A stretch of DNA of 38,066 nucleotides from positions 1 through 38,066 of the forward strand of contig NZ_CALWJK010000020.1 in assembly GCF_944380975.1 (NCBI RefSeq), given 5' to 3'. Under the pieces are notes generated by a model. It searched no databases, was not told where the DNA came from, and saw only the letters and a list, made by a program, of their open reading frames with translations. Source of the DNA: an uncultured Agathobaculum sp. (GTDB taxonomy: Bacteria; Bacillota; Clostridia; Oscillospirales; Butyricicoccaceae). Positions 1 through 38,066 of the stretch are shown here, one piece after another. Made by a program: the position numbers and the translations under genes. The first letter of the stretch is position 1; each line of letters starts with the position of its first letter.

Positions 1-1183
1 TTTCTGCCCTTGCAGCGTGGCGAAACCATTGCCCGGACGCTCCATCTGCCCCTTTCCTATTGGGGGTTTCTGCTTATATATTGGTCATGCTGATCAGCGG
101 CATCATTATGGGAGTTCTTGCAGGCAGCAAAGTTGGCATGGGGACAATGTTCCGCGCCTGCTTGCAGGATGTGACCTTAAGTGATGAGGTGACAGAAGAA
201 GAGCTGGCGGCGAAATTCCATTTTTCGCCGCAGCAGATCCGGCTGGCCTGCCGTCAGGCAGCAGGGCTGTCCGGACTTGACGGGAAAACCATGCTGGATG
301 GTGCAACGCTGCATGCTGCCTGCTACCAGCAGGTGGTGCACAAGCTGGGAGAATTGGCGCATCGCGTGCCGCCCGCCTACACATGGAGGACGTTGTGCTG
401 CCTGCGGCACAGAAGCGGTTGATGCAGCAGGCGTGCGGACATATTCGCTACCGCTATCGTGTATACCACCAGTGGGGGTTTGAAAGCAAAATCAGCTATG
501 GACGCGGGCTTTCCATTCTTTTTGCAGGCGCGCCCGGCACCGGTAAAACCATGTGCGCACAGGTGATCGCACGGCAGCTCAACATGGAGATGTATAAGAT
601 CAATATTTCGCAGGTGGTCAGCAAGTATATCGGTGAAACCGAGAAAAACTTGCAGGCGGTTTTCCGCGAAGCAAAAAACTCCAACTGCATCCTGTTTTTC
701 GATGAATGTGATGCACTGTTTGGCAAGCGAAGCGAGGTGAAAGACTCGCATGACCGCAACGCAAACGTAGAAGTGGCGTATCTGCTCCAGCAGATTGAGG
801 AATACGACGGTGTGTGCATTTTGGCGACCAACCTGATCGGCAACATCGACGAGGCTTTTATGCGCCGCATTACCTATGTCGTGCATTTCCCGTTCCCCGA
901 TGCTGGGATGCGGGAGAAAATCTATCGCCAGATGATGCCGCAGGCTGTCCCGCTGGCGGATGACATTGACTGGGGGTTCCTTGCCGGTAAGTTTGAGCTG
1001 TCCGGCGGTTACATCAAAAATATTGTACTCGCCGCGGCGTTTATGGCGGCGGGAGAAGGCAGCCCCATCGGGATGCGGCATTTGGTGCGTGCAGCCGTGG
1101 GCGAGCTGAAGAAAAATGAGATCGTTGTGGTGCGCGAGGAACTGCAGGAATACGCGGATCTGCTGCAGGATGAATCGGTGTAA
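1..1183 (+). pseudogene. AAA+ ATPase, 5'-truncated by the window and broken by a one-base frameshift
   Basis: Two reading frames together encode one protein. The upstream frame, readable from about 145 to 380, ends in a segment that leads to 'RVPPAYTW'. The downstream frame begins 'EDVVLPAAQ' at about 383 and carries the ATPase core: Walker A GAPGTGKT, sensor/ISS-like VSKYIGETEKNL, Walker B ILFFDECDALFGKRSEV and arginine-finger region MRRITYVVHFPFP. The join needs one extra G: TGGAGGAC is seen at 379-386 where TGGGAGGAC would keep the frame. The arrangement resembles AAA+ ATPases of contractile-injection-system loci (Afp15/Pvc15-like), which are thought to act in assembly; this assignment is by motif memory. 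The first 140 bases also read poorly, so a second lesion is possible. The last gene of its cluster before the phosphatase, it lies 24 bp upstream of it. It may be a true pseudogene or a homopolymer sequencing error. Confidence 0.75.
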
Positions 1184-1207
1184 GCACCGCCGCGGAGGGG
1201 ATATAAG

Positions 1208-2725
1208 ATGAAACAACACCGACAAAATACGCTGAGCGGACACCTGACCATACCGTGTATCCTGACGGCGCTGGCGCTGACCGCTGTTGATGTTCTGCTG
1301 GCTGTATATCTGCTGCCGGTGGCTGGTGGATGGGTCACGGCGCTGTGTATGGCAGCTGCGGGTGCAATAGCGGCGATTTGGTGGCTGCGACAGCTCCGGC
1401 AGGAGGCAGATCAGCCAATGGACATGCTGCGGGATGCGCTGACGCGCTGTGCAGCGGGCGAGGAAGACGCTGTCGAGCCGTCGCTGCTGGAACGGTCGGA
1501 CAGTGTCGGTATGCTGGCACAGGCGGCTGCTGCGCTGACGGACCGGATGGAGGAGCGTTTGGAGCAGGTCAGCGCATAGGCCTCACAGGAGGCGGAGGCG
1601 TGTGCGCGGCGGGGTATGGCAGAGTCGATCTGCCGATCGGCGCTGCCGCAGGTATTGCCGGATATCCCGAGCCGCGACAATTTTGAAGTGGATGGATGGA
1701 TCGAACAGGGAACGGGGCAGGATAGCCGGTTTTATGATTACTTTTTCATTGATCCCGGTTTGCTTTGCATTGTGCTTGGACAAACCCCGGGCGGAGGCGT
1801 GGCAGAGGCATTGTATATGGTAGTGGCGCAGACCACGATCCGCAGCCGCCTGCGGCAAGGCCGCTCGCTGGAGGAAACCATGGCGGACGTGAATGCGCAG
1901 CTGTACGATCTGGGTAATCAGTATTGCCTGAATGCTTTGGTTGCCACGCTTGGCACAGCCGATGGACGGTTTACTTATGTCAATGCAGGCCAGCAGCAGC
2001 CTCTCCTCATGCGTAACGAAGACCGCTACGAATGGCTGGATGCACCGGTTTATGCTCCGCTTGGCATGAATCAGAATGTGTCTTACCGATCCATGGAACT
2101 GCGCTTTAAACAGGGCGACCGGATTTTCCTGCATACGGCGGGACTTGCCGCGCTGGAAGACCGGGATGGGACCGCATACGGAGACCACCAGCTTCGTGCG
2201 GATTTGAACATCAGCCGCAGCAAAAATTTGAGCGGTGAAGAACTGCTGCAATTTGTTTCGGATCAGGCGCTGGCCTATTGCGAGGACAGCAGCAGTAATG
2301 CTGGATTTGCCCTGCTGACGCTGCTTTTCTGCAAAGGAGATAAGGAACTGGCGCACTGTGATGTGCCCGCGCGTCCGGAATATGCCAGTGAAGTGGCATG
2401 CTTCCTGAAAAAGCAGTTTGAGGACAACGGCATTGATAAACGGCATTATGCGCGTGAGGCAGTGGTAGTTGATGAGGTATTTGCGCTTTGCTGCCGCTGC
2501 GCAGAGCCGGATACCCATGTGATGGTTGAGTGCGGCGTTGCACCGGATGCGCAGATGGTGAATATCCGTGTAACGGCGGTGCTTGGTGGCGTAGATCCCA
2601 TGGAAGCGGGTGATGTTGGTTCAGCTGCCAATGCGGTGCAGTTTATCCGCAGCAACGCAGATTATATCACCTTTAAGCCCGGCACAGAACGGGACACCAT
2701 TACCATTGTGTGCTTCTTGAGTTAA
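1208..2725 (+). pseudogene. membrane SpoIIE/PP2C-type serine phosphatase with an in-frame amber codon
   Basis: The gene starts at an ATG preceded by GGAGGGGATATAAG. Two hydrophobic helices (about residues 15-60) are followed by a HAMP-like/coiled-coil linker. At 1577-1579 (codon 124) a TAG interrupts the frame, and the same frame then continues without a break for 381 further codons. The downstream part has the features of a SpoIIE/PP2C phosphatase (RFYDYFFID, VAEALYMV, FTYVNAGQQQPLLM, FLHTAGLAALED) and ends with a degenerate GHKL/anti-sigma-kinase-like domain. Such proteins dephosphorylate anti-sigma antagonists in partner-switching pathways. Without readthrough the product would be a 123-residue membrane stub; the catalytic part could start internally at 1616 but without a good ribosome site. 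It probably belongs to the same operon as the AAA+ gene. Confidence 0.75.
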
Positions 2726-2742
2726 CAACCATAGATAGAACG

Positions 2743-2770
2743 AAGGACGTTTCCTTTTGGAAACGTCCTT
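2743..2770. terminator. intrinsic terminator between convergent genes
   Basis: A perfect 12-bp stem (AAGGACGTTTCC / GGAAACGTCCTT) with a TTTT loop lies 17 bp after the phosphatase stop and 40 bp from the convergent ABC exporter stop. The flanking U-tract is modest on both strands. Confidence 0.8.
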
Positions 2771-2810
2771 TGCTTTGCCTTATTTATCAAAATATATTTT
2801 CTGCGATGCC

Positions 2811-4574
2811 TTACTTTAAGATGCCCAACGCCATATCCCGGAAAATACCAGGCCGGCGTTCCAATTCGCGGAATGTGCCCCGTTCCACGATCTCCCCCTT
2901 GTCCATCACGATGATCTCATCGCAGTTTTGCAGGGTAGACAGTCGGTGCGCAATGGACAAGATGGTCGTGCCGCATTCCTCTTTGAGCTTCTCGATCTCC
3001 TGCTGAATCCATTTTTCCGATGCATTATCCAAAGCAGAGGTCGCTTCGTCCAAAATCAGAATTTTCGGTTTGCGCAAGAAAATGCGTGCCAAGGCGATAC
3101 GTTGCCGCTGTCCGCCAGATAGGTTGCGGCCGCCCTCCGAAAGCATAGTCTGATAGCCGCTCGGCATTTTTTCAATGTCAGATGCAATATTCGCTCTTCG
3201 CGCGGCTTCCTTCACCTCGGACAGACTGACCTCCCGCTCGATGCCATAGCAGATGTTGTGATACACCGTGTCAGCGACCAGAAACGGGGTTTGCGGAACG
3301 ATGGCAACATGCTCTGCGATATTCCGTCGCGAAAGCTGGGATAAGGAAACACCGCCCAGACGGACTTCCCCTTCCGCTTGTTCCAGCTTATCAATGATTT
3401 TGATGAGCGTGGATTTGCCGCAGCCGCTTGGCCCTGCAATGCCGATGAATTTCCCTGCGGGGATGGACAGGCTGATATCGTGTAAAATGGCCTGATCGGT
3501 TTTTTCAGGGTAGGAAAAACGAACATGGCGGATCTCGATATCATTGGATGAAAAAGCAGCATCTGGAGCAGCTGCCTGTTCCTGATATGAAAAATCCAGC
3601 GGGATATCGACCATTTGAAAATAGTCCGCCGCCAACACCGTACACTCGGAAAACTCGTCCAGAATTCGGTGCAGCTCGCGCAGTGGTCCGGTCAGCTGGG
3701 TAAAGCACAGATAGGCGGTGAGCACGGTACCGACGGAAATGATTTGTCGCGAGGCCAAAAAGACCGAGGCGCCGATCACGACCACGCTGAACAAGGCCTC
3801 GTTGATGAACTTCAGACAGTCGTAAAACGCCATTGCCTTGTGATGCCGCATCTCCTTTTTTCGCAGCTGCTCGGAACAGGTCTGGATGCGTGCGCTTTCG
3901 GCCTGTGCGCTATCCAGCGCGCGGATGGTTTCTATGCCGCCCAATAGCTCCACCATGGTTCCGTCCAGATCTGCTTTGGTTTCCATCAGTTCGACACGGA
4001 TACCTTTTTGCGTGCTGATCTGCCGCAGGACAATAAACGTGCCGATGGGAATGACCAGAACGACTAGGCAGGCGACTGGCACAGGCAGTTGCAAAAAGAT
4101 GGTGACAACGGCAGCCACACCAGTGGTCACCGCGGGTGCAAAGTCCATAAACAACAGCTTAATCAGCTTGACCGTACCTTCCAGACTGCGGTTGAGCCTG
4201 CCGTGGATATTGCCGGTCATATGGCTGCGGAAGTAGGAAAGCGGTGCCAGCAGCAGTGACGTAGCGGCTTTTTGCCGCGCGTTTTTTTCCGCTTGCGTTG
4301 CGGTATCCTCCACAATTAGACGGCGCACCACCTTGATGATCTCATTGATCACATTGACCGCTAAAATCGCAATCAAAATCGGCACAACCGACCAGAATGC
4401 GACCTGCTCACCGGCTAATACGCTGTCGGTCAGATAACCGATGGCGAGCGGTGTAAACTGGCTCAAGACAGCCGAAACGCCTAATATCATCAGAACGCAG
4501 AAGAACCCCAGTTTCTGCCGCGACGGAAGTAAATCAAAAATCTTTTTCCACATTTTTTCTGATTTCGTGCTCAT
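2811..4574 (-). CDS. ABC exporter half-transporter (fused membrane and ATPase domains)
   Basis: This is a 587-residue type IV ABC exporter subunit that would work as a homodimer in the membrane. The N-terminal half has about six hydrophobic helices (residues ~20-310). The nucleotide-binding domain shows Walker A GPSGCGKST near residue 381, a Q-loop (VPQTPF), signature LSGGQRQR near 485, Walker B ILILDEATSALD near 506 and the H-loop IAHRLST. The start at 4574 (MSTKSEK) is preferred because AGAGGGG lies 10 bases upstream; in-frame codons further upstream have worse spacing. It stands alone between a convergent terminator and the lipoprotein operon terminator, so the substrate (peptide, lipid or drug) cannot be inferred. 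Confidence 0.9.
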   Translation of the reverse strand: MSTKSEKMWKKIFDLLPSRQKLGFFCVLMILGVSAVLSQFTPLAIGYLTDSVLAGEQVAFWSVVPILIAILAVNVINEIIKVVRRLIVEDTATQAEKNARQKAATSLLLAPLSYFRSHMTGNIHGRLNRSLEGTVKLIKLLFMDFAPAVTTGVAAVVTIFLQLPVPVACLVVLVIPIGTFIVLRQISTQKGIRVELMETKADLDGTMVELLGGIETIRALDSAQAESARIQTCSEQLRKKEMRHHKAMAFYDCLKFINEALFSVVVIGASVFLASRQIISVGTVLTAYLCFTQLTGPLRELHRILDEFSECTVLAADYFQMVDIPLDFSYQEQAAAPDAAFSSNDIEIRHVRFSYPEKTDQAILHDISLSIPAGKFIGIAGPSGCGKSTLIKIIDKLEQAEGEVRLGGVSLSQLSRRNIAEHVAIVPQTPFLVADTVYHNICYGIEREVSLSEVKEAARRANIASDIEKMPSGYQTMLSEGGRNLSGGQRQRIALARIFLRKPKILILDEATSALDNASEKWIQQEIEKLKEECGTTILSIAHRLSTLQNCDEIIVMDKGEIVERGTFRELERRPGIFRDMALGILK

Positions 4575-4700
4575 GATACGCATGCCCCTCTTATGGTGTG
4601 GATCATTGTTATTAACATCATAGCGCAATTACAGAGGATTGCAAATACCAAATACGCAAAAATCATTGGACGGATCGGCGGAGCAGCTTTGTCAAACAGA

Positions 4701-4732
4701 AAAACGGGACAGCAAATTGCTGCCCCGTTTTT
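4701..4732 (-). terminator. intrinsic terminator of the lipoprotein operon
   Basis: The stem AAAACGGG-x-CAGCA / TGCTG-x-CCCGTTTT has one internal mismatch. On the minus strand it is followed by a T-run, and it lies 38 bp downstream of the small lipoprotein stop. Confidence 0.75.
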
Positions 4733-4769
4733 CATTGGTATGGTGATATGCCAATCGCTGGTTTCTGGT

Positions 4770-4952
4770 TTAAAACAGGTTTTCGTCGCGCCATTCGCGG
4801 TCGGCGTCTATAACGGCCTGCCGCGCTTCTTCATATTCGCGTTCGCTGATGCCGGGAATCGGGCTGCCGCTGTCCGAAGAGGACGAGCCGCAGGCTGCCA
4901 GCAAGCCCGCGCAGGAGCACGCCAAAAGGAGCAGTGCGAAAAACTTTTTCAT
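4770..4952 (-). CDS. 60-residue lipoprotein of unknown function
   Basis: A short secreted lipoprotein. Residues 1-21 form a lysine-led hydrophobic signal peptide with the lipobox LLAAC (Cys21 would be lipidated). It is followed by a serine-rich spacer and a short charged helix rich in Glu/Arg/Asp. A strong ribosome site (AAAAGGAG, 8-9 bases before ATG) supports a real gene. It follows the repeat lipoprotein by 15 bp on the same strand and the pair shares one terminator, so both are co-transcribed. The mature part is only about 40 residues and matches no family I recognise. Confidence 0.7.
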   Translation of the reverse strand: MKKFFALLLLACSCAGLLAACGSSSSDSGSPIPGISEREYEEARQAVIDADREWRDENLF

Positions 4953-4967
4953 TTCAGTCTTCTCCTT

Positions 4968-5462
4968 TTATTGGAAAAATCCGTTTTCCGAGTCCCAAGT
5001 GCCGGAGCTCCAACCGTCCTCCAAGCTTTGATAGCTGTCATAGGAATCACGATCGTTTTCGTACAGGTAGTCCTCAAAGTCATTGTCGGAGTTGTAGCTG
5101 TCATCGGAAACAAATCCGTTTTCCGAATCCCATTCGCCGGAATTCCAGCCTTCTTCCAAATCCTGATAGAATTCATAAGAATCCGGGTCGTTATCCTTTA
5201 AGTAGTCCTCAAACGAGTAGTCATCGGGATCAATATCCGAAGAGCGGCTGCTCGAGGAAGAGGAGGAATAGGAAGACGAGGAGCCACTGTCGGAATAGGA
5301 GTCTGAGGAACTCGAATCCGACGTGGTTTCCTGCGAGGAAGTCGTCGCGGGAGACGAAATATCATCGCTCTCATCGACTGTGCTTTCGCTGCCCCCTCCG
5401 CAGGCCGTCAGAGACAATGCCAGACTTGCCGCAAGCAACATACTGAAAAGCTTTTTGTACAT
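4968..5462 (-). CDS. acidic Ser-rich lipoprotein with two tandem repeats
   Basis: 164 residues starting at ATG 5462, with AAAGGGTGGG 7 bases upstream; a GTG 12 bases further upstream overlaps that site and is less likely. A signal peptide ends in the lipobox SLTAC (Cys21). Next comes a low-complexity Ser/Thr/Asp linker (about residues 25-78), typical of a spacer crossing the cell wall. The C-terminal half consists of two 34-residue repeats (about residues 84-117 and 129-162). They begin FEDYL, have aromatic and acidic residues throughout and end WDSENGF. The repeats suggest a surface binding module, but I do not recognise a family. It is the first gene of a two-gene operon with a consensus promoter 60 bp upstream. 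Confidence 0.8.
   Translation of the reverse strand: MYKKLFSMLLAASLALSLTACGGGSESTVDESDDISSPATTSSQETTSDSSSSDSYSDSGSSSSYSSSSSSSRSSDIDPDDYSFEDYLKDNDPDSYEFYQDLEEGWNSGEWDSENGFVSDDSYNSDNDFEDYLYENDRDSYDSYQSLEDGWSSGTWDSENGFFQ
4977..5078 (-). repeat. protein-coding tandem repeat, copy 2
   Basis: Encodes the second 34-residue unit (FEDYLYEND...WDSENGF) of the lipoprotein. It is 45 codons out of phase from copy 1, and the last seven residues are identical. Confidence 0.8.
5112..5213 (-). repeat. protein-coding tandem repeat, copy 1
   Basis: Encodes the first 34-residue unit (FEDYLKDND...WDSENGF). It shares the Asp/Tyr pattern and the GW-SG-WDSENGF ending with copy 2. Confidence 0.8.
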
Positions 5463-5519
5463 AGAGAAACCCACCCTTTCATTCTTTGAAACAAGCTTGA
5501 AAAAAGCGTTGTTTTCTAT

Positions 5520-5548
5520 ATTATGACATCACAGTATGGATTTGTCAA
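5520..5548 (-). promoter_or_regulatory. sigma-A promoter of the lipoprotein pair
   Basis: On the minus strand TTGACA (5548-5543), a 17-bp spacer and CATAAT (5525-5520) lie about 60 bp before the start of the repeat lipoprotein. Confidence 0.75.
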
Positions 5549-5737
5549 ACTGGAGACGTGTGATTTTCAATTTACTGCGTTATCACGTGGTGTCATCCGG
5601 CGGGGAGGAAGCGCACCGTCCCCCTTGCGTAGGAATGGCGGAAGAATGCCCATAATCAGGGCGTGTAATGGGGCAAGTGGGGAAAGAAAAAACGGAAGTT
5701 TCATTCCGGTATCAGTATGACAACAATGTTGTTACCT
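5549..5737. other. intergenic stretch without a recognised gene
   Basis: No ORF with a ribosome site is seen. A long-range pairing is possible between CCCCCTTGC (5621-5629) and GCAAGTGGGG (5674-5683), and CAACAATGTTG (5721-5731) is a small palindrome near the next promoter. There is no T-run, and I cannot assign an RNA family. Confidence 0.4.
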
Positions 5738-5740
5738 TTG

Positions 5741-5771
5741 TTGTTTTGGTTCTACATTTGTGGTATATAAT
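5741..5771 (+). promoter_or_regulatory. probable promoter of the SGNH/MBOAT cassette
   Basis: A perfect -10 TATAAT at 5766-5771 would start transcription near 5778, 40 bases before the SGNH lipoprotein ATG. The -35 is poor: TTGTTT at 5741-5746 has a 19-bp spacer. The palindrome CAACAATGTTG just upstream may be a regulator site. Confidence 0.55.
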
Positions 5772-5816
5772 CCTTTGCCAGAGAATTCGACAAATTATGA
5801 GCAACGAAGGGAACGG

Positions 5817-6533
5817 ATGGAAATGAGGACACAGTCCATGTTGGCTGGTGTTTTGGCAGCGCTTTGTTTGACCGGTTGTTCCGGTCGGACACAGGCAGGG
5901 GAACAGACACAATTATCCAATGGGGGAACAGGACAAGCACAGACGCAGCGCACCGCCTTTGCGGATACGGCGCTGGTCGGCAATTCTTATATCGACAGCT
6001 TTTATACCTATGACGCGATGCCAGGAGCGTCTTATTATTACCGTGTTGGGCTCAATGTCAACAGTGTTTTCGATCAGCCGATGCTGTTGGGCGAGGATAC
6101 CGAAACCCCGGTCATCGAGCGGCTGCAAGAGCAGGATTTTGCACATATTATCTTTTTCTTCGGGGAAAACGAGCTTGGCTGGACCAACCGAACAGCGTTT
6201 ACGGAGGAATATACCAAAGTGATTGAGACGGCGCGTTCGTATTGTCCGGATGCTGTCATCTATCTTTCGGCCATCCCTCCGGTGTCGGAGGAAGCGTCTG
6301 AGAAAAACGAGGACAATACCAATAATGCTTCGATTCAGGCGTGCAACGCGGAGATTGAGCAGATCGCGGAAGAAAATGGCGCGGTATATGTGGATGCCTT
6401 TTCGGCGCTGGCGGACGAAAACGGCTGCTTGCCTGCGGATGCGGCGGCGGATGGCATCCATCCCGCAAAGGAATATACGGAAAAATGGGCGGAACTTCTC
6501 AAAGAGAGCATTGCGGAGGCGGAAGAAAAATGA
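5817..6533 (+). CDS. SGNH/GDSL-family hydrolase lipoprotein
   Basis: 238 residues, with a signal peptide and lipobox LTGC (Cys21), so it is expected to be anchored outside the membrane. SGNH blocks are visible: block I as VGNSYIDS (Asn instead of the usual Asp before the nucleophile Ser), the GEN block as FFGENELGW, and the catalytic Asp/His as DGIHPAKEY near the C-terminus. Such enzymes are esterases, often acting on acyl groups of glycans. The start at 5817 follows AAGGGA; ATG at 5823 is an alternative. It overlaps the next lipoprotein by ATGA and precedes an MBOAT acyltransferase and a DHHW protein. Removal or transfer of acetyl groups on a surface polymer is therefore the likely job (inference). 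Confidence 0.8.
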   Translation: MEMRTQSMLAGVLAALCLTGCSGRTQAGEQTQLSNGGTGQAQTQRTAFADTALVGNSYIDSFYTYDAMPGASYYYRVGLNVNSVFDQPMLLGEDTETPVIERLQEQDFAHIIFFFGENELGWTNRTAFTEEYTKVIETARSYCPDAVIYLSAIPPVSEEASEKNEDNTNNASIQACNAEIEQIAEENGAVYVDAFSALADENGCLPADAAADGIHPAKEYTEKWAELLKESIAEAEEK

Positions 6534-7003
6534 GACAGCAGATGAAACGGTGTGCGGCAGCGCTGGCTGCCGCCCTTTGCATGACAGTGGCAGGCTGCGG
6601 CAAGCAGCAGGCGGAAATCAATCCGGCGGATGCCGTACAGCAACTGAAGGACAGCATGAGCTTTACCGATCAGATGACTGATATGGACAGCGCGGGCGCT
6701 TGCCGATTTTATGATGTCGATACGGAGTTGGTGCAGGACAGCGCGGCCTATGTGGGCAGCGGTGCGACGGCGGAGAGCCTTGCGGTGTTCGAGGCGACCG
6801 ATGCAGACGCAGCACAGAGCATTGCTGATGCGCTGCAAACCTTTACAGACAGTTGGATCAAGGGCTATTCGGATTATAAGCCGGAGGAAGTGCCTAAGCT
6901 GGAAAGCGCAGTGCTCGAGCAGGACGGTGTCTATGTTGTGTTCTGCGTTACAGCGGACAATGCCGCGGCGAAAACAGCCGTGCAGGACTTGCTGAATCCG
7001 TAA
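6530..7003 (+). CDS. DUF4358-like lipoprotein
   Basis: 157 residues. The signal peptide ends in VAGC (Cys23). The mature part contains the pattern I associate with DUF4358: an acidic start, GATAESLAVFEA near the middle, then an F/Y-rich helix region (SDYKPEE) and a C-terminal strand GVYVVFCV. The function of that family is unknown, but members often stand beside MBOAT/DHHW acylation genes, as here. The start overlaps the SGNH stop (ATGA), which implies translational coupling. The MBOAT gene begins 13 bp after its stop. Confidence 0.7.
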   Translation: MRQQMKRCAAALAAALCMTVAGCGKQQAEINPADAVQQLKDSMSFTDQMTDMDSAGACRFYDVDTELVQDSAAYVGSGATAESLAVFEATDADAAQSIADALQTFTDSWIKGYSDYKPEEVPKLESAVLEQDGVYVVFCVTADNAAAKTAVQDLLNP

Positions 7004-7016
7004 AGGCGGTGCCAAA

Positions 7017-8399
7017 TTGAGCTTCGCCGGGTTGGCTTTTCTGTTTTTCTTCCTGCCGATCGTTTTGGTGGGATATTATTGTTTTCCGCGCCGATGGCGC
7101 AATGTGTTTTTGCTGGCGGCCAATCTGGTTTTCTATGGATGGGGAGAACCGTGGTTTCTGCCGGTCATTCTGCTCACAGCGGTTGCCAATTGGCTGATTG
7201 GACGTCGCATTACCGCCTGCGCCGAAGCAGGGACCCGTCGGCTGTGGCTGATTGCCGCGCTGGTGCTCGATCTGGGTCTGTTGATTGTATTCAAGTATAC
7301 CGGTTTTTTGCTGGATACGATGGGGCTGGGGCAGGTGCTTGCAAAGCCGCTCCCGCTGCCGCTCGGCATCTCGTTTTATACCTTCCAAGTGATTTCTTAT
7401 GTGGTGGATGTTTATCGCAAAACCGCGCCCGCGGAGAAAAGTGTGGTGTCCTTTGCCACTTATATGACCTTTTTCCCGCAGCTGATCGCCGGGCCGATTG
7501 TGCGCTATGAGGAGCTGCGCGGCCAACTAGCAGCGCGCGAGGAAACTTGGAACAAGATCGCCAACGGCTTTTGCCTGCTGATGATCGGTCTCGGCAAAAA
7601 GATGCTGTTGGCCAATCCCATGGGACAGCTGTGGGAGGGTTTACGCGCGCTGCCGGATGGCATCGGACTACTGGGTGCGTGGATGGGCGCGGCTGCGTTT
7701 ACCATGCAGATATACTTTGATTTTTCTGGTTATTCAGATATGGCGCGTGGACTGGGCAGCATGTTCGGGTTTGAAATCCCGGTCAACTTCCGCTATCCTT
7801 ATGCCGCGCAGAGCATCAAAGAGTTTTGGCGACGCTGGCATATCACGCTCAGCCAATGGTTCCGCGATTATGTGTATATCCCGCTGGGCGGCAGCCGCTG
7901 CGGGACGACGCGGACGTTTGTCAATTTGTTCATCGTTTGGGTGCTGACCGGACTGTGGCACGGCGCAGCATGGAACTATGTGCTGTGGGGACTGTATTAC
8001 TTTGTCTTGCTCACAGCGGAACGCCTGATCGGGGAGGCGCGGCTGGCGCGCATACCGTGTGTGCTGCGGCACATCTTGACCATGGCGCTGGTCATGCTGG
8101 GCTGGGTGTTGTTTGCCATCGAGGATTTCAGCGCGCTGGCGAGGTATCTGCACGCTATGTTTACCCTGTCGGGTGGCTGGATCGGTGCGCAGGCGGCGGT
8201 CTGGGTGCTGTCCTATCTGCCGCTGTTCCTCGTGGCGGTGTTGGCGTCCCTGCCGCTTGCAGCCCGGTTGGTGCAGCGCCATGATCAGGCGCGCTTCGTG
8301 CAGTGGGGCGCACCGGTTTGGTGCCTGCTGCTGCTTGCAGCAAGCTGTGCGGCGTTGGTGGCGCAGAGTTATAATCCGTTTTTGTATTTTCGGTTCTAA
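7017..8399 (+). CDS. MBOAT-family O-acyltransferase (AlgI/DltB-like)
   Basis: A 460-residue polytopic membrane protein. It would move acyl groups from a cytoplasmic donor across the membrane for O-acylation of a surface polymer. The hallmarks are the motif WRRWHITLSQWFRDYVYIPLG (His275) and the catalytic His315 in GLWHGAAWN. N-terminal features FYGWGE and PLGISFYTFQ are also typical of the PatA/AlgI group. The start is a TTG at 7017 with AAAGGCGG eight bases upstream; no better ATG exists nearby. It is followed 14 bp later by the DHHW protein, the usual extracytoplasmic partner. Confidence 0.92.
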   Translation: MSFAGLAFLFFFLPIVLVGYYCFPRRWRNVFLLAANLVFYGWGEPWFLPVILLTAVANWLIGRRITACAEAGTRRLWLIAALVLDLGLLIVFKYTGFLLDTMGLGQVLAKPLPLPLGISFYTFQVISYVVDVYRKTAPAEKSVVSFATYMTFFPQLIAGPIVRYEELRGQLAAREETWNKIANGFCLLMIGLGKKMLLANPMGQLWEGLRALPDGIGLLGAWMGAAAFTMQIYFDFSGYSDMARGLGSMFGFEIPVNFRYPYAAQSIKEFWRRWHITLSQWFRDYVYIPLGGSRCGTTRTFVNLFIVWVLTGLWHGAAWNYVLWGLYYFVLLTAERLIGEARLARIPCVLRHILTMALVMLGWVLFAIEDFSALARYLHAMFTLSGGWIGAQAAVWVLSYLPLFLVAVLASLPLAARLVQRHDQARFVQWGAPVWCLLLLAASCAALVAQSYNPFLYFRF

Positions 8400-8413
8400 A
8401 GGAGACAATACGC

Positions 8414-9550
8414 ATGCAATTTCGGCATCCCCGTGCGGTGGCGCTTTTGTTCGCCGGGGTTTTGATTGGTACGCAAGCGGCATTTTGGTTGCTGCCGCGG
8501 CGTTCTTTTTCGCAAAACGAGAAGCGTGTGCTGGCGCAGAAGCCTGTTATCAGTGCAGAGGGCATCGCGGACGGCAGCCTGTTTCAGGACGTGGAACAGT
8601 ATCTGTCCGATCATTTCCCGGGACGAGATGGATGGGTGGGCGCAAATGCTTATCTGGAGCAGGCAGAGGGACGGGGCGCTGCGGGCAGTATTATCTCCGG
8701 TGCAGATGGATGGCTGTTTCCCGCGCCGCTTTCGGACGACAGACAGATCTTGTAGGACAATATGCAGGCAATCACCGCGTTTGCGCAGGCGCAATCCGTG
8801 CCGGTTTATCTGATGGTGATTCCGACCGCGGGCGCAGTGGTGGAGGACAAGCTGCCCGCTTTGCATCTGGATTACCCGGATGCAGATATGCTGGAGCAGG
8901 CGCGGCGCATCGCGGGCGACAGCCTGCAATGGCTGGACGTGATGGAAGATTTTAGCACTGCAGAAGAGAGGGACAAACTCTATTATCGTACCGACCACCA
9001 CTGGACAACCGAGGGCGCTTATCGTGCATACTGTCTGCTGATGCAGGAGATGAGGGAGCCAGCCGTCTCACGCGACGCTTTTTCGGTGGAGCGGGTGTCG
9101 GATTTTTACGGCACTTCGTACTCCAAAAGCGGCCTGTGGCTGACGCCGCCGGATGAGATCGAACTGTGGACCGATCCGGATTTGCAAGCGGTAATCAGCG
9201 TGCATGACGGCAACCGTCGGGAGCCGATTGTGCAGCAGGGCATGCTGTTTCGGGAATATCTCAGCGAGGCGGATAAATATCCGGTATTCTTGAGCGGCAA
9301 TCATGCGCGCATCCATATTGAAACCAACGCGGATAGTGACAAGCGGCTGCTGGTGGTAAAGGATTCCTATGCTCATGCACTTGCTCCTTTCCTTGCGGAG
9401 GAATATCGCACGATCGACTTGATCGACCTGCGGTATTTCAAGCGGCAGACGGTTTCGGATTGGATGCAGGAGCATCCGGTCGATGAAGTCCTGTTTGTCT
9501 ATGGTTTGAGCAGTCTAGCAGAGGACAAAAATCTGCAATGGCTGGCATAA
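8414..9550 (+). pseudogene. DHHW/AlgJ-like acylation partner protein with an in-frame amber codon
   Basis: The frame starts at ATG 8414 (AAAGGAG nine bases upstream) with one N-terminal membrane anchor. It runs 377 codons apart from a TAG at 8753-8755 (codon 114, between DDRQIL and DNMQAI). Downstream are VIPTAGA and the family signature YYRTDHHWTTEGAY, then KDSYAHALAPFL, matching the SGNH-like fold of DHHW/AlgJ/AlgX proteins. These accept the acyl group from the MBOAT protein and pass it to the glycan. The stop separates the membrane anchor from the catalytic part, so without readthrough the cassette would lose its extracellular transferase. An ATG at 8762 could restart, but lacks a clear ribosome site. 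Confidence 0.85.
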
Positions 9551-9558
9551 TTTAAATG

Positions 9559-9596
9559 AAAAAGCCGATGTGCAATTGACTGCACATCGGCTTTTT
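9559..9596. terminator. bidirectional intrinsic terminator
   Basis: A 16-bp perfect stem (AAAAAGCCGATGTGCA / TGCACATCGGCTTTTT) lies between the convergent DHHW gene and bilS. It has A/T runs on both sides, so it can end both transcripts. Confidence 0.92.
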
Positions 9597-9608
9597 CAAG
9601 TAGCAGGC

Positions 9609-10094
9609 TTATCGACGGAGTGCCATCTCCCGCAGATGCTCCAGGTCAGCCGCATCCGGATGGGACAGCGCGGCATCGAAGTTGTCGAGCATGGCCTGAC
9701 GGCGCGGGCTGTTCTCCATGGCTTCGTAGCGGGCGCGGACAGTCGCAGGCATTTTACCCTGACACATGTAGCTGCCGCATACGGTCGCGCCATCCGGCAG
9801 GTTCTGACGTGCGGCGGACAGGATTTTGTCGAAATATTCCGGCGCGCCGCCGAAGCCCGCCGTGCCGAACAGAAATACCTCCTGCGTGGTCACACGCGAG
9901 AGAAATGCAGCGGTGTCTGCGTCGCAGGTGCCCTTGTCCGTCCAGAAGCCGACATAGATGCGTTCGGCGCGCAGGGCTTCGTCGCTTGACGTGCCGAAAT
10001 ACAGGCAGTCATCGGCAGGCAGGGTATCGCGGAGGGTTTCAGCCAGCAGGCGGGTGTTGCCGGTCTTGCTGCTGTAAACGATTGCGTAAGTCAT
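9609..10094 (-). CDS. bilS: BilS-type flavodoxin
   Basis: A 161-residue flavodoxin-like protein. The phosphate loop for FMN is SSKTGNTRLLA at residues 8-18, and later loops (FGTAGFGG) match the flavodoxin fold. In bilirubin-reducing gut bacteria a flavodoxin gene accompanies bilR and is thought to support the reductase, presumably as an electron carrier. Here it begins inside the bilR stop (ATGA at 10091-10094), so translation is coupled. Naming follows the operon context; the flavodoxin fold itself is clear. Confidence 0.85.
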   Translation of the reverse strand: MTYAIVYSSKTGNTRLLAETLRDTLPADDCLYFGTSSDEALRAERIYVGFWTDKGTCDADTAAFLSRVTTQEVFLFGTAGFGGAPEYFDKILSAARQNLPDGATVCGSYMCQGKMPATVRARYEAMENSPRRQAMLDNFDAALSHPDAADLEHLREMALRR

Positions 10095-11203
10095 GCGTTT
10101 TCCTTCCTTTCATAGATGCAATGTACGCCTTGGTGGGCCATCATGCCGCCAAGGCATTTTTTGTTGCAGCGCACACAGCGCCGAATTTCGTTTGCATGGC
10201 CGGAGCAAACCTTGCGCGGCCAGTCCGGATCGGCAATCAGCTGGCGACTCATGGCCGCGCAATCAATGCGGCCAGAGGCAAGCTGCTGCTCGATGAAGTC
10301 CGGCTGCGTCAGTCCGCCGACACCGCAGATGGGCAGCTTCGTCAGCTGCCGTACCGCGTCGCAGAACGGCAGAAAGCAGCCTTCTGCGTGGAAATATGGA
10401 TGATTGGCAGGCGGAATGGTGTCGGTCAGTTCGCCGTGGTTCGCCAGCGTGACATGAAAGCTGGTCACGCCTGCCTGCTCGAGCAGTAGGACGAATACGG
10501 GAAGCTCCTCCTGCAATACGCCAGCGTTGCCATAGTGCGGATTTTCCTGCCGCACGGCCAGCTTGTAGTCGATCGGCAGATCAGGCAGGCGGCGGCGCAC
10601 TGCCTTGACAGCCTCAACAGCGAAACGCGCGCGGTTTTCCGGGCTGCCGCCGTATTCATCCGTGCGGTGGTTGTATACGGTTGAGCTGAAGCTGCCGCAC
10701 ATGCGGTCGCCGTGAATTTGCACCATGTCGAAGCCTGCTTTGTACGCGAGCACGGCAGCGTCCCCGAAGGCATCCGTGATTTCGTGAATCTTGCGTACCG
10801 GCAAATTGGTGATATACGGCCCGACCTGTTCATTCAGCAGCGGGCGCAGGTCGGCCATGCTGATGCGCTTGGTGAGCACACCCGGGATGTACTTGAGCAT
10901 GGCTTTGATATTGGAATCTGACTGGTGCAGCTGCGCACACAGCAGGCAACCCTCAGCATGCACGGTTTCGGCAATGCGCTGATAGAGGGCGAAGCCCTTT
11001 TTGGTGTAAAGCGACGGGCCGAAGCCGTGCTTCAGCACCGGCACATCGCCCAGAATAATCATCGCGCAGCCGCCCGCGGCGATAGCGCGATAGCGGGCGA
11101 TTAGTTCGTCCTCGGACAGACCCATCGAGGTGGGGGCAAAAATGATGCGGTTTTTCAGGGTCAGCCCGCCGTAGTTTACCGGGCTGTTTATCGTCTCGTA
11201 CAT
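10091..11203 (-). CDS. bilR: bilirubin reductase BilR (old-yellow-enzyme family)
   Basis: A 370-residue TIM-barrel flavin oxidoreductase. It lacks the C-terminal FAD/NAD domains of 2,4-dienoyl-CoA reductases. Where ordinary family members have HGAHGYL, this protein has H164-G165-D166-R167, the signature I recall for gut bilirubin reductases (Asp166/Arg167). Other barrel features are KNRIIFAPT, NHRTDEYGGS and CGVGG. Cys343, Cys346, Cys350 and Cys362 form a CxxCx3C...C set suited to an iron-sulfur cluster. The expected reaction is reduction of bilirubin toward urobilinogen in the anaerobic gut. The start overlaps the bilQ end by 16 bases and has only a weak, distant AGGAAG, suggesting translational coupling. 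Function is inferred by motif and synteny. Confidence 0.88.
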   Translation of the reverse strand: MYETINSPVNYGGLTLKNRIIFAPTSMGLSEDELIARYRAIAAGGCAMIILGDVPVLKHGFGPSLYTKKGFALYQRIAETVHAEGCLLCAQLHQSDSNIKAMLKYIPGVLTKRISMADLRPLLNEQVGPYITNLPVRKIHEITDAFGDAAVLAYKAGFDMVQIHGDRMCGSFSSTVYNHRTDEYGGSPENRARFAVEAVKAVRRRLPDLPIDYKLAVRQENPHYGNAGVLQEELPVFVLLLEQAGVTSFHVTLANHGELTDTIPPANHPYFHAEGCFLPFCDAVRQLTKLPICGVGGLTQPDFIEQQLASGRIDCAAMSRQLIADPDWPRKVCSGHANEIRRCVRCNKKCLGGMMAHQGVHCIYERKENA

Positions 11204-11616
11204 AGCTTGGTATTCGCTTCCTTTTCTTTGACTTTGGCGAGCAGCGCCAGTAGCTGTGCGCGTTCCTGTTCGCTCAGCGGCTGCAGCACATCGTTGTCCC
11301 AGTCAAAAAACACTTGATGACTGGTTTCAAACGCCTGCATGCCCTTTTCGCTCAGGGTCAGGCGATAGGCACGGCCCTGTTTTTCCCGCAGGAAGAAACC
11401 GTCCTCCACCAGCCGCAGTGTGCTGCGCTGGCAGTAGCCCCAGTCCAGACCGAGTGCGTTCGTCAGTTCGGCCTGTGTGCAGCCCGGATGGCGGCCGACA
11501 TAGAGCAGCGGATACAGTAGTCCCTGGCTCAGCCCGATCTGCTCAAGCACATGCGCAGTATAGGCGGTGAAGCTGCGGGACAGCACCGTGGAATAATAGG
11601 CTAAGGTATTGACCAT
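11188..11616 (-). CDS. bilQ: MarR-family regulator BilQ
   Basis: A 142-residue winged-helix protein of the MarR fold. N-terminal dimerisation helices are followed by a helix-turn-helix (about residues 50-73: TQAELTNALGL, CQRSTLRLVEDG) and a wing containing REKQGRAYRLTLSEKG. It is the first gene of the bilQ-bilR-bilS operon. Two identical-type palindromes cover its own promoter, so it is very likely an autorepressor relieved by a ligand, perhaps a tetrapyrrole (inference). The start at 11616 is preceded by AAAGGAG. Confidence 0.85.
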   Translation of the reverse strand: MVNTLAYYSTVLSRSFTAYTAHVLEQIGLSQGLLYPLLYVGRHPGCTQAELTNALGLDWGYCQRSTLRLVEDGFFLREKQGRAYRLTLSEKGMQAFETSHQVFFDWDNDVLQPLSEQERAQLLALLAKVKEKEANTKLCTRR

Positions 11617-11633
11617 CAGGAATATACTCCTTT

Positions 11634-11648
11634 CTTGACTTTGTCAAG
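11634..11648. promoter_or_regulatory. MarR-type operator, proximal copy
   Basis: A perfect palindrome, CTTGAC-TTT-GTCAAG. It overlaps the -10 and probable start point of the bil promoter and is the reverse complement of the distal copy, 28 bp away centre to centre. Confidence 0.8.
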
Positions 11649-11675
11649 TATAAGCCTAAGACTTGACAAAGTCAA
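11647..11675 (-). promoter_or_regulatory. bilQRS promoter
   Basis: On the minus strand TTGACT (11675-11670), a 17-bp spacer and TATACT (11652-11647) lie 31 bp before the bilQ start and are embedded in the two operators. Confidence 0.85.
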
Positions 11676-11676
11676 G
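11662..11676. promoter_or_regulatory. MarR-type operator, distal copy
   Basis: A perfect palindrome, CTTGAC-AAA-GTCAAG. It contains the -35 of the bil promoter, so a dimer bound here would block RNA polymerase. Confidence 0.8.
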
Positions 11677-11729
11677 TATGAATTACGGAATTTTCATTTT
11701 GTTCACAAAGGGGGAATGTGCGTTGTGGC

Positions 11730-11758
11730 TTGACAGCTGCCGCTGCGCGCGGTATAAT
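11730..11758 (+). promoter_or_regulatory. consensus sigma-A promoter of the antiporter
   Basis: TTGACA at 11730-11735, a 17-bp spacer and TATAAT at 11753-11758: a perfect match on both boxes. Transcription should begin near 11765, exactly at the start of the riboswitch. Confidence 0.93.
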
Positions 11759-11764
11759 ACCATC

Positions 11765-11858
11765 CGAGGGAATGAAGTGCTCCCGTGGCATAAGAGCCAA
11801 AACCGCTGATAAAGCTGATGACTTCTGCAAATTGTTTGCAGGGTTATCAGCTTTTTTT
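11765..11858 (+). promoter_or_regulatory. fluoride riboswitch (crcB motif) with terminator
   Basis: The leader has the fluoride-aptamer layout. P1 is GGGA (11768-11771) with UCCC (11781-11784). The P1 loop GAAGU (11774-11778) can form the pseudoknot with ACUUC (11821-11825). The conserved tail is AAAACC-GCU...AGC-UGAUGACUUCU (11799-11827). A small extra hairpin (GGC/GCC) sits between. Overlapping the aptamer's 3' part is a terminator: AAAGCTGATGAC (11811-11822) with GTTATCAGCTTT (11843-11854) and T7 (11852-11858). Fluoride binding would hold the aptamer and prevent the terminator, switching the antiporter on. The expression platform and family are established knowledge; the match is by eye. 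Confidence 0.85.
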
Positions 11859-11892
11859 GTGCCTGCAAACGGGAAACAAGGAGGAAAATACG

Positions 11893-13095
11893 ATGTTAAC
11901 AAGTCTTGCCCTGATTTTTCTGGTAGGGATGAGCTTGGGATGGATCGTCACCCGGCTGCGGCTGCCCAGTCTGCTGGGCATGCTGCTGACCGGCATCCTG
12001 CTCGGGCCGTATGTGCTCAACCTGCTGGACGCGTCCATTTTGGGCATCTCTGCTGACCTACGTCAGCTCGCACTTATCATTATCTTGACGCGCGCAGGAC
12101 TGTCGCTCAATCTGGAAGATTTGAAAAAAGTGGGCCGTCCGGCGGTGCTGCTGTGCTTTGTACCCGCCTGCTTTGAAATGATGGGTATGATCCTGCTCGC
12201 ACCGCGGCTGCTCGGTATTTCGGTGCTGGATGCCGCTATCATGGGCGCGGTAGTGGCGGCGGTGTCGCCCGCCGTTATCGTGCCCAAAATGCTGCGGCTG
12301 ATGGAACTAGGGTACGGCGCGCGGCACAGCATCCCGCAGATGATTTTGGCGGGCGCATCGGTGGACGATGTGTTTGTTATTGTCATGTTTACCGCCTTTA
12401 CCGGTCTTGCGCAGGGTGGCACGGTATCGCCCGCGACGTTTGTGCAGATTCCGGTCTCGATTGTGACTGGCATTGCGTTCGGCCTGCTGGCGGGTGTCGC
12501 GTTCGGTGCGGTGTACCGCCGCATTCATGTGCGCGACTCGGTCAAGGTGGTCGTGCTGCTCAGCCTGTCGTTTCTGTTTGTCGCACTGGAAAACGCGCTC
12601 AAGGGCATCGTGCCGTTTTCCGGACTGCTCGCGGTGATGAGCTGCGGCATTGCAATCAACCGTCGCCGTCCCGAGCTGGCGGCGCGCCTGTCGGGCAAGT
12701 ATAACCGCCTGTGGGTTGCGGCTGAAGTGCTGCTGTTCGTGCTGGTCGGTGCGACGGTGGACATCGGCTATGCGGCAGCAGCGGGTGTTGCGGCCGTGCT
12801 GGTCGTGCTGGGCGCGCTGGTGTTCCGCATGGCGGGCGTGTTTGTTTGCCTGCTGCACACCGCGCTTGACCGAAAGGAGCGTCTGTTCTGCATGCTGGCT
12901 TACACGCCCAAGGCGACCGTACAGGCTGCAATTGGTTCGGTGCCGCTCTCGCTTGGTTTGGGCTGCGGACAGATCGTACTGACCGTGGCAGTACTTGCCA
13001 TCCTGATCACCGCGCCGCTCGGTGCGTTTGCGATCGACCTGACCTACCGCCGTCTGCTCGGGCAGGCGGATGCGCCGCAGGAAACCGCGGCATAA
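11893..13095 (+). CDS. cation:proton antiporter (CPA family), fluoride-riboswitch controlled
   Basis: A 400-residue polytopic membrane protein with about 12 hydrophobic segments. The CPA features are the N-terminal LGMLLTGILLGPYVL and ILTRAGLSLNLEDL segments, the discontinuous-helix region VVAAVSPAVIVPKM, and GASVDDVFVIVMF with paired aspartates. It would exchange Na+ (or K+) for H+. Antiporters are known members of fluoride-riboswitch regulons and are presumed to help cells under fluoride stress, either by moving ions with fluoride or by countering acid. The start at 11893 has AAGGAGG eight bases upstream. It is a single-gene transcription unit ending in a strong terminator. Confidence 0.9.
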   Translation: MLTSLALIFLVGMSLGWIVTRLRLPSLLGMLLTGILLGPYVLNLLDASILGISADLRQLALIIILTRAGLSLNLEDLKKVGRPAVLLCFVPACFEMMGMILLAPRLLGISVLDAAIMGAVVAAVSPAVIVPKMLRLMELGYGARHSIPQMILAGASVDDVFVIVMFTAFTGLAQGGTVSPATFVQIPVSIVTGIAFGLLAGVAFGAVYRRIHVRDSVKVVVLLSLSFLFVALENALKGIVPFSGLLAVMSCGIAINRRRPELAARLSGKYNRLWVAAEVLLFVLVGATVDIGYAAAAGVAAVLVVLGALVFRMAGVFVCLLHTALDRKERLFCMLAYTPKATVQAAIGSVPLSLGLGCGQIVLTVAVLAILITAPLGAFAIDLTYRRLLGQADAPQETAA

Positions 13096-13101
13096 CAACA
13101 G

Positions 13102-13139
13102 AAAAAGACGGCTTGAGCACTGCTCAAGCCGTCTTTTTT
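13102..13139. terminator. bidirectional intrinsic terminator
   Basis: A long stem (AAAAAGACGGCTTGAGC / GCTCAAGCCGTCTTTTT) with a 3-base loop, between the antiporter and the convergent acyl-adenylating gene. Its T-run reaches that gene's stop codon. Confidence 0.92.
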
Positions 13140-14748
13140 ATTGCTGCTGCACCTGCTGGCGCAGCTTATAGTGCATCAGTTTGCCGGTCGCTGTGTGCGG
13201 CAGCTCTTTGACAATATGGTAAATCCGGGGCCACTTATAAGAGGACAGCATCGGACTGTGTACGCAGTAGTCCTTGAGTTCCTCTACTGTCAGGCTCTCG
13301 TCCGACGGGACAACATACGCCGCGACCACCTCGCCGCGCAGCTGGTCAGGCACGCCGATGACCGCGCTTTCCGCAACCTTGGGGTGTTCGTTCAGCACTG
13401 CTTCGATCTGGGTGGGATAGATGTTTTCGCCCGCGGACACGATCATATCGTCCTTGCGGCCGGACACGGTGACAAATTCGTTTTCATCCCATACGCCCAC
13501 GTCGCCCGTGTACAGCCAGCCTTTGTAGAACTTCTGGGCGGTCATTTCCGGGTTGTTGAAGTAGCAGAACGCGCTTTTTGCAGGCGAAGAAATGATGATT
13601 TCGCCCGGCGTTTCGTTGTCATGCGGAACGGTTTCTTCCGGTTCGGCATGTGTGCCGTCCTCATGGATGGCGACTAGCCGCACCTCGTCATCCGTGCACG
13701 AGCGTCCGGCGGAGCCAGCCATTTCCGGCAGGTCGAACGGGCGCAGGAAGGTGTTCCAGAAGGTTTCGGTCGTGCCGTAGCCGTTGAAAATGTTGGGGGT
13801 CAAAAGCTGCATGTATTTTTCGCATGCGGCTTTTTCAAACGGTGCGCCCATCGTGACGATGCCGCGCAGCGCGGACAGGTCGGCGGGCGTGCGCTCCTGC
13901 GTGCGGGCGAGCATCGCAATGATGGTCGGCACACCAATCAGGAACGAGATCTGATACTTTTCAGCGTATTCCAGACAGCGCTTGGGAGCAAAGTCGCGCA
14001 GGATGACGACCTCACCGCCCGCGTACAGCGTCGGGCACGGTCCGCCCGAATGGATGCCGCCGCGGTGGAACCACGGGGTCATGTTCATCGTGCGGTCAGT
14101 CGGGCCAAGCGGAAAGTGCATCATTACATCGTGCGCGGACAGCACTTCGTTGATATTGTTGATCGGCACACCCTTGGGACGATTGGTCGTGCCCGAGGTG
14201 TAAAGCCGGGTGGTTTCATCGTAGATATGCGGCGCAAAGTCGATCGGGGGATCGGTTTCGGGCTGTGCGGCAGTGTAATCGTCATAGCGCACATGACCGT
14301 CGGGTGTCTGTGCGCCGCCCTTGTAGTCCACCATCACGACGCAGGCAGGCTTATGCTCGCACAGTTCGAGCGCCCCGCCGGAAAGTTCTCCGAATTCCGC
14401 ATCATAGATGAACGCCTTGGGGCGGCTGTCGTCGATCACGAGCGCAATTTCGCCTGCACCTTGGCGGTAGTTGACCGGACAGGCGATGGCGCCGATTTTA
14501 TGCGCTGCCAGATAGCAGAACACAAATTCGGGCGAGTTGAGCAGGGTGAACATCACCACGTCGTTTTTGCCCACACCGTCTGCGCGCAGCGCGTGCGCCA
14601 GTCGGTTGGCTTCGGCATTGAGTTGGGCATACGTCCAGCGACGGCCGGAGAGTGGGTCATGCAGCGCGGGACGGCTGCCAAAGCGGGAGACGTTGCGCAG
14701 AAAGCCGTTCAGATAGGTAAAACGTGTTTCAAACGTCTCGCGGAACAT
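13138..14748 (-). CDS. acyl-adenylating enzyme (acyl-CoA/ACP synthetase family)
   Basis: A 536-residue class I adenylate-forming enzyme. It shows the nucleotide motif LYTSGTTNRPKG, NGYGTTETFW, the hinge region YTGDVGVWDENEFVTVSGRKDDMI and the C-terminal lysine motif TATGKLMHYKL. It would activate a carboxylic acid as acyl-AMP and load it on CoA or a carrier protein. The nearest family in feel is fatty-acid-CoA ligase. The start is uncertain: ATG 14748 lacks a clear ribosome site, while TTG 14778 has GAGG upstream. It follows the ketoacyl synthase by a short gap (14 to 44 bp depending on start), so the two are co-transcribed. No carrier-protein gene is nearby. Confidence 0.85.
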   Translation of the reverse strand: MFRETFETRFTYLNGFLRNVSRFGSRPALHDPLSGRRWTYAQLNAEANRLAHALRADGVGKNDVVMFTLLNSPEFVFCYLAAHKIGAIACPVNYRQGAGEIALVIDDSRPKAFIYDAEFGELSGGALELCEHKPACVVMVDYKGGAQTPDGHVRYDDYTAAQPETDPPIDFAPHIYDETTRLYTSGTTNRPKGVPINNINEVLSAHDVMMHFPLGPTDRTMNMTPWFHRGGIHSGGPCPTLYAGGEVVILRDFAPKRCLEYAEKYQISFLIGVPTIIAMLARTQERTPADLSALRGIVTMGAPFEKAACEKYMQLLTPNIFNGYGTTETFWNTFLRPFDLPEMAGSAGRSCTDDEVRLVAIHEDGTHAEPEETVPHDNETPGEIIISSPAKSAFCYFNNPEMTAQKFYKGWLYTGDVGVWDENEFVTVSGRKDDMIVSAGENIYPTQIEAVLNEHPKVAESAVIGVPDQLRGEVVAAYVVPSDESLTVEELKDYCVHSPMLSSYKWPRIYHIVKELPHTATGKLMHYKLRQQVQQQ

Positions 14749-14791
14749 GGTGATATCATAGGTGTATTGGTTTTGCAAAGTGGGATTCGCC

Positions 14792-16027
14792 TCATTTCTG
14801 GTATTGGGACACGATAATGCTGGAGTTTTGGCCGCCGAAGCCCAAAGAATTGGACATAGCGGCGGAAATTTTGGCCGGACGCGCGGTGTTCGGTACATAA
14901 TCGAGGTCGCAGTCAGGGTCAGGGGTAGTCAGATGCAGCGTCGGCGGCAGCATGCCGGTCTGGATTGCCTTGATGCAGGCGATTGCTTCAGTCAGGCCAC
15001 CCGCGCCCATCAGGTGACCGGTCGCGGACTTGGTCGAGGACATCGGAGGCGCGGATTCGCGTCCACCGAATACAGTTTTGACCGCCAGTGTTTCGGCTTT
15101 GTCACCCAGCGGGGTAGAGGTGCCGTGTGCGTTGATATAACTGATGTCGGACGGCTGCATGCCGGCTTTTTTGAGCGCCAGCTGCATACAGCGGGCCGCG
15201 CCTGCACCGTCTGGGCAGGGAGCGGTGACATGGTGCGCATCCGAGGTGTTGGCGTAGCCTGCCAGCACGGCATGGATTTTCGCGCCGCGCGCCAGCGCGT
15301 GCTCTTCGGTTTCGATCAGCAGCGCGCCGCCGCCTTCGCCGATGACAAAGCCATCCCGCTCTGCGTCGAACGGACGACAGGCGGTTTCGGGGTCGTCGTT
15401 GCGGCGGGAGAGCGCCTTGGCCTGCGACAGACCGGACACAACGATCGGGCACAGGATGCTTTCACCGCCGACCGCGAGCACGGCATCCGCTTCGCCCGCG
15501 CGCAGCAGCATGGCGGCGGTCATGATCGCGTCGCCGCCCGCCGAGCAGGCGGTATTGAGCGTCAGGCTCGGCCCGCGGATGCCGCGCGCAATCGCAATCT
15601 GTGCGGCGGCGATGTTGCCGATGGTCATGGGCACAAAGCGAGGGCCGACGCGATGTCCCGCGTCGAAGGCGGCTTGCGTCTGCGCCACCGTGGTCACGCC
15701 GTCCATGGCTGTGCCCATGACAATGCCGATGCGGTCGGCCTCCGGCTCGATGGCAAGGCCGCTGTCTGTCAGCGCTTCCTGCGCTGCAACGAATGCGAAC
15801 TGCATGAATGGGTCCATCGTGCGTGCAAGGGTTTTGGGCATGTGGTCAGCGGGATCAAAGCCTTTTAACTCGGCTGCGATCTGCACTGGAAGGTCGGATG
15901 CGTCGAAGCGCGTGATCCGACCGATGCCGCAATGACCGGAAACCAGCGCCTCCCAGTAGGCAGAAACCCCGATGCCGATGGGCGTGACCGCCCCCATGCC
16001 TGTGATGACCAGTGTTTTCTCTTTCAT
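14792..16027 (-). CDS. beta-ketoacyl-ACP synthase (FabF-like), orphan
   Basis: A 411-residue thiolase-fold condensing enzyme of the KAS I/II type. The active-site Cys161 lies in NTACSAGG. The two histidines are His301 (NAHGTSTPLGDKAE) and His338 (SATGHLMGAGG), so all three catalytic residues are present. It would elongate an acyl chain with malonyl-ACP. The start at 16027 is chosen because GGGGAATACT precedes it; an ATG 12 bases upstream overlaps that site. It is not inside a fab cluster but is paired with an acyl-adenylating enzyme, suggesting a dedicated acyl product rather than housekeeping fatty-acid synthesis. Confidence 0.88.
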   Translation of the reverse strand: MKEKTLVITGMGAVTPIGIGVSAYWEALVSGHCGIGRITRFDASDLPVQIAAELKGFDPADHMPKTLARTMDPFMQFAFVAAQEALTDSGLAIEPEADRIGIVMGTAMDGVTTVAQTQAAFDAGHRVGPRFVPMTIGNIAAAQIAIARGIRGPSLTLNTACSAGGDAIMTAAMLLRAGEADAVLAVGGESILCPIVVSGLSQAKALSRRNDDPETACRPFDAERDGFVIGEGGGALLIETEEHALARGAKIHAVLAGYANTSDAHHVTAPCPDGAGAARCMQLALKKAGMQPSDISYINAHGTSTPLGDKAETLAVKTVFGGRESAPPMSSTKSATGHLMGAGGLTEAIACIKAIQTGMLPPTLHLTTPDPDCDLDYVPNTARPAKISAAMSNSLGFGGQNSSIIVSQYQK

Positions 16028-16129
16028 AGTATTCCCCATTTTATAGCAGGCTTCCAGCGGTTTCTTTCATGGCAGTTTTCTTCTGTGCATGTGTCCGAAA
16101 CTGTGGTTACCGTAGTATTATTCATATTT

Positions 16130-16135
16130 ATTATA
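16130..16135 (-). promoter_or_regulatory. -10 box of the ketoacyl synthase/ligase operon
   Basis: A perfect TATAAT on the minus strand, about 103 bp upstream of the synthase start. No good -35 is visible (TTTTAC at 17 bp), so activation by another factor is possible. Confidence 0.5.
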
Positions 16136-16300
16136 CCAGAAAGTGGTGAAAAGTAAAAGTGCATTTCGGATGTGGATTGCACATTATGTTGTGTTATGTA
16201 TGATGAATGTACATATATTCTGCATAAATAGGACGGATGATATACACGATGGCAAAAGGCGGAAGGCGTTTGTGAGAAAATTTTGTCACATATGTAAAAA
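16136..16300. other. intergenic stretch, no gene recognised
   Basis: A+T-rich, between the ketoacyl synthase promoter and the ABC operon terminator. A plus-strand TTGCAC-16-TATGAT could be a promoter, but nothing recognisable lies downstream of it before the terminator stem. Confidence 0.4.
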
Positions 16301-16326
16301 CGCAGATCGGAGAAATCCGATCTGCG
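16301..16326 (-). terminator. intrinsic terminator of the ABC operon
   Basis: An 11-bp perfect stem (CGCAGATCGGA / TCCGATCTGCG) with a GAAA-type loop. On the minus strand five T residues follow. It lies 33 bp after the permease stop. Confidence 0.9.
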
Positions 16327-16358
16327 TTCAGGAAAGTACAGAGAGGTCTGCTTCGCGG

Positions 16359-19055
16359 TTATTCCTCCGTGCGCAGACGCTCGACAATGGTGTGGCGCAC
16401 GGCGCTGCGGCAGGTGATGAGCGGGATGGCAAGCCCCAGCAATACGAACACCGGCAGCAGCAGCGCAAAAGGCAGGAGCGTAAAGCGATAGGAGAAAAAC
16501 CAGAACACGGTCGAGCAGCCTGTACCGATAACTGGGCCAAGCGTCACACTCAGCGCAAAGCTGAGTGCAAGCGCAAGAATGGCGTAGTATAACCCCTCCA
16601 GCATCAGCATGCGCTTGAGCTGTGTGCCCGTCATGCCGATGGCTTGCAGCACAGCAAACTCATGCCGCCGTGTAATGATGCCGGTCAGCACAGCGTTAAG
16701 GAAGTTGAGCACGCCCACCAGTCCGATAATCAGGCTGAGTGCACTGCCCAGCGTCAGGAACATGGTACGAAATCCCTCGAACTCGGCCTGATAAGTCTTT
16801 TTGCTTTCGTAATCGAAGAGCGGCTGCACGTTTTCGGTGTAGTCGGCGAGAAAGGCTTCCATGCGGTCGGTTGCATCGTCCGCCGTGTCGAATACATAGG
16901 TCATCACCGAACTGGTCTGTGTATCCTGCTTGAACCGCTCGGCACCCATGACGAACTGGTCGGCGCCATAAAAGCGGTAGTCAATCGAGCCGGGGATCAG
17001 AACCGCCGCCACGACCGTATATTCCGCGTCGCGATAGGTTTTGGCGCGCGAGATAATGTCGCGGTCACCCATATAGGCTGCATCTACCTCATCCGCGGGG
17101 ATGACCTCGCCCGTATCCGCATAATAGTATTCCAGTTCCTCCACATAGCGCAGGTGTACCGTGTCGCCCACCTTCGCCCAGTGGGATTGTTCTTCCGGGT
17201 CGCCGTAGTCGTCTGCGGTGTAGACTGCGGCGACTGCATTTTTCGTTGGGTCGGACAGGTCGGACAGATCGCCGTCCAGCACGGTGATGCGCGAGAGCGG
17301 GAAATCCTCCATGCCGTACAGCTGGGCGCGGTCGGCCAGCAGACCGTCATCTGTGTGTTCAGTTTGCTGCACCATCAAATCGAGCGCTTCTGCTGTATTC
17401 CATCGTCCCCAGCTCTGGCGGTACCAGTCTTCGGTGACGAATTCCTGCACGCCGGAAACCTGCCCATAAATGCGGCCGGATTCGGTGATACCGCCGACGG
17501 CGTCGATGTCTGCGATAACGTTTTCGGGGACGGCTTCATCGGTCGAGGTAAAGCCCGCGCCGGTTTGGAAATAAGATGCATCGCCCACAATGAAATCGAC
17601 GGCTGATTTGTCCGCTAAATATTTGTCCATATCAAAGCCGATGGCAAAGGTGTAGGTCATTTGCATGAGCACAACCGCAAGGGCAAGCGATATGACCGTG
17701 ATGACCGTTTTACCGCGGCTGCGGCCGAGATTTGCCCATGCCATGTGTGGCAGGCGTGCACCAGAGGGCTTGCGGGCGGCATGCTTGCCGCAGCGCGCTT
17801 TGGACAGATGCACGCCAGCATCGGTATAGCGTACCGCTTCGACGGGCGAGACGCGCGCGGCCATTTTGCCGGGTTTGCGGCAGGAAATGCGCACGGTCAG
17901 CAGCGAAAAAACCGCTGCGCCGACAAAAATCAACGGGTTAAAAGATACAAAGCTGCCGGTATTGGACGTTTGCTCCATGATGATCGGTGTCAGCTTGACG
18001 CCGAGAGCAAAGCCGACGATCCAGCCGAGCGGGATACCAAAGAGCGAAAGCAGGAACGCCTGCCGCCGGATCATGCGGCGGATCTGCTTGCCGGTCGTGC
18101 CGATGGTTTTGAGCAAACCATAAAAGCGGATATCGTTCGTCACCGAGATTTGAAACACGTTGTAGATAATCAAATATCCGGTGAACATGATGAGCAGCAG
18201 CATGGCAATCATTGCAATCACGCTCATCGGATCGGCTGCCGCGTCAAACTGCGCGGCCGAGTAGCCCCAGTTGACGCCGATGGCGATATAGTTGTCCGCC
18301 TCGGGGTCGCTGCATTGATAGCCATGGTTTGCGAGTACCTGCTCCGCCTTTTCCCGGATGTGGAACGCATTGTTAAACATCATGTCCAAGTGCCATTTGC
18401 CGGTCTGGCTTTGCGGTGCGCCTGTAGAAAGTCCGCATAGTTCCTCGGCCGCGGAGCGCGGCAGGATGACGTTGGATGCAACGATCGCGCTGTCATACTC
18501 CCACCAGCCGGAAAGGGTAAACGTGCGCTCCACGTATTTCGCATCCTGCGTGTTTTCGTCGATGCCGACCGGAATCGTGAATTTAGCGCCTACTTTTGGC
18601 TCGATGCCCAGCAGTGCGAGCACGCGGGTGTCGGTCGCGGCCTCGTCCGTGCCTTCGCGTGGGAGTCTACCCTCAGCCGGCTCGATGAAATAATGCTTGG
18701 CTTCGTTTTCGTCCATGTAGCTGATTTCGATATGGCTTTTGTTAAACGGCGGCTCGTCGTTCGTCATGCCGATGAACAGCCGCGTACCGGTTTCTTTGGC
18801 GAGCGGGTCGTCTTGAAGCTCCAGCAGCTGTTGTTCGGTCAGGTTTTTAAAGGTGGCGTGCATATCCCCGCCTGCTTGCCGGAAATTCTGCTGCTGAAAG
18901 GAGTAGTTGATGGATGCGCCGATCGTGAACAGTGAGGTGAACAGCACAGTTGTCAGCGCAATGGCAATGACCGCGATAATGTTGCGGTTTCTGGATGATT
19001 TCAGGCTGCGGTCGGACAGGCGGCGGATGCATTTGCGGTTGGATACCTTGAGCAT
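16359..19055 (-). CDS. ABC transporter permease (FtsX/MacB type)
   Basis: 898 residues. One N-terminal membrane helix is followed by a large extracytoplasmic domain and three helices. A short cytoplasmic linker (VSPVEAVRY) then leads to a second unit of helix, large external domain and three C-terminal helices ending in RHTIVERLRTEE. This duplicated FtsX architecture is typical of type VII ABC systems, which extrude peptides or lipids or relieve antimicrobial stress without importing anything. The start at 19055 has AAGGGGG eight bases before; longer in-frame starts lie inside the ATPase gene. It is co-transcribed with the ATPase just upstream (13-bp gap). Confidence 0.9.
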   Translation of the reverse strand: MLKVSNRKCIRRLSDRSLKSSRNRNIIAVIAIALTTVLFTSLFTIGASINYSFQQQNFRQAGGDMHATFKNLTEQQLLELQDDPLAKETGTRLFIGMTNDEPPFNKSHIEISYMDENEAKHYFIEPAEGRLPREGTDEAATDTRVLALLGIEPKVGAKFTIPVGIDENTQDAKYVERTFTLSGWWEYDSAIVASNVILPRSAAEELCGLSTGAPQSQTGKWHLDMMFNNAFHIREKAEQVLANHGYQCSDPEADNYIAIGVNWGYSAAQFDAAADPMSVIAMIAMLLLIMFTGYLIIYNVFQISVTNDIRFYGLLKTIGTTGKQIRRMIRRQAFLLSLFGIPLGWIVGFALGVKLTPIIMEQTSNTGSFVSFNPLIFVGAAVFSLLTVRISCRKPGKMAARVSPVEAVRYTDAGVHLSKARCGKHAARKPSGARLPHMAWANLGRSRGKTVITVISLALAVVLMQMTYTFAIGFDMDKYLADKSAVDFIVGDASYFQTGAGFTSTDEAVPENVIADIDAVGGITESGRIYGQVSGVQEFVTEDWYRQSWGRWNTAEALDLMVQQTEHTDDGLLADRAQLYGMEDFPLSRITVLDGDLSDLSDPTKNAVAAVYTADDYGDPEEQSHWAKVGDTVHLRYVEELEYYYADTGEVIPADEVDAAYMGDRDIISRAKTYRDAEYTVVAAVLIPGSIDYRFYGADQFVMGAERFKQDTQTSSVMTYVFDTADDATDRMEAFLADYTENVQPLFDYESKKTYQAEFEGFRTMFLTLGSALSLIIGLVGVLNFLNAVLTGIITRRHEFAVLQAIGMTGTQLKRMLMLEGLYYAILALALSFALSVTLGPVIGTGCSTVFWFFSYRFTLLPFALLLPVFVLLGLAIPLITCRSAVRHTIVERLRTEE

Positions 19056-19068
19056 GTCGCGCACCCCC

Positions 19069-19743
19069 TTACGCGTGCACGATCTGCCCGTCCTCAATGC
19101 GGACGATGCGGTGCGCAAGCTGGGCGATCTCCTCGTTGTGAGTGATCATGACGATGGTCTGGCCGAACTTTTCACCCGTCACTTTTAGAAGTGCCAGCAC
19201 GTCCTGACTGGTGCGGCTGTCGAGGTTGCCGGTCGGCTCGTCGGCCAGAACAATCGCGGGCTTGGTGGCGAGTGCCCGGGCGATGGCCACGCGCTGCTGC
19301 TGCCCGCCGGAAAGCTGGCTGGGCAGGTTTGTCAGCTTGCTTTCCAACCCCAGCGTGCGGATGATTTCATCGACATAGGTGCGGTCAATTGTGCCGCCGT
19401 CCAGCTCGATCGGCAGCACAATGTTTTCGTATACGCTGAGCACAGGCACCAGATTGTATGCCTGAAACACAAAGCCGATCTTGCGGCGCCGGAAAATGGT
19501 CAGTTCATCGTCCCTCAGTGTGAAAATATCGCTGCCGTCGACGAATACCTTGCCGTCTGTCGGGCGATCCAACCCACCGAGCATGTGCAGCAGGGTGGAT
19601 TTGCCTGAGCCGGATGTGCCGACCACTGCGACAAACTCGCCGCTCTCCACCGTCAGATTGACACCGTCGAGTGCATGTACTGCGGTGTCGCCCGCGCCAT
19701 AGATCTTGCGCAGGTTCTGCGTTTGTAAAACCGTCATAGCCAT
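19069..19743 (-). CDS. ABC transporter ATPase (MacB/LolD type)
   Basis: A 224-residue stand-alone ATPase. It has Walker [10 protein letters not shown] near residue 42, Q-loop FVFQAYNL, signature LSGGQQQR, Walker [14 protein letters not shown] and the H-loop ITHNEE. The phrase DEPTGNLD is characteristic of the MacB/LolD/FtsE group that pairs with FtsX-type permeases, here the gene immediately downstream. ATG 19743 and ATG 19737 are both possible; AGGAAGGAA lies directly upstream, favouring 19737 by spacing. A terminator-like hairpin sits just before the ribosome site. Confidence 0.92.
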
Positions 19744-19753
19744 GTTCCTTCCT

Positions 19754-19797
19754 GAAAAAAAGTCTGCATTGCACCGGTGTTCCGGTACAATACAGAC
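19754..19797 (-). terminator. terminator or attenuator between the sensor kinase and the ABC ATPase
   Basis: The inverted repeat GTCTG-x-ATTG-x-ACCGG / CCGGT-x-CAAT-x-CAGAC (19762-19797) has only two mismatches. On the minus strand it is followed by seven T residues and then, three bases later, by the AGGAAGGAA ribosome site of the ABC ATPase. It ends the two-component transcript or attenuates the ABC genes. Confidence 0.75.
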
Positions 19798-19851
19798 GAT
19801 ATCACAACAATCTATCCAGAGCCTTTCTGAAATATAACAGTTTTGTCACAT

Positions 19852-20757
19852 TTAGGCTTCTCTGCGCGGCAGAAACAGCGAAAAGGTACTGCCTGCGCCC
19901 GGATGTGAGGATACTTTGATATAGCCGCCGTTTGCTGCGGCAATTTCTCGCGCAAGATATAGTCCCAGCCCAACGCCAGGCGCTTCCTGCGCGGCGGGCG
20001 TACGGTAAAAGCGGGCAAATACGCGGCTGGATTCCTCTTCACTCAAACCGATGCCGGTGTCGGTCACGTCGATGCGGCAGAACAGCTCATACGGCACGAC
20101 CGAGACAGTCACGCTGCCGCCTGCGGGTGTGTATTTGATCGCGTTATCGAGCAGGTTACCCAGCGCCTCTAGTGTCCATTTGTGGTCGAAGCATGCGGTC
20201 TCATCTGCGGGCGTGCCGGACAGAAAAATACCTTTTGCCGCCGCTTTGGGCGCGGCTTCCAGCAGCGCGTCCTGCACCAGAGTTGCAACGCTGTTCGGTT
20301 TGGCATGGACGGCGATCACACCGGTTTCCAGTCGTCCGGCCTTGACCAGCGCTTCGATCAGGAAACGCAGTTTCTCCGCCTGTGCGGACAGTGCCTGCAC
20401 GCAGTCGCGGCAGTCCTCGGGCAAGGACTTGTCGCCCAGCAGTTCAGCATAAAGCAGAATATTGGCGATCGGCGTTTTGGTCTGATGGGATACGTCTGCG
20501 ATCAGCGCCTGCACGTGCGCCTTTTGCTCGGCCAGCTGCGCTTTGGAGGTGCCGCTGGCTTCCAGATAGCGCTGCATCTTGGCTTCAATGGCGGATAAAC
20601 GGCTTTCGTCAAAGCGAGATGCGGCAAATGTGCCGCCGATGGCATCATCCAGCATGCGGTCAAGCGTGTGCATGGTGCGGGACACCCGATAGCGGTCATA
20701 GCCGATGACAGCCGCTGCCAGGAGAACAGCGCAGAGCGCTATGATCCACGGTGTCAT
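19852..20757 (-). CDS. sensor histidine kinase
   Basis: 301 residues. A single N-terminal membrane helix (residues ~3-20) has almost no external loop. A coiled linker leads to the phospho-acceptor His91 in ADVSHQTKTPIANI. The ATPase domain has the N box (LGNLLDNAIKYTP), G1 box (DTGIGLS), F box (RVFARFYR) and G2 box (GVGLGLYLAREI). The minimal sensor suggests it senses within the membrane or through a partner such as an ABC permease. Its start overlaps the regulator stop (ATGA), so the two are translationally coupled. Confidence 0.92.
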   Translation of the reverse strand: MTPWIIALCAVLLAAAVIGYDRYRVSRTMHTLDRMLDDAIGGTFAASRFDESRLSAIEAKMQRYLEASGTSKAQLAEQKAHVQALIADVSHQTKTPIANILLYAELLGDKSLPEDCRDCVQALSAQAEKLRFLIEALVKAGRLETGVIAVHAKPNSVATLVQDALLEAAPKAAAKGIFLSGTPADETACFDHKWTLEALGNLLDNAIKYTPAGGSVTVSVVPYELFCRIDVTDTGIGLSEEESSRVFARFYRTPAAQEAPGVGLGLYLAREIAAANGGYIKVSSHPGAGSTFSLFLPRREA

Positions 20758-21425
20758 TGGTTCACCGCCCAGCCGTAGCCCACGCCGTATACGGTTTGGA
20801 TAGGCGCATCTGCACCTAACTTGCGCCGCAGCCTTCCGACCGTCACTGACAGCGCGTTTTCGTCGACGTATTCCGCGCCGTCTGTCCAGATGCGGTCGAC
20901 CAGTGTGCTGCGCGGCACGGTATGCCCACGGTTTTCAATCAGCAGGCGCAGCAGCCGCTGCTCGGTCTGGGACAGCTGCACCGTGCGTCCGTCCGCAGAA
21001 AAGCAAAGTGCGTCAAAATCGAATACAAAACCGTCCTGTCGAAACACGGTGGCAGACGGAGCGGGTGCAGCACGGCGCAGCGCGGCATCTACGCGGGCGC
21101 GTAGCACGGCCAGCGAAAAGGGCTTTGTGATATAGTCGTCTGCGCCCAGTGTCAGGCCGGTGACGATATCGGTTTCCAGGTCGTTTGCAGTCAGCAAAAT
21201 GACCGGCGGGCCGCCTTTGGCGCGGATTTCTTCCAGCAGCGACAGTCCCGAGCCGTCTGGTAGGTTGATGTCCAACAAAGCAAGCGAAAAGGATGCAGTT
21301 TGCAGCGCCTGACGCGCTTCCGCGCAGCTTTTGGCCAGCGTGCAGGTGCGCGTGCCGTCCGACAGCGCGAGCACCAGTCCGCGGCCGAGCGCCGCATCAT
21401 CCTCGATAATCAAAATCTGGTTCAC
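20754..21425 (-). CDS. OmpR-family response regulator
   Basis: A 223-residue protein. The receiver domain has the acidic pair Asp9/Asp10, phospho-acceptor Asp52 (LLDINLPDG) and Lys101 (YITKPF). The C-terminal winged helix contains LSQTEQRLLRLLIENRGHTVPR and VTVGRLRRKLG. I place the start at a GTG (21425), because AGAGGTGA lies eight bases before it; a GTG 12 bases upstream overlaps that site. Partner of the downstream kinase. The flanking ABC operons on the same strand are the likely targets, as with many Firmicute ABC-linked two-component systems (inference). Confidence 0.9.
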   Translation of the reverse strand: MNQILIIEDDAALGRGLVLALSDGTRTCTLAKSCAEARQALQTASFSLALLDINLPDGSGLSLLEEIRAKGGPPVILLTANDLETDIVTGLTLGADDYITKPFSLAVLRARVDAALRRAAPAPSATVFRQDGFVFDFDALCFSADGRTVQLSQTEQRLLRLLIENRGHTVPRSTLVDRIWTDGAEYVDENALSVTVGRLRRKLGADAPIQTVYGVGYGWAVNQ

Positions 21426-21447
21426 AGAGCGTATCACCTCTGGGCCT

Positions 21448-21477
21448 ATTGTAGCACAAAACCCGTGCGCATGCCAA
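21448..21477 (-). promoter_or_regulatory. promoter of the two-component operon
   Basis: On the minus strand TTGGCA (21477-21472), an 18-bp spacer and TACAAT (21453-21448), about 23 bp before the regulator start. The -35 lies inside the terminator stem of the upstream operon. Confidence 0.75.
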
Positions 21478-21498
21478 CGGGAAGGGCATGCGCACGGG
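21462..21498 (-). terminator. intrinsic terminator of the traX/ABC operon
   Basis: A 14-bp perfect stem (CCCGTGCGCATGCC / GGCATGCGCACGGG) followed on the minus strand by TTTT, nine bases after the permease stop. Confidence 0.85.
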
Positions 21499-21506
21499 CA
21501 AGCAAG

Positions 21507-23639
21507 TCAGGTGTGGATGTGCAGCGCGCGGCAGACGCTGCGGCGCGTCAGTCGGTAAACCAGATACAGCAGTGTGGATATTGCTGCCACCACGGCGGCG
21601 CAGGTCGCCATACCTTGCAGTTCGCTGCTCGTAAACCCATAGGGCGTGCCGTTGAAGTACAGCATAATCATATAAAACGCCCAGATCAGGCCGGTGCCGG
21701 TCAGTGCGGGCACAACAAACACGCGGCTGACCTGTCCGCGCACCGCGCGGAACAGATAAGCGTTTGGCGCGCCGAGGTGACGCAGATCGTCATATACGCG
21801 CGCGCTCGTCAGTGCGATGGTCATGCAGCGGGTGAACGCGATCACGATGACTGCCGCAAAGCAGACCAGCGCGATGAACACAAACAGCATCAGGAACACC
21901 GCCATCGTGGTGATAAAGTCGTTCTTGTCGAGCACGCGGAACTGCGGCATGTACTTCCAGTAAAGACGAAAAGCGGAGGAATCCCGGTCGGCATAGTCGA
22001 TGGTGCCCAGACCGAGCGCGGCGGCATTTTTCGGGGCGAAGTCGTACGGTTCGTCCTTCTGCGCGGCGATGGCGGCGGATACATCGTCGTAGTAGTCGCC
22101 GACTTCGACCTCCGGGCCGGAGCGGTCGACGATTTCATCAAACAGCGCCTTGGCAAAAGTGTAGCTGTTCTCTGCGTCCGCGACGTTGAAGAATACATAT
22201 TTCTCACGATAGATATCGTCCAGCCCAGCGGCGATAGCGGTATAATCCACGTTATCCAGCACATAGCAGCCCAGCAGCAGGGAATAGCGCAACGGTTCAG
22301 CGGGCGTTACATCGAGCGTTTTGCCGGTCGTCATATTGGTCAGATGAGTGACATCGCCGCCGGACAGATAGCTGCTGCCGCCCTCGTCATCAAGGACGTT
22401 GGCGCAGGTGCCGGACAGTATGTCGATGTTCTGTCCGGTCAGGGCGTTGTATGCGCGTTCCGAGAAAAACGTCGCGCCGTTCAGCAGCTCAGCGTAGGCG
22501 GTCGTATAGGTTGTGCCGAAGCCGGTTTCGGTCTCGATCGAGTAGGTACCGTCGACGCCCAGTACAGCTGCCTCCTGCTGCGCCCATGCGGTAATCTCGA
22601 CCGCGGCTTCGTCTGCCAGCCGTTGCACCTCGTCCCGCTGAGGGATATCTTGATCCGCACGCCAGTGGTAGGCAAAGTCGACGGGGCGCGTGTCGTAGCT
22701 GTGCGCCATGCTGCTGCCCATCATGGGTGCGTAAAACGAAGCGAAATACGCTCCGCCGATCAGAAGTGCCATGACGAGCATGTTGCGCACGGTCTGGCGA
22801 CCCTGAAATTTCATCATGGCATCCGAAATAATGGTTTTATAGCGGTTTTTGCGGCACCGCCAGCCGTTGACAACCGTGTGCAGCAACACCATATAGAGGC
22901 CGATCAGTACCGGCAGATAAAACACAGCATCCACCCAGCCGGGCGCGTACCAGTGCAGCACGCGGACAAAGAAGGAGGGCATCAGGTAGCCGAGCAGCGC
23001 TCCGCATACGGCAAGCATGATCCCGACCGGGCCATACCAGTGCGGGACAACGTGAATCGGTTCGGACTTGTGGGATTCCTGTACAATGTCAATGATGTTG
23101 GTGCGTCGGATGAAGCGCGCGGCCAGCAAAAACAGCATGATGACCACATAGGCCGAAAAGACCAGCGCGAGCAGATAGGCCTGCGGGTCAAAGGCGAGCG
23201 GCATTTCTTCCGAATCGACCAGCAGAAGGCGGAAGCATTGCCAGATGCACCATGCAAGCGGCGCGCCAAGCACCGCGCCTGCGGCGCAAGCGCTCAGAGA
23301 CAGCACAGCCAGTTCGAACCCTAGTTCGTTGCGCAGTTGACGGCGCGACGCACCCAATGCGAGAAACACGCCGGTTTCGCGGGATTTCTGACGGAAGAAC
23401 AGACCCGCGGCGTAGGTGGTGAACACCGCGCAGCCGATGACAGCCAGCACGAACACCATCATCACCTGCTTGCGGCTGTCGCCGCCCTCGGGCAGTACGG
23501 TTAGGATGGTTGGGGAGCGCATCATGCAGGCATAGGCGGTGATGAGCAGCACGGAAAAGAAACAGCATCCGGCCAGCAGGCCGTACTGCCCGCGGTTTTT
23601 GCGCCGCAGTGCGGCGTAAACTTCGGAAAAGGTGCGCAT
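21507..23639 (-). CDS. ABC transporter permease (FtsX type)
   Basis: 710 residues. An N-terminal helix (about 20-40), a group of helices to about 240, helices near 280-340, a large external domain (about 340-590) and three C-terminal helices. The FtsX-like core includes KSRETGVFLALGASRRQLRNELG, which precedes the second helix group and is typical of BceB/FtsX permeases. Together with the ATPase whose stop lies five bases before this ATG it forms an export or stress-relief transporter. The start at 23639 has GAAAGGAG upstream; longer in-frame starts lie in the ATPase gene. The proximity to the two-component genes suggests a resistance-module role. Confidence 0.88.
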   Translation of the reverse strand: MRTFSEVYAALRRKNRGQYGLLAGCCFFSVLLITAYACMMRSPTILTVLPEGGDSRKQVMMVFVLAVIGCAVFTTYAAGLFFRQKSRETGVFLALGASRRQLRNELGFELAVLSLSACAAGAVLGAPLAWCIWQCFRLLLVDSEEMPLAFDPQAYLLALVFSAYVVIMLFLLAARFIRRTNIIDIVQESHKSEPIHVVPHWYGPVGIMLAVCGALLGYLMPSFFVRVLHWYAPGWVDAVFYLPVLIGLYMVLLHTVVNGWRCRKNRYKTIISDAMMKFQGRQTVRNMLVMALLIGGAYFASFYAPMMGSSMAHSYDTRPVDFAYHWRADQDIPQRDEVQRLADEAAVEITAWAQQEAAVLGVDGTYSIETETGFGTTYTTAYAELLNGATFFSERAYNALTGQNIDILSGTCANVLDDEGGSSYLSGGDVTHLTNMTTGKTLDVTPAEPLRYSLLLGCYVLDNVDYTAIAAGLDDIYREKYVFFNVADAENSYTFAKALFDEIVDRSGPEVEVGDYYDDVSAAIAAQKDEPYDFAPKNAAALGLGTIDYADRDSSAFRLYWKYMPQFRVLDKNDFITTMAVFLMLFVFIALVCFAAVIVIAFTRCMTIALTSARVYDDLRHLGAPNAYLFRAVRGQVSRVFVVPALTGTGLIWAFYMIMLYFNGTPYGFTSSELQGMATCAAVVAAISTLLYLVYRLTRRSVCRALHIHT

Positions 23640-23644
23640 ACCGC

Positions 23645-24388
23645 TCACTCCTTTCCCATTTCGCGGATAGCATCCAGCAGTGTGTCCTGAAATGCACCGC
23701 GCTCCTGCGCACCCTTGGAAAGGGTGCGCCATACCACGCCGTCGCGCAGGATGATGACACGGTCGCAGAAAGAGGCGGCAAAGGAATCGTGCGTGACCAT
23801 GAAGATGGTCGCGCCCAGCGCACGCCGCGCCTGCGCAAAGCTGTTGATGACCGCGCGGGAGGACTTGGAATCCAGATTGCCGGTTGGCTCGTCTGCGAGA
23901 ATGAGCAGCGGTCGGTTGATGAGTGCGCGGGCGACCGCCGTGCGCTGTTTTTCACCGCCCGAGATTTCGGCGGGGTACTTGTCGCGGATCGCGGTGATGC
24001 CGAACACGTCGCACAGGCTGTCCGCATCATTCTCCATGGCCGCGTCGGTCTGTCCAGCGATGATGCGCGGCAGCAGGATATTGTCACGCACGGTCAGGCC
24101 ATCGAGCAGCAGAAAGTCCTGAAAGACAAAGCCCAGCTTGCGGTTACGCACGCGGGCAAGCGCGTCCTCGTCCAACCGTGCGATCTCCTTGCCGCCGAGC
24201 GTGATGCTGCCGCTGTCGGCGGGGATATAGCAGGAAATGCAGTTGAGGAGCGTCGTCTTGCCCGAACCGCTCGGTCCCATTACGGCGACAAATTCACCTT
24301 CCTCCACTTGCAGCGAAACCCCTTTGAGCACTTCATAGGTCGTTTTGCCGACCTGATAGCTTTTATGCAGATTATGGACAGATAACAT
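23645..24388 (-). CDS. ABC transporter ATPase
   Basis: 247 residues. Walker A GPSGSGKTT near residue 38, Q-loop FVFQDFLLL, signature ISGGEKQR, Walker [14 protein letters not shown] and H-loop VTHDS are all intact. It belongs to the same DEPTGNLD group as the other ATPase in this window but is clearly divergent from it, so the two systems are not a recent duplication. It is the middle gene of traX-ATPase-permease, 14 bp after the traX-like stop, with GAAAGGAGTATGCAAT before its ATG. Confidence 0.92.
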   Translation of the reverse strand: MLSVHNLHKSYQVGKTTYEVLKGVSLQVEEGEFVAVMGPSGSGKTTLLNCISCYIPADSGSITLGGKEIARLDEDALARVRNRKLGFVFQDFLLLDGLTVRDNILLPRIIAGQTDAAMENDADSLCDVFGITAIRDKYPAEISGGEKQRTAVARALINRPLLILADEPTGNLDSKSSRAVINSFAQARRALGATIFMVTHDSFAASFCDRVIILRDGVVWRTLSKGAQERGAFQDTLLDAIREMGKE

Positions 24389-24402
24389 ATTGCATACTCC
24401 TT

Positions 24403-25170
24403 TCAGGATATAACGAATTGTAATATTGCGATAGCGGAAAGATGTGCAGGATAAAACACATAAAATACCCGCTTCGGAATTTTCAGGTCAAAGTGCGTGA
24501 GCAGGAAGAGAAACGGTGCCGCGAAGATGGCGAAGAACGACCAGTCGATGGCAAAATTGCCAATCACAAGGTTCAACGGGTCGGCAAGCGATGCGTGGCC
24601 AAAGCCGAGGAAGAACTGCGCGCAGTACAACCCTGCGCCAACGGTTGGGTGGTTACGGCACAGATAAAAGATCAGCATGTACTGAATGCCAGTGCCGGAA
24701 TAGTCGAAGTTCCACCAGGAAACGACGAAAAGCGCCGCGAAAAACAGCCACCATTTGCGCTCTTTCAGGCCGTACATGGCGAGCAGGGACAGAAACAGGG
24801 TGCAGAAAATGTTCCAGTTGGTCAGTTCGGCAACAAAGTCGTGCGGATGGAAAGCCAGCACATAAAACGGCTGGGAAATGACGGCGAACAGGCCGAGCCG
24901 AAACAGGTATTTTTTGATATCGCGCGTGTAGAGCAGGCCGACCGTCATGCAGTAGCAGAAGATCGGAAACGCGATGCGTCCCACCCAGCGGAACCAGCCC
25001 ACCTCGGGAAAAAATGCGCCGCCAATGTGGTCGATCAGCATGGCAATGATGGCGATCAGCTTGAGAAAATTGGTGTCCAGATTGGTTTTCAGACGCGGTG
25101 CATCAGTCGGAATGACAGGCGGCGTGGTGAGTACAGCGCGGATGCGGGAAAAGGTGATGCCTGCGGTCAT
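24403..25170 (-). CDS. TraX-family membrane protein
   Basis: A 255-residue polytopic protein. After a hydrophilic start of about 30 residues comes FLKLIAIIAMLIDHIGGAFFP, then RWVGRIAFPIFCYC and further helices, which is the TraX pattern. TraX of plasmid F acetylates pilin; chromosomal Firmicute members are of unknown substrate and are presumed acyltransferases. It is the first gene of a three-gene operon with an ABC ATPase and permease, an unusual pairing. The start has AAGGGGG seven bases before ATG. Confidence 0.85.
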   Translation of the reverse strand: MTAGITFSRIRAVLTTPPVIPTDAPRLKTNLDTNFLKLIAIIAMLIDHIGGAFFPEVGWFRWVGRIAFPIFCYCMTVGLLYTRDIKKYLFRLGLFAVISQPFYVLAFHPHDFVAELTNWNIFCTLFLSLLAMYGLKERKWWLFFAALFVVSWWNFDYSGTGIQYMLIFYLCRNHPTVGAGLYCAQFFLGFGHASLADPLNLVIGNFAIDWSFFAIFAAPFLFLLTHFDLKIPKRVFYVFYPAHLSAIAILQFVIS

Positions 25171-25245
25171 TTTGGTTGCCCCCTTAGAATGGTGTTGCGG
25201 TTTCTCTTTCTGTTTTCAGCATACCGCCGCTTTTGGGGATACGCA

Positions 25246-25275
25246 AACCGGCCTGCCATTTTTGGCAGGCCGGTT
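25246..25275. other. strong inverted repeat upstream of the traX-like operon
   Basis: AACCGGCCTGCCA / TGGCAGGCCGGTT, 13 perfect pairs with a TTTT loop. No proper T-run follows on either strand, so it is either a weak terminator, an operator, or an RNA structure in the leader of the traX operon. It lies between divergent operons. Confidence 0.6.
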
Positions 25276-25302
25276 GTAAAGTTTGGCGCGCAGCATGACC
25301 GA

Positions 25303-25337
25303 GATGTCAAAACTGACGCATTTGTTGTCAAGTTTGG
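25303..25337 (+). promoter_or_regulatory. direct repeats, candidate LytTR binding sites
   Basis: GATGTCAAAACTG (25303-25315) and GTTGTCAAGTTTG (25324-25336) match in 10 of 13 positions and are 21 bp apart, i.e. two helical turns. They lie just upstream of the -35 of the LytTR regulator gene. LytTR proteins bind direct repeats with this spacing. Confidence 0.5.
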
Positions 25338-25338
25338 T

Positions 25339-25367
25339 TTGGCGGGAAAAGAGGGCTGTGCTATAAT
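25339..25367 (+). promoter_or_regulatory. promoter of the LytTR/GHKL operon
   Basis: TTGGCG at 25339-25344, a 17-bp spacer and TATAAT at 25362-25367, about 60 bp before the regulator ATG. Confidence 0.8.
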
Positions 25368-25426
25368 GAGGGACAGTGACTGGCGGAACACCGGTTGGAG
25401 TTTGCACGAACAGGGGAGGCGGAGAA

Positions 25427-26134
25427 ATGCTTCGTATCGGTATCTGTGATGACGCGGCGGAAGCACGGCAGCAGCTGCACACGATGGCAGAGCGACTGCT
25501 GGAAGCGCGGGCGGTTGAGTATCAGATCTATGAATTTTCTTCGGGCGAGGGGCTGACCGGATGGCTGGGTAAGCACGCGGGAGAGCTTGACCTCGTGTTT
25601 TTGGATATTGAAATGGGCGGCATGAACGGCATGGAGACAGCAAAAAAGCTGCGTGCGCAGAGCAGCAGCTTGCAAATTGTTTTCGTGACCGGCTACACGG
25701 ACTATGTGTTCGACGGGTATACGGTCGGTGCACTGGGTTACGTGCTCAAGCCGCCGCAGCAGGCGCAGATTGACGATGTGTTGACCCGTGCGATGGCGGC
25801 GCTGTTCCGGCAGGCTGAGCAGGTGTTTGTGTGCCAGAACCGCGACGGGATGTATCGCATTCCGAAAAGCACCATCCGTTATTTCTGCTCAGACCGTCGG
25901 CAGGTCACTTGTGTGACCGATACGCGCCGCGTGGCGTTTTACGCTCGTTTGGATGAGGTTGAGCAGCAGGCAGGCGCAGCCTTTGTGCGCATCCATCAGC
26001 GGTATCTGGTGCGCGCCGCAGCGGTCGACCGGGTGGAGAATGGCACGGTCGTCATCGGGGAAGAACGGCTGCCGGTCAGCCGCGCGCATCAGTCTGCTGC
26101 TTTGGCAGCGCTGGCGCGTGCCATGCTGGATTAA
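25427..26134 (+). CDS. LytTR-family response regulator
   Basis: 235 residues. The receiver domain has Asp8/Asp9 (ICDDA), phospho-acceptor Asp60 (VFLDIEMGGMNG) and a C-terminal VLKPP lysine. The LytTR DNA-binding domain occupies about residues 135-235, with RIPKSTIRYFCSDRRQ, FVRIHQRYLVR and RLPVSRAH. The start at 25427 has GGGGAGG seven bases upstream. It is followed 13 bp later by its GHKL kinase. Pairs like this (AgrA/AgrC, VirR, AlgR types) commonly answer peptide signals, but no agrB- or agrD-like gene is seen here. Confidence 0.92.
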   Translation: MLRIGICDDAAEARQQLHTMAERLLEARAVEYQIYEFSSGEGLTGWLGKHAGELDLVFLDIEMGGMNGMETAKKLRAQSSSLQIVFVTGYTDYVFDGYTVGALGYVLKPPQQAQIDDVLTRAMAALFRQAEQVFVCQNRDGMYRIPKSTIRYFCSDRRQVTCVTDTRRVAFYARLDEVEQQAGAAFVRIHQRYLVRAAAVDRVENGTVVIGEERLPVSRAHQSAALAALARAMLD

Positions 26135-26147
26135 AGGAGGCGTTCGG

Positions 26148-27443
26148 ATGACAGCTTGGGATCTGATCTGCTGGGTGCTGATCTGCTTGCTGGGCGGGAT
26201 TTTTCCGGCGCGCACCGCACGGCGTTTTCTGGCTGCGCCCAAGCATCGGATATGCGCGGCCGCGCCTTGTTTGGTGATTGGTGCGGCGCTTGGCATGCCG
26301 ACATGGGTCGGGGACGGCAATCCGCTTTACCTGTTTCCGGTTTTGCTGGCGGCGTTCCTGATCGGTTACGGCGGCAGCCGTTTGGCACGGTTGGTGGTTG
26401 GTGTAATCTTTTTTGAGTGGATCATTGCGTGGAGTATGATCGTGGACACACGCGCCGTGCTGCCCGGCGCAGACGGATACTGGGGAGCGGTCGCGTGGAA
26501 GTTTGGGATGTGGCTGGTGGTATGGCTGGTGATGCGGCAGGCGCTCCCACAGGAGGGGCACATTTCCCTGCCCAGACGGTTGTGGGCGCTCATTGGGTTG
26601 CTGTCACTCGCGCCGCTGCTGAGCGAGCTGGCGTTTTCCCTGTGGGATGTTCGGTTTTACACAGAAAACATGGTTGACGGCATCATCGACGCCGCGTTTT
26701 ACACGCTGCTGCCGTTTCAGTTCATCTCGGCCATTGCGCTGCTGTTCGCCGTGGTGCTTCTCTCACGTCAGCAAGCCTTGGAGCAGACGCAGCAGCTGGC
26801 GGACATGCGCGAGGTGTATTATCAAAGTGTGCAGCGCGAACAAGCGCAGGCGCGCCGCTTGCGGCACGACCTGCGCAATCATTTGACCGCCCTGTCCGGT
26901 CTGCTGGCGCGTGGGGATGCGGCTGGGGCGGCGGATTATGTTCATGCCTTGCAAGCGGATGCGGGCGTTGCCGCGGGCACACGGTGGTGCGAAAACGATA
27001 CGGTCAATGTCGTGCTGGCAGCAAAGTCGCATGACGCTGCGGAATCGGGGCTGGAACTCTCGTTTGAGGGGGTACTGCCGGCGGCTTTGCCCATTGCGGC
27101 ACCTGACTTGTGCGCGCTTTTCGGCAACGCACTGGACAACGCGATCGAAGCGGCACGGGAAAGCGACGACAAGCGTATTCTGGTGCGCGTCCGTGCGGAT
27201 AAGGGTCTGCTAATGCTGCGCGTGGTCAACGCTTGCGCGGGTGAGCGCAGGCGCACGGCGGACGGTCTGTTCGGTACGACCAAGGCCGATACATCACAGC
27301 ATGGCTTCGGTCTGCGCAGCATGCGCGAGATCGCCGCACGCTATGGCGGCACGCTGGAAACCACAGCGCAGGACGGTAAATTTGAACTGGTGGCCTGCTT
27401 GCCGTTGCAGCAGCCGGAAAGTGGGAACATACAGAGCGCATAG
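26148..27443 (+). CDS. GHKL-type sensor histidine kinase
   Basis: 431 residues. The N-terminal ~205 residues have about six hydrophobic helices. The cytoplasmic part has a coiled segment, the phospho-acceptor region RRLRHDLRNHLTALSGLL (His240), the N box LFGNALDNAIEAAR and the G box HGFGLRSMREIAARYGG. The order and RHDLRNH motif are typical of AgrC/FsrC-like GHKL kinases. AAAGGAGG lies seven bases before ATG. It ends in TAG, directly followed by a terminator, one of only two genes in the window using that stop. Confidence 0.92.
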   Translation: MTAWDLICWVLICLLGGIFPARTARRFLAAPKHRICAAAPCLVIGAALGMPTWVGDGNPLYLFPVLLAAFLIGYGGSRLARLVVGVIFFEWIIAWSMIVDTRAVLPGADGYWGAVAWKFGMWLVVWLVMRQALPQEGHISLPRRLWALIGLLSLAPLLSELAFSLWDVRFYTENMVDGIIDAAFYTLLPFQFISAIALLFAVVLLSRQQALEQTQQLADMREVYYQSVQREQAQARRLRHDLRNHLTALSGLLARGDAAGAADYVHALQADAGVAAGTRWCENDTVNVVLAAKSHDAAESGLELSFEGVLPAALPIAAPDLCALFGNALDNAIEAARESDDKRILVRVRADKGLLMLRVVNACAGERRRTADGLFGTTKADTSQHGFGLRSMREIAARYGGTLETTAQDGKFELVACLPLQQPESGNIQSA

Positions 27444-27447
27444 AGCG

Positions 27448-27485
27448 GAGAACACGCTGCTTTGGCTCAGACGCGGTTCTCTTTT
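27448..27485. terminator. intrinsic terminator between convergent genes
   Basis: GAGAAC-x-CGC pairs with GCG-GTTCTC, followed by TTTT. The stop of the convergent 4Fe-4S protein lies in the loop. Confidence 0.7.
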
Positions 27486-28054
27486 CCGGCATGCTTGGCT
27501 TTGCAGATCAGCTGCGTCGTGGTGCCCATGGGGCAGTAGACACACCAGCTGCGGGGCTTGAACAGCAACATCGTAATCAGGCCAAGAATGGTGGAGGTCA
27601 GCATCACGCTATAAAAACCGAAGGCAAATTGCGCAACACCGGCATGCAGGATCGTGCCGTGATAGGCCCATTGCCACGGAAGCTTGAATGTCCAAAGCAG
27701 GGTGACAATCTGCTTGAGGTCGGATGCGCTCGCAAATACCAAATAAGTATTCCACAGCATTTGGAAGAACATGGCGAAGAAGAAAATAAGAAAGCCATAG
27801 CGAAACCACTTGCTTTTCATCCAGTTGGGCACATCCCGCTTGCGAGAAAGGCCAAAGCGTCCTCCCAGCAGACCGAACAGCTGGCCTCTGCCGCAGTATC
27901 GGTTGCAGTAGCCTTTGGTTCCCGTGGCGACCGAGATAATGAGCGGAATAAAAAAGCACAGAAGCCCCAGCCATGCAAACAGGATGTTGAAAAAGCCGAG
28001 CACCAAATACACAAGGGTCACGATCCACAGGTAATCATACCATTTCTTTTTCAT
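27467..28054 (-). CDS. 4Fe-4S binding membrane protein (NapH/CcoG-like)
   Basis: 195 residues with about five hydrophobic helices. Two cysteine clusters face the same side: CNRYCGRGQLF near residue 50 and CVYCPMGTTTQLIC near the C-terminus. Polytopic proteins with such 'ferredoxin-type' motifs (NapH, NosR, CcoG) move electrons between membrane and soluble carriers. It follows a 2[4Fe-4S] ferredoxin gene with a 4-base overlap, so the two should work together as an electron-transfer pair. The electron donor and acceptor cannot be told from the sequence. Confidence 0.8.
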   Translation of the reverse strand: MKKKWYDYLWIVTLVYLVLGFFNILFAWLGLLCFFIPLIISVATGTKGYCNRYCGRGQLFGLLGGRFGLSRKRDVPNWMKSKWFRYGFLIFFFAMFFQMLWNTYLVFASASDLKQIVTLLWTFKLPWQWAYHGTILHAGVAQFAFGFYSVMLTSTILGLITMLLFKPRSWCVYCPMGTTTQLICKAKHAGKENRV

Positions 28055-28263
28055 ACGGTTGCCTCCCGAATCTCAATCACCGATGCCGGACATTCCTTTG
28101 CGCATTTTCCGCAGCCGACGCATTTTGCAGTATCCACTGTGGCATAAATGCCATGGTAAATGGTGATGGCATGCAGCGGACATACCTTTGCGCAGCAGCC
28201 GCATGCAACGCACTGGTCTTGTGAAACAACGGCTTTGCGGGGTACTCTGGTTGTGTTTGCCAT
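28051..28263 (-). CDS. 2[4Fe-4S] ferredoxin
   Basis: A 70-residue protein with two classic cluster motifs, CVACGCCAKVCP and CVGCGKCAKECP, about 28 residues apart, and a basic N-terminus. It is a soluble low-potential electron carrier. It overlaps the start of the membrane 4Fe-4S gene (stop TGA inside ATGA), indicating coupled translation. The divergent Crp/Fnr gene across a 250-bp spacer is a candidate regulator. TTGGAGG precedes the ATG. Confidence 0.92.
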   Translation of the reverse strand: MANTTRVPRKAVVSQDQCVACGCCAKVCPLHAITIYHGIYATVDTAKCVGCGKCAKECPASVIEIREATV

Positions 28264-28295
28264 GATGAAGCCTCCAAGTCATAGAAAATTTTCAG

Positions 28296-28310
28296 TTGCA
28301 GCGTATGCAA
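28296..28310. promoter_or_regulatory. palindrome in the ferredoxin leader/promoter
   Basis: TTGCA-GCGTA-TGCAA is a perfect 5-5-5 inverted repeat, 33 bp upstream of the ferredoxin start. It is a candidate operator, possibly for the adjacent Crp/Fnr regulator; no other support. Confidence 0.45.
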
Positions 28311-28437
28311 AAGTAAAATTGATTTGACTGCACTTTGCATATTGGACAGCGAAAATCAGTATACATCAAAAATACCGCGGTTTCTGTGCGCGGGTCACAA
28401 AACGATGGATGCCGACAAAAACGGGGAATGGCTTGGA

Positions 28438-28466
28438 TTGACCTGTGCTGTGAAATGTGGTACTGT
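28438..28466 (+). promoter_or_regulatory. promoter of the Crp/Fnr gene
   Basis: TTGACC at 28438-28443, a 17-bp spacer and TACTGT at 28461-28466, about 50 bp before the ATG. Confidence 0.55.
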
Positions 28467-28516
28467 ATCGGTGTTGGATACAGGAGCGGTTGCCGCAGCG
28501 GAAAGGGGACAGTGCG

Positions 28517-29206
28517 ATGCAAAGCGAGTCTTGCGAGACCTATCTCAAACAGTGTGCCTTTTGGGAGCATTTGGATGAAAACCAAAAGCAGCAGCTATGC
28601 GACAATACGGTTTCGGCCCATTATGCCAAAGGCGCTGTAGTTCACAGCGGAAATGCGGATTGCATCGGCGTTTTGTTAGTGAAACAAGGACAGTTGCGTA
28701 CCTATATGCTGTCAGAAGAGGGGCGGGATGTGACATTATACCGGCTGTTTTCCGGCGATATCTGCATTTTGTCTGCCTCCTGTGTGCTGGATGCGATCAC
28801 GTTTGATGTTTTCATCGATGCGGAGGAGGATACGGATGTTCTTTTGATTAGTTCTGCTGCTTTCCATCAGATTGCCGAAGAAAACATCTATGTGAAATGC
28901 TTTGGATACGAATTGGCGACCACCCGTTTTTCCGATGTGATGTGGGCGATGCAGCAAATTCTTTTTATGGGTGTGGATAAGCGCCTTGCGATCTTTCTAT
29001 GGGATGAGACGGCAAAAACAGGTAGCAACAGCATCAAAATGACCCATGAGCAGATCGCGCGTTATATGGGAAGCGCGCGGGAAGTGGTCTCCCGTATGCT
29101 CAAATATTTTGCCGGTGAAGGCATCGTCGCCCTGTCGAGAGGTGAGATACGGGTCATGGATAAAGAAAAGCTGAGCAAGCTAATTTATGGGACGGAACAG
29201 AAATAA
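28517..29206 (+). CDS. Crp/Fnr-family transcription regulator
   Basis: 229 residues. The N-terminal cyclic-nucleotide-like beta barrel (about 20-140) contains VVHSGNADCIGVLLVKQGQLRTY and LFSGDICILSASC. The C-terminal winged helix has MTHEQIARYMGSAREVVSRMLKYF. Cysteines near the N-terminus (residues 6 and 13) and at 28, 49, 92 and 98 could in principle bind a cluster, but the FNR spacing is not obvious. AAAGGGG precedes the ATG by eight bases. Its position between the ferredoxin operon and the thioredoxin/CoA-disulfide-reductase operon suggests it is the redox-responsive regulator of this module (inference). Confidence 0.9.
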   Translation: MQSESCETYLKQCAFWEHLDENQKQQLCDNTVSAHYAKGAVVHSGNADCIGVLLVKQGQLRTYMLSEEGRDVTLYRLFSGDICILSASCVLDAITFDVFIDAEEDTDVLLISSAAFHQIAEENIYVKCFGYELATTRFSDVMWAMQQILFMGVDKRLAIFLWDETAKTGSNSIKMTHEQIARYMGSAREVVSRMLKYFAGEGIVALSRGEIRVMDKEKLSKLIYGTEQK

Positions 29207-29210
29207 AATG

Positions 29211-29254
29211 CCCCCTGATGCAGCAAAACGTGAGCGGCATCAGGGGGTATTCTT
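29211..29254. terminator. intrinsic terminator between convergent genes
   Basis: CCCCCTGATGC (29211-29221) pairs with GCATCAGGGGG (29237-29247), followed by TATTCTTTTT. It lies immediately after the Crp/Fnr stop and before the convergent reductase stop. Confidence 0.88.
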
Positions 29255-29276
29255 TTTCAATGCGCAGGGAGTGGCA

Positions 29277-30992
29277 TTACTTTTTTACATATCCGGTATC
29301 AGAGACCTGCTCCGCTGCGGCAGGGGAGACCGCAGATTGCGGATAGAGCGACTGGTAAAACCGTGTTCCGGCAGGGTACAGCTTTACGTTTTCAAAGCCA
29401 TGCTGCATCAAAATACGGGCAGCATTATAGGAGCGCACGCCAATGGCGCAGAATGTAATGATTTCCTTGGTGGGGTCAAGCTCCTGCATCCGGTCGCGCA
29501 ATTCGCCTAACGGAATATGAACGGCGTTGGGCAGCGTAAATGCTGCGACCTCCGCTTTTTCGCGCACGTCGAGCAAAATGGCGTCATCCGGTTCCTTGGA
29601 GAGATCCCAGTCGGAGAATGCAACCAGTTTGCGCAGGACATTTTCAGCGACAAATCCAGCCATGTTCACCGGGTCTTTTGCAGAGGAAAACGGCGGCGCA
29701 TAGGCCAGTTCCAGATTTTTCAGTGCCTGAACGCCAGCGCCCAACCGTATGGCGACAGCCAGCGTGTCGATGCGTTTATCTACGCCATCACGGCCCACGA
29801 TCTGCGCGCCGAAAATTTTGCTGCCGTCCAGAGAGAAGAGCAGCTTCAACGTCAGCGGAACGGCGCCGGGATAATAACCGGCATGGGAATTTTGCGTGAT
29901 GATGATGCTTTCGTAGTCCTTGCCTTTTACAAGCCCGCGCTTTTGCAGCGTTTTTTCATTCGCGCCGGTGGAGGCCGCAGCAAGGTCAAATACCTTTGCT
30001 ACGCTTGTGCCCTGCGTGCCTTGATAGATTTCCTGACCGCCGGCGATGTTGTCTGCCGCAATGCGCCCCTGCTTGTTGGCCGGTCCGGCTAAGGGCACCA
30101 TCGTGCGGTCATGGAAGATAAAATCCTCTACTTCAATTGCATCGCCAACCGCATAGATGGAAGCATCAGACGTTCGGAGGTGATCGTCCACGCAAATGCC
30201 GCCGCGTGCGTTGAGCGAGAGACCGGCGTCTTTGGCCAATTGGCTGTTCGGGTGGACACCGATCGACAAAATAACGATTTCAGCTTCTATCTTTTTGCCG
30301 CTGCTCAAAGCAATGGTGACCGAATGCTCGTTTTCTTCGAAAGCGGCAACGCCGTCTCCCAAATAAAGACCAACACCGTTTTCACGGATGTTGGCATGCA
30401 GCATTGCGGCCATTTCAGGGTCGAGCGGCGCCATGACCTGATCCGCCGCCTCGATCAGAGAGACGGAAAGACCGGCATGCCGCAGGTTTTCGGCCATTTC
30501 CAAGCCGATGAAGCCGCCGCCAATGACGGCTGCCGTTTTTGCATGCTGCTGCATCACGGCCAAACGAATCCGGTCGGTATCATTGACGGTCCACAGCGTT
30601 TGAATACGGGAGGAGTCAATGCCGGGAATGGGAGGACGCAGAGGAGAAGAGCCTGTGGCGATCACCAAAGTATCATAGGATTCCTCGTAGGTTTCGCCGT
30701 TGTCGAGTTTTTTGACCGTAACGCTTTTTTTGTCTCGGTCAATCGACATGACTTCATTGCGGACGCGGACATCAATGTTGAACTTTTGCTTCATCGCTTG
30801 CGGGGTCTGCACCAAAAGAGCGTCTCGCGATGGGATGACGCCACCTACATGATACGGTAAACCGCAATTGGCATAGGAGATATAATCTCCGCGTTCCAGT
30901 ATGATGATTTGGGCGGTTTCATCTAATCTTCTCAGTCTTGCGGCACAGCTGGCACCACCGGCTACACCGCCAATGATAACGGTTTTGTTCAT
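29277..30992 (-). CDS. CoA-disulfide-reductase-like flavoenzyme with C-terminal rhodanese domain
   Basis: 571 residues. The N-terminal FAD site IGGVAGGASCAARLRR is followed by the redox-active Cys43 in SYANCGLPYHVGG, the NAD site VIGGGFIGLEMAE near residue 160 and the second FAD motif YAVGDAIEV. After the dimerisation domain a rhodanese domain (about 465-555) carries Cys515 in ITFCAIGVRSYNAARI. This two-part design is that of CoADR-RHD/Npsr-type enzymes, which reduce CoA disulfides, persulfides or polysulfides with NAD(P)H. It lies 80 bp after the thioredoxin gene on the same strand and probably shares its transcript, fitting a thiol/sulfur-redox role. Confidence 0.9.
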   Translation of the reverse strand: MNKTVIIGGVAGGASCAARLRRLDETAQIIILERGDYISYANCGLPYHVGGVIPSRDALLVQTPQAMKQKFNIDVRVRNEVMSIDRDKKSVTVKKLDNGETYEESYDTLVIATGSSPLRPPIPGIDSSRIQTLWTVNDTDRIRLAVMQQHAKTAAVIGGGFIGLEMAENLRHAGLSVSLIEAADQVMAPLDPEMAAMLHANIRENGVGLYLGDGVAAFEENEHSVTIALSSGKKIEAEIVILSIGVHPNSQLAKDAGLSLNARGGICVDDHLRTSDASIYAVGDAIEVEDFIFHDRTMVPLAGPANKQGRIAADNIAGGQEIYQGTQGTSVAKVFDLAAASTGANEKTLQKRGLVKGKDYESIIITQNSHAGYYPGAVPLTLKLLFSLDGSKIFGAQIVGRDGVDKRIDTLAVAIRLGAGVQALKNLELAYAPPFSSAKDPVNMAGFVAENVLRKLVAFSDWDLSKEPDDAILLDVREKAEVAAFTLPNAVHIPLGELRDRMQELDPTKEIITFCAIGVRSYNAARILMQHGFENVKLYPAGTRFYQSLYPQSAVSPAAAEQVSDTGYVKK

Positions 30993-31072
30993 TTCATGCG
31001 CTCCTTATTCTGTTCTCAGTCATCATGCTCTGCTGTCTGAAAAATGGGGGAAAAGCACTCTCCCATCAAGAT

Positions 31073-31381
31073 TTACCGGATCATGCTCAAAATGGCTTCC
31101 TTGGGCTGCACACCGACGGATTGCTGCATGATTTTGCCGTTTTTCATCACAACCAGCATCGGAATGCTCATAACGCCAAACTGACGAGCCAGTTCAGGTT
31201 GTTCATCTACATTCACCTTTCCGACCTTGATATCGGAAGATTCATCCGCAATCTTGTCAATGACCGGAGAGAGCATACGGCAGGGGCCACACCAGCTGGC
31301 CCAGAAATCAATGAGAACGGGCTGCTCCGAAGACAGAACCTCAGATTCAAAGTTTGTATTAGTAATGGTTAAGACGGACAT
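31073..31381 (-). CDS. trxA: thioredoxin
   Basis: A 102-residue thioredoxin fold with the active site W30-C-G-P-C34 inside LIDFWASWCGPCRML and the cis-proline region MSIPMLVV. It would reduce protein disulfides in the cytoplasm. The start at 31381 is chosen because AAAGGAG lies eight bases before it; an in-frame ATG 21 bases upstream lacks a ribosome site. It is the first gene of a two-gene operon with the CoA-disulfide-reductase-like enzyme. No thioredoxin reductase is nearby, so that flavoenzyme may be a functional partner. Confidence 0.95.
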   Translation of the reverse strand: MSVLTITNTNFESEVLSSEQPVLIDFWASWCGPCRMLSPVIDKIADESSDIKVGKVNVDEQPELARQFGVMSIPMLVVMKNGKIMQQSVGVQPKEAILSMIR

Positions 31382-31417
31382 CTCAAACACTCCTTTGTTC
31401 ATCTTGTTGATGGATAT

Positions 31418-31459
31418 AGTATACTCGTATGGCAGACGGGATTCTGTAATTCAGTCACA
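31418..31459 (-). promoter_or_regulatory. thioredoxin promoter with Crp/Fnr-like box
   Basis: On the minus strand TATACT (31423-31418) is a good -10 with no consensus -35. The near-palindrome TGTGA-CTGAA-TTACA (31459-31445) is centred about 41 bp before the expected start point, the position used by class II Crp/Fnr activators. A second TGTGA half-site lies 21 bp further upstream (31480-31476). Confidence 0.5.
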
Positions 31460-31506
31460 AAACATATGCTCTTCATCACAGAATCAAAACAAGAAAAAAG
31501 CAAGAT

Positions 31507-31526
31507 TTCGATTGGGGTGAATCGAA
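31507..31526. promoter_or_regulatory. inverted repeat before the P-type ATPase
   Basis: TTCGATT-GGGGTG-AATCGAA, a perfect 7-6-7 inverted repeat 45 bp upstream of the ATPase start. TATGAT and GATAAT sequences just downstream are possible -10 boxes, so this is a candidate operator, perhaps for the winged-helix protein encoded downstream. Confidence 0.55.
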
Positions 31527-31570
31527 CCGTTCTATGATATGATAATAGCAATCACATGGAGGTGAGAAGA

Positions 31571-34225
31571 ATGAAAAGCGACCGTACCATTCATGGGCGC
31601 GTGCTTGACTATGCATATATGGACATGAATACGCTATATCGGGATTTTGGCATTTCCAATCAAGGCTATGACGAGGAACAGATAGAAGAAAGCCGTGTGC
31701 GATACGGAAGGAATGTTTTATCTGGTCGTGCATCGGACACGGTGCTCTATCGTTTGAGGAGAGCCTTTATCAATCCATTCACCGTTATATTATTTTCGCT
31801 GGCAGTCATTTCTTTTTTGACCGATGTCGTACTGGAATCGAATTTCAGCCGTAATATTACTACCTCGGCCATCATTTTATGTATGCTGCTGATCAGCGGG
31901 ATTGTGCGTTTTATGCAGGAACTCCGCGCAAAACGCATTGCGGATCACTTGACGAAAATGGTTTCCTCCACTGTGCGGGTGCGCAGGAATGGTACATGGA
32001 GGAAGATTTCCTCAGCAGAACTTGTAGTAGGTGACAAAGTGCAAATCGTTGCCGGAGATCGCGTCCCAGCAGATATCCGGTTGACTGCGGCAAAAGATTT
32101 GTTCGTTTCTCAATCGGTTCTGACGGGGGAAAGTGCAATCATAGAAAAGAATGCCGACATCCTTTCCCGCGGACAAGCTCATTCTTATGCGGATTATCAT
32201 AACCTTGCTTTTATGGGATCATCGGTCACGGGGGGGATAGGTGAGGGAATCGTACTGGCTGTTGGCAAAGATACCGTGTATGGTGGATTTTCAATAGCGG
32301 AATCTCATCTCAAAAATGGGTTTAACCAAGGGGCAAATTCCATTGCATGGGTGCTCATTCGCTTTATGGCCGTTTTGGTTCCTGTTGTATTTGCTGCCTG
32401 TGGACTCACGAAAGGCGACTGGATTGCCGCCTTTCTGTTTGCGCTTTCGGTTGCCGTTGGTCTGACGCCGGAAATGCTTCCGATGGTGATCAATGCCTGT
32501 CTGGCGAAGGGCAGTGCAGCTATGGGGAAAAAGCAAACAGTGGTTAAAAACATCAATGCGATGCAGGGATTTGGAAGCATGGATGTTTTGTGCGTGGATA
32601 AAACCGGGACTTTGACAGGAGACAAAATATCCTTAGAATACTACATGGATATTTTGGGTAATGAAAGTCAACGGGTCTTACATCTTGCGTATTTAAACAG
32701 CCTTTATCATACCGGTGTTCACAATCATTTGGATGATGCAATTCTCAAATGTAAGACAATGCCCGGGTACAGTATGCAGTATCAGGAGCTGGAGACACAA
32801 TACCAAAAGCTGGATGAGCTGCCTTTCGATCATGAGCGAAGGTTTGCCAGTGTTCTTGTCAGGCACCAAGAGGAAAATCTGCTTATCATCAAGGGAAGCG
32901 TCGATGAAGTGTGCCGCAGATGCAGCCATATTGAATATAGAGGGGAGCGCCGTGACATCGACAGCGATGGGAACGCCAGTATCCACGCCATTGTGGATGA
33001 AATGCTAGAAGATGGCATGAAGGTTCTGGCTGTGGCGTATAAGCCGATGCTGCAGACGAAGCTATTGCGGGAAGACGAGAGCGGATGCATTCTGCTGGGA
33101 TATCTGGCATTTTTTGATGCGCCGAAACGAAGCGCCGCTGCTGCAATTGATAAACTGCAAAAACTACACGTTGATGTGAGGGTATTGACAGGGGATAATC
33201 GGGATGTTGTGGCTTCCATCTGCCGAAGATTGGGGATTGATACGGTACACACGCTGACAGGCAGAGAACTGGAGCGGTTGACGGACAACGAGATTTCGAT
33301 AAAGATTGAGCATACCACTGTATTTTCTGAACTGTCACCGAAACAGAAGGTTCAAGTCGTGCAGATACTGCGGGATAATGGACACACAGTAGGCTTTCTA
33401 GGGGATGGCATGAACGATTTGCCGGCAATTGTGGAGTCGGATGTGGGCATATCGGTAGGCACAGCAGCAGAGACCGTCAAAGAGGGGGCGGATGTTGTTC
33501 TGCTGAAAAAAGATCTGAATGTGTTGGAAGAAGGGATCAAGGAGGGGCGGAAAGCCTTTGCAAATGTATCAAAATATATTAAGATCACCGCTTCCTCTAA
33601 TTTCGGCAATATTTTTTCGATTGTCATTGCCAGTGTATTTTTGCCGTTTTTCCCTATGACCTCCTTGCAGCTTTTGCTGCTCAATCTTCTATATGATATT
33701 TTGTGCCTTGCACTTCCTTGGGATCATGTGGATGAGGCAGTTTGCGCGAAACCATTGGAGTGGTCTGGTAGGACGTTAGGGCGATTTATGAGGTTTTTCG
33801 GGCCGATCAGTTCTATTTTTGATATCATCACCTTTGCGTATTTGTTTTTTGTTTTGTGTCCTGCTGTTTGCGGTGGTGCTTTTATTGCTCTGGCGGGCAG
33901 CGAGGAGCAGGCTCGTTTTATCGTATTGTTTCAAACAGGATGGTTTTTGGAATCCATGTGGACGCAAATATTGATCCTGCATCTTTTGCGCACACAAAAA
34001 GTACTGCTGCTGCAAAGCAGACCATCTTGCCCGGTCATGCTGGTCACTTTGCTGGGTACCGTGCTTTTTACACTCCTTACATTCACCCCGATGGGTGAGT
34101 TGATTGGATTGACCTCTTTGCCGCCCGTTTATTTTGTGTTTTTAGGGATCACTGTTTTATTGTATCTGCTGTGGGTCACATTGGCCAAGCGATGGTATAT
34201 CCGTCGGTATCACGAACTGCTTTGA
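31571..34225 (+). CDS. mgtA: magnesium-importing-type P-type ATPase (P3B, MgtA-like)
   Basis: 884 residues, near the usual length of MgtA. Motifs in order: dephosphorylation loop TGES (~185), transmembrane motif [10 protein letters not shown] (~299, characteristic of P3B pumps), phosphorylation site DKTGTLTGD with Asp343, nucleotide-binding region KGSVDEV, and hinge GDGMNDLPAI. About ten hydrophobic helices are distributed as in MgtA/MgtB. It would bring Mg2+ (or a similar divalent ion) into the cell using ATP. The start at 31571 has GGAGGTGA five bases before; ATG 31556 overlaps that site. It is followed 17 bp later by a winged-helix regulator and then by a second, truncated relative. Confidence 0.9.
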   Translation: MKSDRTIHGRVLDYAYMDMNTLYRDFGISNQGYDEEQIEESRVRYGRNVLSGRASDTVLYRLRRAFINPFTVILFSLAVISFLTDVVLESNFSRNITTSAIILCMLLISGIVRFMQELRAKRIADHLTKMVSSTVRVRRNGTWRKISSAELVVGDKVQIVAGDRVPADIRLTAAKDLFVSQSVLTGESAIIEKNADILSRGQAHSYADYHNLAFMGSSVTGGIGEGIVLAVGKDTVYGGFSIAESHLKNGFNQGANSIAWVLIRFMAVLVPVVFAACGLTKGDWIAAFLFALSVAVGLTPEMLPMVINACLAKGSAAMGKKQTVVKNINAMQGFGSMDVLCVDKTGTLTGDKISLEYYMDILGNESQRVLHLAYLNSLYHTGVHNHLDDAILKCKTMPGYSMQYQELETQYQKLDELPFDHERRFASVLVRHQEENLLIIKGSVDEVCRRCSHIEYRGERRDIDSDGNASIHAIVDEMLEDGMKVLAVAYKPMLQTKLLREDESGCILLGYLAFFDAPKRSAAAAIDKLQKLHVDVRVLTGDNRDVVASICRRLGIDTVHTLTGRELERLTDNEISIKIEHTTVFSELSPKQKVQVVQILRDNGHTVGFLGDGMNDLPAIVESDVGISVGTAAETVKEGADVVLLKKDLNVLEEGIKEGRKAFANVSKYIKITASSNFGNIFSIVIASVFLPFFPMTSLQLLLLNLLYDILCLALPWDHVDEAVCAKPLEWSGRTLGRFMRFFGPISSIFDIITFAYLFFVLCPAVCGGAFIALAGSEEQARFIVLFQTGWFLESMWTQILILHLLRTQKVLLLQSRPSCPVMLVTLLGTVLFTLLTFTPMGELIGLTSLPPVYFVFLGITVLLYLLWVTLAKRWYIRRYHELL

Positions 34226-34242
34226 GAAAGGAGGAATCTGCA

Positions 34243-34740
34243 ATGAAAAGAAATATTGGCTGTATCGCTTTGGATTCCTCTTTGGCTGGGTGGTTTTTAG
34301 ATCAACTGCGAATTGCCCAAATAGGCACTCCAAGTACGCAGGAGTTGATGGAAGGGCTCAGGGATCTCATGGATGGCAATGTTGGTTCCCTGATGCTGGA
34401 ACTCGAAGACGGCTGGACTCCACTTTCGGAAAGCAATACAATCTTCCGTGGTGCCCTTTGCATTGATTTAAGATTGCGTCGCGTGAGCCGGGATGGAATA
34501 GAAATTCCGTTGACACCCAAGGAGTTTGACATTTTATGTTTTTTAGCTCGGAACCGAGGAGAGGTCTTTACAAAGGAGCAGATTTATCAGGCCGTGTGGG
34601 AGAATGATTACTTACTGGATGATAGTAATATCATGGCATTCATCCGGAAATTGAGAAAGAAAATAGAGCCTAATCCGGATTCACCCGAATACATCCTGAC
34701 TATTTGGGGCATCGGCTATAAATTTAACGACAAACTGTAA
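34243..34740 (+). CDS. orphan winged-helix regulator without a functional receiver domain
   Basis: 165 residues. The C-terminal ~95 residues are an OmpR/PhoB-type winged helix: IPLTPKEFDILCFLARNRGEVFTKEQIYQAVW, then NIMAFIRKLRKKIEPNP and the wing ILTIWGIGYKF. The N-terminal ~65 residues are too short for a receiver and show no acidic pair or phospho-acceptor lysine; they may be a receiver remnant or a new sensory segment. It follows the P-ATPase closely (AAAGGAGG before ATG), so it is likely co-transcribed and may regulate the cassette, perhaps at the inverted repeat 31507-31526 (inference). No kinase partner is present in this cassette. Confidence 0.85.
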   Translation: MKRNIGCIALDSSLAGWFLDQLRIAQIGTPSTQELMEGLRDLMDGNVGSLMLELEDGWTPLSESNTIFRGALCIDLRLRRVSRDGIEIPLTPKEFDILCFLARNRGEVFTKEQIYQAVWENDYLLDDSNIMAFIRKLRKKIEPNPDSPEYILTIWGIGYKFNDKL

Positions 34741-34756
34741 TCAGAAATTCTTACCG

Positions 34757-34810
34757 AATCGCAAGAAAATCGCAAGGTTTTGACCATGTGATTTTTCTTG
34801 CGATTTTTTT
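34757..34810 (+). terminator. intrinsic terminator after the winged-helix gene
   Basis: AATCGCAAGAAAATC pairs with GATTTTTCTTGCGATT with one bulged base, followed by TTTTTT. It separates the first P-ATPase/regulator unit from the second P-ATPase gene. Confidence 0.85.
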
Positions 34811-34880
34811 ATACTGATTTAGCACGAAAGGGGGAGAGCGGTGCGAACGGGATTACTTTGATTTAAGGAGGGAAAAAACG

Positions 34881-36314
34881 ATGAACAAGAAAGAAAATCG
34901 CATTTCTGCCCGTCAGGCAGCGGAGCGGGCAGCCATCCGCGATGAACAGAACCGCCGCCTTGAGGATGCGGCAACCAATTCAACAAAAGGCGTTTTGAAA
35001 GAGCTGCGCACCACACTTTGTGGTCTTGATACAGAAGCTGTATCCAAAAGCCGAGCCCAATACGGCAGCAACAAGGTGACGCATGAGAAGAAAAAGTCCT
35101 TGGCAAAGCGGCTGATTGACGCATTTGTCAATCCGTTTACCGCCATCCTGTTTTGTCTGGCGCTGGTGTCCACAATAACGGATATGATTTTTCCATACTT
35201 TTCGCTGTTTGACAGTACACCGGAGGATTTTGATTGCCTGACTGTAGTTATTATCTTAACCATGGTCATCATTTCCGGTACGCTCCGTTTTGTGCAGGAA
35301 TCCAGAAGCGGCAATGCAGCGGAAAAACTGCTGGCTATGATTACCACCACTTGTACGGTCACACGCAAAAATCAGGAAAAAACGAAGATTCCTATGGATG
35401 AATTGGTGGTGGGTGATATTGTGCATCTGTCTGCAGGAGACATGATTCCAGCCGATGTACGCATTCTGGAGTCAAAGGATCTGTTCATCAGTCAGGCTAG
35501 CCTTACAGGCGAGAGCGAGCCGGTGGAGAAAACACCCAATGTAAGTGAGGAAAAGGAAAGTGTAACGGATTATACCAACATTGCGTTTATGGGAAGCAAT
35601 GTGGTTTCAGGTAGTGCGACCGCTGTAGCGGTGTGTGTAGGGGATCATACGCTGTTTGGCTCCATGGCATCTGCCGTTGCGGGAGAGGCGGTGGAAACCA
35701 GTTTCACCAAAGGGGTCAATGCGGTTTCCTGGGTTCTGATCCGCTTTATGCTGGTGATGGTTCCGCTGGTATTTTTCATCAATGGTCTCACCAAGGGCGA
35801 TTGGCTGGATGCCTTCCTGTTTGGTATCTCCATCGCTGTGGGGCTGACGCCTGAAATGCTTCCCATGATTGTGACCACCTGTTTAGCCAAAGGCGCGGTG
35901 TCTATGAGCAAAAAGCAGACGATTGTTAAGAACCTGAACTCAATCCAGAATTTTGGGGCGATTGACATCCTCTGCACAGATAAAACCGGAACCTTGACCC
36001 AGGATCAGGTGGTGCTGGAATATCACCTGAATGTCAATGGTGAAGATGACAACAGGGTGCTGCGCCACGCGTATCTCAACAGCTATTTTCAAACAGGGTA
36101 CAAAAATCTGATGGATCTGGCTATCATTCGGAAGACTGAGGAAGCAGAGGCTGAGGACCCTCGGCTGGTGGATTTGTCGGAACACTACATGAAGGTAGAC
36201 GAGATTCCATTTGATTTTATCCGTCGGCGTCTGACTACTGTTGTACAGGACAAAGGCGGGAAGACGCAGATGGTGACCAAAGGTGCTGTGGAGGAAATGG
36301 CTGGAGTCGCTTGA
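34881..36314 (+). pseudogene. second MgtA-like P-type ATPase, 3'-truncated
   Basis: The N-terminal part of a P3B ATPase, starting after AAGGAGG. It has TGES near 210, [10 protein letters not shown] near 321 and the phosphorylation site DKTGTLTQD with Asp367. Homology runs to KGAVEEM (residue 473, ending at 36299), where a full-length pump would continue with the rest of the nucleotide domain, the GDGMND hinge and six helices. Instead four unrelated residues and a TGA follow, and an integrase gene begins 28 bp later. Roughly the last 400 residues are missing, so it cannot pump. It is a diverged paralogue of the first ATPase, not a recent copy. The junction near 36300 is most simply explained by insertion or deletion linked to the integrase. 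Confidence 0.88.
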
Positions 36315-36342
36315 TTTGTAAGAACAGAAAGGAAGGTTCGTT

Positions 36343-37812
36343 ATGGCATCTATCATCAAACGGAAAAAGAATTACTCTATCGTTTACACCTATTACAATG
36401 AAAAAGGCGAGAAAAAGCAGAAGTGGGAGACGCGCTCCAGCTATCAGGATGCGCTCAAGCGCAAGGCGGAGATCGAGAACCAGAAGCATACCGGCGCGTT
36501 TGTTCCGCCGAGCGATCAGAGCATTGCAAATTTCATGCTGGATTTCGTTTCGCTCTACGGCGAAAAGCGGTGGGGCGTATCCATGTACGACAGCCAGACC
36601 GCATTGATTGGCAACTACATTAATCCGATCATCGGGGATATGAAGGTGCAGGACATCACGCCGCGTGTGGTGGATAAGTATATCCAAACCTTGCAGAAAA
36701 CACCTGCGGTCAGCACGCGCACCCATCATGCCAAAACCGAATTGGTGACCAATGCAACAATCGAGAAGATCATCAAGCTGCTGCGCTGCGCCTTCAAGCA
36801 GGCGGTACGGTGGGAGCTGATTGTCAAGAATCCATTCGACAATGTGCTCCTGCCGAAAACGGAGCATAAGCGGCGGGATATCTGGACGGCCGAAATGATC
36901 CGCACTGCACTCGACCACTGCAAGGACAGCAAGCTCTATGTGGCCATGAATCTGGCCTTTGCCTGTTCGATGCGCATGGGCGAGATTTTGGGATTGACGT
37001 GGAACAATGTCCATATTGAGGATGAGGACATCGCGGCAGATAATGCCTATGTCTATATCGACAAGGAACTGGCGCGGGCATCCAAGCGGGCGATCGAAAT
37101 GCTGGGAAAGAAGGATGTTTACCACATCTTTGCACCCTTATTGCCCAACACCAGCACTCGCCTGATTTTGAAAAAGCCCAAGACGGATTCCAGTATCCGA
37201 AAGGTGTGGTTGCCCAAGACGGTGGCCTATATCCTGCGGGAATGGAAGACGTCGCAGGACGAACTGCGGGAGATGCTGGGCGACGAGTATCAGGACTATG
37301 ATTTGGTGGTCGCATTGACCAACGGGCGGCCGTGCGAGGAGCGCGTGATCACGAAGGAGTTTGACAAGCTGCGGGAGACCGCAGGCCTGCCCAGAGTGGT
37401 CTTTCACTCCCTGCGTCATTCCAGCACGACCTACAAGCTGAAGCTCAACCACGGCGACCTGAAGGCCACGCAGGGCGACACGGGTCATGCTCAGGTCGAT
37501 ATGATCACGCAGGTCTGCGCGCACATTCTGGACGAAGACCGCAAGGTCAATGCCCAGAAGTTTGAGGACGCCTTCTACGCCTGCGCCAATCCCGACCTGC
37601 GTTCGGTGCGGCCGCCGGAACAGCCGAAGGCACCGGAAAAACCGCAGGAGCCGGAGCGGTCGGCAAGCCCCTCCCTTGACCTGCTGGGGCTGCTCGAACA
37701 GCTGCAAAAAATCGCCGGAGCTGGTCAATACGCTGACCGCGCTGTTGTCGGTAGTTCCGTCCGGAAAATAGGGCGGAAAAGTACGGTTAGCAACCCCCTC
37801 CAATTTGATTAG
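36343..37812 (+). CDS. int: tyrosine integrase, probably inactive (catalytic Tyr replaced by Cys)
   Basis: A phage/ICE-type tyrosine recombinase: an arm-binding N-terminal domain, a SAM-like core-binding domain (~60-160) and a catalytic domain. Visible catalytic residues are Arg211 (CSMRMGEIL), His355-x-x-Arg358 (FHSLRHSS) and His382 (GDTGHAQ). At the nucleophile position, where relatives have VY(A/S)HILDEDR, the codon at 37516-37518 is TGC, giving Cys392. One base change from TAC would explain it. The C-terminal tail is also frame-shifted: a run of six A's at 37706-37711 would, with five, give LQKSPELVNTLTALL and a TAG at 37769-37771. The gene would therefore have integrated the element once but now be unable to move it. 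Confidence 0.9.
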   Translation: MASIIKRKKNYSIVYTYYNEKGEKKQKWETRSSYQDALKRKAEIENQKHTGAFVPPSDQSIANFMLDFVSLYGEKRWGVSMYDSQTALIGNYINPIIGDMKVQDITPRVVDKYIQTLQKTPAVSTRTHHAKTELVTNATIEKIIKLLRCAFKQAVRWELIVKNPFDNVLLPKTEHKRRDIWTAEMIRTALDHCKDSKLYVAMNLAFACSMRMGEILGLTWNNVHIEDEDIAADNAYVYIDKELARASKRAIEMLGKKDVYHIFAPLLPNTSTRLILKKPKTDSSIRKVWLPKTVAYILREWKTSQDELREMLGDEYQDYDLVVALTNGRPCEERVITKEFDKLRETAGLPRVVFHSLRHSSTTYKLKLNHGDLKATQGDTGHAQVDMITQVCAHILDEDRKVNAQKFEDAFYACANPDLRSVRPPEQPKAPEKPQEPERSASPSLDLLGLLEQLQKIAGAGQYADRAVVGSSVRKIGRKSTVSNPLQFD

Positions 37813-37913
37813 CAAAACGGCAAAGACAGGTTGGAGAAAATTAGCAGAATATGCAGCAGCGGCTGCATAAAAAGCCGCGCAAAACGGCAAAAACGAAAAT
37901 GCGAAATTGCAAC

Positions 37914-37952
37914 AAAAAACCGCTACAAACCATTTAAAATAGCTTATAGCGG
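37914..37952 (-). terminator. terminator-like hairpin behind the tRNA fragment
   Basis: On the minus strand GCCGCTA...TAGCGG (37952-37920) is followed by six T residues. It sits where a terminator would stand downstream of a minus-strand tRNA gene. Confidence 0.55.
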
Positions 37953-37959
37953 CTAACTT

Positions 37960-38006
37960 TGGCACCCCTGACCAGACTCTAACTGGTGGCCTACCGCTTA
38001 GGAGAT
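37960..38006 (-). other. 3' fragment of a tRNA-Arg(CCT), likely attachment site
   Basis: The minus strand reads CTCCTAA (an anticodon loop with anticodon CCT), a variable region, and a T arm ACCAG-TTAGAGT-CTGGT. It ends with the acceptor 3' side CAGGGGT, a discriminator G and CCA. The T loop differs from the standard TTCGAGT by one base. The matching 5' half (ACCCCTG, D arm) is not present upstream, although the window has room for it. A 3' tRNA remnant next to an integrase gene is the usual footprint of integration into a tRNA gene. Confidence 0.7.
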
Positions 38007-38066
38007 GGCCCCAAGCGACATAAGCACTATCAAGCGAGTATAAAAAAACCAAGAGAAATCAAGGCT

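Follow-up and report, generated by a model that had tools for sequence, protein, structure and literature searches.

The window analyzed here, a 38,066-nt stretch of DNA from an uncultured Agathobaculum sp., carries on its minus strand three overlapping genes, bilQ, bilR, and bilS, preceded by a promoter with two palindromes and followed by a terminator-like hairpin.

11663–11675, minus strand: candidate operator site 1, TTGACTTTGTCAA, which opens with the −35 hexamer TTGACT (11670–11675)
11647–11652, minus strand: −10 hexamer TATACT, separated from the −35 hexamer by a 17-bp spacer (10/12 matches)
11635–11647, minus strand: candidate operator site 2, TTGACAAAGTCAA; begins at the final base of the −10 hexamer
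11188–11616, minus strand: bilQ, MarR-type regulator, 142 a.a (NCBIfam NF045593, 151.7 bits, cut-off 125)
10091–11203, minus strand: bilR, short-type bilirubin reductase with an Old Yellow Enzyme barrel, 370 a.a (NF045592, 571.3 bits, cut-off 425; tree)
10703–10714, minus strand: HGDR codons, residues 164–167
10118–10177, minus strand: codons spanning Cys343, Cys346, Cys350, and Cys362, expected [4Fe-4S] ligands
9609–10094, minus strand: bilS, flavodoxin, 161 a.a (NCBIfam NF045594, 214.9 bits, cut-off 155)
9557–9598, minus strand: terminator-like hairpin downstream of bilS, with 19 pairs followed by a T-rich tail

Identity of the bilQ-bilR-bilS genes

An earlier note on this DNA had placed a bilQ-bilR-bilS locus at 9609–11616, which is borne out by the curated models, the HGDR motif, the gene layout, and the position of BilR in a tree. 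The ORF coordinates likewise confirm its flavodoxin gene overlapping bilR downstream (4 nt) and its MarR gene overlapping upstream (16 nt), as well as HGDR at residues 164–167 of a short Old Yellow Enzyme, here of 370 a.a. In the literature, BilR (clade 1) is recognized by E < 1e-100 on the authors' own barrel profile; using NCBIfam NF045592 in place of that model, we assigned the window BilR to this clade at E 8.2e-172. With PF00724 as its sole Pfam family and no C-terminal domains, it further belongs to BilR-short (clade 2). BilS, encoded by a flavodoxin gene adjoining bilR, and BilQ, encoded by a MarR gene at the operon, both score above their curated cut-offs and were assigned accordingly. 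The Pfam matches were Oxidored_FMN for BilR (139.7 bits), Flavodoxin_3 for BilS (164.9 bits), and HTH_24 for BilQ (24.1 bits, cut-off 21.9), the winged helix of BilQ being the Pfam assignment. Rival NCBIfam models, including those for the long BilR, BaiCD, and NamA, gave matches far under their cut-offs. The cut-off of the BilR model was exceeded in 10 of the 295 genomes of the order versus none of 14 control genomes, while weaker Old Yellow Enzyme matches occurred in 150 and 13 of these, respectively; the BilR match in the window is not due to chance. Judged from their sequences, the three genes form a short-type bilirubin-reductase operon, a known system in a further genus. As for its end, only the stem length argues for the hairpin at 9557–9598, given that two terminator-like sites lie within 9500–12000 and shuffles give a mean of 2.6.

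Around the operon, we noted a fluoride riboswitch (RF01734, 11759–11834, plus strand, 44.5 bits, cut-off 34), preceded by a promoter with 12/12 matches (11730–11758) and followed by a Na_H_Exchanger gene (11893–13095). In all eight genomes of the genus with BilQ above cut-off, the riboswitch shares a contig with bilQ, at a distance of up to about 1.2 kb. On the other side, two plus-strand ORFs in different frames (8414–8755 and 8762–9550) follow an MBOAT gene (7017–8399); since the match of the second to DHHW/ALGX begins only midway along the DHHW profile, 8414–9550 may be one interrupted gene.

Phylogenetic placement and layout in relatives

The genome containing the window comprises 2.34 Mb in 88 contigs and is 91.09% complete. 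BilQ exceeds its cut-off in 8 of the 25 genomes of the genus. For comparison, we took the best 80 of 173 related loci, picked by conserved peptides that include an HGDR-containing one; among these, the closest BilR proteins are those of Ca. Agathobaculum merdipullorum (95%) and pullicola (94%). We then placed 105 rows in a tree by a quick maximum-likelihood method, with C. symbiosum alone representing the characterized species, and by another strain; it separated 89 HGDR rows from 16 other Old Yellow Enzymes (branch support 100). The window BilR sits in a seven-row Agathobaculum group (support 99) nested in an 82-row group (96) that includes C. symbiosum ATCC 14940. This placement, which the earlier note had proposed as a check, thus unites the window enzyme with the BilR of C. 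symbiosum, separate from other Old Yellow Enzymes. Among the characterized reducers are C. symbiosum WAL-14163 and WAL-14673, according to the accessible text of PMC10769871.

The tight packing of the three genes is common among the relatives: of the 70 loci with BilS found, 48 show the 4-nt overlap of bilR and bilS, and bilR and bilQ overlap by 16 nt in 26 of the 74 loci with BilQ found, most others overlapping by different lengths, although some of these values may be off given that starts were placed by alignment. In two cases (L015 in G124, and G671:C6:49807-50897), bilR appears to be split into two pieces, which may reflect either loss of the enzyme or a faulty assembly. Three further loci (L006 in G173, L010 in G110, and L014 in G294) have short BilR genes with no BilS or BilQ found adjoining, and must therefore rely on a different electron donor and mode of control.

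Active-site motif, cysteines, and proposed electron route

HGDR is invariant in 26 aligned rows, a generality due in part to selection, as the locus search chose HGDR-bearing or LKNR-type peptides. Cys343, Cys346, Cys350, and Cys362 are invariant in 9/9 and 26/26 rows of two alignments. They align with Cys334, Cys337, Cys341, and Cys353 of 1ps9 (positions counted by hand), and we take them to be iron-sulfur cluster ligands. In the predicted structure, this cysteine tail is poorly modeled (pLDDT < 50 for residues 345–370). Given that BilR has these four cysteines but lacks flavin and NAD(P)H domains, BilS is most likely its electron feeder, and would pass electrons via the iron-sulfur cluster to FMN. 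A hydride would then go onto the pigment, with Asp166/Arg167 acting as the proton donor.

Predicted product and substrate

The earlier note predicted that the organism converts bilirubin to urobilinogen, of which the last step is probably wrong. Two sources, each available to us in part, conflict over the product of BilRS. In the first (PMC10769871, 2024), urobilin was detected by LC-MS/MS from E. coli carrying bilRS of C. difficile or C. symbiosum, and mesobilirubin was also turned over. In the second (PMC13252198, a 2026 preprint sharing senior authors with the first), BilR reduces the methine bridges only, yielding divinyl-urobilinogen and divinyl-urobilin, while BilV, recognized by an AHAH motif, reduces the vinyl groups and is required for urobilinogen; bilV is present in just 0.4% of bilR-short species.

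Within the window's genome, a PF00724 search finds BilR alone, with no second Old Yellow Enzyme at 91% completeness. A BilV-like query (L018, BilV-like by AHAH motif alone) likewise finds only BilR, at 31% identity, so the complete BilR and BilV pathway was not recovered, although a bilV may be missed in a 91% complete genome. The DNA fetched around each of the 80 named loci also held no second Old Yellow Enzyme-like ORF. The query itself (L018:462-2408, minus strand) is a long-form Old Yellow Enzyme that carries an AAHAHG motif; its genome, G084, is of the same family and has no BilR above cut-off. Since a single PF00724 protein is present and the available text of PMC13252198 requires BilV for the vinyl groups, the product of the window operon is probably divinyl-urobilinogen rather than urobilinogen, at which the pathway should end. 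That BilR and BilS alone complete the conversion to urobilinogen, as PMC10769871, so far as its text was available, and the earlier note hold, draws on the urobilin formed in E. coli and the consumption of mesobilirubin. We consider this unlikely, given that the accessible part of the preprint reports divinyl products only, and no m/z 591 or 593, from C. symbiosum cultures or BilR alone.

The substrate in nature may also differ. No GH2 glycosidase (PF02836) was matched in the window's genome, so the organism may not itself release bilirubin from its glucuronide, though a glucuronidase, too, may be missed at 91% completeness. It is conceivable, if the less favored reading, that this short Old Yellow Enzyme serves mainly another pigment or enone, foremost biliverdin, with bilirubin as a side substrate. 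The missing GH2 match is consistent with this, as are the poultry-derived names of near relatives (L037, L040, and L047), and the available portions of PMC13252198 state that BilR also accepts biliverdin, that birds excrete mainly biliverdin, and that bilR-short prevails in birds. Against it, the proteins tested with bilirubin belong to the same curated family and HGDR clade as the window BilR.

Twin palindromes at the bilQ promoter

Between bilQ and its divergent neighbor, two palindromes (ACTTGACnnnGTCAAG), 28 bp apart, overlie the −35 and −10 elements of the bilQ promoter, in the minus-strand order TTGACTTTGTCAA, 15 bases, TTGACAAAGTCAA. The exact site precedes the first gene of the operon in 66 of 81 loci (the window plus 80 relatives, the best of 173), and the pair, at up to three mismatches in all, in 64 of 81, with a spacing of 28 in 57 loci, 27 in five, and 29 in two. 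These counts include as a miss the truncated stretch of L076 (contig end; slice of 5019 bases), without which they become 66/80 and 64/80. Shuffles, which preserve first-order base steps approximately, contained the exact site in 1 of 4050 cases and the pair in none, and stretches elsewhere in the loci contained each in 3 of 2545; of the three single exact sites found elsewhere, that in L051 proved to be the promoter of a moved bilQ. The promoter geometry is the same in 57/57 aligned loci. Bases that were not used for site selection are conserved as well, with A2 and T6 of the −10 hexamer invariant (full TATACT in 49/57) and the outer C and G at 0.95, 0.89, 0.98, and 0.91.

Among the 73 loci with an adjacent bilQ, a site at up to one mismatch is found in 70 (versus 11 of 1460 shuffles) and the pair in 60, leaving 13 without the full pair and three (L097, L104, and L110) with no site at one mismatch. 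The loci are related by descent, and clustering at 60% BilQ identity, our sole correction for kinship, gives the pair in 13 of 18 clusters and the site in 17. The eight loci outside the 73 comprise four with the pair (L051, L052, L056, and L092), one with a single site at one mismatch (L112), two with no site (L107 and L109), and L076, set aside. In C. symbiosum, the pair is weak (three mismatches, spacing 27), and no exact site is present at L012, where the MarR gene next to a long BilR shares 40% identity with BilQ. A pattern search of 391 genomes of the class, a draw not aimed at bilQ genomes, returned the pair in the window alone, with one match of the reversed control.

Several observations point to BilQ as the protein that binds here. 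In Faecalibacterium sp. An122 (L052, G293), the exact pair stands at bilRS with no bilQ adjoining, while a BilQ above cut-off is encoded on another contig under a promoter that itself has the pair, with one mismatch (an arylsulfotransferase gene, PF05935, lies near this moved bilQ at L157:7136-8923, plus strand). In F. gallinarum (L051), bilQ lies 3.5 kb away on the opposite strand, and the pair is found at both promoters. Searching 15 genomes (13 with BilQ, two without) for the stricter TATACTTGACNNNGTCAAG at up to one mismatch gave 17 matches in 10 genomes, 16 of them just upstream of bilQ or bilR and one in a coding region; three BilQ genomes (G203, G138, and G213) had no match, with one exact short site each. 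Finally, the bilR genes of G110 and G173, two genomes with no BilQ above cut-off, are not accompanied by an exact site.

Alternatively, the sites could be recognized by some other protein, or reflect mere promoter shape, as TTGAC doubles as the −35 consensus. We regard this as improbable, given that a promoter requires neither the GTCAA halves nor the outer C and G, yet both are conserved (outer bases 0.89 to 0.98 in 57 loci), that the sites travel with the relocated bilQ in the two Faecalibacterium loci, and that they are absent at the bilR of the two genomes without BilQ above cut-off. The twin palindromes are thus probably the operator of BilQ, a candidate for which we found no mention in the literature searched, where subscription journals were largely outside coverage, so it may be described elsewhere. 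PMC10769871 was the one paper retrieved that uses bilQ in this sense; its accessible text mentions bilQ twice without describing an operator, and that of PMC13252198 makes no mention of bilQ.

Proposed model and significance

Taken together, we favor, at a probability of roughly 85%, a short-type operon in which BilS feeds electrons through the iron-sulfur cluster to the FMN of BilR, the product is divinyl-urobilinogen, and BilQ represses its own operon via the palindromes until released by a ligand. The genes, motif, cysteines, promoter, and conserved palindromes were observed directly, as was the single Old Yellow Enzyme; the chemistry of BilR and BilV is taken from the papers. We infer the electron route, BilQ as the binder, its ligand, and repression: BilQ would sit on the two palindromes covering −35 and −10, and let go in the presence of a bile pigment or a related ligand. 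More tentatively, and at somewhat less than even odds, BilQ may be a sensor dedicated to bile pigments, which as a repressor locks −35 and −10 through twin 16-bp palindromes and is released by bilirubin, biliverdin, or a product. Its one-promoter regulon would then be retained throughout gut Clostridia, including loci from which bilQ has been displaced, and in Agathobaculum it would govern a truncated pathway that, without bilV, ends in divinyl-urobilinogen.

The reduction of bilirubin by gut bacteria determines the amount of bile pigment returned to the blood. While the operon in one more genus is a modest addition, the well-supported candidate operator adds value by naming the DNA on which to test BilQ; it makes the signal sensed by BilQ directly testable and could serve as a bile-pigment reporter. 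With no bilV found, the predicted product is also a clear test of the 2024 and 2026 accounts.

Comparison with known systems

The window BilR shares the barrel domain and HGDR with the long BilR of Ruminococcus gnavus and with BilR-insertion accompanied by BilV, as these are given in the available text of PMC10769871 and PMC13252198, but it lacks flavin and NAD(P)H domains at its C terminus, its BilS is separate, and no bilV was found in the genome. Relative to the comparison enzyme bearing Tyr166, it has HGDR in place of the Tyr166 region and is missing the two C-terminal domains. The closest likeness in organization is to the bilQ-bilR-bilS loci of C. symbiosum and C. difficile (PMC10769871, as far as its text was accessible), with the same three genes, flavodoxin and MarR partners, and a short BilR with HGDR at residues 164–167. 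Our sequence comparison covers C. symbiosum rather than C. difficile, the BilR of strain ATCC 14940 (L103) being 64% identical to that of the window; the two differ in genus and in the operator pair, which is weak in L103 and exact in the window.
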